The notes beneath the pieces were generated by a model. That model had not been told where the DNA came from. It was given only the letters and a program-made list of their open reading frames with translations, and did no database searches. A DNA stretch of 64,000 nucleotides from Aequorivita xiaoshiensis (GTDB lineage: Bacteria; Bacteroidota; Bacteroidia; Flavobacteriales; Flavobacteriaceae): NCBI RefSeq assembly GCF_022008395.1, contig NZ_JAIRBB010000002.1, positions 186,001 through 250,000 on the forward strand, given 5' to 3'. A program made the translations under genes and the position numbers. This document shows, in pieces, positions 1-64,000 of this stretch (positions are counted from its first letter, which is position 1; each line of letters begins with the position of its first letter).

Positions 1-1
1 T

Positions 2-3000
2 GTAATATCTAGTTTTCAGTTTAATAATTATGCGATAAAAGATTTAGCTATAAATGGTGATATTAAAGACGGAAAAGGGAATTTGGTGTCTGCTTATAAA
101 GATGAAAATATCAACTTAGATTTTAATACTAAGGTAATTTTAGATTCTATAGCAACAAGTGCTAATGCACATCTCAAAATTATTGGTGCAAACTTGAAGT
201 CGCTTGGGTTAATGGATCGAGATGTTAGGACAGCTTTTACCTTAGATGCCGATTTTGATATTACCAAAGATGGTCTCGATGTTATTTCAACCATTGGAGA
301 TGGAGTAGTGGTATATGATAATAAAACGTACATACTAGGCGATGTATTGGCAACTGCTCACACTAGAAGCGATACCACTTCTGTGTGGGTTAATAATAAA
401 ATTGTTCAACTTAGTTTAGAGAGTAATACTAATCCAGAGTTATTTAGCAAGGCTATTCAGCGACATGTTTCCAGTTATTTTTCTAGAGACATTATTATGG
501 CTGATACCATAAGCAACCCTATAAAGCTTAATGTGAAAGGGAGAATAGCTGAAGCCCCTGTATTAAATGAAGTGTTTTTAGTGAATGTTAAAAAATTAGA
601 TACAATTAAACTGTCGGTTGATTTTGACGAAGCAGCACGAAAATTAAAAGCAAATATTCAAGCACCAAACATTGTTTATGGAAGTAACCAGTTAGATAGT
701 CTTTCACTCACAATGGATACAGATAAAGATAAATTTGTTTTTGATCTGGGCTTTAAAAATATAAAGGGTGGACCTTTAGATATTCCAAAGACAAATATTA
801 CAGGAAACCAGCAAGATAATAAGATGAATCTAAGCTTCAAGTCGGTATATAAAGACAGTACGCTTATTAATATTCAATCTCAAATTACAGGTACTTCAGA
901 GCAGCTTAGATTTCATGTAATTCCTGAACATTTAATACTCGATAGAAGTAAGTGGCTTACTCCTAAAGACAATGAGGTTCTTATTAGAAAAGATAATTTA
1001 GAATTCAACAATTTTAAATTTTCTAAGGGTGATGAGATGGTCGAACTATCAGATAAATTGCCAAATGTGCCTGAAAATCACGCTGCAATTACATTTAATA
1101 ACTTCAAATTAAGTGAGATTCTAAATTATTTAAACCCATCAGATGAAATTGCTAAAGGGAACTTAAACGGCAACTTGGTAACTATTAATCCTTTTGGGGA
1201 CATGGGGCTTCTGGCAGACCTTGCAGTGGATAATTTAAATTTTTTAAATGTTGATTTAGGAACGATGACTGTTGATGCCAAGTCGAAAGGTGAAAATAGT
1301 TACGATTTTAATCTAGCTTTAGAAGAAGGTGAAGTCGATTTAGATTTAACGGGAGATTATATAGCAAATCAAAAAGATGCACAGATAGATTTAGATTTAG
1401 TTATAAATGAGTTTAAAATGAAAGCGCTCGAAGGGTTCTCCTTAGGTGAAATTAAAAATGGTAAAGGAGCGTTTTCAGGAAGGTTCAATGTAACCGGGAG
1501 TATAGCGGAGCCCAATTACGAAGGGAAGTTAATTTTTAATAATGCAGATTTCACTATTGCAAAGTTAAATGCACCGTTTACACTTAAAAACGAAACTTTA
1601 TCTGTTAATAACGATGGGTTCTTTATGAACGGTTTTACTGTGCGTGATGAAAATCAGAATCAATTAGTTTTATCTGGGGAAGTTGGTACGAAAAACTTTA
1701 TTAATCCAACGTTTAATTTGAAGATTAACGCAAAAGATTTTCAAGTGTTAAACGCAACAAAGGATGATAATGACTTTTTATATGGAAAAGCATCATTTAA
1801 CGCCGATGCAACCCTAACTGGAGATATGCTAGTCCCAAATTTAGACGCTAATATAACTGTAAACGATGCAACTGATATTACCTATGTATTGCCTTCCTCA
1901 TCAGTGTCTATTGAAGAACGAGATGGAGTTGTAGTATTTGTAAATCGCGAAAATAGAGATGCTATATTAACACAAACTGCAGAAAAAACAGCAACTTTAA
2001 CAGGACTTGATGTTAGGGCGTTTTTAACAATTGGGAATGAAGCTAAAGTCAAAATTATAATAGATCAGGAAACAGGGGATAACTTTGAAGTTTACGGTGC
2101 TGGGGAATTCGATTTTACAATGAATCCTACAGGTAGAATGAATTTAAGTGGCGTTTATAATGTGGCAGGTGGTCATTATGAGATGAACTTATACAATTTA
2201 GTAAACAGAAGATTTGAACTCGCACCTGAAAGTAGAGTAAGTTGGTCTGGAGATCCTTTCGATGCCAAATTAGACATCAAGGCTGTATACAATTTGAAAG
2301 CCTCTGCGTCGGCGTTAATGGCGCCTATAAGTTCTGGAGCTGATCCTTCGGTGAAAAATAAGTATAAACAAGTTTTGCCATTTAGCGTATATTTAAATAT
2401 CGATGGAGAATTAACCAAACCAATAATTGCATTCGACCTTGATATGCCAGAGGATGAGCAGGGTGCAATAGGAGGACAAGTTTATGGCAGAATACAACAA
2501 GTAAATAATCAAGAAGACGAATTAAATCGACAAGTTTTTTCATTGCTAGTTCTCAATAGATTTTATCCAGAGCCAGGAAGTGATGGTAGTGCAGGAGGTT
2601 TTGCAACTGTGGCAAGAGATAATCTAAACGATGCTATTTCAGATCAATTAAACAATTTTTCAAACAATCTATTAGGTAGTTCTGGAATTCAATTAGATTT
2701 TGGATTAAACAGCTATACCGATTACCAAGGTGAAACCGCACAGGAGCGTACTCAACTCGATATTGCTGCACAGAAGAAACTCTTCAACGATAGATTAATA
2801 GTACGTGTAGGTAGTGAAGTTGATATACAAGGTAGCGGTTCAAATGAAGAAGAGGCCCCAATTATTGGCGATGTAAGTTTGGAGTATTTAATCACCGAAA
2901 ATGGCAGATATAGATTAAAAGGATTTAGAAAAAATCAATTTGAAAATGTAGTTGACGGACAAACTATAGTAAGTGGAATTGCTTTAATTTTCACACAAGA

Positions 3001-3187
3001 GTTTAACAAATTTGATGAATTGTGGCAAGCTATTTTAAATGGTGAAACCAAACAGGAAAAAGCTGAAAAAGAAGCATTGGAAAAAGAAAAGGAAAGAATA
3101 GAAAAAGAAGAGAAAGAGATCAAAAAGAATATGGAAAATGAAGAGGAAGATGATGAACAGACTAATGATTCAAAATCTGAGAAATAA
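2..3187 (+). CDS. tamB: TamB-like translocation/assembly module protein (5' end outside window)
   Basis: This is the C-terminal part of a TamB/DUF490 family protein. The reading frame is open to the first base, so the true start lies upstream. TamB proteins are anchored in the inner membrane and span the periplasm as a long beta-rich groove that works with an Omp85 partner in outer-membrane biogenesis. The visible part is almost entirely repeated amphipathic beta strands, with no internal membrane helix. The conserved C-terminal TamB region lies in about the last 400 residues before a tail rich in Glu and Lys (last ~55 residues, probably a coiled coil). The neighbour 58 bp downstream is a TamL-type Omp85 lipoprotein, the usual partner in Bacteroidota. 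An internal TTG at 83 is in frame but is not a credible start. Confidence 0.88.
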   Translation, partial: VISSFQFNNYAIKDLAINGDIKDGKGNLVSAYKDENINLDFNTKVILDSIATSANAHLKIIGANLKSLGLMDRDVRTAFTLDADFDITKDGLDVISTIGDGVVVYDNKTYILGDVLATAHTRSDTTSVWVNNKIVQLSLESNTNPELFSKAIQRHVSSYFSRDIIMADTISNPIKLNVKGRIAEAPVLNEVFLVNVKKLDTIKLSVDFDEAARKLKANIQAPNIVYGSNQLDSLSLTMDTDKDKFVFDLGFKNIKGGPLDIPKTNITGNQQDNKMNLSFKSVYKDSTLINIQSQITGTSEQLRFHVIPEHLILDRSKWLTPKDNEVLIRKDNLEFNNFKFSKGDEMVELSDKLPNVPENHAAITFNNFKLSEILNYLNPSDEIAKGNLNGNLVTINPFGDMGLLADLAVDNLNFLNVDLGTMTVDAKSKGENSYDFNLALEEGEVDLDLTGDYIANQKDAQIDLDLVINEFKMKALEGFSLGEIKNGKGAFSGRFNVTGSIAEPNYEGKLIFNNADFTIAKLNAPFTLKNETLSVNNDGFFMNGFTVRDENQNQLVLSGEVGTKNFINPTFNLKINAKDFQVLNATKDDNDFLYGKASFNADATLTGDMLVPNLDANITVNDATDITYVLPSSSVSIEERDGVVVFVNRENRDAILTQTAEKTATLTGLDVRAFLTIGNEAKVKIIIDQETGDNFEVYGAGEFDFTMNPTGRMNLSGVYNVAGGHYEMNLYNLVNRRFELAPESRVSWSGDPFDAKLDIKAVYNLKASASALMAPISSGADPSVKNKYKQVLPFSVYLNIDGELTKPIIAFDLDMPEDEQGAIGGQVYGRIQQVNNQEDELNRQVFSLLVLNRFYPEPGSDGSAGGFATVARDNLNDAISDQLNNFSNNLLGSSGIQLDFGLNSYTDYQGETAQERTQLDIAAQKKLFNDRLIVRVGSEVDIQGSGSNEEEAPIIGDVSLEYLITENGRYRLKGFRKNQFENVVDGQTIVSGIALIFTQEFNKFDELWQAILNGETKQEKAEKEALEKEKERIEKEEKEIKKNMENEEEDDEQTNDSKSEK

Positions 3188-3245
3188 TTAAAACTGTAAT
3201 CTTTAAACTTAAGCCTCCTAATAGGTTGCTATTGAAAGTTGGACT

Positions 3246-5519
3246 ATGTATATCAAAATTAAAATAGTATTCATTATAACATCGGTATTGCTCGGGCTTC
3301 AATCGTGTGGAGTAAAAAAGTACATACCTGAAGATGAAATGCTTTATACCGGTGCAACAGTGGAGATTAAATCTGATTCTATAATAAAAAATGAATCTCA
3401 ACTAAAATCTGTGTTAGAAGAAGCTTTATTGCCTAAGCCTAATAAAAAGTTTTTGGGTATGCGTGTTGGACTATATTATTATTACAAAATGCAGAAAGAG
3501 AATCCAGGATTTATAAACCGATTTTTTTACAAGCGATTTGGCGAACAGAAACCTGTTTATAAAAGTGATGTAAAACCTTATGAAGTTGAAGAAATTCTAC
3601 TAAATCGAATGGAGAATAGAGGTTTTTTCTATAGCGTGATCTCATCAGAGTTTGAAGAAAATAAAGATGAAAAAGAAGCTTCAGTAAAATATACAGTTAA
3701 AGCACCTAAGCCATACACCATTGCGAGTTACCAATTAGATAGTATGCCGCCCCCTATTCATTCTGAGGTTAAAAAAAGCGTAGCCAAAACTAAGCTATCT
3801 AAAGGAATGCGTTTCGACTTAGCGAATATGAAGATGGAACGTGAACGTATAGATAGAGACCTAAAACAGAATGGATATTATAATTTCAATTCAAGTTTTT
3901 TAATTTTTGAAGCTGATACTAATCAGTATGATAAAAAACGTTTTGATTTATTTCTAGGATTAAAAAAGGATGTTCCAAAAAAGTCTATTATTCCCTATAA
4001 GATTTCTAAAATTAATATTTACGCCAACTATCACGTAGAAGATTCTATCGCTAATGAGGTGGAGCGTTTCAATGAAAAAAACTATATAAACAGTTCAGGT
4101 TTTTTTAAACCAAAATATCTCGATCCTTATGTTACTTTGGAAGAAGGGCAATATTACAGTCCAGAAAACTCAAGAAATTCAGCAAGAAGACTTTCAACCA
4201 TAGGGGCTTACAAATTTGTAAATATTCAGTATAAAGAACAAGATACTGTATATAATGACAGCTTGGGAATTTTGGAAGCCAATATATTTCTATCACCTTT
4301 AAACAAAAGAGCGCTACGCGTTGAATTGCAAGCAGTATCAAAATCCAATAATTTTTCTGGACCTGGTATAGCATTAACTTACAGTAACAGAAACCTTTTT
4401 AGTGGTGGGGAGACATTTAATACTACTGCTAGTTTTGGTTATGAAATGCAAGTTGGAGGTGGGAGCAGTAGCGGTAAAACAAGTGTAGATTTAGGTTTAA
4501 AAACTGAATTGATTTTCCCAAGAGTAATTTTTCCAATTAAAATTGATAGCGACTTTTTTAAATATGATATACCTAAAACAAAGACAAGCGTTAGTCTAGA
4601 TTACTTAAGAAGAACCCAACTTTATACTTTATTATCGGGTAGCGCGCAATTTGGATACCTTTGGCAAGCAAATAGGTATGTAACTCACGAAATAATACCT
4701 ATTTCATTAAACTACACAAAACCTTCAAATACTACAGAGGAGTTTCAGAACATTTTAGACGCTAACCCTTATCTAAAACGAAGTTTTGAAAAGCAATTTA
4801 TTGCAGGATTGAATTATTCATTTACCTATAACGGAATGGTAGATGCAACTAAAAAACATCAATTTTTTATTAATTCAACCTTAGATGTTGCTGGTAACAC
4901 TATGAGTTTATTTGCTAAAGAAATGGATAATGGTAAAAAAGGTATTTTGAATTTAGAATATGCTCAATATGCAAAAGTTGATGCAGATTTTAGATATCAT
5001 TTAAACTTCGGAAAAGAACAACTTATAGCTACTAGATTATTCGGAGGATACGGATATGCGTATGGAAATTCCGATATAATGCCTTATGTAAAGCAATACT
5101 ATTCTGGTGGTCCTTATAGTGTTCGAGCGTTTAGAATTAGATCTTTAGGTCCAGGAACTTATTCTGATGACGGTAATTCTCAAACTAATTATTTCGATCA
5201 AACAGGAAATATTCGCATTGAAGCAAATATTGAGTATCGTTTTCCGATTATATCTTTCCTAAAAGGTGCTGTATTTGCAGATGCAGGAAATATATGGAAC
5301 TCAGATCCTAATCCAGTTTACGAAGGAAAAGATAAATTTACCTCAAGTTTTATTAAAGAGTTTGGAATGGGAGCAGGAGTAGGGCTTAGAGTTGATGTGC
5401 AAGGTTTTGTACTACGCTTTGATTTTGCCGCTCCATTTCATGATCCTTCAAAGAATAATGGATTCGATTTTAACGTAAAGGAAACTGTATTTAATTTCGG
5501 AATAGGATATCCTTTCTAG
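3246..5519 (+). CDS. tamL: TamL: lipoprotein form of TamA, Omp85 family
   Basis: This 757-residue protein has a lipoprotein signal peptide with lipobox LQSC (Cys about residue 21), then POTRA-like repeats to about residue 380 and a C-terminal 16-strand-type barrel ending in Phe. Lipidated TamA-like proteins are the Bacteroidota form named TamL; they pair with TamB to assemble or feed the outer membrane. The loop-6 motif, usually VRGF/Y, reads VRAF in the segment GGPYSVRAF. The gene follows tamB by 58 bp on the same strand, so an operon is likely. The ATG at 3246 is directly followed by a good signal peptide, which supports this start. Confidence 0.9.
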   Translation: MYIKIKIVFIITSVLLGLQSCGVKKYIPEDEMLYTGATVEIKSDSIIKNESQLKSVLEEALLPKPNKKFLGMRVGLYYYYKMQKENPGFINRFFYKRFGEQKPVYKSDVKPYEVEEILLNRMENRGFFYSVISSEFEENKDEKEASVKYTVKAPKPYTIASYQLDSMPPPIHSEVKKSVAKTKLSKGMRFDLANMKMERERIDRDLKQNGYYNFNSSFLIFEADTNQYDKKRFDLFLGLKKDVPKKSIIPYKISKINIYANYHVEDSIANEVERFNEKNYINSSGFFKPKYLDPYVTLEEGQYYSPENSRNSARRLSTIGAYKFVNIQYKEQDTVYNDSLGILEANIFLSPLNKRALRVELQAVSKSNNFSGPGIALTYSNRNLFSGGETFNTTASFGYEMQVGGGSSSGKTSVDLGLKTELIFPRVIFPIKIDSDFFKYDIPKTKTSVSLDYLRRTQLYTLLSGSAQFGYLWQANRYVTHEIIPISLNYTKPSNTTEEFQNILDANPYLKRSFEKQFIAGLNYSFTYNGMVDATKKHQFFINSTLDVAGNTMSLFAKEMDNGKKGILNLEYAQYAKVDADFRYHLNFGKEQLIATRLFGGYGYAYGNSDIMPYVKQYYSGGPYSVRAFRIRSLGPGTYSDDGNSQTNYFDQTGNIRIEANIEYRFPIISFLKGAVFADAGNIWNSDPNPVYEGKDKFTSSFIKEFGMGAGVGLRVDVQGFVLRFDFAAPFHDPSKNNGFDFNVKETVFNFGIGYPF

Positions 5520-5620
5520 ATTAGAGTTTTTTTAAGTGAAAACAACATCGTTTAACATAAACAATCAGGACTATTAATTAAATAGTCAGTCATATATTAT
5601 TTTAACACATTAATTATCCG

Positions 5621-5628
5621 TACCTTTG
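5621..5628 (+). promoter_or_regulatory. Candidate promoter -7 element of the csp leader
   Basis: The sequence TACCTTTG fits the Bacteroidota -7 consensus TAnnTTTG. A TTA lies about 17 bases upstream where TTG would be expected, so the -33 box is weak. It would start transcription just before the G-rich hairpin of the leader that follows. Confidence 0.45.
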
Positions 5629-5633
5629 AAGCA

Positions 5634-5755
5634 TTAGGGGGGCAACTATAATTTAAAACCCCAGTAGGTATACCAATAACAATAATTTTTAATATATAAT
5701 TCATTAAAAAGTCATCTGCCTACAGCGGATGGCTTTTTTTATTCTAAAAACACAA
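5634..5755 (+). promoter_or_regulatory. Structured 5' leader or small RNA with attenuator-like architecture
   Basis: Between a TAnnTTTG-type promoter and the cold-shock gene lies a leader of about 120 nt. It shows a G4/C4 hairpin (5639-5662) and a strong intrinsic-terminator hairpin (5706-5741) only 14 nt before the start codon. The segment GTAGGTA at 5664-5670 is complementary to TGCCTAC at 5717-5723, which forms part of the terminator stem and loop. Pairing there would disrupt the terminator. This is what an attenuator would look like, but a free-standing small RNA ending at the terminator fits equally well. I do not recognise a known riboswitch class. Confidence 0.45.
5706..5741 (+). terminator. 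Intrinsic terminator upstream of the cold-shock gene
   Basis: A 10-bp stem, AGTCATCTGC paired with GCGGATGGCT (two G-U pairs), closes on the five-base loop CTACA. It is flanked by an A run and followed by eight T. It sits directly in front of the downstream coding start instead of after a gene, which suggests leader control. Confidence 0.7.
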
Positions 5756-6202
5756 ATGGCAAAATCGCAACAGACGTACAGTAAAAAAGAGAAAGAAAAA
5801 GCAAAACAGAAAAAGAAAGAGGAGAAACAAAAGAAAAAATTAGCTCGTAAAGCTGAAAAAACTCCAGGAATAGACTTTGTTTATGTAGACCATAATGGTA
5901 ACTTAACTGATACGCCACCAGATCCTAGTATGAAGCCAGAAATTGAAGCAGAAGATATAGTCCTTGGAATTCCACCTAAAGAGGAAGGGGATAGAGAAGC
6001 TTTTGACCCTGTAAGAAAGGGAAAGGTATCTTTCTATGACTCATCGAAAGGATTCGGATTTATTATTGATAATGAAAACAACGAAAAGTACTTTACTCAC
6101 GTAAGTGGAATTATTGACGAAATAACCGAAAATGATAACGTATCATTCGAGCTTGAAAAAGGTCAAAGAGGAATGAATGCTGTAAAGGTTACTAAAATCT
6201 AA
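5756..6202 (+). CDS. Cold-shock-domain protein with Lys-rich N-terminus
   Basis: The 148-residue protein has two parts. Residues 1-36 are a Lys/Glu/Gln-rich basic segment. The last ~70 residues form a cold-shock domain of the CspA type, with the RNP1-like motif KGFGFI and the RNP2-like stretch YFTHVSGI. Such domains bind single-stranded RNA or DNA. The middle contains a Pro-rich linker. The ATG at 5756 is chosen over an in-frame ATG at 5729 because the earlier one lies inside the terminator hairpin. The structured leader upstream may control it. A hairpin terminator follows at 6227. Confidence 0.85.
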   Translation: MAKSQQTYSKKEKEKAKQKKKEEKQKKKLARKAEKTPGIDFVYVDHNGNLTDTPPDPSMKPEIEAEDIVLGIPPKEEGDREAFDPVRKGKVSFYDSSKGFGFIIDNENNEKYFTHVSGIIDEITENDNVSFELEKGQRGMNAVKVTKI

Positions 6203-6226
6203 CTAAGGTATAATACTCTTTCAAAC

Positions 6227-6254
6227 AAAAAATCCCGCCAACAGCGGGATTTTT
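6227..6254. terminator. Bidirectional intrinsic terminator
   Basis: Stem ATCCCGC/GCGGGAT with loop CAACA, extended by A and T runs on both sides. It lies between the cold-shock gene and the convergent YtxH-type gene, so it can serve both. Confidence 0.85.
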
Positions 6255-6275
6255 CAATTATATTCTAGTTAATTA

Positions 6276-6530
6276 TTAACTAGCTATGTCTTCAGCTTTA
6301 TTTTTTAGCTGGTTGGTTTCACGTTGTGCAGTGTTTTTAAGTTGATTGTACTTTTCAGAAATTGTATTTTCAACTTCACCAGCTTTTTCCCGAATTCTTC
6401 TACCTGTATCAGTAGCTTTGTTCTTAAGTCTTTGCTTTTCTTCTGGAGTCATTTTTTTATACTTCCATAATGCAAATGCACCGGCAGCTGCACCTAAAAC
6501 TGCTAATAATCCTTTTCCTTTATTGTTCAT
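6276..6530 (-). CDS. YtxH-domain small membrane-associated protein
   Basis: The 84-residue protein starts with a Gly/Ala-rich hydrophobic segment (about residues 7-22, LLAVLGAAAGAFALW). A long Lys/Glu-rich amphipathic helix follows. This is the typical layout of YtxH-domain general-stress proteins. No enzymatic motif is seen. It is convergent with the cold-shock gene, and the bidirectional terminator separates them. Confidence 0.7.
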   Translation of the reverse strand: MNNKGKGLLAVLGAAAGAFALWKYKKMTPEEKQRLKNKATDTGRRIREKAGEVENTISEKYNQLKNTAQRETNQLKNKAEDIAS

Positions 6531-6776
6531 ATCTTTTTATTTTTTTGTTTATGTGAAGATACGAGATTAGCGCACCATAACAATGTGATATTGTTGACTT
6601 TAATATAAATTTAATACTTAGATAAAAATACTTTTAAAGTATTCCTAAATTTTTAAATTAAAAAGGTTTTTGAAATTTTACGCTATGGTTCTGTATGTTA
6701 ATACAGATTAATTCTCTAGAAGTAAAACGTAAAAATTTAAGATAAGCATATTTATATTTTACGCTGAATCTCTAGC

Positions 6777-6784
6777 TATATTTG
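6777..6784 (+). promoter_or_regulatory. Candidate promoter -7 element
   Basis: TATATTTG is a full match to TAnnTTTG and ends 15 bases before the ATG at 6800. A clear TTG at the -33 position is missing. Its position argues that the TTG codon at 6782 lies inside the promoter and is not a start. Confidence 0.45.
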
Positions 6785-6799
6785 TTAAAGATTAAAAGT

Positions 6800-7213
6800 A
6801 TGACTCGAAAGGAGTCTAAGATTAATATCTCAGTTGAAGAACAATATTTTTCTAGTGAATTTTCTGAGAAAGAAAATAAAGAAATTAAACCCGATGAAAT
6901 TGGCAAGAATATTCCTATACTCGAATATTTGAATAATAATATCTATGAAATTTTTGAATTTTCAAAGGAACAGCGAACTGCTTTAATAAAGGCTTCAGGT
7001 CAATTATCAAGACCTAATCGGGATGAATTCTCACGTAGAAAGAAAGATTTCAAAAAAGCTCAGAAACGTAAACCGGCAGAGCGAAAAATTGAACTACAGG
7101 ACTTTCAGCTTCCATTGGATATTCTAGATGCTGTAGCAAGAGTTATGGATTCTTTATTCGATGAGGTTAATACTAGAAATCTTTGGAGTGGAAAGTTTTT
7201 AAAGAATTATTGA
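6800..7213 (+). CDS. Hypothetical protein
   Basis: This 137-residue, strongly charged protein has no signal peptide or membrane segment. Residues about 70-95 are rich in Arg and Lys (for example RRKKDFKKAQKRK), which would suit nucleic-acid binding. The remainder is predicted helical. I do not recognise the family. The ATG at 6800 is preferred to a TTG at 6782 because of the promoter motif just upstream. It lies between the YtxH-type gene and the VF530-type gene and shares no obvious operon with either. Confidence 0.6.
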   Translation: MTRKESKINISVEEQYFSSEFSEKENKEIKPDEIGKNIPILEYLNNNIYEIFEFSKEQRTALIKASGQLSRPNRDEFSRRKKDFKKAQKRKPAERKIELQDFQLPLDILDAVARVMDSLFDEVNTRNLWSGKFLKNY

Positions 7214-7329
7214 CTAATAGACTGGTAGATGATTAGCTCTATTTAAAAACGGCATGTCCCGATAGTTTTTCGAGAACCTATTTAAATCTAGAGGTTTTCA
7301 GTATAATTAAATTTTAAAGTTTTAAAACT

Positions 7330-7554
7330 ATGAGTAACGAACAACCAAATAATCCTTTACACGGTGTGAAACTAGCCGATATTTTAGAATATCTAGTGGA
7401 ATACTACGGTTGGGAAACCCTAGGTGAAAAAATTAAAATCAATTCCTTTAATAGTAACCCTTCAATTAAATCTAGCTTAAAATTTCTACGGAAAACTCCG
7501 TGGGCTAGAGAAAAAGTGGAGAAACTCTACTTAAAGACCAAGAAAATCTCTTAA
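7330..7554 (+). CDS. VF530 family protein (DUF2132)
   Basis: The 74-residue protein matches the small VF530/DUF2132 family almost end to end. It has the NPLHG start, the YGWE segment, and the highly conserved block [16 protein letters not shown] followed by KVEKLYL. The family was described structurally from Vibrio fischeri and is considered DNA-binding-like; a cellular role is not established. The gene stands alone, with 116 bp to the gene upstream. Confidence 0.88.
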
Positions 7555-7685
7555 AATTTTATTCGCTAATTTAAAACTTTCTAAATGTTGGATGAGGGGG
7601 GGCTCTAAAATAGAACTTTTATTGCGAAAAGGTTTAATGTTAATTTAGAAGAATAATAAAGCAATTTAATAATTTCAGGATAATA

Positions 7686-8372
7686 TTATTCTTCGGTTTC
7701 TGAAGCTTCTTTAAGTAGAAGTGGTAGTATATCCTCTTGAAACTCCTTAAACTTAAACCACTCATCTCCAATAAAAAAATATAAAGCTCCATTATCTTTT
7801 CGATTGATTAGATCTTGTAGAGTATCATTTTCAATTAGATAATTTAAAAATCGCCCTAATAACTCCTTAGGAATATTCAAATTATTCAGCATAAATTCTT
7901 GGTAATGATTTTCTAGAAATAGAATATTGTTTTCTTTCTTTTCAACTTTAATATACTTTTTTAACCGTTTTGTTCTACCACTAATCGCATTTATTATAGG
8001 ATCTACTTGTAGCGATCCGCCTAAAAGGGATAATAAGTGAATAGGTTTAAAGTCGCCAGCAGTATATAATTGTCTTTCATATTGAGTGAGGGGTTTGACT
8101 TCTTTTTCAATTATTCCCAAAGACACAGCATCATATTTAGATTTTGACATTATGAAAACGTCTTCCAATTTATTTACCTGCTCGAATATGGAATTCTTTA
8201 AGGTGTCTGATTGTGAAGTTTTAATAGAATCTTTTAAAATTTCCTTCAGCTTAATAATTCCAGAGGTTTGTTCTTTTAAAACAGAATCTGCAGTTGAAGG
8301 CTTAAACTCCTTGATTTGTGCAAATGAATGAATTGAGTAAAAAACTAATAAAATAGTTAGGGGTAACTTCAT
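7686..8372 (-). CDS. Secreted hypothetical protein
   Basis: The 228-residue protein has a cleavable signal peptide (MKLPLTILLVFYSIHSFAQ). Residues 20-75 are helical and charged. The C-terminal ~150 residues, with the blocks PLTQYERQLYTAGDFKPIHLL and FFIGDEWFKF, recall the C-terminal part of longer flavobacterial proteins that begin with a carboxypeptidase-regulatory-like domain. That domain is absent here. This family link is from memory and uncertain. It is divergent from the gene at 8497 with 124 bp between them. Confidence 0.65.
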   Translation of the reverse strand: MKLPLTILLVFYSIHSFAQIKEFKPSTADSVLKEQTSGIIKLKEILKDSIKTSQSDTLKNSIFEQVNKLEDVFIMSKSKYDAVSLGIIEKEVKPLTQYERQLYTAGDFKPIHLLSLLGGSLQVDPIINAISGRTKRLKKYIKVEKKENNILFLENHYQEFMLNNLNIPKELLGRFLNYLIENDTLQDLINRKDNGALYFFIGDEWFKFKEFQEDILPLLLKEASETEE

Positions 8373-8496
8373 TCAAATTATTAATTGAAATAGTATTCCA
8401 AAAATAAGAATGTTCCAAGATTTTGATGTTAAATATAACCCAAAACCTTCTATAAGGAATTTATTGAAGAGAAAGTAATTTTGATATCTTAGTAAA

Positions 8497-9369
8497 ATGA
8501 AAAAATTATTTTTTAGTATTTGCATAATCTTTTCCGCCGCGCTATCTGGACAAAATATTTCTAATGATGATGTGGTAGGAGTATACAAGGAAGAGAGTAA
8601 TGACCCTGTTGGTGGGGCAACGTTTATTTTTCTTCTAGATTACACATATGTTATTGCATATTTCGGTGGCTTTCAAAAGGGGGTTTGGGAATTAAATAAA
8701 GATAAGGTTACGCTTATTAAAAGCACGGAACCGCAATTTGTTCTTTATGGCAGAAGTTTAAAAAGTTTAAAAAATCGGACTCAAATAAATTTTTCAGTTG
8801 AAGCAAATAATGCTGTGGCAGTAGGATTAGATTCAAATGAACAAATTAAACTTAAACCCGTATTTAACAATGCAGCTAATTGTTTTAATTATCCTTATAT
8901 CTTTAAACAAGAAAAGAAATTACACCAACTTCGTGCTGCTCAAGTTTTAATAAAAAACACTAGTTCTTTTTCTAAAAATCATCCTTCTGCACACGTTTTT
9001 CACTTTACAATCCCTACTGATTACAACGACCTTATTTTAATAAACCTACAATCAGATTATACACAGGAAGTTACTTCTCACGCTATATTTAATAATGGAA
9101 AGTTATTTATAGGTTCTGATTCCAAAGGAATGGAAAAAAGACCTTTGCAAACTTTAAACGAAGAGGATTTAGTGATGTCAAACTATTTTGCCAAAAAAAG
9201 TTTGTTTCCAGATGAACTGACATCGGATAATGAATTTTTTCCATATTTTGAAAATCCTAGCTCAGAATTACTAGCACCTTTTTATAAAATTGAAGATTTC
9301 GACATTTCGAAGGAAGCGTTCACCCTAGAAAGCGAACCATATTTTCAAGCAAGCTGTGATGATGATTGA
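8497..9369 (+). CDS. Secreted hypothetical protein
   Basis: The 290-residue protein has a short signal peptide (MKKLFFSICIIFSAALSGQ). The N-terminal ~75 residues (DDVVGVYK...GVWELNKDKVTL) look like a small beta-rich domain with Trp and Gly turns. The rest has no recognised motif. TAATTTTG at 8476-8483 fits the -7 consensus and lies 13 bases before the ATG, so a near-leaderless transcript is possible. Function unknown. Confidence 0.62.
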   Translation: MKKLFFSICIIFSAALSGQNISNDDVVGVYKEESNDPVGGATFIFLLDYTYVIAYFGGFQKGVWELNKDKVTLIKSTEPQFVLYGRSLKSLKNRTQINFSVEANNAVAVGLDSNEQIKLKPVFNNAANCFNYPYIFKQEKKLHQLRAAQVLIKNTSSFSKNHPSAHVFHFTIPTDYNDLILINLQSDYTQEVTSHAIFNNGKLFIGSDSKGMEKRPLQTLNEEDLVMSNYFAKKSLFPDELTSDNEFFPYFENPSSELLAPFYKIEDFDISKEAFTLESEPYFQASCDDD

Positions 9370-9421
9370 AAACTACGTTTTTAGTTTTATTAATTGGTTA
9401 AAAGACAGGATTTAAATTAGT

Positions 9422-9453
9422 TTGTTAGTATGCATTTCTGACAATTAACTTTG
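9422..9453 (+). promoter_or_regulatory. Promoter of the pyruvate oxidase gene
   Basis: TTG at 9422-9424 and TAACTTTG at 9446-9453 are separated by 21 bases. This matches the Bacteroidota consensus TTG-N17-23-TAnnTTTG and is one of the two best promoter matches I found. It predicts a leader of about 45 nt. Confidence 0.65.
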
Positions 9454-9506
9454 CATTAATAAAATTTAAAAATGACATTCTTTATCTTTATAAAAAATGC
9501 AAAATT

Positions 9507-11246
9507 ATGGCCAAAAAAATAGCAGATTTATTAGTAGAGAATTTAGTTAATGCAGGTGTTAAACGGTTATACGCCGTTACTGGAGATAGTTTAAATCCCA
9601 TTAATGATGCAATAAGAAGAGATGGAAGAATAGAATGGATACATGTTCGTCATGAGGAAGCAGGTGCTTACGCAGCCTCAATGGATGCTGAGCTTGACGG
9701 TATTGGGTGTTGTATGGGAAGTAGCGGACCAGGACATGTGCATTTGGTAAATGGATTATACGATGCCAATCGCTCAGGAAATCCGGTTATTGCCATTGCC
9801 ACAACAATTAATACCGACAGAACAGGTTTGGAAAATTTTCAAGAAACCAATGTTGTCAAGCTTTTTGACGACTGTAGTAAATATTGTGTAATGGCTAATA
9901 CTCCACAACAAGCTGCCAATGCCTTTCAAGCTGCAATTCAACATGCGGTACAACATAGGGGAGTGGCTGTAGTTGGTTTACCTGGAGATGTTTCTGAGGC
10001 AGAGGTAGATCATATAACTGTTGCTAAAAAGAATTTTTATACCAATCCTATTGTCATTCCAGGAATTGAAGAGATGGAGAAATTAGCGGAAGTTATTAAT
10101 TCACATAAAAATGTAATGCTGTTTTGTGGATATGGTTGTAAAGATGCTCAAGAAGAAGCTATGCTGTTAGCAGAAAAACTTAAAGCACCAATGGGATATA
10201 GCTTTAGAGGAAAAATATTTTTTGATAAAGTTTCAAATCCGTTCGCTGTCGGTTTAAATGGTCTCTTAGGAAGCAAATCTGGATTTAAAGCAATGCATGA
10301 AGCCGATTTGTTAATCTTATTAGGTACAGATTTTCCATATACCGACTTTTTACCTGAAGAAAATGTAATTATTCAAATAGACGATAAACCTGAACGAATT
10401 GGAAGACGTGCTAAAGTTGATTATGGATTTGCTGGTAAAATAAAGGATACATTGGAGGTTTTGCTTCCTATGCTAGATGAAAATACCGACGATCAGTTTT
10501 TAAAAGAAATGCAAAAATTACATGATGAGCAGGAAGATAAATATGCTTCGTATGTAGAGGCGAAGTCCAAAGAGAAGAATATTCATCCAGAATTTGTTGC
10601 AGCCGTGATTGATGAACTAGCAGCAGATGATGCAATTTTTACGGTAGATACGGGTATGTCTGCGGTTTGGGCTGCTAGATATATTAAAGGACAGCGCAAT
10701 AGATATCTCACAGGTTCATTTAATCATGGTTCAATGGCCAATGCAATGCCCATGGCTATTGGTGCGGGCCTATCTAGACCTGAGCGCCAAATTATCGCAT
10801 TATGTGGAGACGGAGGTATAAGCATGCTGTTGGGAGACCTGATGACAATTAGTCAATATGAGATTCCTGTTAAAATTATAATTTTTAACAATCGCACTCT
10901 AGGAATGGTAAAATTAGAAATGCAAGTAGCTGGATATCCACAATGGCAAACAGATATGAAAAACCCAGACTTTGCTAAAGTTGCCGAAGCAATGGATATA
11001 AAAGCATGGAATGTTGAAGAATGTGAAAATGTTAAGGGAGCACTATTAGAAGCATTCGCACACAATGGTCCAGCTCTCGTTAATATATTTACAGATCCAG
11101 ATGCATTGGCCATGCCTCCAAAAGTGGAATTCAACCAGATGAAAGGTTTTGCCACAACCATGGGGAAATTGATGCTAAACGGACAAGCCGCTGATGCTAT
11201 TGATTCGGCAAAATCGAATATTAAATATTTAAGAGAATTATTTTAA
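9507..11246 (+). CDS. poxB: Pyruvate dehydrogenase (quinone) / pyruvate oxidase, PoxB type
   Basis: The 579-residue ThDP enzyme has three domains in the order Pyr, central FAD-type, and PP, close to the 572 residues of Escherichia coli PoxB. The N-terminus carries AVTGDSLN and RHEEAGA, whose Glu activates the ThDP ring. The C-terminal half has the ThDP-binding GDGG at about residue 433, with NN about 28 residues later. The PoxB reaction is oxidative decarboxylation of pyruvate to acetate and CO2, passing electrons to the quinone pool at the membrane. The C-terminal peptide with a helical DAIDSAK segment resembles the lipid-binding tail of PoxB. The gene is monocistronic, with its own promoter and a long-stem terminator. 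Confidence 0.87.
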   Translation: MAKKIADLLVENLVNAGVKRLYAVTGDSLNPINDAIRRDGRIEWIHVRHEEAGAYAASMDAELDGIGCCMGSSGPGHVHLVNGLYDANRSGNPVIAIATTINTDRTGLENFQETNVVKLFDDCSKYCVMANTPQQAANAFQAAIQHAVQHRGVAVVGLPGDVSEAEVDHITVAKKNFYTNPIVIPGIEEMEKLAEVINSHKNVMLFCGYGCKDAQEEAMLLAEKLKAPMGYSFRGKIFFDKVSNPFAVGLNGLLGSKSGFKAMHEADLLILLGTDFPYTDFLPEENVIIQIDDKPERIGRRAKVDYGFAGKIKDTLEVLLPMLDENTDDQFLKEMQKLHDEQEDKYASYVEAKSKEKNIHPEFVAAVIDELAADDAIFTVDTGMSAVWAARYIKGQRNRYLTGSFNHGSMANAMPMAIGAGLSRPERQIIALCGDGGISMLLGDLMTISQYEIPVKIIIFNNRTLGMVKLEMQVAGYPQWQTDMKNPDFAKVAEAMDIKAWNVEECENVKGALLEAFAHNGPALVNIFTDPDALAMPPKVEFNQMKGFATTMGKLMLNGQAADAIDSAKSNIKYLRELF

Positions 11247-11283
11247 ATATTTAAATCTAAATACCTCAAATTAAAGGGTGTTG

Positions 11284-11345
11284 TGTGTTCTTAATTTAAC
11301 CGTGCTATAAATTTTATAGGGATTATATTAAGAACACATTTTTTA
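11284..11345 (+). terminator. Intrinsic terminator after poxB
   Basis: A perfect 12-bp stem (TGTGTTCTTAAT with ATTAAGAACACA) encloses a 31-base loop holding a smaller palindrome (CTATAAATTTTATAG). It is followed by seven T. Confidence 0.7.
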
Positions 11346-11404
11346 AGGACAAGTTCATACCCTTGTTTGGGTTGCTACAAATGACTTTTCACGCTTTTGA
11401 AGTT

Positions 11405-11865
11405 TCAGTTTTTAATTAAGGTATATGCATTTAAGGAGGTGGCAATCAATAACCAAATAAAATAAGGGGCTAATAGCAGCGACTTATATCCTGTTTCTGG
11501 CCAGTAATAATACATAAAGAATCCTATAAGTATGGTAAGTGATATAATAACAAGTAAAGCTGCTAAAATTTGATGGTAGTAAAAAAAGTTGGGTTCCAAG
11601 CAATGTTTAAAGCGTAGTGTACAATTAAGGCTCCAATCAATAAATTTTTATTTTCTACTGAAGGCCATAAATACGCTAAATAGATGCTAAAACAAATCAT
11701 TATTACAGTCCAAGAAACTCCAAATACCCACCCTGGAGGCGTCCACGGTGCTTTATTAATTCCTTCATACCATTCAGATCGTGGGCCTTTACCCGCTAAA
11801 AAGCTCCCAAGGCCGAGAGCTGCAAAATTTAGAATATTATAACTCTATAAATCATTGTTGACCAT
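11405..11865 (-). pseudogene. tspO: tspO/MBR-family gene, disrupted twice
   Basis: Read on the minus strand, the region encodes a TspO (tryptophan-rich sensory protein/peripheral benzodiazepine receptor) protein in pieces. The upstream piece has GPRSEWYEGINKAPWTPPGW, including the conserved PWTPP, and ends in ALNIAWNPTFF. The downstream 64-residue piece continues with YYHQILAALL, the WPETGYKSLLLAPYFIWLL segment and the ATSLNAY terminus. The two pieces are joined by a one-base frameshift at a run of seven T (minus strand; A run 11581-11587); eight T would restore the frame. The N-terminus is also broken: the ATG at 11865 meets TAG after six codons, and the ATG at 11855 is out of frame. TspO proteins are five-helix membrane proteins binding porphyrins. 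A sequencing error in the homopolymer could explain one lesion but not both. Confidence 0.8.
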
Positions 11866-12298
11866 TTTAATGTTAAGTTCTTAGCGGTTAAGATAATAGT
11901 TTAGTTACTATTTTTTTTTATTTCGATAAATTTCTTTCTAATGAGAATTTGATGAAAATAGCGTTTAAATGCGTTACAAGTTTCAGTATTCTAGAAATAA
12001 AGTTTTAGTAGTTAAATTTTAATTTAATTTATTTCCATAGTGTGGTTAAAATTTTGCGCATAAGATAATAATAGTCTAGTATTTGTATCGAGATAATTCC
12101 AGAGGATAATGCCATTTACAAACTCGGTACAACTATACTTATTGTTAAAAAATTAATCCTTCAAACTATATTTAAACTGAATAAATTAATAGTGCTTTAA
12201 AGCATATTTTTTACCTCAATGGAACAGTAGAATTCATTTGATATTATTAATTTTAAACTTTTAAATCCATTACAAAATAATTTTTTCAATTACTTCTT
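11866..12298. other. Intergenic region, 433 bp
   Basis: AT-rich DNA between the broken tspO and the aminopeptidase gene. The only structure I see is the palindrome TGCTTTAAAGCA near 12193-12204, followed by a T-rich stretch. No reading frame or clear TTG/TAnnTTTG promoter pair is present. Confidence 0.5.
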
Positions 12299-14083
12299 AT
12301 GATTAATAAAAGGCTAGAGAGTCTGCGTCAACAAATGACTAATTATCAATTGGATGCGGTTATTATTCCATCATCAGATCCTCATCAATCAGAATATGTT
12401 GCTAAACATTGGAAAGTAAGAGAATATTTTACGGGATTTACGGGTTCAGCCGGTGTTTTAGTTTTAAATCAAAATGAAGCTGCACTTTGGACAGACTCAC
12501 GTTATTTCCTTCAGTTTGAAGATGAATGTAAGGACTATGATTTAAACTTACATAAACAAACCATACCTCATGCTCCAGAACACGTACAATGGTTGTGTGA
12601 TAGTCTAGAAGAAGAAGCTGTTATTGGCGTTGATTTTTTTCAATTTTCAAAAGCACAAATTGATTATATAAAAGAAGTATCGCATTCTAAAAAAATTAAA
12701 CTTAAAAACATTCCAAATTTAGTAGATGAGATATGGAAGGATAGACCTACATTGCCGAGTTTTCCAGTTGACATTCACCCATTAGAATACAGCGGAGAAA
12801 CAACGGCTTCAAAAATTGAAAAAGTTCAAAATAAAATTGAAACAGCCAAAGCCGATTATTATTTATTTTCAAGTTTAGATGAAATTGCTTGGTTATTTAA
12901 TATTCGTTCTAAAGATGTAGATTTTACGCCTTTAGTGACCTCTTATGCATTAGTGGGGCTAGAAAAAACAATTATTTTTTGTGATAGAAATAGGTTTTCT
13001 CCTTCAGCTATTAAAGCATTTTCAAAATTAGCTATTGAAGTATTAAATTATGATCTAGCTATTTCTGAACTTCAGAAATTAGATGTAAATAAGAAAATCA
13101 TTACGGATCTATCGTCTCTTAATTATGCAGTTTTTAATGCTATACAGAGTAAGTTTTTATTTCAAAACTCAATAGCCAGAGAATTGAAAGCTATTAAAAA
13201 CGAAATAGAGATAAACGGTTCCAAAAACTGTATGGTAAAGGATGGTGTTGCACTTACCAAGTTTTTCATTTGGTTGGAAAATGAACTTGCATCACGAGAG
13301 ATTTCTGAATATGAAATTGGAAAAAAACTAGAAAGTTTCAGGCAACAACAAGACTTATATACAGGCGAATCTTTTGCTGCAATTGTAGGGTATAAAGGAA
13401 ATGGCGCAATTATACACTATACAGCACCAAAAGAAGGTTCTGCCATGGTGAAAAACGAAAATATTCTATTGGTAGATAGTGGCGCTCAATACAAAGATGG
13501 AACCACTGATATTACCAGAACTGTTTGGTTAGGAGGGACGCCAACTGAAGAATTAAAAACGGCCTACACATCAGTTTTAAAAGGATATATTGCACTTGAG
13601 CAGTTACAATTTCCTAAAGGAACCGTTGGAATGCAGATAGATGCCTTTGCAAGATTTCACTTATGGCAACAAGGCTTGGACTATCCACATGGCACAGGGC
13701 ATGGTATTGGTAGCTATGGAATGGTACACGAACCACCACAAGGTTTTACAACAAATCCTGCCACCAGTAGTGGGCGAACAGCACATTCAATAAATCAACT
13801 AACAACTATTGAACCTGGGTGTTATAAAAAAGGTGTGTTTGGAATTCGAATTGAAAATATAGTGCTGTCTATAGCTAAACAAGAAACAGAATACGGAGAA
13901 TTTATAGGATTTACGCCAATTACATTATGCCCGATAGACAGAAAACTAATTGATAAGACTTTACTAACCACTACAGAAATTGAATGGTATAACTCTTATC
14001 ATAAAATGGTGTTTGATCAACTATCTCCTATGCTGAAAACTAATGAAAAAGAGTGGTTAAAACGTATGTGTGAAGCATTATAA
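12299..14083 (+). CDS. Xaa-Pro aminopeptidase (aminopeptidase P, M24B)
   Basis: The 594-residue protein has the three-domain layout of the long aminopeptidase P form (similar to human XPNPEP1): two creatinase-like N-terminal domains and a C-terminal pita-bread catalytic domain. The metal ligands are visible: Asp in VDSGAQYKDGTTD (about residues 394-408), His in HGTGHGIG (about 465), Glu in TIEPGCY (about 502) and Glu in RIENI (about 517). It removes N-terminal residues preceding proline. No signal peptide is present, so it should be cytosolic. It converges with the S37 peptidase gene. Confidence 0.92.
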   Translation: MINKRLESLRQQMTNYQLDAVIIPSSDPHQSEYVAKHWKVREYFTGFTGSAGVLVLNQNEAALWTDSRYFLQFEDECKDYDLNLHKQTIPHAPEHVQWLCDSLEEEAVIGVDFFQFSKAQIDYIKEVSHSKKIKLKNIPNLVDEIWKDRPTLPSFPVDIHPLEYSGETTASKIEKVQNKIETAKADYYLFSSLDEIAWLFNIRSKDVDFTPLVTSYALVGLEKTIIFCDRNRFSPSAIKAFSKLAIEVLNYDLAISELQKLDVNKKIITDLSSLNYAVFNAIQSKFLFQNSIARELKAIKNEIEINGSKNCMVKDGVALTKFFIWLENELASREISEYEIGKKLESFRQQQDLYTGESFAAIVGYKGNGAIIHYTAPKEGSAMVKNENILLVDSGAQYKDGTTDITRTVWLGGTPTEELKTAYTSVLKGYIALEQLQFPKGTVGMQIDAFARFHLWQQGLDYPHGTGHGIGSYGMVHEPPQGFTTNPATSSGRTAHSINQLTTIEPGCYKKGVFGIRIENIVLSIAKQETEYGEFIGFTPITLCPIDRKLIDKTLLTTTEIEWYNSYHKMVFDQLSPMLKTNEKEWLKRMCEAL

Positions 14084-14096
14084 CCCATCTAAATTT

Positions 14097-14132
14097 AATC
14101 AAAAAAAAATAAAGGCCCTTTCGATTTTGATT
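14097..14132. terminator. Probable bidirectional terminator
   Basis: AATCAAAA pairs with TTTTGATT, and AAAGG pairs with CCTTT inside, with A-rich and T-rich arms. It lies between convergent genes. The stem has mismatches, so this is only probable. Confidence 0.4.
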
Positions 14133-14153
14133 TCGAGCAACTGCGCTTAATGT

Positions 14154-15467
14154 CTATTCCTTAAGCCAACTATCTATAATTTTATAAATCTGTTGTTGTT
14201 CTGAAACATCAAAACTCTTAATACGAGTTCTATGATCGCCTTGAGGGTTTACAAACTTAAATAATTCTCGTTTCTCAGCACTCTCTGATAACTCTACCGC
14301 CGTAGCACTCCAGGCGTCGTATTCGCCGTAAATGAATAGCATCTTTTCGGCCTTCGTGTCTAAGAAAGCTTTTATGTTTTGCATTGGCTTAGGATCGAAA
14401 GGTTTTGAGATGTTTTCAGGGAAAGCCCAATCAAAAGTGTAAATTTCATCGGTATTCAAGTGTTTTTCAAACGGCATTGTTTCATACCCATAAATTCCTT
14501 GTTGTGTTAATGCCGCCCAAAAATAGGGTTGTAGATCTTCAACAGAACTTTCCTCAAAAAAGCCATAGCCAACAACATCAAACAAATGATCGTAAATAGC
14601 TTCAACTGTTGCTGATTCTGTTGGAATATCTTCAGCTTTCGTTCCCCACTGCCAATGTGCAAAAGGGTATTCTAAAATTGAATATTCAAGAGCTTTCTCA
14701 GCCCCAAACTCCCATGACATTTCTTTTTCAGCTGCTTTAGCCTTTAATATTTCTAATAGAGCTTCTCTATTTTTGAAGCTTAATTCTTGAAAGTTTTTGA
14801 TTTTAGTCCTGTCTTCTTCTGTTCCTACATTCCTTAAGAATTTAAATATCCTTTCGTCTTCTCTATCAAAATTTAAAGGACCAACGTAACAAACACAACC
14901 GTCAACATTTTTTGGAAAATAATATCTATGTGCCATTACAGTTTGACAACCTTTTGAAATTCCTGTGGAAATAAATTTTGCATTTGGATATAAGGCATTT
15001 CTAATTGCATTGATGATAGCAGCTTGATCTTTAGCGGCATTTTCAATTGTAAGCGTATTCCAATCTATGTCTTCAGGTCGTGAATTATTGAAATAACGAT
15101 GTTCTATTGATATTTGGTTTGCATTGTAATGAGTTGCTAATTCCCCTGCCTTTTCTGAACCAATTCCGTAGCCATTAAGCTCGACAATTACAGGTTGTTG
15201 AGGGTTTTCAAAACCTAAAAATACACGCTGTTTAAAAGTTCCTTTTGTTAAGTCGTTATGGTCTATTGGTTGTTCAAACCAAAGCTCATAATTTTCGTCA
15301 AAATGACTTACCACAGCTCTTTTTTCAATACTTACAACATTTTCTATAGAAGCTAATTTCTCAAAGTTTGATACCTCTTTTAAAGTAGGTTCAACGTTTG
15401 TCGAGGTTTTACAACCTACAAATAGAAGAACAAAAATCAAAAAATAATGATAGCGAATTGATTTCAT
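14154..15467 (-). CDS. S37-family serine peptidase (PS-10 type), lipoprotein
   Basis: The 437-residue protein has a lipoprotein signal peptide (lipobox LFVGC, Cys about 19) and a sequence that follows family S37, known from Streptomyces prolyl tri/tetrapeptidyl aminopeptidases. Matching blocks are QPIDHND..GTFKQRV, the oxyanion region NGYG, SIEHRYFNNSRP, and the nucleophile elbow STGISKGCQT (Ser about residue 170). A C-terminal GEYDAWSA and a late GDHRTR supply the likely Asp and His of an alpha/beta-hydrolase triad. It should act on exported peptides from the cell envelope. The next upstream gene lies 41 bp away, so weak coupling is possible. Confidence 0.8.
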   Translation of the reverse strand: MKSIRYHYFLIFVLLFVGCKTSTNVEPTLKEVSNFEKLASIENVVSIEKRAVVSHFDENYELWFEQPIDHNDLTKGTFKQRVFLGFENPQQPVIVELNGYGIGSEKAGELATHYNANQISIEHRYFNNSRPEDIDWNTLTIENAAKDQAAIINAIRNALYPNAKFISTGISKGCQTVMAHRYYFPKNVDGCVCYVGPLNFDREDERIFKFLRNVGTEEDRTKIKNFQELSFKNREALLEILKAKAAEKEMSWEFGAEKALEYSILEYPFAHWQWGTKAEDIPTESATVEAIYDHLFDVVGYGFFEESSVEDLQPYFWAALTQQGIYGYETMPFEKHLNTDEIYTFDWAFPENISKPFDPKPMQNIKAFLDTKAEKMLFIYGEYDAWSATAVELSESAEKRELFKFVNPQGDHRTRIKSFDVSEQQQIYKIIDSWLKE

Positions 15468-15508
15468 AATAAATTCAATTTTAAAGTTTTAATATCGTCA
15501 AGTTAGTG

Positions 15509-15730
15509 TTATTCAATAATTTCGTAATTAACACTTAGTTTTCGTAAGGCACGTAATGCAGAACCCGAGTTTTTATCGTCAACATCAATTTCTACTGCGT
15601 CACCTTCTAATAATATATCTGTAAGTTCCTTAGCCAAGGACTCATTGTGCTTTGATATTTCTGTAATACATTGAGCTATCGCTCTTCTATCGGGGCGCTG
15701 AGCATCGCAAGATATTAAGTTTAATTTCAT
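15509..15730 (-). CDS. Small conserved-type hypothetical protein
   Basis: This 73-residue acidic protein has no membrane segment. It ends with SGSALRALRKLSVNYEIIE, a helix-strand pattern that resembles the C-terminal alpha/beta fold of ribosomal protein L7/L12, but the match is too slight to assign. It lies between thiE and the S37 peptidase on the same strand, with gaps of 48 and 41 bp. Confidence 0.55.
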   Translation of the reverse strand: MKLNLISCDAQRPDRRAIAQCITEISKHNESLAKELTDILLEGDAVEIDVDDKNSGSALRALRKLSVNYEIIE

Positions 15731-15778
15731 GAGTTTTCAAAGCATTAAATGTCAATAAAATATTTTTCAGCTTTACCT

Positions 15779-16420
15779 TTATTCAAAAGTATATCGTTGT
15801 TCTGCCGCTGAAGAAGCATTGAGCATTTCGTTAAATATTCTAATTGTATTAAAATTACGAGTAATTTCCCCAGATACTGCTAGTCCTGAAATTCCAGTTT
15901 CTAGGATTGCGGTTACATCTTCTAAGGTAATTCCTCCCACACCAATTATAGGCGTTTCTGTATTTAAAACATCAATAATTGCTGTATATCCATCTAATCC
16001 TAAAACTAGGGGTAAATTTTCCTTTGTTTCTGTAAATTTAAAAGGGCCTAGACTAATATAATCTGCTTCTTTTTCAATTAAGGCTTCGCAATCTTGTAAA
16101 GTGTTTGCAGTACCACCAATAAACTGCCAAGTATATAAATGTTTTCTAGCAATAGTAGGGCAGGTGTCAGATTTTCCTAGATGTACTCCGTCTGCTTTAA
16201 TTTCTCTAGCGATTTTATAATTGTCGTTTATTATTAATCTGGTCTGAAAGTGAGCCGTAATATCTCTTGCCTCTTGGGCTAGTTTTAATAACTTTTTATC
16301 AGAAACATTCTTTAAACGCAACTGTACCAATTCTGCCCCAGAAGTACACGCCTTCTGTATATTTTCTAAATGCTCTTTAGGAGAATTCCCTTGAGATATA
16401 TAATGTAATTTAGGTATCAT
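15779..16420 (-). CDS. thiE: Thiamine-phosphate synthase (ThiE/TenI family)
   Basis: The 213-residue TIM-barrel protein carries the family markers VQLRLKN, LIINDN (phosphate/pyrimidine site), ADGVHLG, ADYISLGPFKFTETK (in place of the usual LGPIFPTxTK) and IIGVGGI. ThiE couples the hydroxymethylpyrimidine diphosphate and thiazole phosphate moieties into thiamine phosphate. It stands alone: no other thi gene and no TPP riboswitch-like element is nearby. The changed GPFKFTETK loop leaves room for a TenI-like paralogue role. Confidence 0.78.
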   Translation of the reverse strand: MIPKLHYISQGNSPKEHLENIQKACTSGAELVQLRLKNVSDKKLLKLAQEARDITAHFQTRLIINDNYKIAREIKADGVHLGKSDTCPTIARKHLYTWQFIGGTANTLQDCEALIEKEADYISLGPFKFTETKENLPLVLGLDGYTAIIDVLNTETPIIGVGGITLEDVTAILETGISGLAVSGEITRNFNTIRIFNEMLNASSAAEQRYTFE

Positions 16421-16523
16421 AGCGTATTGTCGATGTTTTGATAAATAAGATTGCCTTGCCTTTTTTTGAAAATCTCTTTTCTATGTTCTCTATTCTTTAT
16501 TCCCTTAGCGCAACTATTTATTT

Positions 16524-17153
16524 TTAAGAGACCTCAACCTTTTTAGCAAACTCCATAAAGTGTGCTTCAAAGCGTTTTAACATTGGGTGTATTTTCTCTG
16601 TATACAATACATATTGACACCTTTTGATAGTTTGAGTAACGGCCATGATTGCTGTATAATTAGATTTTTGTGCAAGAAATTCAGCATCGTCAACACTTAA
16701 TATTTTTAACTGAGAAGAACTCACTCCATTGGTTAAAAACAATTTATTTAAAGTTTTAGGCGTGGAAATTAAAATATCTACACCCATAAATATTTCAGAT
16801 TTTTGAATGTCTATATGAAGCTCTTCGTATCCAACGTATACCCTTATTTCTTTGTGTTGTGTATATTTTTCAAAAGCTTCAAACATTTCTAATGCTTTTT
16901 CCTTGTTTTCTACCAAAACCACTGCCCTAGGGGCATCTCCAAGGGGTTCAAACTTTAATTTCTGTAAAGTTGTTAGAATAAGTGTTGTTGTTTTTCCACT
17001 TCCCTTAGGAGCCGAACAATAAACATTAGCACCACTTTTAATAACAGGAATGCTTTTAGTCTGAAACGGAGTAGGAGTAATTATTTCAAACTTTTCTAAC
17101 TTCTCTTTTATTTCAGGGTTTAGTTTTTTAAAAGGCATAGGAAATAAAGACAT
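16524..17153 (-). CDS. Single-domain DEAD-like helicase fragment protein
   Basis: The 209-residue protein covers only the first RecA-like domain of a DEAD-box RNA helicase. It has a Q-motif-like segment (TPTPFQTKSIPVI), Walker A (APKGSGKTT, about residue 47), a PRAVVLVENKEKA motif Ia region, and STPKTL (motif Ib). Motif II reads VDDAEF instead of DEAD. The SAT motif and the whole second RecA domain are missing, and the next 100 bp encode no remnant of it. CAAATATA at 17182-17189 (TATATTTG on the minus strand) fits a promoter, which supports an intact expressed gene. It probably does not unwind RNA by itself; a binding or regulatory role is possible. Confidence 0.72.
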   Translation of the reverse strand: MSLFPMPFKKLNPEIKEKLEKFEIITPTPFQTKSIPVIKSGANVYCSAPKGSGKTTTLILTTLQKLKFEPLGDAPRAVVLVENKEKALEMFEAFEKYTQHKEIRVYVGYEELHIDIQKSEIFMGVDILISTPKTLNKLFLTNGVSSSQLKILSVDDAEFLAQKSNYTAIMAVTQTIKRCQYVLYTEKIHPMLKRFEAHFMEFAKKVEVS

Positions 17154-17345
17154 GATAAATAGTTGAGATTTTACAATGCAACAAATATACTACCTAATGC
17201 CGAGTTATAAGGAATTACGGAGTGAACTTACTTTTTTTAATTTTGATACTTAAATACTACAGTATTTCGCCTTGTCATTTCCTTAAAAATTAAGATATAA
17301 GGCTATTAAATAATTATAGCTATTTTTGTCGAAAATTATATTTAT

Positions 17346-18158
17346 ATGAGATTAATATTACCGTGTATAGCCATTTTAATTTTTTCAGTTAACTCTTTTA
17401 GTCAAGTAGGAATTGGTACTACTACACCTAAAAGTGATTTACATATTTCGAAATCTTCTGTAGATGGAGGAAGTGTACAAATAGACGGTGGAATTAGACT
17501 AGGAGGAAGAAACACGACATTGGGAAGTAAAGGGGAAATTGGACAGGTATTAATGAGTGGTGGTCCAACGGGGAGTGCTAAATGGGTTACCTTGGGAAAA
17601 ACGGAAGGATACTCTACCAATTGTGATGTTCCTAATAATATTGCAACGATAAATATAACTTTACCGGATGGAAGTAATGGAAATGAGGTAAATGTTACTA
17701 GTTTTCAAATGGCAACAGCCTTAAGTTCTTTACCTCAGGGTGGTATAGTTTTGATAAGAACTAATGCAATAACTATTTACAACAACGTTAATACACGATT
17801 AACAGTTCAACTTCCAACAGCGACCTCTGTTATAAACAAACCCTTTGTAATTGCCTTCGATGGTCCAATTAATTCTAATAATTTAATAAACCATAATAAA
17901 ACAATTGAAATACTTGTAAAGGCCACTGAAGACAATTCAATTGTTTATGAATTAGGTACAGTTTCAACAAATAGAAAATTTTTTATAAATGAGTTTCCTG
18001 ACAATAACAATTTAGATTACAAAATTTCTGAACTTGAAAATAATTCTAGTGATACTCAACCTATATTATTAATGAATTCCTATACAATAACTGCGATTGA
18101 CAATAAGACATGGACCTTTACCAACAGAGATTGTTATATTCAGAATCCTAAATCTTAA
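17346..18158 (+). CDS. Secreted hypothetical protein with VGIGTTTP start
   Basis: The 270-residue protein has a signal peptide (to about residue 19, ending NSFS) followed by QVGIGTTTPKSDLHI. That motif opens many secreted flavobacterial surface proteins with tail-fibre or adhesin-like repeats. The mature part is beta-rich with many Asn and Thr. No sorting domain of type IX secretion is visible at the C-terminus. TATTTTTG at 17321-17328 is a possible -7 element. The 3' end overlaps the convergent tesA gene by 11 bp. Confidence 0.7.
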   Translation: MRLILPCIAILIFSVNSFSQVGIGTTTPKSDLHISKSSVDGGSVQIDGGIRLGGRNTTLGSKGEIGQVLMSGGPTGSAKWVTLGKTEGYSTNCDVPNNIATINITLPDGSNGNEVNVTSFQMATALSSLPQGGIVLIRTNAITIYNNVNTRLTVQLPTATSVINKPFVIAFDGPINSNNLINHNKTIEILVKATEDNSIVYELGTVSTNRKFFINEFPDNNNLDYKISELENNSSDTQPILLMNSYTITAIDNKTWTFTNRDCYIQNPKS

Positions 18159-18894
18159 TTATTGGTAATAATACGTCCCAAACATTTTCAGCCAAAATCT
18201 TATGTCCTTCTGCAATTGGATGGATTCCGTCGGCTTGATTTAATTCTTTCACTCCACCAACATTTTCTAAAATAAATGGAATGAAAGCAATATTGTTTTC
18301 TTCCGCTAAATCTGAAAAAATTGCTTTGAACTCTGATGTGTATTCTGCACCCATATTTGGTGGCATTTGCATTCCCGCCAAAACAATTTTTATGTCAGAA
18401 TTCTTTGCTCTTACTGCATCTATAATTGCTTGTAAATTAGCTTTAGTCTCAGTTATAGGAAGACCACGCAAACCATCGTTGGCGCCAAGCTCTAAAACAA
18501 AAACATCAATATCTCGATTTAAAATCCAATCGATTCTACTTTTACCTCCAGCCGAAGTTTCTCCGCTTACACCGGAGTTCACAACTTGATAATTTAGCCC
18601 TAATGAATCTATTTTATCTTGTATAACTCCTGGAAAGGCATCATTAGTGTCCTCCAACCCATACCCTGCAGTAATACTATCGCCAAAAAACAAAATAGTT
18701 TTACTAGATGTTTTTTCTGAAGTTTCAGTTTCAGTAGTATGGTTTTCGGTTGAATCTGTTGTGGCCTCAGTTTTTTTATCATTCCCACAGGAAATCACTA
18801 CACATGCCAGAAGGATATAACAAAACTTTAAGAGGTTTCGAGACTTGTAAAGGCTTGTATTTAAAAGGCTTTGTGTAATTTTGGACTTCGGCAT
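18148..18894 (-). CDS. tesA: TesA-like SGNH esterase/lysophospholipase, lipoprotein
   Basis: The 248-residue protein has an N-terminal lipoprotein signal (hydrophobic FCYILLACVVISC; Cys about 36) and an SGNH hydrolase domain. The catalytic blocks are FFGDSITAGYG (block I Ser), NSGVSGETSAGG (Gly), LGANDGLRG (Asn) and DGIHPIAEGH (Asp and His). In Escherichia coli TesA is an exported thioesterase/lysophospholipase encoded divergently from ybbA-ybbP. The same divergent arrangement is found here, with only 27 bp between start codons, so the transporter and the esterase probably work together at the envelope. The 3' end overlaps the convergent gene by 11 bp. Confidence 0.88.
   Translation of the reverse strand: MPKSKITQSLLNTSLYKSRNLLKFCYILLACVVISCGNDKKTEATTDSTENHTTETETSEKTSSKTILFFGDSITAGYGLEDTNDAFPGVIQDKIDSLGLNYQVVNSGVSGETSAGGKSRIDWILNRDIDVFVLELGANDGLRGLPITETKANLQAIIDAVRAKNSDIKIVLAGMQMPPNMGAEYTSEFKAIFSDLAEENNIAFIPFILENVGGVKELNQADGIHPIAEGHKILAENVWDVLLPIIKI
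18855..18883 (+). promoter_or_regulatory. Promoter of ybbA-ybbP
   Basis: TTG at 18855-18857 and TAATTTTG at 18876-18883 have an 18-base spacer, matching the Bacteroidota consensus. The promoter lies inside the 5' coding part of the divergent tesA gene, so transcription of the two units should interfere. Confidence 0.6.
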
Positions 18895-18921
18895 ATTGTC
18901 GGAGATTTTTAAAAAATTTAA

Positions 18922-19611
18922 ATGACAAAGATATTAAAGATTAACGGGCTAGAAAAGACTTATACAAGTGGCTCAAAACAATTAACTGTACTTCAAAAAG
19001 TTTCCTTTGAAGTTGAAAAAGGGCAAACATTTTCAATTGTTGGGCCTTCTGGAAGTGGAAAAACTACCTTACTGGGATTAGCAGCCGGTTTGGACACACC
19101 TAACTCAGGAACAGTGGAATTATGTGGTTACGATTTAAGTAAGCTGAATGAAGATGAACGAGCACGATTGCGAAACAAACAAGTAGGCTTTATTTTCCAA
19201 GATTTTCAATTATTGCCAACCTTAACTGCGCTTGAAAACGTAAGTGTACCATTAGAGTTACAAGGTGCCAAAAATGCCGCAAGTAAAGCGAAAGAATTAT
19301 TAGAAAAAGTAGGTTTGGGAAAACGTGTCAATCATTATCCCTCACAACTATCTGGTGGGGAGCAGCAACGAGTAGCAGTAGCAAGAGCATTCTCCAACAA
19401 TCCTTCTATTTTATTTGCCGATGAACCTACTGGAAATTTAGATGAAGAAACTGGTGAAAAAGTAATTCAGTTACTTCTTAACCTCAATGAAGAAGCAGGG
19501 ACTACACTTGTTATAATTACGCACGATTTAGACTTAGCCGCAAGAACGCAACAAATTTTAAAGTTGAAAGGGGGACAAATTTTAACCAATGAAAAAACAG
19601 CGGTAATTTGA
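18922..19611 (+). CDS. ybbA: ABC transporter ATPase YbbA (LolD/MacB-type)
   Basis: The 229-residue ATPase has Walker [10 protein letters not shown] (about residue 39), Q-loop [13 protein letters not shown], signature LSGGEQQRV (about 143), Walker [10 protein letters not shown] (about 163) and H-loop ITHD. This is the LolD/MacB subgroup that powers FtsX-type permeases. The stop codon overlaps the start of the permease gene (TTGA), indicating translational coupling. With divergent tesA, this reproduces the YbbAP-TesA locus of other bacteria, proposed to move hydrophobic molecules out of the inner membrane. Confidence 0.9.
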
Positions 19612-22151
19612 AAAAGTCAACTTTAAAATCAAATAATATTCCTGCTTGGCTATTTAAAATGGCTTGGCGTGATGCTAAAGCAAGTAGGGCGCGGTTACTA
19701 CTATTTATGGCTTCCATTGTTTTAGGAATTGCCGCAGTGGTTTCAATACAGTTATTTAGTCACACCCTTACCGATAATATTCAAAGACAATCGAAGTCCT
19801 TGATGGGAGCCGATTTTCGTATCGATATAAATGAAGCTCCATCTGAGCGGGCACAGGAAATTATAGATTCCCTTCAACCAGACGCTTCGGAAGTAAGTTT
19901 TGTATCCATGGTCGCATTCCCTAAGAACGATGGTACTAAATTAGTTCGTGTGCGTGGCTTGCAGGGTGATTTTCCTTTTTATGGAAAACTTGAAACAGAG
20001 CCAGTTACAGCCTCCTCTTCATATAAAACTTCAGGTGGTGCACTAGTAGATGCTACCTTAATGTTGCAGTACAACCTTCAAGTTGGCGACTCTATTAAAA
20101 TAGGAGAAATAACCTTACCTATAGCTGGTGCTTTAAATGCAATTCCGGGTAATACAGCAGTCTCAAGTTCTGTTGCCCCATTGGTAATTATTCCGTATCG
20201 ATTTATAGAAGCAACGAAATTGTTGCAATTTGGAAGTCGTAAACGTTATGAATTCTTCTATAATCAACCCGACACCGATTTAGTTTTATTGGAAGAGCAA
20301 TTGCAACCAATACTAGAAGAAGAAAATGCCGACTTAGACACTCATATTAGTACTAGCAGTAGATTAGGGAGGCGTTATGATAATGTAGGTTCGTTTTTAA
20401 ACCTTACTGCATTTATTGCACTCTTGTTAGGTTGTGTAGGGATTGCTAGTTCAGTTAACATCTACATTAAAGAAAAAATAAAAGCAATTGCCGTTTTAAA
20501 ATGTTTGGGAGCCTCTAGAAAACAGAGCTTTTTAATTTTCTTGATTCAGATTGCAGGAATAGGATTATTAGGAGGAATTATTGGTACAGCAATAGGAGTA
20601 GGGCTTCAAGAGTTTTTCCCTATTCTTTTAAAAGAGTTTTTACCTTTCGAATTAACTATAAGTATTAGTCTACAACCGCTCATTATAGGTGTTCTTTTAG
20701 GGGTTATAATGTCAGTTTTATTCGCTTTACTACCGTTATTGCGTACATGGTATGTTTCACCATTAGAAGTATTACGAGTTAATGGTGATAATTTAAAACA
20801 ATCCAGAAAAGCAAGTATTGTAGCCATTACTGTGATTGTTTTATTTTTATATGCTTTTTCTTATTGGTTGCTTAGTGATTGGATGTTTGCATTAGCCTTT
20901 ATTGTCGGAGTTATGGTAAGTTTTGGAATCCTTTCAGGGATAGCATTAGGAGCAATGAAATTGGTAAGAACCTTTTTCCCTAAAAGCGCAGGCTTTACTA
21001 CTAGACAAAGCTTACTGAATTTATTCCGTCCCAATAATCAAACTGTAGTGCTGTTAGTGGCTATTGGCTTAGGAACTTTTTTAATTAGTACATTATATTT
21101 TACAAAGGATATTCTATTAGATAAGGCTGAAATTGGTCAAACATCAGAAAGTGCAAACTTAATAACCCTAGATGTGCAACCAGACCAAGTAGGCGACGTA
21201 GTGAATACTTTTAAAGCAAATGGTTTGCAAGTATTCAATAATATTCCGCTAGTTACTATGCGAATGCACAGTATAAAAAATGAACTGGTAAACGACCTTC
21301 GCACCGATAGTACAGCCCAAATAAGAGGTTGGGTTTTAAATCACGAATTTAGAACCACCTACCGAAATCATTTAATTGATTCTGAAGAAATTGTAAAAGG
21401 GGAGTGGGTGCCTTTACAAAAGCCAGGCGAGATTGTTAAAATTTCCATTTCCGAAAATCTTGCTGAGGATGCAAATGTGACTATTGGTGATACAATTGTT
21501 TTTAATGTACAAGGTGTTTTGATGGAAACCGTCGTAAAAAGCATCCGCAAGGTGGATTGGGCAAATCTGCAACCTAATTTCACTATCCTTTTTCCGAGTG
21601 GTGTACTAGAAGACGCCCCCCAGTTTTATGTATTATCTACCAACGCACCAACTGAAGCCAGTTCTGCTAAATTGCAACGAAACTTAGTAAGCAAGTTTCC
21701 AAATATATCCGTAATAGATTTACGGCAGATGTTTACTGTAGTAGAAGATATTCTTAACAAGGTGTCTTGGATAATAAATTTCATGGCATTTTTTAGTATT
21801 CTTACGGGGGTTATTGTTTTAATAGGTTCCGTACGTACTAGTAAATATCAACGAATAAAAGAAAGTGTTTTATTGAGAACCTTAGGAGCAAAAAGCAGAC
21901 AGATTTTAACCATTACCGCTTTAGAATATTTATTTCTAGGTATTTTAGGTAGCCTTTTAGGAATACTTTTGGCATTGATAGGTAGTTTGTTATTAGCAGT
22001 GTTTGTATTTCAAGAACCATTCACTTCATCGCTAATCCCCTTTTTGATTTTCTTACCTGGAATCTCTCTTTTAGTCTTAGGAATTGGCGTAAGCAACATT
22101 CGAGAGGTGTTAAGAAGTTCGCCATTGGAGGTTTTGAGGAAGAGTGGATAA
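19608..22151 (+). CDS. ybbP: ABC transporter permease YbbP (FtsX-type)
   Basis: The 847-residue permease has a first membrane helix (about 33-50), a large periplasmic part, three helices with FtsX features near 260-390, a second hydrophobic block near 400-450, a second periplasmic part and three last helices at about 720-840. This duplicated FtsX layout with about ten helices is that of YbbP, not of four-helix LolC/E or MacB. The start is a TTG at 19608 that overlaps the ybbA stop codon. No ATG lies before the conserved WLFKMAWRDAK segment. Confidence 0.88.
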   Translation: MKKSTLKSNNIPAWLFKMAWRDAKASRARLLLFMASIVLGIAAVVSIQLFSHTLTDNIQRQSKSLMGADFRIDINEAPSERAQEIIDSLQPDASEVSFVSMVAFPKNDGTKLVRVRGLQGDFPFYGKLETEPVTASSSYKTSGGALVDATLMLQYNLQVGDSIKIGEITLPIAGALNAIPGNTAVSSSVAPLVIIPYRFIEATKLLQFGSRKRYEFFYNQPDTDLVLLEEQLQPILEEENADLDTHISTSSRLGRRYDNVGSFLNLTAFIALLLGCVGIASSVNIYIKEKIKAIAVLKCLGASRKQSFLIFLIQIAGIGLLGGIIGTAIGVGLQEFFPILLKEFLPFELTISISLQPLIIGVLLGVIMSVLFALLPLLRTWYVSPLEVLRVNGDNLKQSRKASIVAITVIVLFLYAFSYWLLSDWMFALAFIVGVMVSFGILSGIALGAMKLVRTFFPKSAGFTTRQSLLNLFRPNNQTVVLLVAIGLGTFLISTLYFTKDILLDKAEIGQTSESANLITLDVQPDQVGDVVNTFKANGLQVFNNIPLVTMRMHSIKNELVNDLRTDSTAQIRGWVLNHEFRTTYRNHLIDSEEIVKGEWVPLQKPGEIVKISISENLAEDANVTIGDTIVFNVQGVLMETVVKSIRKVDWANLQPNFTILFPSGVLEDAPQFYVLSTNAPTEASSAKLQRNLVSKFPNISVIDLRQMFTVVEDILNKVSWIINFMAFFSILTGVIVLIGSVRTSKYQRIKESVLLRTLGAKSRQILTITALEYLFLGILGSLLGILLALIGSLLLAVFVFQEPFTSSLIPFLIFLPGISLLVLGIGVSNIREVLRSSPLEVLRKSG

Positions 22152-22518
22152 ATAGTTGTTAGTTTTTAGTGGGTAGAGAGAAGGTTGCGGCTGGATAATC
22201 GAAGCAGGATTATAGAACTAATAGGTTTTTTAAACTTGTCAGCTCTGATGTACTTCTTTTGGTCGTATGAATTGGTCTTACCAATTTTTCGAGCGTTTTT
22301 TATACTCTGCGTCCTATGCAACTTTGCGGTTAAATATCACAGCTGAGACGAAAAGGGTAAATAAAATATCTAATTAACTAACTTTAATAAAGTGTGTAAG
22401 CCTAAATTTTTTAAGAGCCTTATTTGTTTTCTTACAACAATAAACGACGATTCAGATTTGATAAGTAAACCTTAGCAACCGCTTGTTGTTTATCTCTATG
22501 GTTTGCAATATTTTTAAA
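22152..22518. other. Intergenic region between convergent genes, 367 bp
   Basis: This non-coding stretch lies between the ends of ybbP and the macroglobulin-like gene. Apart from one short hairpin at 22270-22289 I see no gene, repeat or regulatory motif in it. Confidence 0.5.
22270..22289 (+). terminator. Weak hairpin terminator candidate after ybbP
   Basis: AATTGGT and ACCAATT form a 7-bp stem on a three-base loop followed by TTT. It lies about 120 bp after the ybbP stop, so function is uncertain. Confidence 0.35.
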
Positions 22519-25500
22519 TCATTCGATTGAAACTTTTTTAAGTGAGGTATTCGCATTGAACGTAGGAAAATACATTAGTTCAACCTTTGCAGGATTCAGA
22601 GTGTAATTTCCTGAATATCTCGGTACCAACTTTACTTCAAATTGATGTTCGCCAACAGGCAAATTATCGCAAAAAAATGTAGCTTCGTTTTTAAAGTTTT
22701 CTCTGTGGCTTTCAAACTTATTTTTGCTTTGTGTACTGGCGTAGGAGCATCCCCCTGGAATTGGAACGTTGATTAATACATATTTGGCATCTTTTTTAAT
22801 ATTCACATTCACTAACAGAGTAACTTCTTCTCCTCCTTTCAATATGTTACTAGTTGTGTCTTTAAATTGGGTGCTTATTTCGAAATCTCCTGTTCTTTTA
22901 TCGGGATTGCCTTCCCAATAGGATTGATGACTTGTAAAGTAAATTGGAAAATCCCCGGTTTTTTTAATCGAAATGTTTTGATTAGGTGCCAAGGTGAAAT
23001 CGAAAGGAAAAGTTTCAATGACTTTAGAGATATCACCTTTAATGATGAGTTTTGGAGAAGTGGGTTTCCTACCGTCTTGAATGAAATCGTCGAGAATCGT
23101 TTCTATGATTTGAGCCGACTCAAAGGTATTTCGCCAATATCCGGGCTGGCGTCTTTCAAAAAAGTAGTTTCTCATTTTCGAAAGGTCAGCAGTATGATCT
23201 AATGTATCGGCTTTCAGTATTTTATACGTTAATAAAGTATTTTGGATATTGTTGTTCAATATGTTCGAAATGTTTTTGGCATCTGAAAAATATACATTTC
23301 CGAAAAGTGTTGTCCTCCTGTTTTGAATGATCGAATCTAGTTGATATTCCATCCCATGCATTTGTTGAAGATCAGTGAGCATGAGTCGTTCATTAAATTG
23401 GATTTGATTCCTTTGTTCTAATTTTTCGATGTACTTGAGATAATCTACTGGGACATCAAACAAATTTAACGCTCTTAAAATTCGGTACGTCTCATCGAAG
23501 TTTGATGTGGTCTCCAGTCTCCAGATCATTTCTTGGACGGTTTTGGTTGGGTTTAGTTTTACTGTGTAACCATTATCTTTTGCCAATGCTAAAGCTTCGA
23601 GCACTTGCAGACTAATCCAATAACTGTCTTTGGAATTTTTCCACCATCCCCATAAACCTGAATCTTTTTGATTTTTTAGTAATCGGGAAATGTGCTTTTC
23701 GATACGTCTTTCATTTTTAAAAGGTACTTCTTTATAAGTAGCTAATCTTTTCTGCATCAACAGCATTTTGAGCTTGGAGGCTACTTGCTCGTTGCAGAGG
23801 TATTTATAATGAATAACGTAATCCATTTCCTCATCAAGTATTTCTAAGATATCGGCTCGCGCATAAAGTCTAACCGTGCCATAATCGGGATGGAAGGATA
23901 AATCGATTTTTTTGTTATCTTCCAATACGTAAAACTGACCTTTTGTTTGATGTAGGCCTTGAGGATATACCGGAATCTCCCTTAATTCTCCATCATAATA
24001 TCCATCGGGTTTTTCTAATGTGTATTTCACCGAAATAGAATCTTTTGGAGCAATCATCAAGGTGTCGATAACAGCATTTTTAAAACGTTCTATTTTTGAA
24101 AATTGAACGATATCGTTTACCGAATAAGTAATAGTTGCTTCTTGCTCAGATTCTGTGTAATTGAGTGACTTCCCTATAGCATAGGTGGTGTCTTGCGCTA
24201 CTAAAAATCTTGGAATAGCAATTTGTGCCATTAAAGGCTTATAGGATTTAATCGAATTTTTTATCTGACCTGATTGTTTATTTCCGTTCATGGCTAGATA
24301 AAAGGTTTCCCAATTTGTAATATCGTCTGGAAAAGTTACATTAAAACTAACTTTTCCGTTTATGTCGGTCTTAAGCTTTGGTTGCCAAAAAGCGTCATCC
24401 AAAAAATTTTGTCTCAACGAACTTCCGTCGAGTGTAGTTTCATAAAATGTGCTATCAAAATCTGCTCCTTTGTCTTGCAACTTCAGCGTTGAAAGCAAAG
24501 CCTCATCACTTAGCTCAATAATAACTACCCCATTGGCACCTCTTGCACCATACAAATTTGTAGCTTCCAATCCTTTTAAAACGTTTATAGATATAATTTG
24601 TTCGCTATTTATTTTAGCGACATCTCCAGAATATATCATTCCGTTGATAATATATAATGGCTCGGAATCGTCTGATAAACTACCCACACCTCTGATTGTC
24701 ATATCCGGTGCAGCCCCATGTGTAATTTCTACCCCACTCGCTTTTCCGGCCAATGTTTGTTCGATGGCTAGGCTAGAAAGAGAACCTACAGAGCTTCTTG
24801 AATTAGAATATCCAGTTACAACAACTTCCTCTAGACTAGCTCCCGCTTCTAGCTGAATATCCATTCTATTTCCTTCGGGAATCATTTCTTGAGAATCGAA
24901 ACCTACATAAGAAAACATCAACACTTCTCCTTCATTAATGAAGATGGTATAATTACCATCGAAGTCGGATTGAACACCTCGGGAAGTCCCTTTTACAATA
25001 ATATTCGCTCCAGGCAATGGAATACCAGTATCATCCATTACAGTTCCGTCTACTCTTATGCTGCCTTCAATACTAAAATAATTTTGAAGCGTAGAATTAA
25101 TTTGATCTAAGCCAGTGGTTCTGGATTTTTCATCCGATTTTTCTGAGGAAATAATATTTTGAATAATTTCGTCAAGAGTTTCACTAAAAGAATCTTGAAT
25201 TAAGACCTTAGGTCTATGGATTCTGATGAAATTTAGGCCATTGATATCCACTGGTATATCATCCACTACGTGATATTTTTTATCGGAATAAAAGAAAATA
25301 AGTTTGTATTTTCCTTTGCTGAGTTGATGGATTAAACGGGATTTACCTGGATAGACTCTGACGAAATTTGGGTTATCTTGGCTGAAAATAAATATGTTTA
25401 AAAGGACTTCTTCTAAGTTCTCTTCATTTTCTATTGCTAAGGACAATTTTCCAAAGCCCGGAGTGGTATTTTTTGAATTTTGAAAATAGTCCCATGTTCT

Positions 25501-28443
25501 ACGGGTTGTTGTAATAGAGTTTTGATACAGATCATTAATTTTTTCTGGAGTCAATACCAAGTCGTGAAGACCTTGAAGATTATTATAGCCAAACCTATTA
25601 TACAAACGTGTTGGAAATCGGGAATTATTGTATGACCTCATTTTTATCATACCATCTTGAAAATCATATTCAAAATATGGTTTATGAACAAACACATTTG
25701 TGATACTATCACGCATTCTGAATGTTACACTTCCAGAAACAGGTCCCGCCAAACTGTTGTAACTATAGCCTGCATTGTGTGACAAGAGTTGAGTGTTTTC
25801 CCCATATTGGATGAATGCAATTTTTTTGCGAAATGTATTTCGATAAGGAAAAATATATCGATAAAGCAATCTTTGCTCTTGATTGCTCAATTTGTTTTTA
25901 TTTTTTTTCTGTTCAATATCTTCTATAGAAATGGTTTCATCTAGGCTGAATATCACTTTTTGATTTTCAGGAAAATGCACATTGTTCACGGTATATGTGT
26001 TCTTGCTTGTTCGTAGTTTAACCTGATGATATCCCGGTCTAACATTAAAGGAATAAGGTCGTTGATTGGTGGACCAATTAAAATAAACAGGCGAATTGTC
26101 TACGTAAATAACGTGAATAGGAACTGATTTTCCATCTGAAAATACAAAAGGCGCAAACTGTGTTATGGAATCTTTAGGATAAAATGAAGTTCGGTATATG
26201 TCATTTCCTGGATAAAGAAATTTGTAGTATTCAATGGTATCCAAACCTGCTCTTTTTTTCCAATATTTGAAATCCAGTTGGCGATCCTTGGTCTCATTTA
26301 ACTTATTATCGTTTAAACTGAAGGTATTAATGATATTTCTGCTCTTTCTTTTTTTGCCTAAATAGGGTAGGTGGGGAGGGTAATGTCCAAACTTTTTGGT
26401 CAGGGAATAAGCTGTGATATCAACGCCTTCTACAGGATTCCCCCTGTAATCGGTAACAGACAATTCGATTGTGGAATTTTGGCCAGGATAGACCAAATTG
26501 GGTTGTTCGACTTCAATAGTTAATGCCTTGTCTTTGATGGGAACTGATATGTTCTCAGTTTTTACTTCTCCACCCCAAATATATTGTATTGCTATTTGAT
26601 AATCTTCGAGAGAGTTCAGAGGTTCAGATACTTGAAGCTTGTCGCCATATCCAGATGAAAGTCTTTGGTTCTTTAAATACGTATTATAGTTGAAAAATAG
26701 GTTTCTCGGATTGATAACTTCTAGTTTGATTGAATCTGCCGTCCGATTTCCGGAGATTTGAAGAAGCGAGGACTTATCCGAAATATTGTATTGCAGCACC
26801 TTATCATTAGATTTTGAAATGTAAGTTGAATAAAATGGGTTCAGTTTTAGACTTATGGGCGTTTCTCCTTCAAACACTAAAGTTTCATTACCAAAATTAT
26901 CTTGTCCGAATACCTGTGTTTTCCTATTTGTGGACAAACCGTTATTCTTAAAAGTAATATTAATGGAATCACTTTTTAATTCAGCTTCTAAACGTTCATC
27001 TAAATGGTAGTAAGTCACACTTTCACTATTTAATAATAGCTCGTTGTCTGATGTTAAAAGTTTTACGTCTAGTACATATTCGAAATTGGCAGAAGGGAAC
27101 AGCGAATCTGAGATTTGTACTTTAGTTTCTGAAGATGGTAGTAACCTTTTTTCAAAATAATCGAGGGTGTCTGGTATAAAAAGATTATCCTTAAAATAAG
27201 ATGTCGGTCTTTTTGGTCGTATTAATATCTGAACTCGCGCATCTTGAAGTACCAATTCATTTTCATCGGTTGCTTTGATGTAAACGTCTAAAGGTTTGTT
27301 TCTGTATTGATTTTTTGTGGGCAATCGAAGGTGGAGTTGGTTTTTTGTCAACTCGTAATCTTCATAACTAAATGAATTTGAAATCAAAGTTTGTTCCTTC
27401 CTATTCTTGAGTTCAATAGCATAATGGGTGTCAAGTTTGAGTTTGAGGGAATCGTGTAGAAAGAATTGAAATTCATATCCCCCTTTATCATAGGGAGCTA
27501 GTTCTGTTAAAGTTATATTTTGCCTATTTCCATATAAGGAAACCGATACAGGTTTATCGTGTGGTTTTCCTCTTTTATTAACCAAAAAACTTTTAAACTT
27601 AACGGTGTCTCCGGGTTGGTATTTAGGTTTGTTGAAAACCAAGTAGCCTTTATAGTTTTTTCTTTTAGTTCCATAACAATGATAGTCGTCAAAAAGGCAC
27701 ATTACTTTGTGATAGATTCGAACAAAAAAGTTTTCAGTTCTTCTAATTGTTCCTTGTGACCAACCATCAGTAATAGACTTTACGGCATCTACGGGTAAAT
27801 TGACAACAAATTCTACAGGAGTCCAAACATATTTCAATGGAGTCCCGTACAAAACCTTTCTAGAATTTCTTCGGAAAGCAGAATTGTTGTAATTTCTATC
27901 TAAGTAGTAGTAAGAGGTTTTACCTAAATACGTAATTTGAATAAGCCCTCTTTTATTCGTCTTTTTTAATGAAAAAGACTGGATGTGATCGTTGAATTTT
28001 ATCGACTTGTTTTTAATTTTCACATCTGCATCACGAATTAAATTTCCCTCCAAGTCATAAAGCTGAATAACTAAATCTTGATAATTATTTAATAAAAAAA
28101 CTTCGAGATTCTGAACGGTAGCAATTTCAGTTTTTTCAATATTCTTGTCTAAATATGTTTTTAAATAATGTCCAGGCCTTAAATTTTTATCGTAGCTGTC
28201 TCCGGTTGGGAAAGAATCGATTAATGTATGGAAATATTCAGTTTCAATGTTGACGTTGCTTTTTGAATATATCTTTTTAGCTTCGTCATCAGAAATCTTG
28301 AAAATATATGTAAAAGCGCTATATTGCTTACTTTCCAATAGCTTTTGTGCCGAGGTAGAAGTGTAATAACAACCAATGATGACAATAAGGATATACTTCA
28401 GAATGACTTTGATGGTAAGACGGGGACTATCGTTATAATGCAT
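22519..28443 (-). CDS. Alpha-2-macroglobulin-like protein with inserted SusC-type plug module
   Basis: The 1974-residue protein has a signal peptide (ending STSAQ, about residue 33). The N-terminal half contains macroglobulin MG domains, with an MG2-type segment (KPKYQPGDTVKFKSF) near residue 264. At about 1125-1200 a carboxypeptidase-regulatory-like domain appears (DGTVMDDTGIPLPGANI). At about 1200-1290 follows a TonB-receptor plug-like segment (EEVVVTGY, MTIRGVGS, YIINGMIY, NLYGARGANGVV) of SusC/RagA type, but with no barrel. The A2M domain (WQPKLKTDINGKVSF) resumes at about 1351. The sequence YLCNEQ (Cys1550) aligns with the thioester motif CxEQ of A2M proteins, followed by a helical toroid-like domain. 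Bacterial A2Ms are periplasmic protease traps. No pbpC gene, the usual partner, is nearby. The order of domains is visible in the sequence; the role is inferred. Confidence 0.85.
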   Translation of the reverse strand: MHYNDSPRLTIKVILKYILIVIIGCYYTSTSAQKLLESKQYSAFTYIFKISDDEAKKIYSKSNVNIETEYFHTLIDSFPTGDSYDKNLRPGHYLKTYLDKNIEKTEIATVQNLEVFLLNNYQDLVIQLYDLEGNLIRDADVKIKNKSIKFNDHIQSFSLKKTNKRGLIQITYLGKTSYYYLDRNYNNSAFRRNSRKVLYGTPLKYVWTPVEFVVNLPVDAVKSITDGWSQGTIRRTENFFVRIYHKVMCLFDDYHCYGTKRKNYKGYLVFNKPKYQPGDTVKFKSFLVNKRGKPHDKPVSVSLYGNRQNITLTELAPYDKGGYEFQFFLHDSLKLKLDTHYAIELKNRKEQTLISNSFSYEDYELTKNQLHLRLPTKNQYRNKPLDVYIKATDENELVLQDARVQILIRPKRPTSYFKDNLFIPDTLDYFEKRLLPSSETKVQISDSLFPSANFEYVLDVKLLTSDNELLLNSESVTYYHLDERLEAELKSDSINITFKNNGLSTNRKTQVFGQDNFGNETLVFEGETPISLKLNPFYSTYISKSNDKVLQYNISDKSSLLQISGNRTADSIKLEVINPRNLFFNYNTYLKNQRLSSGYGDKLQVSEPLNSLEDYQIAIQYIWGGEVKTENISVPIKDKALTIEVEQPNLVYPGQNSTIELSVTDYRGNPVEGVDITAYSLTKKFGHYPPHLPYLGKKRKSRNIINTFSLNDNKLNETKDRQLDFKYWKKRAGLDTIEYYKFLYPGNDIYRTSFYPKDSITQFAPFVFSDGKSVPIHVIYVDNSPVYFNWSTNQRPYSFNVRPGYHQVKLRTSKNTYTVNNVHFPENQKVIFSLDETISIEDIEQKKNKNKLSNQEQRLLYRYIFPYRNTFRKKIAFIQYGENTQLLSHNAGYSYNSLAGPVSGSVTFRMRDSITNVFVHKPYFEYDFQDGMIKMRSYNNSRFPTRLYNRFGYNNLQGLHDLVLTPEKINDLYQNSITTTRRTWDYFQNSKNTTPGFGKLSLAIENEENLEEVLLNIFIFSQDNPNFVRVYPGKSRLIHQLSKGKYKLIFFYSDKKYHVVDDIPVDINGLNFIRIHRPKVLIQDSFSETLDEIIQNIISSEKSDEKSRTTGLDQINSTLQNYFSIEGSIRVDGTVMDDTGIPLPGANIIVKGTSRGVQSDFDGNYTIFINEGEVLMFSYVGFDSQEMIPEGNRMDIQLEAGASLEEVVVTGYSNSRSSVGSLSSLAIEQTLAGKASGVEITHGAAPDMTIRGVGSLSDDSEPLYIINGMIYSGDVAKINSEQIISINVLKGLEATNLYGARGANGVVIIELSDEALLSTLKLQDKGADFDSTFYETTLDGSSLRQNFLDDAFWQPKLKTDINGKVSFNVTFPDDITNWETFYLAMNGNKQSGQIKNSIKSYKPLMAQIAIPRFLVAQDTTYAIGKSLNYTESEQEATITYSVNDIVQFSKIERFKNAVIDTLMIAPKDSISVKYTLEKPDGYYDGELREIPVYPQGLHQTKGQFYVLEDNKKIDLSFHPDYGTVRLYARADILEILDEEMDYVIHYKYLCNEQVASKLKMLLMQKRLATYKEVPFKNERRIEKHISRLLKNQKDSGLWGWWKNSKDSYWISLQVLEALALAKDNGYTVKLNPTKTVQEMIWRLETTSNFDETYRILRALNLFDVPVDYLKYIEKLEQRNQIQFNERLMLTDLQQMHGMEYQLDSIIQNRRTTLFGNVYFSDAKNISNILNNNIQNTLLTYKILKADTLDHTADLSKMRNYFFERRQPGYWRNTFESAQIIETILDDFIQDGRKPTSPKLIIKGDISKVIETFPFDFTLAPNQNISIKKTGDFPIYFTSHQSYWEGNPDKRTGDFEISTQFKDTTSNILKGGEEVTLLVNVNIKKDAKYVLINVPIPGGCSYASTQSKNKFESHRENFKNEATFFCDNLPVGEHQFEVKLVPRYSGNYTLNPAKVELMYFPTFNANTSLKKVSIE

Positions 28444-28840
28444 TAAATAAGTTGAGTTTCAATCTTTATGTTAAGAAAATATATTCGATAGTTACTGACA
28501 ACAAAGAGTTTAGTATATATTGAAAACAAATATCGTTGAAATCAAATATACCAAAAAATATTCGGAGCTTTGGTAGAATTATTCCTACTCCATATCAGGT
28601 TACAGCCACGATTATAGTTGTAACAAAAAACTCAAAGAAATGAAAAAGTATTTATTAAGTAAACCTTACTATTAATCTCGAAATAAATCGATAGGAGCAT
28701 TTAAGGTGGTGAATATGTACTTTAGGCATAATAAAATTTAAAATGCTTTGAATTGACAGTTACTACTAGCAGTTCTCAATGAAAGTGAAAGCATTAAATT
28801 GGATACGGATATCATAATAGCAGTGTAGTTAAAAAAAAAT
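28444..28840. other. Intergenic region between divergent genes, 397 bp
   Basis: AT-rich DNA that must hold the promoters of the macroglobulin-like gene and the M28 peptidase gene. I found no TAnnTTTG match with a suitable TTG on either strand, and no repeat or small reading frame that looks real. Confidence 0.45.
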
Positions 28841-29683
28841 ATGACAGCTAATACAGAAAACTTATACAATCACGTAGCTTTTTTAACTTCTATATTCCCA
28901 TATAGAAACTACAAAAACATTGATAGCCTTCAAAAAACAGCCACCTATATAGAGAAGCGGCTTAAGGACGTTGGCTTACCTACAGCTAGACAAAAATGGG
29001 AAGCTAAGGGAAATATATATGAAAACGTTATCGCAACTTACCAACCACAAAAAACAAAAAGATTTATAATTGGCGCACATTATGACGTTTACAAAGATAT
29101 TGCTGGGGCAGACGACAATGCAAGTAGCGTAGCTGGTTTGTTAGAAATATCACGTATGTTAGCTGAAAGTAGTTTAAACTTAGATTATGGAATTGATATT
29201 GTATTTTTCTGCTTGGAGGAACCTCCTTTTTTTAAAACAGATAAAATGGGAAGCCATATTCATGCCAAGTCAATAGCAAAAACAAACAAGGATTATATCG
29301 GTATGATAGCGCTTGAGATGATTGGATATTATCGTGAAGTTAAAATTAAAGATGAAGACAGCACATTCAATAAAAACCAATTGATAGTATCTGGAATTAA
29401 AAAATTTGATGAGTTCAACAGAAAAGTGTCTTACCTATTAAAAGCCAATGGCACAATGGGATCTCGAAGGGTATCTTTTGCTGAACACTATCCAAATAAC
29501 GGCCCTTCCGATCATCGCAATTATTGGGAGTTCGATATTCCTGCGGTTATGATTATAGGCACAGGAGGGGAAGGTAATCCAAATTATCACACCCCCACAG
29601 ATACTATTGAAACTTTAGATTTTGAAATTATGACAAATGCAGTGAATTGTATTGCACATGCCTTGTTTAATTTTTTTGAATGA
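28841..29683 (+). CDS. M28-family zinc aminopeptidase-like protein
   Basis: The 280-residue protein follows the M28 fold. Zinc ligands fit His in GAHYDVYKD (about residue 79), Asp in GADDNASS (about 88), the Glu pair in CLEEPPF (about 125) and a late His in PSDHRNYWEFDIP or NYHTPTDT. M28 enzymes are aminopeptidases or glutaminyl cyclase-like. No signal peptide is seen, so it may be cytosolic. The ATG follows a run of nine A, and no Shine-Dalgarno is visible. It stands alone between a divergent and a convergent neighbour. Confidence 0.83.
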   Translation: MTANTENLYNHVAFLTSIFPYRNYKNIDSLQKTATYIEKRLKDVGLPTARQKWEAKGNIYENVIATYQPQKTKRFIIGAHYDVYKDIAGADDNASSVAGLLEISRMLAESSLNLDYGIDIVFFCLEEPPFFKTDKMGSHIHAKSIAKTNKDYIGMIALEMIGYYREVKIKDEDSTFNKNQLIVSGIKKFDEFNRKVSYLLKANGTMGSRRVSFAEHYPNNGPSDHRNYWEFDIPAVMIIGTGGEGNPNYHTPTDTIETLDFEIMTNAVNCIAHALFNFFE

Positions 29684-29876
29684 AGTTAGAGGTAAAAGGA
29701 TTGAGTTTTAGTTCCAAAAATATATGATCTAAACAAATTTGGTTGTATAGCTCAGATTGAGTGCTTTTCATCAAATTTACCTTTCAAACTTAGCATCGCT
29801 ATTTTGATTTTCTAGATTTGCTTAGTAATATTCGCTCAAAAATATCAGATAAATCTTGATAGTAATAATTTTCTAT

Positions 29877-30011
29877 CTATTCCTCTTCTTTCGCACCTCT
29901 ATTAGGTGATTTAGGCAAATCTTTAATATCTTTTTTATTTCGATCTTTTTCTACTTCGCCGTATTGATTGTGGTCGCGTTTTTTGCCAAAACCGTTTGTT
30001 GTATCACCCAT
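29877..30011 (-). CDS. Small charged hypothetical protein, 44 residues
   Basis: The frame runs from ATG at 30011 to TAG at 29877. It encodes MGDTTNGFGKKRDHNQYGEV followed by a Lys/Asp-rich tail ending in three Glu. The composition (hydrophilic, no hydrophobic core) is like small disordered stress proteins common in this group. The leader before the ATG is A/T-rich, as in neighbouring genes. Length alone gives weak support. Confidence 0.5.
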   Translation of the reverse strand: MGDTTNGFGKKRDHNQYGEVEKDRNKKDIKDLPKSPNRGAKEEE

Positions 30012-30220
30012 AACTATTTATTTTAAATTAGGAATTGATTCTTAAGTTTTAAAACTAAAAAATTGCCCGCTAAAAGAGAGGTTATTTGTAAAAGATTATA
30101 ACACAATTATGTATATTTTAACAGTAGTATTGTGTTTTTAACGAGTGAGGATAGCAGCTATTTAACAGGTCAATTTATTCACCAATTATCGGTGAAATAA
30201 TGGGAGGGGAGCGTTATTAG

Positions 30221-31141
30221 TTATGCCGAAACCTCTTCAACAATAAAGAAACCATCGTTTCCTTGTTTTTGATAAAGTGGCATAAAAATATAAGCATCCC
30301 ATTTGCTATATACGGGATTACCATTTTGATGCGCCAAAAGTTCTCCTTCTTTAATAGGTTGAAAATTGCTATATCCGGGTTCCATTTTAAATTCGTCGTC
30401 GGGTTGTAAGCCGTGTCTATATGAAATTTTAAAAGTTTTTTGATCTTTCTTTTTTTCTAAAAGCATTTGCGCAGCTTCAGGAAATGTATTTAACGAATTT
30501 AAATTTAAGTTACAAGCATTTTGAAGTGCTAGCCAAATTATACCTTCGTGATTCATTTTAGCGATTTTACTTTCGTGTTGGCCGCCTTCAAATACAAACC
30601 CAGTCATACCAATTCTACTTTCGTAATGGTCTATACAACCCAAAACAATATCTGAAAACCCACGAATAATATAAGTTGGAAATTTATGCGCCCAACTATC
30701 GTTATCGTTTACTTCTTGCACCGAAATATAAGGTGCACTCGCAGCCGAAGTAGTATGACAATCTAAAAAATATCTTTTGGTGAAATCGTGTTTAGGAAAT
30801 TGATTAAGCACCTCAATAATTTCAAACATTTCTTGCTTTTCGTGGCTATCTTTTATCTGCTGCTCAATATTTGCAACAGTCCAAGTTCTGTTTAAATCTT
30901 CATCTATATACCGCACACTTTTTTGCAATGCGGCTCTATTTCCAGATACACCCACAACTTTTCCTACAATTTTGGGTTTTTCTTTCTGAAGAATTTTAAA
31001 CACTTGTTTTAAAGCATATACACCACTAGGCTCATTACCATGAACTCCTGCTGTAATAAATAATAGCGGTCCTGCCTTATTGGAAGTATAAGTGCCAATT
31101 ATCCTTGGTATTTTATCCGTTTCATTCATAATTTTAGTCAA
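30221..31141 (-). CDS. Succinylglutamate desuccinylase/aspartoacylase family hydrolase
   Basis: The 306-residue protein belongs to the AstE/AspA branch of M14-like zinc hydrolases. Zinc-binding GVHGNEPSG (His and Glu) lies at about residues 33-41, DEDLNR at about 80, and a second His in DCHTTSAASAP. The family removes acyl or aminoacyl groups from amino acids (aspartoacylase, succinylglutamate desuccinylase). It is the last gene of a three-gene unit after the ATP-grasp gene (21-bp gap), so its substrate may be the product of that ligase. Confidence 0.83.
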   Translation of the reverse strand: MTKIMNETDKIPRIIGTYTSNKAGPLLFITAGVHGNEPSGVYALKQVFKILQKEKPKIVGKVVGVSGNRAALQKSVRYIDEDLNRTWTVANIEQQIKDSHEKQEMFEIIEVLNQFPKHDFTKRYFLDCHTTSAASAPYISVQEVNDNDSWAHKFPTYIIRGFSDIVLGCIDHYESRIGMTGFVFEGGQHESKIAKMNHEGIIWLALQNACNLNLNSLNTFPEAAQMLLEKKKDQKTFKISYRHGLQPDDEFKMEPGYSNFQPIKEGELLAHQNGNPVYSKWDAYIFMPLYQKQGNDGFFIVEEVSA

Positions 31142-31162
31142 ATTTATTCTGAAATATTAATA

Positions 31163-32215
31163 TTAATCCATAGTAGCCAAAGCTCTGTTTGACAGACTAT
31201 CTTTATAATATTTTTTGTATTCAATTTTTCTTTCAATAGCTGCAACCACAGTATCGGTGAAGCCTGGAAGATTAATGTCTTCGCAATAATCCAATCCGCC
31301 GGGGCTAAGCACATTAATTTCAATAAGCTTATCTTTTACAATATCTAAGCCTACGAAAAACAGTCCGTCCCTAATTAATTTTGGGGCGGTTAGGGAGACT
31401 ATTCGTTCAATTTCAGGGGTAAGTTTTGCTTTTTTAGCCTTTGCGCCCAAGGCCAGGTTACTTCTAAATTCGGACGAATCGCTATTTACTCGTCTAATAA
31501 TTGCTTTTTCACCGTTTTCCTCTAAAATTTTACCGTTTAGTAAAATTACGCGTACGTCACCTTTACTCACTTCTGGCAGAAATTCTTGAGCAATGATATA
31601 TCCTTTGGTACTGAGAGATTCAACTATTTGATTTAGGTTTTTTTTGTCTTCATCAATTAAATAGACATCTTGTCCGCCAGAGCCTTCCAATGGTTTTAAA
31701 ACCATTTTTTTATCCATCTTTTTCCAAAATGCCAATAAATCTTCTTTGTTTCGGGTTATTAGGCTGTTAGGTTTAATTTCGGAAGGCAATTCTTCAAAAT
31801 ATAATTTATCGATAAAGGCGTGGCTCATAGCAAATGCGTCGTTTAAAACCAATACACCATTCTGTTGAATCATTCGTGCGAAAGCAATGCCGCTGTGTTC
31901 TGCCCAATGCCTATCTGAGGATTCTTCGGTGGGATTATTTCTTAAAAATAATACATCCATAGCTGTGCTGGGCACCGATTTGCTTTTTACGCTATCATCT
32001 TGAACTTGTTCCCAAAAAACTTCAACAGCATCTTCTTTTATAGACGGCGGTAATTTTTTGCATCGAAGGCTAATATCTTTATCGCGATGGAATATAAAAT
32101 CGCCCACGCTCATTACAAAAACCTCGTGCCCACGCTCGTGTGCTTTTTTTAATATATGAACGGTAGTACCGCAGGTTTCAGTTTTAATGTCGCTTATTAC
32201 AAAACATATTTTCAT
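31163..32215 (-). CDS. GshB-like ATP-grasp ligase
   Basis: The 350-residue protein has the prokaryotic glutathione synthetase layout: an N-terminal Rossmann-like domain (KICFVISDIKTE), then ATP-grasp with KMVLKPLEGSGGQDVYLI, GDVRVILLNGK, RSNLALGAKAK (like the RGNLAAGG of GshB) and FVGLDIVKDKLIEINVLSPGG for Mg-ATP binding. Enzymes of this type join an acyl group to an amine with ATP. The substrate is open: no gshA is present, and the partners are hydrolases, not glutathione enzymes. It begins 2 bp after the DUF1704 gene ends, indicating co-translation. Confidence 0.82.
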   Translation of the reverse strand: MKICFVISDIKTETCGTTVHILKKAHERGHEVFVMSVGDFIFHRDKDISLRCKKLPPSIKEDAVEVFWEQVQDDSVKSKSVPSTAMDVLFLRNNPTEESSDRHWAEHSGIAFARMIQQNGVLVLNDAFAMSHAFIDKLYFEELPSEIKPNSLITRNKEDLLAFWKKMDKKMVLKPLEGSGGQDVYLIDEDKKNLNQIVESLSTKGYIIAQEFLPEVSKGDVRVILLNGKILEENGEKAIIRRVNSDSSEFRSNLALGAKAKKAKLTPEIERIVSLTAPKLIRDGLFFVGLDIVKDKLIEINVLSPGGLDYCEDINLPGFTDTVVAAIERKIEYKKYYKDSLSNRALATMD

Positions 32216-32217
32216 AA

Positions 32218-34053
32218 TTAAATTAGTTTAAAGAGAGAAATCCCTTGTTTAATATTATTAATTCGTTGGTTGAAATGGTTACTTTTAAGATATCGAGGTT
32301 TTAATCGAGGGGGCTGTAAAAGGTTACGAGCAGTTAGATCGGTTATCATTGGAACGTGTTTAAGTGCAAATTTTCCGGCTAATAAAAATTCCAAATCACC
32401 TCCATCATTTAAATAATCGCGCAGCTGCATCAATCCTTTTAAATAGATAATATCTTTTAAAAATCCGCCGCCTTGAAACATTCGCGAGGTAATATTAAAA
32501 GCTCTTTCCTTTGAAAAATTATACGTTTTGTGCAGCAGGTTAAAAACTTCTTTAAAATCGGCGTTGTCCATCAAGGCAGCCCCGGCAACTACGCGTCCCG
32601 CCAACAGTCGTAAGCGGTTTGCAGATAATCCACCCGATAAATATTCAGAAAGTACAGCAATTCCTTCTTGCAATGGGTCGTAATCTGCGAATCCCACACT
32701 CAACTGACTTAAAGGTTGTTGTTTCCCATTGTAGTGGGTTAGGGCATGAGTGCCAATTTCGTGCTGTATTAACGCTTCTGCTTCTTTGTGCGATAAAGTG
32801 TAATCTGAAGGTAAGTACAATTCGCCATTACTTACCATCATTACATTTACATCATTTCGAATGTGAACTTTACATTTATAATTTGGATCCTGTTCTCTAA
32901 AATAATCAAACTCTGCTTGTGCCATTTTAGCAAAATCGGTTGCCGAAAGTTCGTTGTTTTTGGCATTTTCTTCTTCTTCTGAAATATGCTGTAAGATTAA
33001 TTCGGCTTCGGTTAAAACATCGGTATCCAATCCTTTGTAAAGCCGCACACTACTGTAGAAGAAATTTTTAGAGCCTCGCTCCTTTAACATGGTAAGTTGT
33101 TGATCTAACTCTTCACGTTTTTCGTGAAACAAATAGGAGAGGGCAGGGTCGTCTATTTGGTCAATTTCCAAATTGTATAATTTTCTCTTTAAAATGTCTG
33201 GGTCAATAGGGAGGAGCCGATAGTGATACGGTTCTACCTTTTTAAAATTGCTTTCAAAAAAGACTTCTCGAATATTTTGAATATTTACGGGGGCCACCAA
33301 AAGCAGAAATTGGTAGCTGTTTTCAATTTGGGTAAGAACTCGATCCATTTTAAAAACTTCTTCGTGAATTTGACGTTTTCCCAAAGCGTAATAATTGGCC
33401 AAATTACTTGAAGTTTGTACCCTTATAAATTCAAAAACCGACTTTTGAATAGCAACTGCAAGACTTTCTTGAAATTGTCTAAAATAAATAGGGAAGACTT
33501 CACCTTCAGTATCGCGGTAAACAGGCGGTATTTCTAAACCAATAAGCGTTCCACCGCAATCTTTAATGGTTTCAATATCCAGCAAGGCTTTTTCTGAATC
33601 TTGTTGTCTTTGTTTGGTCTGTTCAATTTTGGCACCTAGTTTTACGCCATAAGTAGTACTTTCAATATTTGTAAGTGCCTCGCGCAATACTTCGAGGGAG
33701 ACAGGTAATTTATGAGCAGGACCGCGAATTATAAATTCGGTACTTTTAGATGACCCGCTGTAAATTTCCATTAAAAAAAAGCTTCCAAAACGGGCACTCA
33801 TTTTTTGGGTAAGCTGTTTTATAACTACGGAGAAATATTCTGCATTATTTTCACCAATAATCAAATAACTTGCAGCCGTTTTTGCTAACCTAAGCGTCGC
33901 TTTGTCATTCGGTTTTTTTCTATAAATTAATAGGAAGGGCACATCGTGTTCTAAAAATAAAAAACCATCATGAGCCAAACTTTTAACAGTGCGTTCGCCG
34001 TTTTTAAGTTCACCTATAAAGTTTTCTATTTCAATCTGTGGGTTAATCTTCAT
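32218..34053 (-). CDS. DUF1704/MATCAP-type metallopeptidase (QEGLA motif family)
   Basis: The 611-residue protein is a member of the family annotated as flavohemoglobin expression-modulating QEGLA-motif protein (DUF1704). Its active site is HEIGTHALTHY (HExxxH, about residue 430), followed by LQEGIAVLSEYLSGG, whose Glu completes the site. Eukaryotic relatives (MATCAP) are carboxypeptidases that remove tyrosine from tubulin. The N-terminal ~370 residues have no recognised motif. It is the first gene of an operon with an ATP-grasp ligase and an AstE-like hydrolase, so a role in trimming an amide-linked amino acid is inferred. Confidence 0.82.
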   Translation of the reverse strand: MKINPQIEIENFIGELKNGERTVKSLAHDGFLFLEHDVPFLLIYRKKPNDKATLRLAKTAASYLIIGENNAEYFSVVIKQLTQKMSARFGSFFLMEIYSGSSKSTEFIIRGPAHKLPVSLEVLREALTNIESTTYGVKLGAKIEQTKQRQQDSEKALLDIETIKDCGGTLIGLEIPPVYRDTEGEVFPIYFRQFQESLAVAIQKSVFEFIRVQTSSNLANYYALGKRQIHEEVFKMDRVLTQIENSYQFLLLVAPVNIQNIREVFFESNFKKVEPYHYRLLPIDPDILKRKLYNLEIDQIDDPALSYLFHEKREELDQQLTMLKERGSKNFFYSSVRLYKGLDTDVLTEAELILQHISEEEENAKNNELSATDFAKMAQAEFDYFREQDPNYKCKVHIRNDVNVMMVSNGELYLPSDYTLSHKEAEALIQHEIGTHALTHYNGKQQPLSQLSVGFADYDPLQEGIAVLSEYLSGGLSANRLRLLAGRVVAGAALMDNADFKEVFNLLHKTYNFSKERAFNITSRMFQGGGFLKDIIYLKGLMQLRDYLNDGGDLEFLLAGKFALKHVPMITDLTARNLLQPPRLKPRYLKSNHFNQRINNIKQGISLFKLI

Positions 34054-34432
34054 TGCTATTTTAAAATGGAATTTCAGTTTAATTAATATGAATATATAAA
34101 ATATGCCATGAGCAGAAGATTGGTTTAATCATTATTTAACAAGGCATTAGGAAGGATTTATGATGAATATACTGGTTTGATATGTGTTGGATACAACCTC
34201 GAAAAATAGCTTGAGAATAGAAGGTTTTTTCAACGTTTCTCATTTAATGTTGTAGAAAAATAAATTTGACACAGGTGTAGCGGTTAATAAGTATCTGTCC
34301 TATTTTTTAATTAGTAATTTAAAAATTTAAAGAGATGTATCGTAGGGAGGAAGTTTTAGTTGAAAATTTTAAGAAATTGTTTCCGAAATTTGGTTGGAGT
34401 ATTTTTAAAAACAATTTGCAAGTTAATTATGG
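34054..34432. other. Intergenic region, 379 bp
   Basis: This stretch lies between the DUF1704 operon and the PagL-like gene on the minus strand. It should include the operon promoter, but no clear TAnnTTTG is seen on that strand. No gene or repeat was recognised. Confidence 0.4.
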
Positions 34433-35611
34433 CTACCATGAAAAAGGCCGAAATCCTATTCCATATTCAATATAATCGGCAGCTCCACCATTTAAGGTTT
34501 TTAATCCTATTTGAGCAAAAATTCTTTTTGAAAAGTTGTATCGTAACGCTGGACGCATAAAAAACTCACCTTTATCATTATTATCACCGAGATAGGTACC
34601 AAACTGCATTTTAACAGCAAACTTGTAAAACCTAAAATCATAACCTCCATGAACCCCTACAGACCATCGGTCGGAAGCCGTTTGGTTTTGTAATCGATTG
34701 TCATAAAAAATATCAAATCCACCAGTTACAGCGTGCATTTCGTTGATTTGATATTCATAATCAATAATTCCGCTAAATACTCCCATTAGGGTTTCGGTAC
34801 CTTTTAAAGCTTCACTTTGGGCTGTACCTCCAGCAATTAAAATGGAAATAGCACTGCCACGTATTTTCTTTAAAGCCGAACTATTGGGTCTTCTAAATCT
34901 GGCAGGCAAAACATTATTGGAATAAAGATTTTCCTCATTTGTGGATTGCGCCGCATTGTAGTTATAACGCAATCCAAAATTTATTCCGTATAAATTTAAA
35001 CCAGCATTAGGCTTATAAGTCGATCCATTACTAAAATGGGTGAAATCTATACCATATAGTAGATCCAGTTCGCGAGTCCATTTATAAGTAAATCCAAAAT
35101 CTATATTAAAATAAACTGCAGCTCTAGCTCCAATGGCTTCATTAACCGGATTTGTTTCGGAATCGTAAGGTTTTAATTTGTAAGTAAGTCCAAAAGAAGT
35201 TTCAAGAGCAAAAATATTTCTTCTGGAAGGATCAGAAAATGGAAACTTTATAAAACCATAAATCGCATTGGGGTTTCCAAAAACTTCAGCATCACTTAAA
35301 AATCCTGAGTAAATACCTATTCCATACGACGGATACCCATATCTACTTACCCAACTTTCATTATTTGATGACTGCCACCCATATTTTATGGTAACACCAC
35401 CATAACCATTGTCCAGTAAACCACTTTCATTAAGAACATCTGTAGATTTTAAAAAAGAACCAAAATGCGGTTTTATCTGGATATATCTAAATTTATCTCC
35501 TTTCGATTCTTTTGATGAAATAATACCTTGACCGTATGAATGCAGGCAGAATAAAAGGAATAGGGTTGTAAAAACTGATGTAATAGGGTTTAGGTTTATA
35601 TGTCTATTCAT
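34433..35611 (-). CDS. Acyloxyacyl hydrolase / PagL-like lipid A 3-O-deacylase
   Basis: The 392-residue protein has a signal peptide (ending LHSYGQ, about residue 28) and an outer-membrane barrel pattern of alternating strands, ending in Phe-Ser-Trp. The segment YGIDFTHFSNGST near residue 190 matches the catalytic His-Ser pair of PagL, and the strand order GIDFTHFSNG...NAGLNLYGIN matches the family. PagL removes the 3-O acyl chain of lipid A. The C-terminal ~170 residues are longer than in minimal PagL (about 150-185 residues in total), so a second barrel-like half may be present. Confidence 0.78.
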   Translation of the reverse strand: MNRHINLNPITSVFTTLFLLFCLHSYGQGIISSKESKGDKFRYIQIKPHFGSFLKSTDVLNESGLLDNGYGGVTIKYGWQSSNNESWVSRYGYPSYGIGIYSGFLSDAEVFGNPNAIYGFIKFPFSDPSRRNIFALETSFGLTYKLKPYDSETNPVNEAIGARAAVYFNIDFGFTYKWTRELDLLYGIDFTHFSNGSTYKPNAGLNLYGINFGLRYNYNAAQSTNEENLYSNNVLPARFRRPNSSALKKIRGSAISILIAGGTAQSEALKGTETLMGVFSGIIDYEYQINEMHAVTGGFDIFYDNRLQNQTASDRWSVGVHGGYDFRFYKFAVKMQFGTYLGDNNDKGEFFMRPALRYNFSKRIFAQIGLKTLNGGAADYIEYGIGFRPFSW

Positions 35612-35855
35612 CAGTTAGCGGACTTAGTGAATGCAATTTCACGGTTAATTCGTGAGATAAATTTACAAAAAAAATTTAGGCTTACGATTTAAACAATAGA
35701 TGTAATATAAACGACTCCTTAGAATTTAATACTGTTTTTAAAAAGAGCCTGTTGAAATTTGGGGATTATTCTATTTTTTAAAACTCACATTAAATACAAT
35801 TTAAATTTGTAGTTTTAAGACTTTATTAACAATTATGTTTTAAATAACTCAGTTT

Positions 35856-37616
35856 ATGAGAGGGATTTTACGTCAATCATCAAAATACTCTTATCGAAAG
35901 ACATTCGTAATTATGTATTTTGTAGTTGGATTTTTTTCCTTTCATGGTCTTTTGGCTCAAGGCATCGGAAATACAGACCCTTATGAAGATAAACGAATTG
36001 AAAAGGTAACTATTGAAATAACAAATCCTTCTCAAGACATTGCTCTCAACGAACGCCTAATTGACAAAGTCCGTCAGAATTTAAAAATATTTCCCGACAA
36101 ACGGTTTTTGAACACACAAGTAGATTTTGCTTTATCACAATCTCGTCAGGATTCTAGAATTTCTGAAACTAAACTTGATCTAGCATTTGGACCCACGGGA
36201 GGCGTTCTAGTAACAATTTATCTCACGCTGGGTGACGGCATTGGTAAATCCGTTGTAAATGGTTTTTTTAAGTCTGGAAAAATTAGTGAGCTTCCAAAAC
36301 TTTACAATAAAGGAAATACTTTTATTCGTTTAAAACTTGAAGCACTCGCCATTCATTACAGTAATACTAATGCTTGGTACGCACAGCCAGATGCACTGCT
36401 CAACGGCAATCCCTTAGTAGAAGGTACGCCAGCGGGCAACGGATATGACGATTGGGTAGAAGGTTTTGCACATTTAGGTATTTATGGAATTACACCCATT
36501 ACAGACAATTTTCTTATCTATGGAGGTGTAAGCGCAATAGTTAGCGGTTCCAAAGGCGAAGAATTATTCACAAACAAAACCCGTGGCTATTTAGGTATTG
36601 AAGATGCTTATATTGGTTTTGTTACTGGAAAAACTTGGGAAAACGGACATCGGTTGGCAGCAAATATTTCAGTGGGCAGACAACGTTATACTATCGGTAA
36701 TGGTTTTTTAATTGCAAACACATCTTCAAACGGTGGTAGCAAAGCAGCCTTACAATCCAACCCTCGATGGTCTGCAGATTTACTTGCACGTGCTAGTATA
36801 AAATATGATAATACTTCGTTGGAATTTTTCTATCTGGATCCAGACGAACTTCCCATTGTAGATTCCAAAACAAAAATATTAGGCCTTAATGTTGAAGCGT
36901 TACCAACTGCAAGTATTTCAGTAGGAGGGAGCGTATTGGCTGTTCAAAAATCCGAATATGGTTATTTTACTACTAAGAAAACTTATAGTAGAGAAGGACT
37001 TCGGGTTTTTGATGCACGCTTTAGATGGCAACCTAAACTAAAAGGGCAATCTGGAATTTTTATTGCTGGTGAAGCAGGATTACAAACCAATGTTAATTTC
37101 CCAATGCGCGCGCATGGATATTTTGGAGAGGTGGGCTATAATTTTTCAAAATTTCCTTGGAAACCAACCATTAGTTATCGCTACGCTAGTTTTACCGGAG
37201 ATGATGGAAACACCGATAGATTTGAACGCTGGGATCCATTATATTCTGGTGGAAATGGAGAACAGTGGGTGCAAGGTATAAATCATTTTAAAGTAGTCCA
37301 AAACTCAAATGCAATTATGCATCGATTACAAATAAGGTTAAGACCGAGATCCAAACTCGAACTGGTGCCACAAATTTGGTTTTTTAAGGCAGACAGTAAA
37401 ACCAATTTAGGAGGAAATCCAGCTTTATCTTTTATAGAATCAAAAGATTATGGCTTTGAAACCAATCTTACTTTTAAGGTTTTTCTGTCACGTAAAATAT
37501 TTATCCAAGGCCACGTTGCAGCAACGTTTCCTGGCGACGCTGTAGCTACAGCCTTATCGCCTGAAATCCCAAAAAACTGGTGGAGTACAATGTTGTTTAT
37601 GCGTTATGCATTATAA
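35856..37616 (+). CDS. Outer-membrane beta-barrel protein with POTRA-like N-terminus
   Basis: The 586-residue protein has a signal peptide (about residues 1-35, ending HGLLAQ). Residues about 45-125 (RIEKVTIEITNPSQDIALNE to LVTIYLTLGDG) have the beta-alpha-alpha-beta-beta look of a POTRA domain. The rest is a large barrel of alternating strands closing with MLFMRYAL. The layout is like a two-partner-secretion or other Omp85-type porin, but no VRGY/F loop motif was found, so a general porin with an added domain is equally possible. TAAATTTG at 35802-35809 fits a -7 element. The Tat-type SDR gene starts 33 bp downstream. Confidence 0.65.
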   Translation: MRGILRQSSKYSYRKTFVIMYFVVGFFSFHGLLAQGIGNTDPYEDKRIEKVTIEITNPSQDIALNERLIDKVRQNLKIFPDKRFLNTQVDFALSQSRQDSRISETKLDLAFGPTGGVLVTIYLTLGDGIGKSVVNGFFKSGKISELPKLYNKGNTFIRLKLEALAIHYSNTNAWYAQPDALLNGNPLVEGTPAGNGYDDWVEGFAHLGIYGITPITDNFLIYGGVSAIVSGSKGEELFTNKTRGYLGIEDAYIGFVTGKTWENGHRLAANISVGRQRYTIGNGFLIANTSSNGGSKAALQSNPRWSADLLARASIKYDNTSLEFFYLDPDELPIVDSKTKILGLNVEALPTASISVGGSVLAVQKSEYGYFTTKKTYSREGLRVFDARFRWQPKLKGQSGIFIAGEAGLQTNVNFPMRAHGYFGEVGYNFSKFPWKPTISYRYASFTGDDGNTDRFERWDPLYSGGNGEQWVQGINHFKVVQNSNAIMHRLQIRLRPRSKLELVPQIWFFKADSKTNLGGNPALSFIESKDYGFETNLTFKVFLSRKIFIQGHVAATFPGDAVATALSPEIPKNWWSTMLFMRYAL

Positions 37617-37649
37617 ATTTAATAATTACTAACTTTTAAAACTAAGATC

Positions 37650-38663
37650 ATGAACAGAAGAAAAATGTTGAAAAATACAATGCTTGGCGCGGTTGCTGCC
37701 AGCACAGGTCTGGCGTATGCTAATTTGGAAAGCGGACTAATAGCTCCAAAAAGTTTATCGGGTGAAATAGATGTTGACCCAGTTGACCCAAACTATTTTA
37801 TCCCGAATCGTTTTAAAGGTAAAACTATGATAGTTACAGGATGTGCTCGCGGAATGGGAATGACTGCAGTACGGAGGGCCGCAAAAGAAGGAGCAAACAT
37901 TGTGGGAGTAGATTGGCTAGAGAAAGAAGGTAAAGCCGTAATAGATGGAATAGTGAATGATGGAGGTTCGGCTAAATTTGTACACGGCGATATCTCCACC
38001 AATGAAACCTGTAGGGAAATGGTTCAAAAAGCGGTAGAATCATATGGAAAATTGGATTTCGCCATCAATAATGCGGGAGTTATGGATGCCATACATCCAA
38101 GTGAACCCATTAACTATGAAAAACAGAAGCATCTTACATTCAGCAGATGTCACGAAGCGACTGATGAATATTGGGATGTGGTGATGCGTGTTAATGCAAC
38201 TGGAATGTTCAAATGTTTACGCGAGGAATTGAAACAATTGGTTGCTCAAAAACAAGGTGGTGCTATAGTAAACGTTGGCTCTGTAGCAGGTTTACGGGGT
38301 TTTTCGGGAACTCCATCCTATGTTGCCAGTAAACACGCTGTTAATGGTCTTACAAAAAATGCTGCAATCGACTATGCTGAATATGGAATACGGGTAAACT
38401 CTGTAAATATGGCCAATACGTCTACCTCAATGGTTGAAAGAGCTTATAAATTAATGATGGCAAAAAGTAAAGCAAATAAAGACAATCCAGGCTCTGGTAT
38501 AAGCTCCATTAAAACTCAAAGTTTATTGCAATTCACAGATTCTGAGCATAGAGATTCAACCCCAGAGGAGCAAGTGGCAATTATGCTGTTCTTATTATCA
38601 AAAGAAGCCTCATATATTACAGGAGCCAATTGGGCTACAGACGGAGGATTTACTACTTTTTAA
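37650..38663 (+). CDS. Tat-exported short-chain dehydrogenase (SDR)
   Basis: The 337-residue protein starts with MNRRKMLKNTMLGAVAASTG, a twin-arginine signal-like sequence. The SDR domain follows, with the nucleotide motif TGCARGMG (about residue 63), the NNAG motif, the catalytic Ser in NVGSVAG, and YVASK (Tyr and Lys). SDRs reduce or oxidise hydroxyl and carbonyl groups with NAD(P). Export by Tat would need cofactor loading in the cytosol. The pairing with an outer-membrane barrel 33 bp upstream hints at a periplasmic conversion of an imported substrate; this is inference. A hairpin terminator follows. Confidence 0.82.
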   Translation: MNRRKMLKNTMLGAVAASTGLAYANLESGLIAPKSLSGEIDVDPVDPNYFIPNRFKGKTMIVTGCARGMGMTAVRRAAKEGANIVGVDWLEKEGKAVIDGIVNDGGSAKFVHGDISTNETCREMVQKAVESYGKLDFAINNAGVMDAIHPSEPINYEKQKHLTFSRCHEATDEYWDVVMRVNATGMFKCLREELKQLVAQKQGGAIVNVGSVAGLRGFSGTPSYVASKHAVNGLTKNAAIDYAEYGIRVNSVNMANTSTSMVERAYKLMMAKSKANKDNPGSGISSIKTQSLLQFTDSEHRDSTPEEQVAIMLFLLSKEASYITGANWATDGGFTTF

Positions 38664-38698
38664 TAATTGTATGAATATTAACTAGAAATTGACATTTT

Positions 38699-38745
38699 AA
38701 ACTTCCAAATCAAAACCTTTATTTTAGGTTCTATTTTGGAAGTTT
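38699..38745 (+). terminator. Terminator after the SDR gene
   Basis: An 11-bp stem, AAACTTCCAAA with TTTGGAAGTTT, with an inner AACC/GGTT pairing. It lies 36 bp after the SDR stop codon. The stem is A/T-closed, and the T-run after it is weak. Confidence 0.55.
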
Positions 38746-39106
38746 ATTTGATAAACGTCTAATTATAGCCATTACTAAATAATCGTCTGGTCGTGAAATA
38801 ATTTTTGCATAAATACTTATTTAATTGTCTAAGCCTCACTACCTATTTCTGTTTTTATATGAAACAACGAAATATATAGCGCTTATTACATTTAGGGCTT
38901 TGCGGTTACAAGCTTAAATTTAACCAGGGGAGTGAAGGAAGGAAGTAATTTTTTTTGTAATTGCATCAATAAAAGTCGAGTGAGCGTAGGAGGGAAGTGA
39001 AATGGATGTGAAATAATTCATAAAGGGAAAACTCGTTTTCAGTATTCATCCCATTAAATTCTGTTTTGTTATATAAACCTAATATATTTATTACAAAATA
39101 ATCCAA
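38746..39106. other. Intergenic region, 361 bp
   Basis: A non-coding stretch upstream of the AraC-type gene. I see no TAnnTTTG promoter, hairpin or reading frame that I would support. Confidence 0.4.
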
Positions 39107-39946
39107 ATGCCAATAGAAAACATTCCTGAAATCTATATTAAAAACAAAAGCGAAAGCCCTGATTTATTTGTCTACGATTTTAAAATGAACAATAATGTGG
39201 TGAAAAGCAAAGTCAATTTAAGTATGCACATGTTTAGCTTTTTACAAGTAGGAAAAAAACAGGTGCATTTTGCAAATACCGCAGTGGCCGTAAACAAAAA
39301 TCAGTCTTTACTTCTTAATAAAGGAAATTGGTTATGGACAGAACTATTGGATACCGATGCCACCTATTATTGCAAATTATTGTTTTTTTCTGAAAATAAA
39401 CTCTCAGAGTTTTATAATAAGCATGTAAATAATGTAAATACAAGTAAAAATGAGGTTGGTTATTTTGTGATTGAAAATGATAGTTATATCATGTCCTATC
39501 TAAATTCATTAGACACTATAAATGAGGCACCAGCTATCTTCAAGAACAATTTACTCTCAGTAAAATTTGAAGAACTAATGCTGTATCTTATTAATAAATA
39601 CGGTTCTAAATTTGAATTATTTCTACACTCTTTAATTTCACAACAAATATCTCCTTTTAAAAAGGTTATTGAAAACAATGTGTATTCCAATTTAAAGTTA
39701 GAGGAAATTGCCTTTTTATGTCATATGAGTTTATCCACTTTTAAACGGCGTTTTGCTAACGAGTATAATACGTCCCCCGGAAAATGGTTGCAGGATAAAC
39801 GGCTTTTAAAAGCAAAAGAAATTTTGAAGGAAGGCCAATTAAAAGCTTCGGATATTTATTTAGACTTTGGCTATAACAACCTTTCTAATTTTAGTATTGC
39901 CTTTAAAAACAAATTCGGATTCAATCCGAGTGAAATACCGACGTAA
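39107..39946 (+). CDS. AraC-family transcriptional regulator
   Basis: The 279-residue protein has an N-terminal ligand domain (residues 1-180) and a C-terminal double helix-turn-helix of AraC type (about residues 185-279): LEEIAFLCHMSLSTFKRRF in the first motif and SDIYLDFGYNNLSNFSIAFKNKFGFNP in the second. It probably controls the adjacent GlcG-like gene (start 40069) or itself; a candidate promoter lies between them. The effector is unknown. Confidence 0.85.
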   Translation: MPIENIPEIYIKNKSESPDLFVYDFKMNNNVVKSKVNLSMHMFSFLQVGKKQVHFANTAVAVNKNQSLLLNKGNWLWTELLDTDATYYCKLLFFSENKLSEFYNKHVNNVNTSKNEVGYFVIENDSYIMSYLNSLDTINEAPAIFKNNLLSVKFEELMLYLINKYGSKFELFLHSLISQQISPFKKVIENNVYSNLKLEEIAFLCHMSLSTFKRRFANEYNTSPGKWLQDKRLLKAKEILKEGQLKASDIYLDFGYNNLSNFSIAFKNKFGFNPSEIPT

Positions 39947-40026
39947 TTTTTTAATAATGCTACATCTTGACCTTTTTTCATAAGTTGTTGGGCTTATTTG
40001 GTAACTCAATACCGAAATTATCAACT

Positions 40027-40034
40027 TATATTTG
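40027..40034 (+). promoter_or_regulatory. Candidate promoter -7 element of the GlcG-like gene
   Basis: TATATTTG is a full match to TAnnTTTG, 34 bases before the ATG at 40069. The nearest TTG is at 39998-40000, with a 26-base spacer that is longer than usual. Such a weak -33 would suit activation by the AraC protein encoded just upstream. Confidence 0.45.
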
Positions 40035-40068
40035 TTTCATAATCAAAAAGATACTAAAACAATACATT

Positions 40069-40467
40069 ATGAACATTACTTTAGAACAAGCAGAAAAAGC
40101 GATAGTAGCCGCAAAACAAAAAGCGACAGAAATTGATACTAAAATGAATATTGCCGTTGTGGATGCGGGTGCAAATTTAGTAGCATTCGGAAGAATGGAT
40201 GGAGCATGGCTAGGCTCATTAGATATTTCAATTAAAAAAGCCAAAACAGCACGTTATTTTGATATGAATACTGGATTAGTAGGTGAATTATCTCAACCAG
40301 GTGGTTCTTTATATAACATAGAACATTCCAATAACGGATTAATAACTTTCCCAGGAGGTATACCAATTAAAAATGCTTCGGGCGACATTATTGGCGCCAT
40401 TGGAGTAAGCGGAAGTTCAGTTGAAAATGATCATACCGTTGCAGAAGCTGGCGCAACAGCCATCTAA
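40069..40467 (+). CDS. GlcG/HbpS-family protein (DUF336)
   Basis: The 132-residue protein shows the GlcG/HbpS fold: repeated helix at the N-terminus ([18 protein letters not shown]), the core [30 protein letters not shown], and the late [21 protein letters not shown] followed by DHTVAEAGA. The family includes a haem-binding two-component partner (HbpS) and glycolate-operon GlcG. The start ATG at 40069 is preferred to an in-frame start at 39967, since the promoter motif lies between them. It follows the AraC gene and precedes an inverted-repeat element. Confidence 0.85.
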
Positions 40468-40487
40468 ACCATTCCAATTAGTATAGA

Positions 40488-40620
40488 AGAGGCGGTCTAA
40501 AAAGTCAGTGTTTATTCCAAATGTTATATTGAGCGCAGTCGAAATGTTTTAGTTTTTAAAACATTAAAGCTTGTATTGAACTCAGTTTGAAACTGGACTA
40601 TCACTTTTTAGACAGCCTCT
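40488..40620. repeat. 133-bp inverted-repeat element, MITE-like or REP-like
   Basis: The ends are 18-bp inverted repeats (AGAGGCGGTCTAAAAAGT at 40488 and its complement at 40603-40620) with one mismatch. Inside lie a stem AATGTTTTA/TAAAACATT and a second palindrome, CAGTTTGAAACTG. The phrase TTGAGCGCAGTCGAAATG is typical of intergenic repeats in flavobacteria. Seven T follow at 40620-40626, so it may also act as a terminator. No target-site duplication is clear. Confidence 0.65.
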
Positions 40621-40679
40621 TTTTTTAATAATAGGTTGAAAGACAATTTATTGAAACAAGCCATTAACAAGTTTAAATT

Positions 40680-41675
40680 ATGAAAGCAGTACAACATATA
40701 GCCTATAATAAAATTTCGGAAAGCATAAAGATTTCTAATATTGAAAAGCCATCCATCAACAAAAATGAAGTGTTAATTGAAGCTTATGCAGCTAGTGTAA
40801 ATCCACTAGATATAAAGGTGCTTACGGGGAAATTAAAAATGCGTAAAAATTATACTTTACCGGCTACCATGGGGTATGATGTAAGTGGTAAAATTATTGA
40901 AATAGGCGAAAATGTTACTAATTTCACTATCGGAGACGAAGTTTATGCCTATGTTGATAAGCAAGGCACTTTTGCGGAGTATGTTTCTGTAAACCAAAAT
41001 ATTGTTAGTTTAAAACCAAAAAACAAAACCTTTGAAGAGGCGGCAAGTTTACCATTGGTTAGTTTAACTGCAACCCAGGCCTTGCGTAGGGGCAAATTAA
41101 AAGGTGGTGATAAAATATTAATCCATGCTGGCTCTGGTGGAGTGGGGTCGGTGGCAATTCAAATGGCTAAAAACATGGGGGCTTATGTGTACACAACTAC
41201 GAGCACCAATAACGTTCAATGGGTTAAGGCATTAGGGGCAGATCGTGTAATCGATTATAAAAACGAAGATTATAAAGCCATTGTAAAAGATGCCGATATG
41301 GTTTTAGACACACTGGGGAACGAGTATACCGAAGATGCCTTTAAAGTAATAAAAAAAGGTGGAAAAGTAATAACTCTTGTGGGACCGGTTGACAAGGAAA
41401 CGGCAAAGAGAATGAAATTGAACTTTTTTGCTAAAACTTATTTAGCATGGAAAAGAAGGAAAATAACAAAGCGTATTTCTGAAAAATCGGCATACTACAG
41501 CCTTGTACTTTTACGTCCTAATGCGAGACAACTCAATGAAATAACCAAACTGGTAGAATCTGAAAAAATTAAAACTAATATCGAGAAAGAATATCCCTTA
41601 AACGATGCAGTAAACGCTGTGCTTCACGTAGCAAACGGGCGTACCAAAGGAAAAGTTGTTATAAATATAAAATAA
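40680..41675 (+). CDS. MDR-family NADP-dependent oxidoreductase (quinone reductase-like)
   Basis: The 331-residue protein is a zinc-independent medium-chain dehydrogenase/reductase. It has a GroES-like N-terminal domain (NKNEVLIEAYAASVNPLDIKV), then a Rossmann domain with HAGSGGVGSVAIQMAKNMGA (about residue 148) and ALGADRVIDYKNED. The absence of a catalytic Cys or zinc-lobe cysteines argues for quinone oxidoreductase type. It follows the AraC/GlcG pair by 212 bp, with the inverted-repeat element in between, so co-regulation is possible but unproven. Confidence 0.86.
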   Translation: MKAVQHIAYNKISESIKISNIEKPSINKNEVLIEAYAASVNPLDIKVLTGKLKMRKNYTLPATMGYDVSGKIIEIGENVTNFTIGDEVYAYVDKQGTFAEYVSVNQNIVSLKPKNKTFEEAASLPLVSLTATQALRRGKLKGGDKILIHAGSGGVGSVAIQMAKNMGAYVYTTTSTNNVQWVKALGADRVIDYKNEDYKAIVKDADMVLDTLGNEYTEDAFKVIKKGGKVITLVGPVDKETAKRMKLNFFAKTYLAWKRRKITKRISEKSAYYSLVLLRPNARQLNEITKLVESEKIKTNIEKEYPLNDAVNAVLHVANGRTKGKVVINIK

Positions 41676-42009
41676 ATTAAGAAGTCCTCTGGCTTTAAAG
41701 AAAAGCTCATTTATCCTAGTTATTAATAAACTGCCTGCCCTAGCACTTTTTGGCGTAGGCATGGTTACGACACTCTGCTTTGGTAAAGAGCGAAATTTCT
41801 ACCTCAAATTTTCTTTAACTTTTTTCTTTCTAAAGTTTCTTTTAGGATTTAATGAAACACTCTATGCACGAAACGACGATATGAAAGTAGTGTAAATTGT
41901 ATGAAATGATTAGTTTGTTGTAATATCTTAAGTAGTTTATTATTTGTTAAAATAAGTATATTTACATATTAATAATATTGATATTTAAGGTTTAAAATAT
42001 AAGTATAAA
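41676..42009. other. Intergenic region, 334 bp
   Basis: A non-coding region upstream of the orphan gene pair. I recognise no gene remnant or repeat; TATATTTA near 41954-41968 is only a partial promoter-like match. Confidence 0.4.
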
Positions 42010-42576
42010 TTGAAAAGAATATTTGTGTTTTTCGAAAGTATTATTCCAAGTAAAAAAAAATGGAATAGTTGGAAAATGCCAACTAGGGTGAGCTATATTG
42101 CTTCCTTAGTAGTAATAATAACCTTTATGATGGGCCTATTTAACTTTAAAAGTAAAGCTGAACTAATACAAAACATTACCAATGATTCAGGAGACATCAT
42201 TTATTTAGAAGAAAGCAAAGAAGTTTCTGAAGGTTTTAATTATGAGTTTAAGGGAAGATTGGGAAATTTAGGAAAAAGGATATTTGAGTTTGACACTGAT
42301 AAATTTGATAGAAATTTAATTATTAAAATTGATTACACTGGTAGTTATATAGCACTGATTAAAAACTCTGATGTGGCAAACTATACTGGAGGTAAATTGT
42401 TTATTGAAATTGAAAATTGCAATCTTGAGTTTTTAGAATTTTCTATTCCTAACATAGGCCCAGCGCCCAAAAATATTTTAAAACAACAAATTGAAGAACA
42501 ATTTGAAACGCTTATTTTTAAAAATAAAGACCTTATTTTAAAAAGAACTAAATTATGCTTAAAAGACTATCTATAA
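42010..42576 (+). CDS. Orphan membrane-anchored hypothetical protein
   Basis: The 188-residue protein has one membrane helix (about residues 30-48, VSYIASLVVIITFMMGLF) and a soluble C-terminal domain of mixed strands. The N-terminal segment is basic and should face the cytoplasm. The start is TTG at 42010, with no ATG in a better position. Its last 22 bp overlap the start of the next gene, a strong sign of coupled expression. Both genes are unusually AT-rich. I recognise no family. Confidence 0.6.
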   Translation: MKRIFVFFESIIPSKKKWNSWKMPTRVSYIASLVVIITFMMGLFNFKSKAELIQNITNDSGDIIYLEESKEVSEGFNYEFKGRLGNLGKRIFEFDTDKFDRNLIIKIDYTGSYIALIKNSDVANYTGGKLFIEIENCNLEFLEFSIPNIGPAPKNILKQQIEEQFETLIFKNKDLILKRTKLCLKDYL

Positions 42577-44372
42577 TCATCTTAGTTTTTTGTCAAGGAT
42601 TATTGTTTTCTCAAAATAATAAGGTTTCTGATATTAATGAAAAAAAATTACTCTATTATTTTCAAGAACCAGGATTTTTAGTTCCATATATCGAGTCAGA
42701 GCTAAAACTAATGACAACTTCAAGTATAATTAAGAGAAATGAAATTGAGACTTATTTTAAAGAAGTTGAGAGCTTTAACAGATTAAAAGAAGATAGTAAA
42801 TTACAATCCGAAATGGCCAATATCGTTTGGAATAAGTACAATGCTAAATCATTAATAAATTTAGAATTAATTGATAACAAAGTAAATAGTGAAATAATTA
42901 GTACTATACTTAACTATAATTATTTCTTAACAATTAAAACAAATACATTAGGAGAGTTAATTGAATTTCAATTTGAATTATTTGAAACAATGCCCTTAAT
43001 CGACAATGATGGTAAAGGGAATATTAGAAGTGGTACATTAAAAAAAGTTAAAAAAATTGAAAATTTTTTTATAAACCCAAAAAACAAAGATTACTTGAAG
43101 AAAGTAAAAAATGCCTTATATCGGTTATTTGATGAAAATAATAACCCTCCAATTGCTATAATTGAAATGTATAATAAATCATATTCTAAAAGTTTTGAAT
43201 CCTTTGTATCTAAAGGAGATACAATTGAGTTTTCTGGATCAAGGTCATATGATATTGATACAGAAGAAATAAGTTATAATTGGAAAAATATACCTGTTGA
43301 AAATCAATATTATCAACATATAAATAAAGTTAATTTGACACCAAATAGTCCTAATCAGAAAATTGTTATTTCGAATGATTCCATTTATTACTTAAATTTT
43401 AATGTATCCGATGGAATTAATGATTCTAATCCAATTAATATTAAATTAATACCAATTGATAAACCCAAGTCAATAATTCCATTATATCGGGATTATAAAA
43501 GCATTGACTATCTCACTGGGAAATCTATTCCTAAAAATGAGAATAATGAAGGCCAAATTTATTTTGATAATGAAGAAGTTGTTTTAAGTAATAAAATTAT
43601 AATTTCAAAAGAGAAGATTGGTCAAAAATTTATTAGAAATTTACATCTAAATGATACTATAGGCTACTCATATATCGACTCAGTTGGTGTACGTAGTATA
43701 AAATTTAAAAGTAATTTTACTGCAACCAATGAAGAAGGGTTCTTAAAAAAGAGACAATGTAAAAGCTATTATTTATATCAAATCAATGATAAAGATTTGT
43801 TAAGTAATCCAGTAAAATTTAATCATAAATATGTGAAAAGAGGAGCCTTCTCTTTTAGAACAGGTTTTTCTTCAACATTTTTTGGAGATAGTAATGATTT
43901 CCAATTATCATCAAATGATTCTTTATCTTTAGGTACAGTTTCAATATTGTTAGAAATAGCAGTAGATATATCTCGTAAAACTAGGCTGTCTGGATTTTTA
44001 GATTTGGGCAAAAATATCGATTATAAGGGATATAATTTTTCTCCTCAACCAGAAATAGGTGGCGCATTTGAATATTTTTTATTTAAAAGATATTCAAAAA
44101 ATTATCGAATCTATCCTTTTATAGGGTTAGAGTTCGGAGCAACAACTTTCTATACAAATGAAGAATTGTCAAATCCAAATAATAATTCTGAAGAAGGGTC
44201 AACAAATTGGATATATACATACGGCCTTAGGACAGGTTTTGAATTTGAATTTGAAACTAAATGGTTTTTATTTAGTCCAGGGCTTTTATTTAAATATGGA
44301 CTATACAACAAAGAATTTCTGAAAGACAACCATTTTAGTAATATGAGCTTTATTTTTAATTTTAAGTTTTAG
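42555..44372 (+). CDS. Orphan secreted protein with PKD-like segment and C-terminal barrel
   Basis: The 605-residue protein has a signal peptide (ending GLLFSQ, about residue 22). Residues 23-195 are helical. A PKD/Ig-like segment follows at about 195-300 (NNPPIAI..., GDTIEFSGSRSYDID, NWKN, YLNFNVSDG). The last ~185 residues look like an eight-strand outer-membrane barrel with aromatic-ended strands and a terminal Phe (IFNFKF). This would place an N-terminal periplasmic part and a barrel anchor in the outer membrane. It overlaps the upstream membrane protein gene by 22 bp. The two may bridge both membranes; this is inference. Confidence 0.65.
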   Translation: MLKRLSIIILVFCQGLLFSQNNKVSDINEKKLLYYFQEPGFLVPYIESELKLMTTSSIIKRNEIETYFKEVESFNRLKEDSKLQSEMANIVWNKYNAKSLINLELIDNKVNSEIISTILNYNYFLTIKTNTLGELIEFQFELFETMPLIDNDGKGNIRSGTLKKVKKIENFFINPKNKDYLKKVKNALYRLFDENNNPPIAIIEMYNKSYSKSFESFVSKGDTIEFSGSRSYDIDTEEISYNWKNIPVENQYYQHINKVNLTPNSPNQKIVISNDSIYYLNFNVSDGINDSNPINIKLIPIDKPKSIIPLYRDYKSIDYLTGKSIPKNENNEGQIYFDNEEVVLSNKIIISKEKIGQKFIRNLHLNDTIGYSYIDSVGVRSIKFKSNFTATNEEGFLKKRQCKSYYLYQINDKDLLSNPVKFNHKYVKRGAFSFRTGFSSTFFGDSNDFQLSSNDSLSLGTVSILLEIAVDISRKTRLSGFLDLGKNIDYKGYNFSPQPEIGGAFEYFLFKRYSKNYRIYPFIGLEFGATTFYTNEELSNPNNNSEEGSTNWIYTYGLRTGFEFEFETKWFLFSPGLLFKYGLYNKEFLKDNHFSNMSFIFNFKF

Positions 44373-45119
44373 TATGGGGCCTCAGAAAACTTAGGCTAAA
44401 ACTATCTTGCATCCGACGAGTCGACATAGGAGGCGAGAGGAATGCACTGAGTAGTAACTATGTTTCAATGAAACGAACAGTCTAAAATACACGCTATACG
44501 ATAGCCATCGGGATATACAGCCTTGATACTTCGACAAGCTCAGTACAGGTTTTTTTTTTAGTTCACACCATTGTTATTGTTGAAGTGTGCGTGAATCTTG
44601 TTAAAACACGAATTCTTAAATTTTATACTTTTGTGGCAGGTTTACAAGAATCGCGTAGAAAAAAATATTAAGCACAAATACCCAAATACGCTAAAATTTC
44701 AATAACATCTAAAAGCTAGCTTTTTAAATGCGCTGGCAAGCGACTGGAAATTGCGTATAAAATAAATTACAATAGTAATTTGATTTTATCAAAGCAATAA
44801 GCGTTGGCAGCGGATATTTTACATAACGTCAAATTATAGTTACATTTTAATTCTCCAAATGCTAATCGCTGACAATCGTTTAAAAATGAAATTCTTGATC
44901 ATTATACAGAATATTCAAGTTAACGAGAGGCTCTATTTTACATAGTATCATTATAGCTACAGTTGGATTATGCATTGGCGCAAATTACTTTTTACATAAT
45001 TACTATCGTTATACAGCTAAAGCTCTAGAACTGCAATTATGTAAAATACTGCGTATACAGTAATTTGCTATAAATGTACTATAATTTATATTATGTAAAA
45101 TAGAATATATGGAATAGAA
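44373..45119. repeat. 747-bp gene-free, repeat-rich region
   Basis: No credible gene. A REP-like phrase, ACTTCGACAAGCTCAGTACAG, lies around 44528-44547 before a run of ten T. A perfect palindrome AAAAGCTAGCTTTT is at 44711-44724. The motif TTTTACATA occurs at 44817, 44936 and 44990 on the plus strand and as TATGTAAAA at 45038 and 45092. The third and fourth copies form an inverted repeat. A hairpin GCTATACGATAGC is near 44490. The origin is unknown; decay of mobile or cassette-like DNA would explain it. Confidence 0.5.
44990..45046. repeat. Inverted repeat TTTTACATAATT / AATTATGTAAAA
   Basis: The two perfect 12-base arms at 44990-45001 and 45035-45046 enclose 33 bases. Related copies of TTTTACATA lie upstream at 44817 and 44936, and one inverted copy lies downstream at 45092. 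Confidence 0.6.
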
Positions 45120-45320
45120 CTATTCCTCTTCAGATATAATTTTGTTTAAAGTTTTATCAATCTTCTTCTTTTCCGTCTTCGTTTTCATATTTTCATCTTT
45201 CTCTAACTTCAGTTCTCCATCACCTTTTATGTTTAATTCATCAGGCTTGTCGGTTTTTCCAAAGTTGGACGACTTCCTATATTCATCTTGGAAATCTGCA
45301 TGTTTCTTTTTATCACTCAT
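45120..45320 (-). CDS. Small hydrophilic hypothetical protein
   Basis: The 66-residue protein (start MSDKKKHADFQDEYRKSSN) is rich in Lys and Glu and lacks hydrophobic stretches, so it is probably disordered. It resembles other small charged proteins in this group that accompany stress genes, but no family is recognised. It lies 11 bp after the end of the nitroreductase gene on the same strand, so it is probably the second gene of that unit. Confidence 0.55.
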   Translation of the reverse strand: MSDKKKHADFQDEYRKSSNFGKTDKPDELNIKGDGELKLEKDENMKTKTEKKKIDKTLNKIISEEE

Positions 45321-45331
45321 AATTTTTTTAT

Positions 45332-45931
45332 TTATTTATTATTTTTAAAATTTCCGTTGAAAGCAAATTCATCTTGTGACATTCTTTTACGATTTTCTTT
45401 TAACTCTTGTTTTCTAAGATCCTCGGGTAAATCTTCAGGGTTGCCACCAAAATAACCAAAAGCTATCGCTGTAGTTACATGATAATTATCGGTAAAGCCA
45501 AATTCCTTTTGGGCTTTCTTAAAATCTACTCCAGCCATTTGATGCACAGCAATCTCCATACTATTTGCTTGTTGGATTACATTCCCCATAAATAGCCCTA
45601 AATCGTGCAAGGCATGAAAGTTATCCACGTCTCTATTATTCATGGTTTTTTTATAGGCATTTATCCATAGTAACTGTGAATTCCCCGCCCAACTACTATT
45701 AAATTCGTCTAAGCAATTAAAAATTCGATCATACATTTCTGTACCTTTTAATCCCCATATTACACGCCATGGTTGAATGTTTGACGCGCTTGGTGCCCAA
45801 CGTCCAGCTTCTAGCAATATTTTTACTTGGTGTTCTGTAATTGGTGTATTGGCAAAAACTCTTGGACTCCATCTATTTTTTATACTATCTAAAATTGGGT
45901 AATCGGTTGGTGTAGTTTTATTTACTTTCAT
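45332..45931 (-). CDS. Nitroreductase-family flavoprotein
   Basis: The 199-residue protein follows the nitroreductase fold. It has an N-terminal FMN site (IKNRWSPRVFANTPI), AGRWAPSASNIQPWRVI with the conserved SxxNxQPW pattern, the HDLGLFMGNVIQQA helix, and a C-terminal AIAFGYFGG. The family reduces nitro compounds, flavins, or quinones with NAD(P)H. The ATG at 45931 follows an AT-rich leader. The neighbouring small gene is 11 bp downstream. Confidence 0.85.
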   Translation of the reverse strand: MKVNKTTPTDYPILDSIKNRWSPRVFANTPITEHQVKILLEAGRWAPSASNIQPWRVIWGLKGTEMYDRIFNCLDEFNSSWAGNSQLLWINAYKKTMNNRDVDNFHALHDLGLFMGNVIQQANSMEIAVHQMAGVDFKKAQKEFGFTDNYHVTTAIAFGYFGGNPEDLPEDLRKQELKENRKRMSQDEFAFNGNFKNNK

Positions 45932-46083
45932 AAGTTTTAAAAATTTTTATTAAAAATAATCAGTTAATAATGGTCTAAAAAGGATTTAAAAAAGAATTAA
46001 CGGAAATATTTTTTATTAACAAATAAGTAGAACGTATTACAATGGTTTAAACTTAATTTTACTAAAAAAAAATCTGCTATGTT
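45932..46083. other. Intergenic region before the terC remnant, 152 bp
   Basis: An AT-rich stretch upstream of the nitroreductase gene and of the terC remnant. No promoter motif is clear. Confidence 0.4.
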
Positions 46084-46503
46084 GCAATTTGCACTGCCAT
46101 TTGGATAACTATTGTTTTTAGATTTTCTGGTATAATTTACTGGTTGTTTTTTGAAAACTTAGTCGTTAATCCTACGCAGCTTAGCTTATCTTTGATAATG
46201 CAGTCCTTAAGTATATCACATAATATTATTCGAGCTGTGGTTAAGTATTGATACTATTTTTGTGATAGCTGTAATTTTTTCATCCTTTGCTATTCTTTTA
46301 AAATATTAGCATTAGGTATTTATGAGAATATGGGCAGCCACTCCCCTTTTCGTGGCTTTAAAAATTATCGAATTAACAGATTGACTTTCGGTAGAAATAC
46401 TCCAATGGCTTTCTCATGGTGTTACTGGTATATATTTGGCTGGAGATATATTAGCATCCATATTAATTCCAGATTCTAGGAATACACTTCTTAAGGAAGA
46501 TTA
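46084..46503 (+). pseudogene. Remnant of a TerC-family membrane protein gene
   Basis: Three pieces of a TerC/Alx-type protein survive. The first, in one frame from about 46084, reads AIWITIVFRFSGIIYWLF. In another frame, from 46258, comes FVIAVIFSSFAILLKY, then TAG, His, TAG; intact TerC proteins have LKYQHRV here. The same frame continues from ATG 46322 as RIWAATPLFVALKIIELTD, then TGA, where TerC proteins have PLFVALLxIExTD, and ends with a last hydrophobic piece (WLSHGVTGIYLAG). The central part of the family (AVDSIPA onwards) is missing. TerC proteins are membrane proteins linked to tellurite resistance and manganese homeostasis. The match relies on my memory of the family, but its order and motifs agree. 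Confidence 0.72.
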
Positions 46504-46584
46504 ATTTCACAAAAAGGTATTAAAAGTTTGGAATGGATTTTATGCTATTGTATCTTTAGTATTCAAATTTTAAATATATAAAAT

Positions 46585-46887
46585 ATGACTATCAATTTTG
46601 AATATCACGAGGTAACCGCAAGTCCAAGGTTAGAAGCTTTATTGACTGAAAGGTTGAATAAATTGGAATCTAAATACGATTCTATAGTAAGTGCAGATGT
46701 TTATTTCAAAAAAGAAAATAGCAGCAATCCAGAGAAAGGTAAAATATGCAGTGTACGTTTAAGTGTACCTGGTTCTAATATTTTTGCTGAAACATCAGCA
46801 GCATCATTTGAGGCTTCTGTAGCAAAGGTTTCAACAGAGCTTAGAACGCAATTACAAAAGCGAAAAGAAAAACTACAAGCACATTAA
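46585..46887 (+). CDS. hpf: Ribosome hibernation-promoting factor (HPF/RaiA)
   Basis: The 100-residue protein is a short HPF/RaiA family member: TINFEYHEVTASPRLEALLTERLNKLE at the start, then an EVYFKKE-like strand, SVRLSVPG and the C-terminal helix ASVAKVSTELRTQLQKRKEK. It dimerises or blocks 70S ribosomes in stationary phase. The long C-terminal dimerisation domain of the long HPF is absent. An ArsC-like gene starts 12 bp downstream, probably in the same unit. Confidence 0.88.
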   Translation: MTINFEYHEVTASPRLEALLTERLNKLESKYDSIVSADVYFKKENSSNPEKGKICSVRLSVPGSNIFAETSAASFEASVAKVSTELRTQLQKRKEKLQAH

Positions 46888-46899
46888 GAAGATATAAAT

Positions 46900-47355
46900 A
46901 TGGGAGTGATAGCACGTGACGAAAATCAATTAACACTTATATACAGTAGTAATACACGTGTAGGTACTCATACGTTGAGTTATCTTACAGGTATCGAAAA
47001 ACCGTATTTAGCAATTGATATTGCTAAAACGAAAGTTGGAGATACACAATGGGTGGAAGTAGCAAAAGCTCTTGGAGTGAAAGTTGGCGATCTAGTTGAC
47101 ACTCGTGAGCTTGATTTAAATTCTGAAAATACTTCAGATTTTAATTCAGAGGATTGGATAAAAATTATTCAAAGTAATGATTTTGTATTATCCAGACCAA
47201 TTGCTATAAATGGGAATAGAACAAAACAAATTGAAAATCCAACAGAAATATTAGCGTTTTTTGATGTTGAATCTGCAGGTTTGGAGCAAAGTCCTTCCAA
47301 TGACACTCCACCAAACATTCAACCTACTTCCGAAAACGAAAATTTTATAGAATAA
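46900..47355 (+). CDS. ArsC/Spx-like protein without the catalytic cysteine
   Basis: The 151-residue protein follows the ArsC/Spx thioredoxin fold: the N-terminal strand LTLIYSSNTRVGTHTLSYL, helical VAKALGVKVGDLVDTRE, WIKIIQSNDFVLSRPIAINGNRT, and NPTEILAF. Intact ArsC has a Cys in NPKCGTSR at the first helix; here the position is occupied by a Thr-Arg segment (SNTRVGTH). So it is unlikely to reduce arsenate and may be a regulator. The last 25 residues are Pro/Ser/Asn-rich. It follows hpf by 12 bp and has a strong terminator. Confidence 0.72.
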   Translation: MGVIARDENQLTLIYSSNTRVGTHTLSYLTGIEKPYLAIDIAKTKVGDTQWVEVAKALGVKVGDLVDTRELDLNSENTSDFNSEDWIKIIQSNDFVLSRPIAINGNRTKQIENPTEILAFFDVESAGLEQSPSNDTPPNIQPTSENENFIE

Positions 47356-47366
47356 TTAAATTAATT

Positions 47367-47425
47367 AACTGTTTTTATTAGTATTTGAGATTCAACTCCT
47401 CTAAACTAATAAAAACAGTTTTTTT
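47367..47425. terminator. Strong terminator between hpf/ArsC-like and PKS operon ends
   Basis: A 16-bp perfect stem, AACTGTTTTTATTAGT with its complement, holds a 22-base loop and is followed by five further T. It separates the convergent hpf unit and the PKS operon. Confidence 0.8.
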
Positions 47426-47467
47426 ATACCAATTCAAACTTGATAACTGTTTAGAACGAATACCTAA

Positions 47468-47716
47468 TTAGTCCGTTTTCTGTTTGATTAAATTAATTAC
47501 ATCATTCAGGTTTCTAAGTTTTTCAAGATCTTCATTTTTTATTTCGATATCAAAAACATCTTCTACATCTAGAACAATATCAATTAAATGGGCTGAGTTG
47601 ATATTCAATTCTTTTGTAAGATCACTTTCTCTACTAATTTCCATTTTAGAAACATCTTCTGGTAGGTAGTTCTTTATAATTGGTTCAATTTTTATATAAA
47701 TTTCTTCTGATGTCAT
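47468..47716 (-). CDS. Acyl carrier protein of the type III PKS cluster
   Basis: The 82-residue acidic four-helix protein fits ACP size. The phosphopantetheine site is Ser41 in LNINSAHLIDIVLDVEDVF; it reads NSAH instead of the usual DSL/DSM. The downstream helix VEDVFDIEI is as in ACPs. It is the last gene of the operon, 3 bp after the ketosynthase, and should carry the growing acyl chain for the neighbouring FabL-, FabZ- and FabF-like enzymes. A dedicated ACP suggests a starter unit kept apart from primary fatty acids. Confidence 0.82.
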   Translation of the reverse strand: MTSEEIYIKIEPIIKNYLPEDVSKMEISRESDLTKELNINSAHLIDIVLDVEDVFDIEIKNEDLEKLRNLNDVINLIKQKTD

Positions 47717-47719
47717 ATT

Positions 47720-48994
47720 TTATTTATTTTTTTTGAAAATAACACAAGCGTTAACATCTCCAAACCCAAAACTCGCTTTGGCCATTATGTTAAATGTTTT
47801 GTAAAGAGTTTGTGTAGGAATTTTTTCTATGGAAATATTCTTTAGTATTTCGGGGTGTATAGGCTCACAATTATTATTTTGAAAAATAAACCCTTCTTTC
47901 ATTTGCACTAATGCTGAAACTATTTCGATACTAGCACTCGCACCTATACAATGCCCTATCGCACCTTTTAAGGAATTTATAAAAGGAAAGTTATTTCCAT
48001 TTCTATTAAGTGCTTTACACCAACTTTCAATTTCGTCGGGGTCTTTAGAAGTTGCCGTTAAATGACCATTTATATATTCGATATCTCTTCCATTTACTTT
48101 TGAATCAATTAAGGCTGCTTCAATACATCTTACAATAGCTTTATTGTTAGGAGCTGTCATAGTTCCTTTACCTCTTTGACCACCGTTATTTATGGCGCCA
48201 CCTAAAACTTCTGCATATATATTAGCTCCTCTTTCCTGTGCACTCTCTAATGACTCTAGTAGATAGGCCCCTGCTCCACTACCTGGTATAAAACCTTTTG
48301 CCGTTTCATTTAAAGGACCCGGAACTTCTTCGGGAGCATCGTTATATCTATAATTGGTAATTCTTAAGGCGTCAAAACCTGCCCAAATATATGGCCCATG
48401 ATCACTAGTACTCCCACAAAGCATTTGCTTGGCTTTGCCAGTTTTTATTCTTTCGTAACCTAATAGTAGCGCCTCAGTACCAGTGGAACAGGCAGATGAG
48501 TTTGTTGTAACAATATTCCCTGCACCAATTAAACCACCTAAATAAGCGCTAATTCCGCTAGTCATTATTTGTTGAACGGTATTACTACTTAACCTACGTG
48601 CTTTTCTATCATCTACTTTATGTATGCTTTCTCTAAACTTTTCTACGCTACTTACTCCGGTTCCAAAAATAATTCCTAAATCCCATAAAGGGTCATCATC
48701 AATTTTAGATGTTGAAATTTTCGCATCTTTTAAAGCATCCATTCCTGCAATTACACCATATAAAATACTACTACTTTTAAAATTTCGTAGCTGTAATTCT
48801 GTAAAATACTCCCTTTTTTTTTCTTCACTAACTTCGGGAATGGCACCTAAATGACAAGAAAACTTTAAATCTTCCAATTCAGAATAATAGCGAATTCCAG
48901 AATTACCATTTTTTAATGCTTTCGTAAAATCGGATAACCCCACTCCTATTGGGGAACATACACCTAAACCAGTTATTACAACTCTATTTTTCAT
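47720..48994 (-). CDS. Beta-ketoacyl-ACP synthase (FabF-like) of the PKS cluster
   Basis: The 424-residue ketosynthase has catalytic Cys169 in TNSSACSTG, His311 in YINGHLTATS (the usual HGTST reads HLTAT), and Lys343 and His348 in SLKGAIGHCIGA. The N-terminal VVITGLGVCSPIG is typical. This is a full KAS II, so decarboxylating condensation of acyl-ACP with malonyl-ACP is expected. It overlaps the dehydratase gene by 11 bp. The role is elongation of the acyl chain for the type III PKS; the chain length is not evident. Confidence 0.88.
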   Translation of the reverse strand: MKNRVVITGLGVCSPIGVGLSDFTKALKNGNSGIRYYSELEDLKFSCHLGAIPEVSEEKKREYFTELQLRNFKSSSILYGVIAGMDALKDAKISTSKIDDDPLWDLGIIFGTGVSSVEKFRESIHKVDDRKARRLSSNTVQQIMTSGISAYLGGLIGAGNIVTTNSSACSTGTEALLLGYERIKTGKAKQMLCGSTSDHGPYIWAGFDALRITNYRYNDAPEEVPGPLNETAKGFIPGSGAGAYLLESLESAQERGANIYAEVLGGAINNGGQRGKGTMTAPNNKAIVRCIEAALIDSKVNGRDIEYINGHLTATSKDPDEIESWCKALNRNGNNFPFINSLKGAIGHCIGASASIEIVSALVQMKEGFIFQNNNCEPIHPEILKNISIEKIPTQTLYKTFNIMAKASFGFGDVNACVIFKKNK

Positions 48995-49427
48995 ACTTCT
49001 TTATCATTCCGCTTAATTCACCTTTCGCCACTAGCTCCCCTTTTTCATTAAACATTTTAACCTTGCATTTTAATTTATTAAATCTAAAGTAAACCTTTTC
49101 AGAAACTACGTTTACTTTTTCTCCAGGAAACACAGGAATTAAAAAGTCAACTTGAGAATTGCTAAATGCAACAGTAGTTTTTACAGAAACCTCTTCTGAA
49201 TTTAATAAATAGATTCCCATACACACAAGTCCGATTTGAGCCATACATTCTATAAGGATTACACCTGGTGTTACTGGGTTATTTTTAAAATGACTTTTGT
49301 AAAAATATTCGTCCTTTTTAAAAGTATAGTAGCCATCGACCCTTTCAGAAGAAATTATAGTGAGTTTGTCCACAAATAAAAATTCGGGGCCGTAAGGGAG
49401 CAGTTTTATTATGTTATCACTCTTCAA
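48984..49427 (-). CDS. FabZ-like 3-hydroxyacyl-ACP dehydratase
   Basis: The 147-residue hot-dog protein carries the catalytic His46 in SHFKNNPVTPG (like HFPGxPVMPG) and Glu60 in LIECMAQIG. The N-terminal LLPYGPEFLFVDKL lacks the His of the common LPHRYPFLLVD, but that His is not catalytic. It dehydrates 3-hydroxyacyl-ACP. It lies 14 bp after the reductase gene and overlaps the ketosynthase gene. Confidence 0.83.
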   Translation of the reverse strand: MKSDNIIKLLPYGPEFLFVDKLTIISSERVDGYYTFKKDEYFYKSHFKNNPVTPGVILIECMAQIGLVCMGIYLLNSEEVSVKTTVAFSNSQVDFLIPVFPGEKVNVVSEKVYFRFNKLKCKVKMFNEKGELVAKGELSGMIKKYEK

Positions 49428-49441
49428 ATTTTATTTTTTAA

Positions 49442-50209
49442 TTACCGAAGACTTTCGCCCCCATCAACTTTTATAATAGTTCCATTTATCCACTTAGCTT
49501 CATCTTTACAAAGTAAAAAAACCACATTTGCGACATCTTCTGCTTGAGTCATTCTTTTAAATGGATTTCTCTTTTTACTCATTTCTGCTAATTTCTCACT
49601 ACCTGGAATCATTTTAAATGATGCGGTTTTTGTGGTGCCTGCTTGAATACAATTGGATGTAATATTAAGTGAAGCAAGTTCTACAGCCATACTTCTCATT
49701 AAAGATTCTAATACCGATTTGGCAGCTGAAACGGCTGCGTACCCAGGCCAAACTCTTGTATTTCCTTCACTTGTAAAAGCTAGATTTCTAGCACAATCTG
49801 AAAATTTATTATGTTGGATTAATTCCTGTGTCCACTCGTACCAACTAGTCGCCATTGCATGTATTGTTATATCTAAATCTTGTTTGCTAAGACAAGCTTC
49901 ATCGTTAGTCATATTCTTTAAACTTCCTTTCGCAATACTATGTAGTAACACTTTCACACTATTTGCTGGTAATTCAGAAATTATTATATTTCGCACCTCT
50001 CTATTTAAAGCATCTCTGTTAAACGTTTTTATAGCTACTCCAAATGCTTTTAATTTAGAAACTTCAGCTTCAAATTCAGGGATATTACTTCTTCTATCTC
50101 TGTGAACAATACATATATTCATTCCTTCTGAAGCGAGTTTAATAGCACTTGCAAGACCTAAACCACTACTTCCACCTAAAATTACTGCCCATTGATTTTT
50201 AAAACTCAT
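49442..50209 (-). CDS. Enoyl-ACP reductase of FabL/FabI type (SDR)
   Basis: The 255-residue SDR has GGSSGLGLASAIKLASEG (nucleotide site), LLHSIAKGSL, and the active-site segment GYAAVSAAKSVLE. Here Tyr and Lys are spaced Y-x6-K, as in FabI/FabL, instead of the Y-x3-K of FabG. A late VDGGESLR is typical. Thus an enoyl reductase is more likely than a ketoacyl reductase. The operon has no obvious ketoreductase, so the housekeeping FabG probably supplies it. It follows the PKS gene by 11 bp. Confidence 0.78.
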   Translation of the reverse strand: MSFKNQWAVILGGSSGLGLASAIKLASEGMNICIVHRDRRSNIPEFEAEVSKLKAFGVAIKTFNRDALNREVRNIIISELPANSVKVLLHSIAKGSLKNMTNDEACLSKQDLDITIHAMATSWYEWTQELIQHNKFSDCARNLAFTSEGNTRVWPGYAAVSAAKSVLESLMRSMAVELASLNITSNCIQAGTTKTASFKMIPGSEKLAEMSKKRNPFKRMTQAEDVANVVFLLCKDEAKWINGTIIKVDGGESLR

Positions 50210-50220
50210 AGTCTCTTGCC

Positions 50221-51270
50221 TTAAAACCTTAACAATATGCGCTGAGCCGAAAACCCAGGGCCAAAACTTAGCATAAGTCCGTAGGATCCAGCTTCAGGAT
50301 TTCGTGTCATAAATCTTTCTAATACAAAAAGAACGGTGGCACTACTCATGTTTCCATAGAGTCTTAAAACTTCCTTGGTATCGGTAATATTTTTCCCTAA
50401 TTTACCAAAAAGTTCTTCCACAGTTTCTACAATTTTCCTACCTCCAGGGTGGAAAATAAGATGGTCTATATTTTCAATTTCTAAATTATTCTTTCTTAAA
50501 AATGGGTGAATAATTTTAGGGAAGTGCTCTGCAATTTTTTCAGGTACTTCCTTATCTAATATCATTTGTAATCCGGTATCAACAAGTTTAAATCCCATCA
50601 TATCTGTGGCATCATAAAAGTGATACATTTCATCAGCAATTATCTCAGCCCCAGTATCCTCCTCGCAAGAAGATAATAAAACACAAGCAGCACCATCTCC
50701 AAATATTGCGGTACTTACAATGTTTGCCATTGAATAATCATTAATTTGAAAAGTAGCAGACGGAGCTTCTATTGAAATTAAGGCTGCTCTTTTACCTGGA
50801 TTCGCTTTTAAAAAATTTCGGGCATAAATCATTCCAGAAATACCTGCAGCGCACCCCATTTCAGTTACAGGTAAACGCACCACGTCATCTCTCATTTTAA
50901 GGTCATTAATTATGTAAGCATCAACCGATGGAATCATAATTCCTGTACAACTTACTGTAATAATAAAATCGATATCAGTAGGATCCCAATTAGCTTTATC
51001 TAGTGCATTTTGTAGGCATTCTTTTCCCATCTTTTTTATTTCCTTAACGTAAATGTCATTACGAGCTTCAAAACTGGGATTTTCAAATACTTCTACAGGA
51101 TTCATAATAGAATAGCGTTTGTCAACCCCTGCTCCTTCCATTATTTTAACTACTTTACGTTTGTATCGATTATCTTGACCGCTCATCCAATTTTTAACTA
51201 GCTCAATAATTTCAGGTGTTTCTCTGCCATGTTGAGCTACTTGAGTCGAAACTGTTGTGATTCTTACCAT
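50221..51270 (-). CDS. Type III polyketide synthase (chalcone synthase-like)
   Basis: The 349-residue protein has the type III PKS triad: Cys140 in TEMGCAAG, His274 in IFHPGG and Asn307 in YGNMSSATV, and the C-terminal SFGPGFSAQ, equivalent to the GFGPG loop of plant chalcone synthases. Type III PKSs extend an acyl-CoA or acyl-ACP with malonyl units and cyclise it to resorcinols, pyrones or phloroglucinols. The start overlaps the methyltransferase stop (TAATG). Bacterial relatives with methyltransferase and flavoprotein partners (SrsA of Streptomyces griseus) make alkylresorcinols. Substrate and ring type cannot be read from the sequence. Confidence 0.92.
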   Translation of the reverse strand: MVRITTVSTQVAQHGRETPEIIELVKNWMSGQDNRYKRKVVKIMEGAGVDKRYSIMNPVEVFENPSFEARNDIYVKEIKKMGKECLQNALDKANWDPTDIDFIITVSCTGIMIPSVDAYIINDLKMRDDVVRLPVTEMGCAAGISGMIYARNFLKANPGKRAALISIEAPSATFQINDYSMANIVSTAIFGDGAACVLLSSCEEDTGAEIIADEMYHFYDATDMMGFKLVDTGLQMILDKEVPEKIAEHFPKIIHPFLRKNNLEIENIDHLIFHPGGRKIVETVEELFGKLGKNITDTKEVLRLYGNMSSATVLFVLERFMTRNPEAGSYGLMLSFGPGFSAQRILLRF

Positions 51271-51989
51271 TATCTATTTTTTTTTATTATCCATTGAAAT
51301 CTGTATGCCCAACACCAACGGATAGTGCTTCTTTGATTTGGAATATGCTCTGAAAATTTTACTAGTTCATTTTTTTTAAAACCTTTTGCGATGGATATTA
51401 AACCGTCATGTCTAGCCGTTTTTGTTTTCAGAAATAATTTATGTACCAATTTAAACAAATTAAATGCTAGTTTGCTTCTTTCTAAATCATTTATAACTAT
51501 CCCTAATCGTGACTTTATCAAAATTTTTTTTGTTAACTTTTTTATTTCTTCATTATTAAAGTGATGAAGAAATAATGTACATAAAACAATATCGGTTTCA
51601 GGAATTGCCTCTGTGTTGTTTACAACGTCCATATTAAGAAATGAAATATTTGAATAAGCAGCGCTTTTGGATTTGGCTATTTCTAATATGTTTTCATTGA
51701 AATCTATACCAATAAGCTTAAAACTTAAATTTTGCTTTGCAGAATAATCAGCACATCTTCTTAGCATTTCTCCGTCGCCACATCCTATATCAAGTATTGT
51801 AACAGTAGTACCTTTTGAGTGATTTTTTATTAACTTTTTTACCCCATCAATTGTAATGTGATTGCCACCCAACCATTTGTTTATGGTCTTTAAGTCATTC
51901 AGTAGGTTTTTCAATTCTTCTCCTTGAAAATCTAAACTGTCCATCACTTCTACTTGAGAAGATCTATGTTTATTACTGAAATTAATCAT
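51270..51989 (-). CDS. SAM-dependent methyltransferase of the PKS cluster
   Basis: The 239-residue class I methyltransferase shows the SAM motif I TILDIGCGDGEMLRRC, followed by LIGIDFNENILEIA, and motif IV-like DIVLCTLFLHHF. It overlaps the flavoprotein gene by 4 bp (ATGA) and the PKS gene by 1 bp. Its likely substrate is the phenolic product of the PKS, by analogy with SrsB, which makes alkylresorcinol methyl ethers. Confidence 0.84.
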   Translation of the reverse strand: MINFSNKHRSSQVEVMDSLDFQGEELKNLLNDLKTINKWLGGNHITIDGVKKLIKNHSKGTTVTILDIGCGDGEMLRRCADYSAKQNLSFKLIGIDFNENILEIAKSKSAAYSNISFLNMDVVNNTEAIPETDIVLCTLFLHHFNNEEIKKLTKKILIKSRLGIVINDLERSKLAFNLFKLVHKLFLKTKTARHDGLISIAKGFKKNELVKFSEHIPNQRSTIRWCWAYRFQWIIKKNR

Positions 51990-53113
51990 TTAGTAGGACT
52001 ACCATGTGTTTTTTTTATTAGTATAGGGATTATTGAGGGAAATATTTTGGCTACGGAGAATCCAATTTTTGAACTATGAGGATTCACTAGCAAACTTTGA
52101 ATAATTCTTCCTGTTTTTAGCCTTTTTCCAAACTCAATATTCCATAATCGTGTGTAATTCATCTCTAAAACACCTCTGTTAAATCTATCCTTATGCATTG
52201 CTTTTAAAAATGAATGTGAAAATATTTGAGCACTTCTAATGGCCATTGCCATCCCGTTTCCACATAAGGGATGAATTAATCCAGCACTGTCACCAATCAT
52301 AAAGATATGATTTTCTACGGGCTTCTTTCTTTGAAAAGAGACTTGACTTATCGTTAATGGGTGTTGGAAAATAGGCTTGGCATTATTATAAAATTCTTTT
52401 AAAAATGGGTTCTTACTCATTTCGTTACTTTGAAAAGCATCGATTTTACCATATTTTTTAAAGGCTTTAAAAGTGGTTAAATAACAAGCATTAACAGCAT
52501 TAGTTTCGATTTTACTAAGACCGCAATACCCGCCATTAAAGTTGTGTAAAGCCACAGTATCCTCGGGAAAATCAAATTCATAATGACCCTTAACAGCAAG
52601 CCAAGGTGATTTTTGTAATATAAAATCTCTTTTTAGAAAAGAATCAATATTCGATCTTTTTCCAAATGCTCCCACCACAAAATCTGCATTAAATACTTTC
52701 TTGTTCTGAGTGGATACTTCAAAACTATTGTCTTGAAAAACTATTTTTTCGACAGTTTGAAATATTATTTCTATTCTAAATTTTAAAGCTTCATAAATTA
52801 GATTATCAAAGGCGTACCGACTAATTCCGAAGCCACCTAAGGGAAGATTTGTGTTTAGAGTTGTACCTTCTAAATTCGTAATATTGAATCTTTTAATTTT
52901 TTTTGCTCCAACAGAAAAAGGATCAATGTTTAGGGATTTTAGGTAAGGTAAAATTTCATTACTCACATATTCACCACATACTTTATGGTTTGGATATGAA
53001 TTCTTTTCTATCAAGCATATCTTTAAATTATGATTAGATAAATGTAAGGCTGTGGTAAGGCCTGCAAGACCTCCACCTATTATAATTAAATCCCATTTAT
53101 TTTTTTTAACCAT
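51986..53113 (-). CDS. FAD-dependent oxidoreductase (geranylgeranyl reductase-like) of the PKS cluster
   Basis: The protein begins at ATG 53113 (MVKKNKWDLIIIGGG) and is 375 residues long. The FAD site is LIIIGGGLAGLTTALHLS, the second motif is CLIEKNSYPNHKVCGEYVS, and the C-terminal FMIGDSAGLIHPLCGNGMAM binds the FAD pyrophosphate. This is the UbiH/geranylgeranyl reductase superfamily (monooxygenases and reductases). A possible TTG at 53146 would put the ribosome site inside the terminator hairpin, so the ATG is chosen. It is the first gene of the operon. By analogy with SrsC it may hydroxylate the phenolic product to a quinol; reduction of a prenyl-like chain is the alternative. Confidence 0.8.
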   Translation of the reverse strand: MVKKNKWDLIIIGGGLAGLTTALHLSNHNLKICLIEKNSYPNHKVCGEYVSNEILPYLKSLNIDPFSVGAKKIKRFNITNLEGTTLNTNLPLGGFGISRYAFDNLIYEALKFRIEIIFQTVEKIVFQDNSFEVSTQNKKVFNADFVVGAFGKRSNIDSFLKRDFILQKSPWLAVKGHYEFDFPEDTVALHNFNGGYCGLSKIETNAVNACYLTTFKAFKKYGKIDAFQSNEMSKNPFLKEFYNNAKPIFQHPLTISQVSFQRKKPVENHIFMIGDSAGLIHPLCGNGMAMAIRSAQIFSHSFLKAMHKDRFNRGVLEMNYTRLWNIEFGKRLKTGRIIQSLLVNPHSSKIGFSVAKIFPSIIPILIKKTHGSPTK

Positions 53114-53132
53114 AATATCAAATAAAAATAAA

Positions 53133-53161
53133 AAATCCCGCTCCAATTATGGGCGGGATTT
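53133..53161. terminator. Terminator between ompA-like gene and PKS operon
   Basis: A 9-bp stem, AAATCCCGC with GCGGGATTT, plus an inner CC/GG pair, flanked by A and T runs. It ends the ompA-like unit and lies only 19 bp before the PKS-operon start codon. Confidence 0.8.
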
Positions 53162-53181
53162 AAAATACTTTCAAATATTAA

Positions 53182-53889
53182 TTATTCTCCAGCTTCGTTC
53201 TTTGCATCCTTCTTCATTTTTTCATTTGGAACGATAGCAATGTTTACACGTCTGTTTTTAGCTCTTCCTTCAACAGTACTATTGTCTGCAATAGGAGTAT
53301 CAGGTCCGAACCACTTCGTAGTAATTCTTCCAGAACTAAGACCTTTCTGAGAAACAAAATAATTAGTTACTGAATTAGCTCTATCTCTAGAAAGTGTCAT
53401 GTTAAAATCTCTTGGACCTGTACTATCGGTATGTCCTACAACTAAGATATTAGTATCCGGATATTCCCTTAATACATTCGCCAATCTATCAAGCGTTTCT
53501 TGAGATTTAGCATTTAGGTTATATTTGTTAGTAGCAAAATAAACACCACTATTTTCGTCAAAAGTTACTACAATTCCATCATCAACTCTTTCTACTTGAG
53601 CGCCAGGAATTTCTTCTTCGATTTTTTGTGCTTGTTTATCCATTTTGTTACCGATGATAACACCAGCACCACCACCAACTACACCACCAATTACTGCACC
53701 CAGCTCACTGTTTCCTCCTTTGCCAATATTATTACCTAATATAGCACCGAGTACAGCTCCACCAGTAGCACCAATTACAGCACCTTTCTGTTTGTTATTT
53801 GCGTTTCTAGTTGCTTCACAGCTTCCTAAACTAATAACAAGTGTAAATGCTAAAGCAACTAATGCGGTTTGTTTAAAAAATGTTTTCAT
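53182..53889 (-). CDS. OmpA-family lipoprotein with glycine zipper
   Basis: The 235-residue protein has a lipobox (SLGSC, Cys about 24). Residues about 37-80 are a glycine-zipper segment (GAVLGAILGNNIG repeated). The C-terminal ~110 residues form an OmpA-type peptidoglycan-binding domain (ILVVGHTDSTGPRDFNMTLS, RANSVTNYF, GRAKNRRVNI). It anchors the outer membrane to the wall. It starts 6 bp after the lipocalin-like gene ends, so both form one unit. Confidence 0.9.
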   Translation of the reverse strand: MKTFFKQTALVALAFTLVISLGSCEATRNANNKQKGAVIGATGGAVLGAILGNNIGKGGNSELGAVIGGVVGGGAGVIIGNKMDKQAQKIEEEIPGAQVERVDDGIVVTFDENSGVYFATNKYNLNAKSQETLDRLANVLREYPDTNILVVGHTDSTGPRDFNMTLSRDRANSVTNYFVSQKGLSSGRITTKWFGPDTPIADNSTVEGRAKNRRVNIAIVPNEKMKKDAKNEAGE

Positions 53890-53895
53890 AAGTTT

Positions 53896-54375
53896 TTAAT
53901 CGTTTATTTTAGAAAAGTTCATATTAATTTTAAATGGTTTACCATCAAGGCTTACAGTTTGCTCCCAACGCATAGAGTTTTCATTAAGTTGCGTTAAGCT
54001 CAATCTATAACCAGCATTTGTATCTGATTTACCTTTGGCGTTTGTGGGCTTAAGTAAGAAATCATACAACCCACTTGTTGGATCTATTTCTTGAATTGTA
54101 AAAATAAAGTTACGTTCACCAGTAGGACAGTTAGAATTTTCTATGCTGTATCTACCAGTATTATTGTTAGGGATGAAACGCCACATACTGCCTTCAAAAC
54201 ATTCTGCAGATGTGTCATTAAACAATGTAACGTTAAAAGTACCTGTCGAATCGTAGGTAACTTCATCTAAATTCCAGTAACCTTTAATTACTTTTCGAGA
54301 TTCTTGTACTGTTTTTGGGGTACCGCAGGCAAATGCGGTTGCAGCAACTAGTGCTAGCATAATTAGTCTTTTCAT
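53896..54375 (-). CDS. Lipocalin-like lipoprotein
   Basis: The 159-residue protein has a lipobox (ATAFAC, Cys about 17) and a beta-rich body opening with IKGYWNLDEVTYDSTGTFNV and including SMWRFIPNNNTGRYSI. Single-domain lipocalin-like proteins with this order are widespread in flavobacteria. The ligand is unknown. It is upstream of and coupled to the OmpA-type gene. Confidence 0.75.
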   Translation of the reverse strand: MKRLIMLALVAATAFACGTPKTVQESRKVIKGYWNLDEVTYDSTGTFNVTLFNDTSAECFEGSMWRFIPNNNTGRYSIENSNCPTGERNFIFTIQEIDPTSGLYDFLLKPTNAKGKSDTNAGYRLSLTQLNENSMRWEQTVSLDGKPFKINMNFSKIND

Positions 54376-54420
54376 GATTTTAAATGTGATTTGTTTGTAA
54401 ATAAATTGGTTAGAATACTA

Positions 54421-54582
54421 CTATTTTCTAAATAATCTAGAAAGTAGGGATAGCACTAGTAATACAATAAAAATCCAAAAAATAACCATTGCGATGTCAG
54501 TTGCACCATCCGCGATGCCTCCGAATCCAAAGATTCCAGCAATTATTGCTATTACTAAGAAAATAATAATCCAGCGTACCAT
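54421..54582 (-). CDS. DUF1328-like small membrane protein (YtjA-like)
   Basis: The 53-residue frame from ATG 54582 to TAG 54421 encodes two hydrophobic helices: [21 protein letters not shown] and [16 protein letters not shown]. The segment [13 protein letters not shown] is the conserved centre of DUF1328 proteins. The role is unknown; relatives are stress-associated. It lies 45 bp upstream of the lipocalin-like gene on the same strand. Confidence 0.8.
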
Positions 54583-54679
54583 ATTGTTTAGTTTTAATGA
54601 TTAGTATTTCACTAAAGTAAACAACAATTTTAGCGTTTGTATTTCCTTTATCTAAAGTTTAACAGAGAGTGTTAAATGA

Positions 54680-56686
54680 TTAATAAGATAATAAGTTAAA
54701 CAGTTCTTTTTTAAATTTTCCTTTAGAAAGGTAACCTTTTTCAAGGTTTGCGGCAAAAGGGATTGGTGTTTCTAAACTAGCTACACGTTTTACTGGCGCA
54801 TCCAATTGTTCGAAACAATTCTCTGTAATTAAAGCTGAAATATCTGATGCTATACCTCCAAACATAGAATCTTCTTGAAGAATTATAACCTTCCCAGTTT
54901 TCTTTACAGATTTATATATAGTTTCTGTATCCAAAGGTATAAGCGTTCTTAAATCTATAAGGTCTGCCTTAATATCAGGATTTTGCTCGAGAGTATCAAG
55001 CGCCCAATGCACTCCTGCTCCGTAGCTTATAATAGTAATGTCTTCTCCTTCTTTTAACAAGGCTGCTTTGCCTAATGGGATTGTAAAATAATCGGTAGGA
55101 ACATCCTGTCGGATACTTCTATACAGTGCTTTATGTTCAAAGAATAGGACTGGGTTTGGATCCTCAATGCTGGTTGCTAATAGTCCCTTTGCATCATAAG
55201 GAAAAGCAGGGTATACAACTTTTAATCCTGGAGTATGTGTAAACCAAGCTTCATTTGTTTGGCTGTGGAATGGTCCGGCACCTACCCCTGCTCCACAAGG
55301 CATTCTAATTACTACATCAGCTTTTTCGTTCCATCGGTAATGACTTTTTGCCAAGTAATTAACTATCGGGTTAAATCCAGAACTAACAAAATCTGCAAAC
55401 TGCATTTCTACAACTGCTTTAAAACCGTTTATTGAGAGCCCCATTCCTGTAGATACAATCGCTGATTCGCATATAGGGGTGTTTCTAACTCTATCTTTTC
55501 CAAACTGCTCAACAAAACCATCTGTAATTTTAAAAACCCCACCGTATTCCGCTACGTCTTGCCCCATTATTACAAGGTTGTCATGGCGTTCCATCGATTG
55601 TTTTAAGCCTTGAGAAATAGCGTCAATTAATCTAATGTTTTCTTTTTCTGAATTTTCTTTAACTTCCTGATAGTTAAATTCTTTGTAAACATCATTTAAC
55701 TCATTGGTTTCAGAAAATTCGATTGCAGGTTCTGCAAATGCTATCTCTAAATTTTTATCAATTTCATGTTTAAATTCATTTTTAAACGCTTTAACTTCTT
55801 CTTCAGTAAGGATACCTTCAGCTAATAAATAGTTTTCAAAATTCTGTAGTGGATCCTTTTCTTTCCACTTGTCAATTAATTCTGAAGGAACGTATTTAGT
55901 ACCACTAGCTTCTTCGTGACCTCGCATTCTAAAAGTTTTAAATTCAAAAAGAACTGGACGAGGATTTATACGCATATCTTCAACTATACTTTTTAGCTTA
56001 GTGTATACTTCAAGAACATTATTACCTTCAATAATATGCGATTCCATTCCGTAGCCCACACCACGGTCTGCTATATTTTCACAATTGTATTGTTCATTTG
56101 TAGGGGTTGAGAGTCCGTAACCATTGTTCTCAACACAAAACAATACTGGAAGTTGCCATACGGACGCTACGTTTAATGCTTCGTGTATATCTCCTTCGCT
56201 CATCCCTCCTTCTCCTGAAAATACAGCGCAAACTTTATTATTTTTTTTCAATTTATTGGCTAATCCTATTCCATCTGCAACACCAAATTGAGGACCTAGG
56301 TGTGAAATCATACCAATAATATGGAATTCTTGTGTCCCAAAGTGGAAGCTTCTATCTCTTCCTTTGGTAAAACCATTTGCTTTTCCTTGCCACTGTGAGA
56401 ATAATCGGTGTAAAGGAATCTCACGTGTGGTAAAAACTCCTAGGTTTCGATGCATAGGTAAAATGTATTCATCTTTTTCTAATGCAGAGGTTACTCCAAT
56501 AGATATTGCTTCCTGTCCTATTCCACTAAACCATTTTGAAATCTTTCCTTGACGAAGAAGAATTAGCATTTTCTCTTCAATTGTACGCGGCTTCAACATA
56601 GCGCGATACAGTTTTATTAATGTAGAGTCATCAAGATTTTTTCGGTCGTAATTGTAGAATATTTGTGAAGTTGTTTCAGTTTTCAT
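54680..56686 (-). CDS. Fused 2-oxoacid dehydrogenase E1 alpha-beta (branched-chain type)
   Basis: The 668-residue protein joins the E1 alpha (residues 1-335) and E1 beta (about 345-668) chains of a 2-oxoacid dehydrogenase. In the alpha part the ThDP site is GEGGMSEGDIHEALN, with ENNGYG about 30 residues later. The beta part has QDVAEYGGVFKITDGF and the FEHKALYRS segment. Such fusions occur in Bacteroidota for branched-chain 2-oxoacids (valine, leucine and isoleucine products), the source of iso-branched fatty acids. The E2 and E3 genes are not in the window. CAAAATTA at 56706-56713 fits its promoter. Confidence 0.85.
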   Translation of the reverse strand: MKTETTSQIFYNYDRKNLDDSTLIKLYRAMLKPRTIEEKMLILLRQGKISKWFSGIGQEAISIGVTSALEKDEYILPMHRNLGVFTTREIPLHRLFSQWQGKANGFTKGRDRSFHFGTQEFHIIGMISHLGPQFGVADGIGLANKLKKNNKVCAVFSGEGGMSEGDIHEALNVASVWQLPVLFCVENNGYGLSTPTNEQYNCENIADRGVGYGMESHIIEGNNVLEVYTKLKSIVEDMRINPRPVLFEFKTFRMRGHEEASGTKYVPSELIDKWKEKDPLQNFENYLLAEGILTEEEVKAFKNEFKHEIDKNLEIAFAEPAIEFSETNELNDVYKEFNYQEVKENSEKENIRLIDAISQGLKQSMERHDNLVIMGQDVAEYGGVFKITDGFVEQFGKDRVRNTPICESAIVSTGMGLSINGFKAVVEMQFADFVSSGFNPIVNYLAKSHYRWNEKADVVIRMPCGAGVGAGPFHSQTNEAWFTHTPGLKVVYPAFPYDAKGLLATSIEDPNPVLFFEHKALYRSIRQDVPTDYFTIPLGKAALLKEGEDITIISYGAGVHWALDTLEQNPDIKADLIDLRTLIPLDTETIYKSVKKTGKVIILQEDSMFGGIASDISALITENCFEQLDAPVKRVASLETPIPFAANLEKGYLSKGKFKKELFNLLSY

Positions 56687-56705
56687 CTTAAAAAGTTATA
56701 ACTAT

Positions 56706-56713
56706 CAAAATTA
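56706..56713 (-). promoter_or_regulatory. Candidate promoter -7 element of the E1 gene
   Basis: On the minus strand this reads TAATTTTG, matching TAnnTTTG, 19 bases before the ATG at 56686. A TTA, not TTG, is found 16 bases upstream. Confidence 0.4.
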
Positions 56714-56781
56714 GGAAAAAACCCGTATCTAACAGGATTATTGTAGCAAATTTTATCTTCGCATAAACTTTAACAATTTGG

Positions 56782-56789
56782 TATATTTG
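56782..56789 (+). promoter_or_regulatory. Candidate promoter -7 element of the oxygenase gene
   Basis: TATATTTG fits TAnnTTTG. It predicts a leader of about 150 nt for the 2OG oxygenase gene at 56941. No well-placed TTG lies upstream. Confidence 0.4.
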
Positions 56790-56940
56790 TAAATCTAAAA
56801 TTCATTGAGAATTGTAAGAATTTTAAAATAGCTTATAATAGTTATACAAAAATGTAGTTGATTACAAATTACAGACTTAGGCCTACTTCCTAAATCTTTA
56901 ATTTTTAAACAATGAATAAATTCATTAAAAAATTGAAACT

Positions 56941-57891
56941 ATGAATAATATACCAAGTGTTGATTTAGCTGATTTCCTATCTGAAGATCCTAAAAGAAAA
57001 CAAAAGTTTGTAGACGAAATTGGTTCGGCTTATGAAGATATAGGATTTGTTTCACTGAAAAATCACTTCCTAAGCGATGATTTAGTTGATGAGCTCTACA
57101 AAGAAGTTAAGGGCTTTTTTGCACTTCCTGAAGAAACAAAAAAGAAATACGAAATTGAAGGTCTTGGTGGCCAACGCGGATATATTTCTTTTGGAAAAGA
57201 ACACGCGAAAGGTAAGAAAGAAGGAGATTTAAAAGAGTTTTGGCATTTTGGTCAAGAACCATCTGCAGACGCTAATTTAGATGAAGATTACCCCGAAAAC
57301 GTGCAAGTAAGTGAACTTCCAGACTTTAATCATACAGGAATGGAAGCCTACAGGATGCTTGAAAAAACTGGGATTTACGTACTAAGAGCTTTAGCATTAT
57401 ATATTGGAGTAGATGAGTTTTACTTCGATCATTGGGCTAATAATGGAAACAGTATTTTAAGGCCAATCCACTACCCACCTATTACTGAAGAGCCTAAAGG
57501 AGCTGTACGTGCAGGTGCTCATGGCGATATAAATTTAATCACACTATTGATGGGAGCTTCTGCAGGAGGCTTACAAGTATTGAGAAAAGATGGGGAATGG
57601 ATTGATGCGATCCCAAATGAAGATGAACTTGTAATAAACGTAGGTGATATGTTAGAGCGCCATACTAATAACAAACTTCGTTCAACTATACATCGCGTAG
57701 TAAATCCACCTCGTGAAGAATGGGATACTCCTCGTTATTCTATACCTTTCTTTATGCATCCTCGTAGTGATATGAAACTAAACTGTATGCCAGAGTGTAT
57801 CGATGAAAATCATCCTAAAGCATATGACGATATTACTGCCGGAGAGTTTCTGCACCAACGTTTGGTAGAAATAGGACTGATTAAAAAGTAA
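56941..57891 (+). CDS. Isopenicillin N synthase-family 2OG-Fe(II) oxygenase
   Basis: The 316-residue protein has the iron ligands HGD (GAHGDINLITLL, about residue 195) and a later His in RSTIHRVVNP (about 252), and RYSIPFF, whose Arg-Ser binds 2-oxoglutarate. The N-terminal NIPSVDLADF and the jelly-roll order match the plant/bacterial IPNS family. The substrate is unknown. The SUI1-like gene starts 72 bp downstream on the same strand. Confidence 0.88.
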   Translation: MNNIPSVDLADFLSEDPKRKQKFVDEIGSAYEDIGFVSLKNHFLSDDLVDELYKEVKGFFALPEETKKKYEIEGLGGQRGYISFGKEHAKGKKEGDLKEFWHFGQEPSADANLDEDYPENVQVSELPDFNHTGMEAYRMLEKTGIYVLRALALYIGVDEFYFDHWANNGNSILRPIHYPPITEEPKGAVRAGAHGDINLITLLMGASAGGLQVLRKDGEWIDAIPNEDELVINVGDMLERHTNNKLRSTIHRVVNPPREEWDTPRYSIPFFMHPRSDMKLNCMPECIDENHPKAYDDITAGEFLHQRLVEIGLIKK

Positions 57892-57963
57892 CATTTCGAC
57901 TTCACTCATTAACCAATTTGGACTATTGAGGTTAGCTGAAATATAAATCTTAAACTTTACAAT

Positions 57964-58293
57964 TTGAATTCTTTAGAAGACCAATTAAAAAATTTATTTC
58001 CAGATCACGAACCAGAAGACGTTCCCGAAACAAAGGAAGAATCAACAATTTGGTTACAAGACGAGCCTCTAATATGTAAATACGAAAAACGTAAAGGCAA
58101 ACCTATTACTATAATTGAAAGGTACAATGGTGCCGATTCAGATTTTAAAATACTTTCAAAAGAAATAAAGAAGCTTTTAAGTGTCGGTGGAAGTTTTAAA
58201 AATGAACAAATTATAATTCAAGGTGATTATCGAGATAAGATAATGAAGTTTTTGAAGGACAAAGGATTTAAAGTAAAACGTGTAGGAGGATAG
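57964..58293 (+). CDS. SUI1/eIF1-like translation factor (YciH-type)
   Basis: The 109-residue protein has a short acidic N-terminal region and a SUI1 domain at about 45-109: KRKGKPITIIERYNGAD, LKKLLSVGGSFK-like IKKLLSVGGSFK, and GDYRDKIMKFLKDKGFKVKRVGG. The SUI1 domain binds ribosomes in eukaryotes; bacterial YciH affects translation fidelity. The start is TTG 57964 (no suitable ATG). The nucleoside phosphorylase gene begins 63 bp downstream. Confidence 0.86.
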   Translation: MNSLEDQLKNLFPDHEPEDVPETKEESTIWLQDEPLICKYEKRKGKPITIIERYNGADSDFKILSKEIKKLLSVGGSFKNEQIIIQGDYRDKIMKFLKDKGFKVKRVGG

Positions 58294-58356
58294 TTGAATT
58301 TGAAAGAAATCGACTTGAAGCACCTTTATTCACACAGTTAATCACAAAGAATTACT

Positions 58357-59238
58357 ATGCAACTAGAATCTATAAAATCGAGTGAATTAATTTTAACACC
58401 TGAGGGCAAAATTTACCATTTAAATCTTGCTCCTTCAGAGTTAGCTCCTACAATAATTACCGTTGGCGACCCAGGTCGAGTTGAGATGGTTTCAAAATAC
58501 TTCGATTCTATTGAAGTAAAAGCTGAACATCGCGAATTTAAAACGCATACAGGTACTTACCAAGGAAAACGTATCAGTGTTGTTTCAACAGGAATTGGTC
58601 CAGATAATATTGATATTGTTTTTAACGAACTCGATGCTTTAGTAAACATTGACTTTGAAAATAGAACGATTAAAAAGAAACTTACTTCTTTGGATATTAT
58701 TAGAATTGGTACATCTGGTAGCTTGACTGATGAAATTGAAGTAGATAGTTTTTTAATAAGTGCTATAGGTATTGGTTTAGATAATGTTATGCATTATTAC
58801 AATGATATTGACACCATTTTTGAACGTGATTTTGCCCAAAAATTTATTGATCATACACAATGGAATCCAGATAATTCGGTTCCTTATGCTGTTAAAGCTG
58901 ATAAAAGTTTATTAGATAAATTAGCTTCTGAAAAAACTTTTAAAGGAATTACTATAACAAATGTAGGTTTTTATGGTCCTCAAGGGCGTGTGCTTCGGGC
59001 TAGATTGAGAGATGAAAAACTTAACGAAAAGCTTACTTCATTCCGTATTGATAAAAAGAAAATTACAAATATGGAAATGGAAACGGCAACGATGTATGGT
59101 ATGTCTAAATTATTAGGCCATAGTGCTATTTCAATGAATGCAATTATCGCTAATCGCGCCACAGGTAGTTTTAGTAAAAATTCGTATAAAACTATTGATG
59201 AGCTTATTCGATATACTTTAGAAAAAATTGTACAATGA
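58357..59238 (+). CDS. Nucleoside phosphorylase (uridine/purine phosphorylase type)
   Basis: The 293-residue protein has the NP-I fold signs: phosphate site VGDPGRVEM, HREFKTHTGTYQGK, STGIGPDNIDI, RIGTSGSLTDEI and the late base site METATMYGMSKLLGH with Glu. NP-I enzymes split nucleosides with phosphate. The base preference cannot be fixed from the sequence. The last 4 bp overlap the next gene (ATGA), so the two proteins are made together. Its downstream partner looks like a periplasmic-binding-protein fold without export signal. Confidence 0.83.
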   Translation: MQLESIKSSELILTPEGKIYHLNLAPSELAPTIITVGDPGRVEMVSKYFDSIEVKAEHREFKTHTGTYQGKRISVVSTGIGPDNIDIVFNELDALVNIDFENRTIKKKLTSLDIIRIGTSGSLTDEIEVDSFLISAIGIGLDNVMHYYNDIDTIFERDFAQKFIDHTQWNPDNSVPYAVKADKSLLDKLASEKTFKGITITNVGFYGPQGRVLRARLRDEKLNEKLTSFRIDKKKITNMEMETATMYGMSKLLGHSAISMNAIIANRATGSFSKNSYKTIDELIRYTLEKIVQ

Positions 59239-60089
59239 AAAATTTTTTAATCGGCGGTGTGCCGGAACACTTTAACTTACCTTGGTATATTGCATTGCGC
59301 GATAAGGAATTTCACAAGAAAAATATCAATTTGCGTTGGAAAGATTTTCCTGAAGGAACAGGTCATATGGTTCAAGCTTTACGTGATAAAGAAATTGATA
59401 TGGCAGTAATTCTTACTGAAGGAATTGTTCGCGATATTATAAATGGAAATGAATGTAAGATTGTTCAAGTATTTGTCAAATCGCCATTACTTTGGGGGAT
59501 TCACGTGGCTGCCAACTCCAAATTTAACGCCGTTGAAGATTTAAAAGGTACCCACGCAGCAATTAGTCGATACGGATCTGGTTCGCATTTAATGGCTTAT
59601 GTAAATGCCGAAAATCTAGAGTGGGATTTACAATCCGATTTAAAATTCAAAGTAATTCAAGATTTAAATGGTGCAATAGATGGATTGCCTAAAGGTAATG
59701 GGGATTATTTTATGTGGGAAAAATTTATGACAAAACCGCATGTAGATAATGGTACATTCCGGTTAGTAGGCTTATCTCCTACTCCATGGCCTAGTTTTGT
59801 GATTGCCGTTAGAAATGATGTGTTAGAAAATGAAGCAGATAGTATTCAGGCTATATTGGATGTAATTAACAAGACTACAGCTAACTTTAAAGATTTACCA
59901 GAAATAGACGAAGTAATAGCAAAACGCTATGGTCAGAAAATTGAAGATGTCCGTGAATGGTTATCCTTAACAGAATGGTCTGATGTGCAATTAACATCAA
60001 AAGAGCTTCAAAATATACAGCAAAAACTTCTAGAACTTCAGCTAATCGATTCTAAGGTTCAGGAAAGCAGTGTGTTACATGCATTCTAA
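59235..60089 (+). CDS. Cytosolic NMT1/SsuA-like substrate-binding protein
   Basis: The 284-residue protein follows the type II binding-protein fold (MKNFLIGGVPEHFNLPWYIAL, LRDKEIDMAVILTEG, AVEDLKGTHAAISRYGSGSH, and the VIAVRNDVL second lobe). Unlike ABC transporter binding proteins, it starts without a signal peptide, and no permease or ATPase gene is nearby. It may be a cytosolic enzyme or sensor, as with THI5 or MqnA/MqnD relatives. The 4-bp overlap with the nucleoside phosphorylase suggests a shared purine/pyrimidine role; this is inference. Confidence 0.7.
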   Translation: MKNFLIGGVPEHFNLPWYIALRDKEFHKKNINLRWKDFPEGTGHMVQALRDKEIDMAVILTEGIVRDIINGNECKIVQVFVKSPLLWGIHVAANSKFNAVEDLKGTHAAISRYGSGSHLMAYVNAENLEWDLQSDLKFKVIQDLNGAIDGLPKGNGDYFMWEKFMTKPHVDNGTFRLVGLSPTPWPSFVIAVRNDVLENEADSIQAILDVINKTTANFKDLPEIDEVIAKRYGQKIEDVREWLSLTEWSDVQLTSKELQNIQQKLLELQLIDSKVQESSVLHAF

Positions 60090-60156
60090 AAAAAATCTTA
60101 ATATTTACGCAACCCACAAGTAATACTTGCATCTTATTTATATAAATACGAGTATT

Positions 60157-60267
60157 ATGACAACTTTTTTAATCATTTTGGGGGCGTTGTTAGTTACAAA
60201 CTTCTTGTTACTACAGTTTAGTTGTAATGACGCAAATGCCGATACTGAAGTACCTGAAGAAGAATAG
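60157..60267 (+). CDS. Small putative lipopeptide, 36 residues
   Basis: The frame from ATG 60157 to TAG 60267 encodes MTTFLIILGALLVTNFLLLQFSC, then NDANADTEVPEEE. It has a single hydrophobic segment and a Cys at a lipobox-like FSC position. It could be a very small lipoprotein or a membrane peptide. The direct evidence is length and composition only. Confidence 0.45.
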   Translation: MTTFLIILGALLVTNFLLLQFSCNDANADTEVPEEE

Positions 60268-60360
60268 TAAGTTTCGATTCTTCTTTTAAGTAAACAGTAT
60301 TTTCTGGCTATTTCGCTTAGTAAACTTTGTAATAATTTATAGCGCTTAAAATTTTTTAGC

Positions 60361-61026
60361 CTACCACTCAATCGGACTTTTTCCAATTTCAATCAAATAA
60401 TCATTTGCTTTACTAAAATGTTTGTTTCCAAACCAGTAACCCCTATTTGCTGCTAGTGGGGACGGATGTCCGCTGTTTAATATTAAATGCTTAGCACTAT
60501 CGACTTTGGAACCTTTCTTTTTAGCAGGTCCACCCCAAAGTAGAAAAACAATGCCTTCTTTTTCTTCAGAGAGTTTTTGAATTATAGCATCAGTGAATCT
60601 TTCCCAACCTCTTTTTTGATGACTACCGGCTTGATGTGCTCTAACAGTTAAAGTAGCATTTAACATTAAAACTCCCTGCTCAGCCCATCGAAGTAGATAG
60701 CCATGGTTTGGAATCTCTTTACCTATATCTGTTCTAATTTCTTGAAAAATGTTCTTTAATGAGGGAGGAATAGCTACATTCTCTCCTACTGAAAAACACA
60801 AACCGTGTGCTTGTCCATCTCCGTGATAAGGATCTTGACCTATAATTACCACTTTAACGTCGTTAAATGGTGTGTGATTTAAGGCCGAGAATATTTGATT
60901 TTCAGGCGGAAAGCATTTGGATGATTTGTATTCATATTTCACAAATTCTATTAAATCTTTGAAATATGGTTTTTCGAATTCATCTTTTAAAATCGCCTTC
61001 CATCCAGGCTCTATTGTTATCTGCAT
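60361..61026 (-). CDS. ung: Uracil-DNA glycosylase
   Basis: The 221-residue enzyme (start at ATG 61026, MQITIEPGWKAILKDEF) has all family-1 UDG motifs: catalytic Asp in VIIGQDPYHGDGQAHGLCFSV, LLLNATLTVRAH-like LMLNATLTVRAHQAGSH, LLWGGPAKKKG and HPSPLAANRG with the catalytic His. It removes uracil from DNA. The ATG at 61026 fits the usual UDG N-terminus; an earlier start at 61047 is also possible. TATTTTTG (minus strand 61047-61054) may be its -7 element. Confidence 0.94.
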   Translation of the reverse strand: MQITIEPGWKAILKDEFEKPYFKDLIEFVKYEYKSSKCFPPENQIFSALNHTPFNDVKVVIIGQDPYHGDGQAHGLCFSVGENVAIPPSLKNIFQEIRTDIGKEIPNHGYLLRWAEQGVLMLNATLTVRAHQAGSHQKRGWERFTDAIIQKLSEEKEGIVFLLWGGPAKKKGSKVDSAKHLILNSGHPSPLAANRGYWFGNKHFSKANDYLIEIGKSPIEW

Positions 61027-61222
61027 TATACTTACTTTTGTGGACACAAAAATAAGATAACATATTCACGAATAGGTGAATGTTTGAATCTTTTAATTGA
61101 TTAAAAAAGAAAAGAAAAAGCCTTATTAATCCATTCAAAACTTACTAATTCGTTTTATTTAATTGTTAGCGTTTTAGTTTTTTTAATGTGTTAGTACTAA
61201 GATAATCCCAAGAGGAATCTGT

Positions 61223-63403
61223 ATGATTAAAATTGACAAAAAAACTTTAGAGGATCTTGAGTTTCCAACAGTTCTGAATCAGATGTCAGAATTATGTGTT
61301 ACCGAACCTGGTCGGGAACAGGTTCTTTCAATAAAACCGTTTCAGGAATTTTCTGAGATTGAACCTGAATTATTGCGCTTAAAGGAGTTCACAGTATCTT
61401 TTGAAGGCGATAATAAGATACCCAATCACGGTTTCGACCCTATTTTTAGAGAGCTTAAACTATTCAGTATAGAAAATAGCACTTTGGAGATTTCAGGCTT
61501 TAGAAAAATTCTTTCTATATCAGAAACCACTCGAATTTTACTAAAATTCTTCAAGAAATATGAAGAATTTTACATACACCTTAATGCTTTTTCTGAAGAA
61601 GTAAATTACACTTCAATTATTTCAGACGAAATTAATAAGAAAGTTAATAAATACGGCGAGATTAAAGATGAGGCTTCTATCGAATTAGGAACAATTCGCA
61701 GGAGGTTGAACGTTGTAAAAGGAAAGATTAATTCTTCGTTTACCAAAGCTCTTTCTCAATACTCACAAAACGATTATTTAGACGATATTCGTGAATCGGT
61801 TGTTGAAAATCGTAGAGTACTTGCAGTAAAAGCCATGCACCGTAAAAAAGTAAAAGGTGCAGTTTTGGGAAGTTCAAAAACTGGGAGTATAGTTTATATA
61901 GAGCCCCAAGAAACTCTAGAGTTTGCAAATGAGTTAAGCAATCTATTATATGAAGAGGGAGAAGAAATTAAACGAATTTTAAAAACATTAACTGAATTTG
62001 CTCGTCCGTATGCCGAACTGCTAGCTAGTTATCAGGAATATTTAACTACAATGGACGTGCTTTATGCGAAGGCAAAGTACGCACTTAAAATAAATGGAGT
62101 TCTTCCTATCCTTACCTATAAAGCTGACGGAAATAATTCTGAGAAAAAGATTTCTTTACTTGAAGCGTATCATCCTTTGTTATTGATTTCTAATAATAAG
62201 AGAAAACAAAAAACTTACCCTCAAAGTATTGAATTAATTCCTGAAAAACGGATAATCGTTATTTCCGGACCTAACGCAGGTGGGAAAAGTATTACCCTTA
62301 AAACAGTTGGTCTGTTGCAAGTAATGCTTCAAAGTGGTATGTTAATTCCCGTAAAGCCACAAAGTGAGGTGAGCTATTTCAAACGTATTTTAACCGATAT
62401 TGGAGATAATCAATCTATTGAAAATCACTTAAGTACTTATAGTTATCGATTAAAAAAGATGAATTATTTCCTTAAAAAGTGTAATAAGAATACTCTTTTT
62501 TTAATTGATGAATTTGGTACTGGTAGTGATCCAGAATTAGGAGGTGCATTAGCAGAAACTTTTTTAGAAGTCTTTTATGAACGCAATGCGTTTGGAATTA
62601 TAACTACTCATTATACCAATTTAAAATTATTGGCAAATGAACTTCCGCACGCTATTAATGCAAATATGCAATTTGATAGTAGGTCTTTAGAACCTTTATA
62701 TAAGTTACATTTAGGTGAAGCCGGAAGTAGTTATACTTTTGAAGTAGCCCAAAAAAATGGGATTCCGTATAGTTTAATAAATAAAGCTAAAAAGAAAATT
62801 GAGCGTGGAAAAGTAAGGTTTGATAAAACAATTGCTAATCTTCAAAAAGAACGCTCAAATCTTAGAAAAACCTCTGAATCCTTAAAATCTGAGGAACAAA
62901 AAGCACGTATTGAAAGTAAACAGCTCGAAGAAATAAACGCCCGAGTACAAGAAAAATTAGAAAGTTATCAGGAGTTATTCGACGCTAATCAAAAGCTTAT
63001 AAGTCTTGGTAGAAAGGTTGATTCTCTTGCAGAGAAATACTTCAATAATAAGAATAAAAAACAGCTTATTGACGAGTTTATGAAGCTTGTTATGATTGAA
63101 AATAGCAAACGGAAAAAGCTTGCGCCTAAGGTGAAAAAAGCTGTAAAAGCGAAAAAACAAAAGGTAATTAAAGAAGTAGCGAAAAAGGTTGAAGTTATTC
63201 GAGAAAGAAAAAAAATCGAAAAAGAAGAAGCAAGAAAACTCCCACCACCAAAACCAAAAGTTACTTTAAAAATTGGAGATAGAGTGAGAATGATAGATGG
63301 AAGAGCAATTGGAACAATAGATACTATTGAAAAAAATAAAGCTTTTGTTAATTATGGAACTTTTACTACCAATGTAAGCTTATCTGAATTGGAGAAAGTA
63401 TAA
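61223..63403 (+). CDS. mutS2: MutS2 endonuclease-like protein without Smr domain
   Basis: The 726-residue protein has the MutS core, with Walker A SGPNAGGKSIT (about residue 349), LSTYSYRLKKM, Walker B LIDEFGTGSDP (about 426) and TTHYTNLK. A long Lys/Glu coiled coil follows (about 520-650), then a C-terminal KOW-like strand region (KIGDRVRMIDGRAIGTID). The protein ends where other MutS2 proteins have the Smr nuclease domain, so no Smr nuclease is encoded here. MutS2 acts in recombination suppression or ribosome rescue in other bacteria. Confidence 0.9.
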   Translation: MIKIDKKTLEDLEFPTVLNQMSELCVTEPGREQVLSIKPFQEFSEIEPELLRLKEFTVSFEGDNKIPNHGFDPIFRELKLFSIENSTLEISGFRKILSISETTRILLKFFKKYEEFYIHLNAFSEEVNYTSIISDEINKKVNKYGEIKDEASIELGTIRRRLNVVKGKINSSFTKALSQYSQNDYLDDIRESVVENRRVLAVKAMHRKKVKGAVLGSSKTGSIVYIEPQETLEFANELSNLLYEEGEEIKRILKTLTEFARPYAELLASYQEYLTTMDVLYAKAKYALKINGVLPILTYKADGNNSEKKISLLEAYHPLLLISNNKRKQKTYPQSIELIPEKRIIVISGPNAGGKSITLKTVGLLQVMLQSGMLIPVKPQSEVSYFKRILTDIGDNQSIENHLSTYSYRLKKMNYFLKKCNKNTLFLIDEFGTGSDPELGGALAETFLEVFYERNAFGIITTHYTNLKLLANELPHAINANMQFDSRSLEPLYKLHLGEAGSSYTFEVAQKNGIPYSLINKAKKKIERGKVRFDKTIANLQKERSNLRKTSESLKSEEQKARIESKQLEEINARVQEKLESYQELFDANQKLISLGRKVDSLAEKYFNNKNKKQLIDEFMKLVMIENSKRKKLAPKVKKAVKAKKQKVIKEVAKKVEVIRERKKIEKEEARKLPPPKPKVTLKIGDRVRMIDGRAIGTIDTIEKNKAFVNYGTFTTNVSLSELEKV

Positions 63404-63505
63404 TTATATAATTAAGAAAGGGTAAGTATCAATCTTCAAAAAAATGAACCTCTATCAAATTAGGATAAGTTTTGAGTTTGATTTGAGTGCTTTTCAATAA
63501 ACATT

Positions 63506-63907
63506 ATGGTTGAAAATTATAAAATAATTTTATTTGACGGCGTTTGCAATCTTTGCAATGGCGCGATTAATTATGTTATTAAAAGAGATCATAACAACGT
63601 TTTTAAGTTTGTTGCTCTTCAAAGTGAAATAGGACAAGAACTTACCGCAAAATTCAAAATTGATAGATCAAAGGTAGATTCTATTATTTTAATTGATGGC
63701 GATAAGCATTATGAAAAATCTACGGCAGTACTATATATAGCAAAACATCTTTCGGGTGCTTACCCTCTACTTTTTGGGTTTATAATAGTTCCAAAATTTA
63801 TAAGAAATGCTATTTATGATTATGTGGCTAGAAATAGATATAAGTGGTTTGGTAAAAAGGATAAATGTATGATTCCTACAGCAGAGTTGAAAAATAAGTT
63901 TTTATAG
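63506..63907 (+). CDS. DCC-family thiol-disulfide oxidoreductase-like protein (DUF393)
   Basis: The 133-residue protein has the DCC signature FDGVCNLCNGAINYVIKRD (DxxCxxC) near the N-terminus, then FKFVALQSEIG and a hydrophobic YPLLFGFIIVPKFIRNAIYDYVARNRYKWFGKK region. DCC/DUF393 proteins are thioredoxin-like. Their substrates are unknown. It lies about 100 bp downstream of mutS2 on the same strand. Confidence 0.86.
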   Translation: MVENYKIILFDGVCNLCNGAINYVIKRDHNNVFKFVALQSEIGQELTAKFKIDRSKVDSIILIDGDKHYEKSTAVLYIAKHLSGAYPLLFGFIIVPKFIRNAIYDYVARNRYKWFGKKDKCMIPTAELKNKFL

Positions 63908-63925
63908 CATTCATAGGATTAACTG

Positions 63926-64000
63926 TTAGTTTGCAACAATTGCGAAGTTATCAAAACCTGCAAAGTCTTCTTGACCATTTTGTTTAATCTTTATTGTTAA
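63926..64000 (-). CDS. 3' end of a minus-strand gene (partial)
   Basis: The minus strand is open from the window end to TAA at 63926-63928 and encodes 24 residues ending in GFDNFAIVAN. The segment DFAGFDNFAI is like the end of secreted domains with a jelly-roll fold. The start and the identity lie outside the window. Confidence 0.4.
   Translation of the reverse strand, partial: LTIKIKQNGQEDFAGFDNFAIVAN

Follow-up and report, generated by a model that had tools for sequence, protein, structure and literature searches.

A type III polyketide synthase operon with a candidate starter-building cassette in Flavobacteriaceae

What supplies a type III polyketide synthase (T3PKS or PKS) whose operon also carries genes resembling fatty-acid synthesis (FAS)? 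The question is raised by positions 47468-53113, minus strand, of the window, the whole 64,000-nucleotide stretch analysed. The first-pass annotation proposed seven genes here, for a flavoprotein (FAD), a methyltransferase (MT), the PKS, a FabL-like enoyl reductase (ER), a FabZ-like dehydratase (DH), a ketosynthase (KS) and an acyl carrier protein (ACP). The open reading frames, strand and spacing match this proposal, and Pfam places each protein in the stated superfamily (Table 1). The flavoprotein start it chose, ATG 53113, fits the relatives; the listed frame begins at TTG 53146.

The genes are separated by -4 bp (FAD/MT), -1 (MT/PKS), +11 (PKS/ER), +14 (ER/DH), -11 (DH/KS) and +3 (KS/ACP). 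A scan for sigma-70 promoters performed at chance level (33 found, 32.6 expected), so the presumed co-transcription is based on spacing only. All seven genes have dN/dS values of 0.036-0.257 against A. sinensis. The proteins are all single-domain, and multidomain type I FAS/PKS genes are absent from the operon. As had been claimed, neither a ketoreductase nor an export gene is found among the reading frames and Pfam matches of the operon itself. The hairpin listed last but one in Table 1 sits immediately ahead of the operon start, and the inverted repeat separates the last operon gene from a convergent gene; neither was listed by a simple scan.

Table 1 Features of the operon and its borders.
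Feature	Coordinates	Strand	Family or basis
FAD-dependent flavoprotein with a monooxygenase-like fold; opens the operon	51986..53113	-	Pfam FAD-binding families
Class I SAM-dependent methyltransferase	51270..51989	-	Pfam Methyltransf_25; PRK06202-like, below cut-off
Type III polyketide synthase, Cys140-His274-Asn307	50221..51270	-	Pfam Chal_sti_synt_N/C
FabL-like enoyl reductase, Y157-X6-K164, optional operon part	49442..50209	-	Pfam adh_short_C2
FabZ-like dehydratase, H46 + E60, start TTG 49427	48984..49427	-	Pfam FabA-like
Ketosynthase, GHLTxT family, C169, H311, H348	47720..48994	-	Pfam ketoacyl-synt N/C
Acyl carrier protein, INS attachment site	47468..47716	-	Pfam PP-binding
Intrinsic terminator (probable) for the OmpA-lipoprotein gene upstream	53129..53160	-	GC-rich hairpin then T run, -16.9 kcal/mol
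Possible two-way terminator, A+T-rich inverted repeat	47370..47417	.	Fold

The PKS and the tailoring enzymes

The PKS retains the intact catalytic triad noted in the first pass: C140, H274 and N307 are invariant in an alignment of 19 sequences, counted after leaving out L036, which is another kind of T3PKS, and the broken L037. Its AlphaFold2 model (pLDDT 85.6) matches Pks11 best (Z 45), followed by CylI (Z 43) and the next structure at Z 40. The closest NCBIfam model is DpgA, at 174.4 bits far under the cut-off of 425. In a 40-row tree, built without the Srs, Pkq and Hid enzymes themselves, the PKS forms its own clade with support of 100/100, apart from the PKSs of Bacteroidota trios; the label 'icmt' in this tree is a putative designation.

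Residue 227, which we infer to be equivalent to ArsB Trp281, is Phe in 99 PKSs of the main clade: in 97 of 97 counted, a set without L036 and without PKS frames of <=330 residues, and in L182 and L183. Other PKSs have Trp (18/18), or Tyr in L036. Pks11 is named for alkylpyrones yet carries Trp at the aligned position; residue 227 therefore does not fix the ring type.

For the flavoprotein, the best NCBIfam match is a geranylgeranyl-reductase family (92 bits, below the cut-off of 158.8). The best structural matches of its AlphaFold2 model (pLDDT 87.8) are flavin halogenases and aromatic hydroxylases at Z 31-35. Although PltA comes first, phenol hydroxylases follow only a few Z units away, and the WxWxIP motif of flavin halogenases was not seen by eye in the protein, so that a hydroxylase is favoured over a halogenase. 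A role as hydroxylase also appears preferable to one as reductase. Homologues of the MT and flavoprotein (29.5-40.6% identity) lie near T3PKSs of other Bacteroidota that have no cassette. The srsABC logic initially suggested for these three genes is thus supported in part, by the tailoring enzymes, but the PKS stands in a clade of its own among the sequences compared.

Linkage of the cassette to the PKS

The PKS has a match in about a third (143) of the 397 Flavobacteriaceae genomes sampled. A KS lies 0.45-1.53 kb downstream on the same strand in all 33 PKS-clade genomes of a phylum sample, and adjoins the PKS in all 26 genomes of a class sample, where adjacency was read off the listed places. 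With both samples pooled, 46 of 46 different PKS genomes have the same kind of KS just downstream. Among the best 80 of at least 567 loci, 74 keep FAD-MT-PKS-DH-KS-ACP in order and strand, with the ER and a phosphopantetheinyl transferase (PPTase) optional, indicating an operon far beyond chance. The other six miss at least one gene, nearly all at contig ends. The DH is present in 80/80 and the KS in 79/80 of these loci, the single miss being a contig end.

The ER is found in 31 of the same 80 loci and not in 49, while the PPTase, a common eighth gene in relatives (Pfam ACPS in the one example tested), follows the ACP in 52; since these loci are the top 80 by score out of at least 567, the frequencies are valid for close relatives only. 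No PPTase was found adjoining the operon in the window lineage. By the size of the KS-PKS gap, the ER is absent in 17 of the 33 genomes of the phylum sample, with one gap left without a call. No short-chain-reductase-like insert was found in gaps >250 bp of the best 80 loci, judged from the sequence starts. By eye, inserts in such gaps are transposase-like, DsbA-like and hydrolase-like.

The cassette proteins keep their active sites. In the ER, Y157 and K164 are invariant in 18 aligned sequences, giving Y-X6-K, the active site of FabI/FabL-type enoyl reductases, and not Y-X3-K; its closest NCBIfam model is FabL (140.5 bits, cut-off 328) and its closest PDB entry 3oic, an enoyl-ACP reductase [NADPH]. 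H46 and E60 of the DH are kept in 19 sequences (best FabZ model 64.5 bits, cut-off 113), as are C169, H311, H348 and HLTAT of the KS in 19 sequences counted without L037, with GHLTxT conserved in the aligned cassette KSs. The ACP has an invariant Ser41 in 'INS' among 20 sequences (51.8 bits, cut-off 66). Some aligned frames, such as the ER of L038, start too early because the longest start was used. The variant motifs reported earlier are thus present, but they are family-wide traits and do not indicate decay.

A cassette based on KS and ACP occurs without the PKS in nine genomes, near darB/darG, beside GNAT/glycosyltransferase genes, with KASIII, in glycan clusters, or alone. In L203 it is divergent from flexirubin genes, with DarB (634.8 bits) and DarG (197.8 bits) both above cut-off. 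The absence of the PKS is less sure in G830, G849, G915 and G1083, which are 83-91% complete, and in L212, which begins at its KS. Several PKS-less cassettes and the window lineage have an ER with an intact motif. In family f80 (L213, L214) no ACP gene could be located next to the KS, which indicates that a dedicated ACP can be dispensed with. Given the fixed PKS-KS linkage, the optional ER, the lack of a recognised ketoreductase and the PKS-less cases, the cassette looks like a portable, ketoreductase-less mini-FAS. It is conceivable, although rather doubtful, that a KS-DH-ACP(-ER)-PPTase mini-FAS of Bacteroidota docks onto at least three acyl-consuming systems (type III PKS, DarA/DarB and GNAT/glycosyltransferase), and that ER-less operons pass unsaturated chains to the PKS to make a ring product, either a conjugated ring lipid or a respiratory-type quinone.

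A proposed pathway and its rivals

We consider it probable that the cassette builds a dedicated acyl-ACP starter that feeds the PKS, and that a tailored phenolic lipid is the product of the operon. The ACP, the GHLTxT KS and the FabZ-like DH, joined or not by the FabL-like ER and in many relatives by their own PPTase, would extend an acyl chain on the dedicated ACP, with a ketoreductase borrowed from housekeeping synthesis. The PKS would accept this chain, most likely directly off the ACP, and add malonyl units to form an aromatic ring, a resorcinol type being preferred to a pyrone. Ring methylation and oxidation by the MT and flavoprotein would follow, with a quinone or hydroquinone as the probable outcome. 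Gene content, intact catalytic residues, fixed linkage and reuse of the cassette are observed, whereas the direction of acyl flow, the hand-over from the ACP, the types of chain and ring, and the tailoring steps with their order are inferred. Pointers to a methylated phenolic lipid or quinone are the structural likeness of the PKS to Pks11 and then to the ACP-fed CylI, the aromatic residue 227 at the ring-steering position, and the monooxygenase-like fold of the flavoprotein. The dedicated starter module envisaged by the first-pass annotation gains support from the KS found with every pooled PKS and from the reuse of the cassette elsewhere.

That the four cassette genes are a spare housekeeping FAS copy unrelated to the PKS is very improbable. 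They share superfamilies with FabF, FabZ, FabL and AcpP, but all four miss the curated cut-offs of these primary families. The genome has a FabF elsewhere (600.7 bits, cut-off 493.75) with an ACP beside it, so the cassette does not hold its only FAS genes, the case that the first-pass annotation had named as refuting its reading. The cassette KS, at 246.5 bits against the same FabF model, is 28% identical to this FabF and groups with other cassette KSs in a tree (one row, L140_own, was chosen by length, is DarB-like by eye and is misplaced); the fixed linkage to the PKS also argues against a spare copy. Decay, or a remnant of primary FAS, was rejected on the dN/dS values, missed cut-offs, low identity and separate FabF and ACP.

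The PKS could also act independently of the cassette, on malonyl units only to give a ring such as phloroglucinol or on free acyl-CoA, with the cassette making a separate, co-regulated lipid. We regard this as unlikely. Cassette and PKS are separable, as the PKS-less cassettes indicate; the best NCBIfam model, far below its cut-off, is DpgA, which uses malonyl units only; and a related Zobellia enzyme is said in a patent claim to make phloroglucinol from malonyl-CoA. Against this stand the KS beside every pooled PKS and the alkyl-chain products of the nearest structures, Pks11 and CylI. Within the preferred reading of a cassette-fed PKS, and overlapping with it, there is an appreciable but clearly lesser chance that an unsaturated or beta-keto chain is handed over instead of a saturated one. 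KS and DH without ER would give enoyl or polyenyl chains, or the KS would pass on a beta-ketoacyl-ACP as for germicidin or CylI, and the product would be a ring lipid or pigment with an alkenyl or polyenyl chain. Because the ER is often missing, by locus and by gap, reduction of the chain may be incomplete, or the cassette may have another role. The lack of a recognised ketoreductase also points to an unsaturated or beta-keto chain, as do CylI, crystallised with a beta-ketoacyl-SNAC substrate according to its structure titles, and the cassette near DarB, which uses an enoyl partner, in L203. The motif-intact ER kept in the window lineage and several PKS-less cassettes weighs against such a chain, and a housekeeping enoyl reductase could perform the reduction.

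The frequency of the PKS in Flavobacteriaceae and the well-conserved operon make it likely that the product is a lipid of importance for bacteria that are common in marine and soil habitats. The cassette offers a concrete test case for acyl-ACP feeding of type III PKSs and a movable chain-building part for phenolic-lipid engineering. If the product is a quinone, an alternative electron carrier would be added to a group of bacteria regarded as reliant on menaquinone.

Comparison with known systems

The flexirubin and dialkylresorcinol dar clusters of Bacteroidota yield resorcinol lipids, as is proposed for the window operon, and in the relative L203 darB and darG have the same cassette nearby. 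The ring is formed by DarA/DarB in those clusters and would be formed by a type III PKS in the window operon. Systems of the srsABC/pkqABC/hidABC type resemble the operon in their adjoining type III PKS, methyltransferase and flavoprotein; in the published excerpts, they lead from alkylresorcinols to methylated benzoquinones or hierridins (PMC9927152, PMC5916927, PMC10896814, PMC8086630). The window operon differs in gene order and in three to five extra FAS-like genes, and, within the set of Bacteroidota enzymes compared, its PKS belongs to a separate clade and has Phe, not Trp, at residue 227.

The arsABCD operon of Azotobacter likewise places a dedicated FAS beside type III PKSs, and acyl chains are described as going straight from the FAS-bound ACP to ArsB/ArsC (excerpt of PMC6274091). 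That FAS consists of multidomain type I enzymes (excerpt of PMC5916927), whereas the window operon has a dissociated type II-like set of KS, DH and ACP, with or without ER, and no ketoreductase. CylI and germicidin synthase are excerpted as type III PKSs using ACP-bound starters (PMC8086630, PMC6274091). CylI, a close structural match, is supplied with its chain by type I PKSs (excerpt of PMC8086630) and not by a KS-DH-ACP cassette.

Excerpts of antiSMASH surveys list T3PKS clusters at 0.39 per strain in one Flavobacteriaceae group (PMC7440613) and in 9/9 Aquimarina genomes (PMC9323603), and a 'T3pks-arylpolyene' cluster in Aequorivita (PMC6139392); these are very probably the same clusters as the window operon. 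The excerpts of the three surveys give neither product nor cassette description, and no title or abstract opening found in the open-access literature describes either. Judged by these sources, the detection of T3PKS clusters in Flavobacteriaceae was already known, and the comparative picture of the cassette is new.

Organisation and distribution of the operon

The operon consists of seven tightly packed genes, spaced from an 11-bp overlap (-11) to +14 bp. Their products carry the Pfam domains flavoprotein (FAD), methyltransferase (MT), type III PKS, short-chain reductase (the FabL-like ER), FabA/FabZ-like (DH), ketosynthase (KS) and phosphopantetheine-binding (ACP). The genome is Aequorivita-like, and its PKS shares 95% identity with the Aequorivita sinensis enzyme. 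All seven genes look to be under purifying selection, since dN/dS against this species is 0.17 for FAD, 0.26 for MT, 0.08 for PKS, 0.18 for ER, 0.17 for DH, 0.10 for KS and 0.04 for ACP. The catalytic residues are invariant in alignments of relatives (PKS, KS and DH, n=19 each; ACP, n=20; ER, n=18). The distance between the upstream hairpin and the first ATG leaves no obvious space for a promoter.

Of the 397 Flavobacteriaceae genomes sampled, 143 contain a PKS match at E 1e-40 or better. One of these, G072, has a match (L036) of only 34% identity, without any of the operon's neighbour genes. Named genomes were also scanned, yielding at least 567 loci, of which the 80 best were retained; these include Flavobacterium, Polaribacter, Aquimarina, Gelidibacter, Salinimicrobium, Ulvibacter, Altibacter and Pedobacter. 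Among these best 80, the gene order is FAD-MT-PKS-DH-KS-ACP-PPTase (PPTase, phosphopantetheinyl transferase) in 44 and FAD-MT-PKS-ER-DH-KS-ACP in 21. Seven contain both ER and PPTase, two contain neither, and six are incomplete, nearly all at contig ends. Many of the 80 share the site seen in the window, with E1, lipocalin-like and OmpA-lipoprotein genes before the operon and an HPF gene after it, which fits vertical inheritance.

Individual loci show further features. In L044 no DH is seen and the FAD gene is split over two frames. L037 has its PKS, FAD and E1 genes broken into overlapping pieces, through frameshifts or errors of assembly. Three Aquimarina loci (L127, L128, L134) carry a similar extra gene of ~295 residues between DH and KS. 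Four Polaribacter loci from isolates and MAGs (L079, L093, L109, L120) contain an extra gene, transposase-like by eye, between PKS and DH. The two tandem MT genes of the L215 operon hint at a doubly methylated product.

Coordinates of the operon and of features in the same genome and in relatives
Sequence	Position	Feature
Window	47468-53113	Seven-gene operon, minus strand
Window	53113-53160	First ATG of operon, ~15 bp past T run of terminator-like hairpin (OmpA-lipoprotein gene)
Own genome, C22	125343	474-residue frame containing a DH paralogue
Own genome (G000), C32	98575-113226	Another KS/ACP/reductase group (L137-L140, L143, L151); one frame DarB-like by eye
L205	2480-3706	BioF/Kbl-type acyltransferase gene (serine-palmitoyltransferase-like), ~4 kb past cassette, same strand
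L215	3075-4501	Two MT genes within one operon
G476, C2	180172	Cassette KS gene, one in-frame TAA
G1041, C8	84145	Cassette KS gene, one in-frame TAA
G915, C292	43	Cassette KS gene, one in-frame TAA

The KS cassette with and without the PKS

Two genome samples were searched for PKS and KS. In the phylum sample (395 genomes for PKS, 385 for KS), the PKS clade, defined by scores >600 bits with the next matches at ≤263, is present in 33 genomes. KS accompanies it in 33/33, on the same strand and 448-1530 bp downstream; the gap has two main sizes, with an ER-sized insert absent (17) or present (15), and one is intermediate. In the class sample (395 genomes per search; PKS threshold E 1e-90 or better), both occur together in 26/26 genomes, with adjacency read off the listed places. 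The samples overlap and yield 46 different genomes with PKS and KS. In L213 and L214 of family f80, no ACP adjoins the KS; the neighbouring ACP-KS pair of L214 resembles housekeeping acpP-fabF. The KS genes with in-frame TAA are possible pseudogenes or sequence errors.

The downstream KS-DH-ACP-based set, with or without ER and PPTase, is referred to as the cassette. Nine genomes have the KS but not this PKS clade: the phylum sample contributes four and the class sample six, with one common to both. In L203, ER-DH-KS-ACP-PPTase is divergent from darB-darG, with DarB and DarG above their cut-offs; the intervening genes are one of 166 residues and a putative darA, so labelled by position and without a family match. 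DH-KS-ACP in L204 and L206 is flanked by a glycosyltransferase gene and a gene resembling, by eye, the GNAT gene of L205, where the order is glycosyltransferase, GNAT and ER-DH-KS-ACP (protein families were tested for the L205 genes and the L204 glycosyltransferase). L207 and L209 contain ACP-ER-DH-KS-PPTase alone, and L208 has all of these parts along with a KASIII-type protein. KS-ACP-PPTase occurs at a contig end in L210, and amid genes glycan-related in appearance in L211, with DH, and L212, which begins at a contig end. The acyltransferase of L205 is possibly another acyl-ACP user.

Every KS of the PKS-less cassettes has the GHLTxT motif, and the ACP site is INS, except for LDS in L204 and L206. 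In the KS tree, KSs from the operons and those from elsewhere cluster together (100/100, stated without one mispicked row), away from the FabF and C32 KSs of the window's own genome. No ketoreductase was recognised within the PKS-less cassettes in the ORF lists of these loci; L203 has one other short-chain reductase nearby, and this scores as D-mannonate oxidoreductase.

The four FAS-like operon proteins fall short of the curated cut-off for each primary family they match, and the genome's own FabF, above its cut-off and with an adjoining ACP, is located on contig C11. These two observations argue strongly against a role of the operon's FAS-like genes in primary metabolism. From its length only, the C22 frame is taken for an LpxC/FabZ fusion. 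The C32 group may be a flexirubin-type cluster.

Proposed acyl supply to the PKS

In the most economical reading, the cassette would extend an acyl chain on its own ACP, relying for ketoreduction on an enzyme from elsewhere in the cell, and the chain would be taken up by the PKS. We consider the reuse of the cassette near DarB, which belongs to another resorcinol-forming system, the strongest circumstantial support for the cassette feeding the PKS. A serious alternative is that the chain is handed over unsaturated, since the invariable partners are KS and DH, with ER optional. For the transfer to the PKS itself there is precedent, as the cited sections of two papers describe direct ACP-to-T3PKS transfer for ArsB/C, Gcs and CylI (PMC6274091, PMC8086630).

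The PKS, tailoring enzymes and related systems

In the PKS tree, the operon enzymes form their own clade (100/100), which excludes the Bacteroidota PKSs encoded in three-gene operons as well as a second group; sister relations are unsafe because of long branches. The closest solved structure by sequence is Mtb Pks11, and the structural matches are led by Pks11 (Z 45.1, rmsd 2.5, 346 aligned) and CylI (Z 43.5, 2.4, 343), clear of all others at ≤40.3. Residue 227 is Phe in 97/97 clade sequences and also in L182 and L183; L213 and L214 likewise have Phe, and L215 has Tyr. Among other Bacteroidota T3PKSs it is Trp in 18/18, and in L036 it is Tyr. The alignment and the nine-residue spacing to Met236, matching ArsC Gly284/Met293 (as given in the cited part of PMC6274091), suggest that it is equivalent to ArsB Trp281/ArsC Gly284. 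An aromatic residue here favours aldol closure in ArsB, but Pks11 likewise aligns with Trp, so the residue by itself does not determine the ring type. Met at the presumed CHS Phe265 position, which is Ile in L213 and L214, fits a long-chain starter; HidC also has Met here (excerpt of PMC8086630).

The flavoprotein model matches both flavin halogenases and aromatic hydroxylases (Z 31-35); by sequence it scores best with the geranylgeranyl-reductase family, at a value under the cut-off. Near other Bacteroidota T3PKSs without the cassette, FAD homologues are 29.6-40.6% identical (L195, L197, L198, L200; an opposite-strand gene separates the FAD gene in L198) and MT homologues 29.5-38.6% (L194, L195, L197, L198, L200).

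A patent reportedly claims phloroglucinol from the related Zobellia enzyme. No description of the cassette was found in the open-access literature searched; antiSMASH surveys, in the portions cited, list Flavobacteriaceae T3PKS clusters without a product (PMC7440613, PMC9323603, PMC6139392). According to the passages cited, three-gene operons of the FAD/MT/T3PKS type give rise to methylated alkylbenzoquinones in Streptomyces and Mycobacterium (PMC9927152, PMC5916927), and heterologous expression of planctomycete genes of this type gave methylated alkylresorcinols (PMC10896814).
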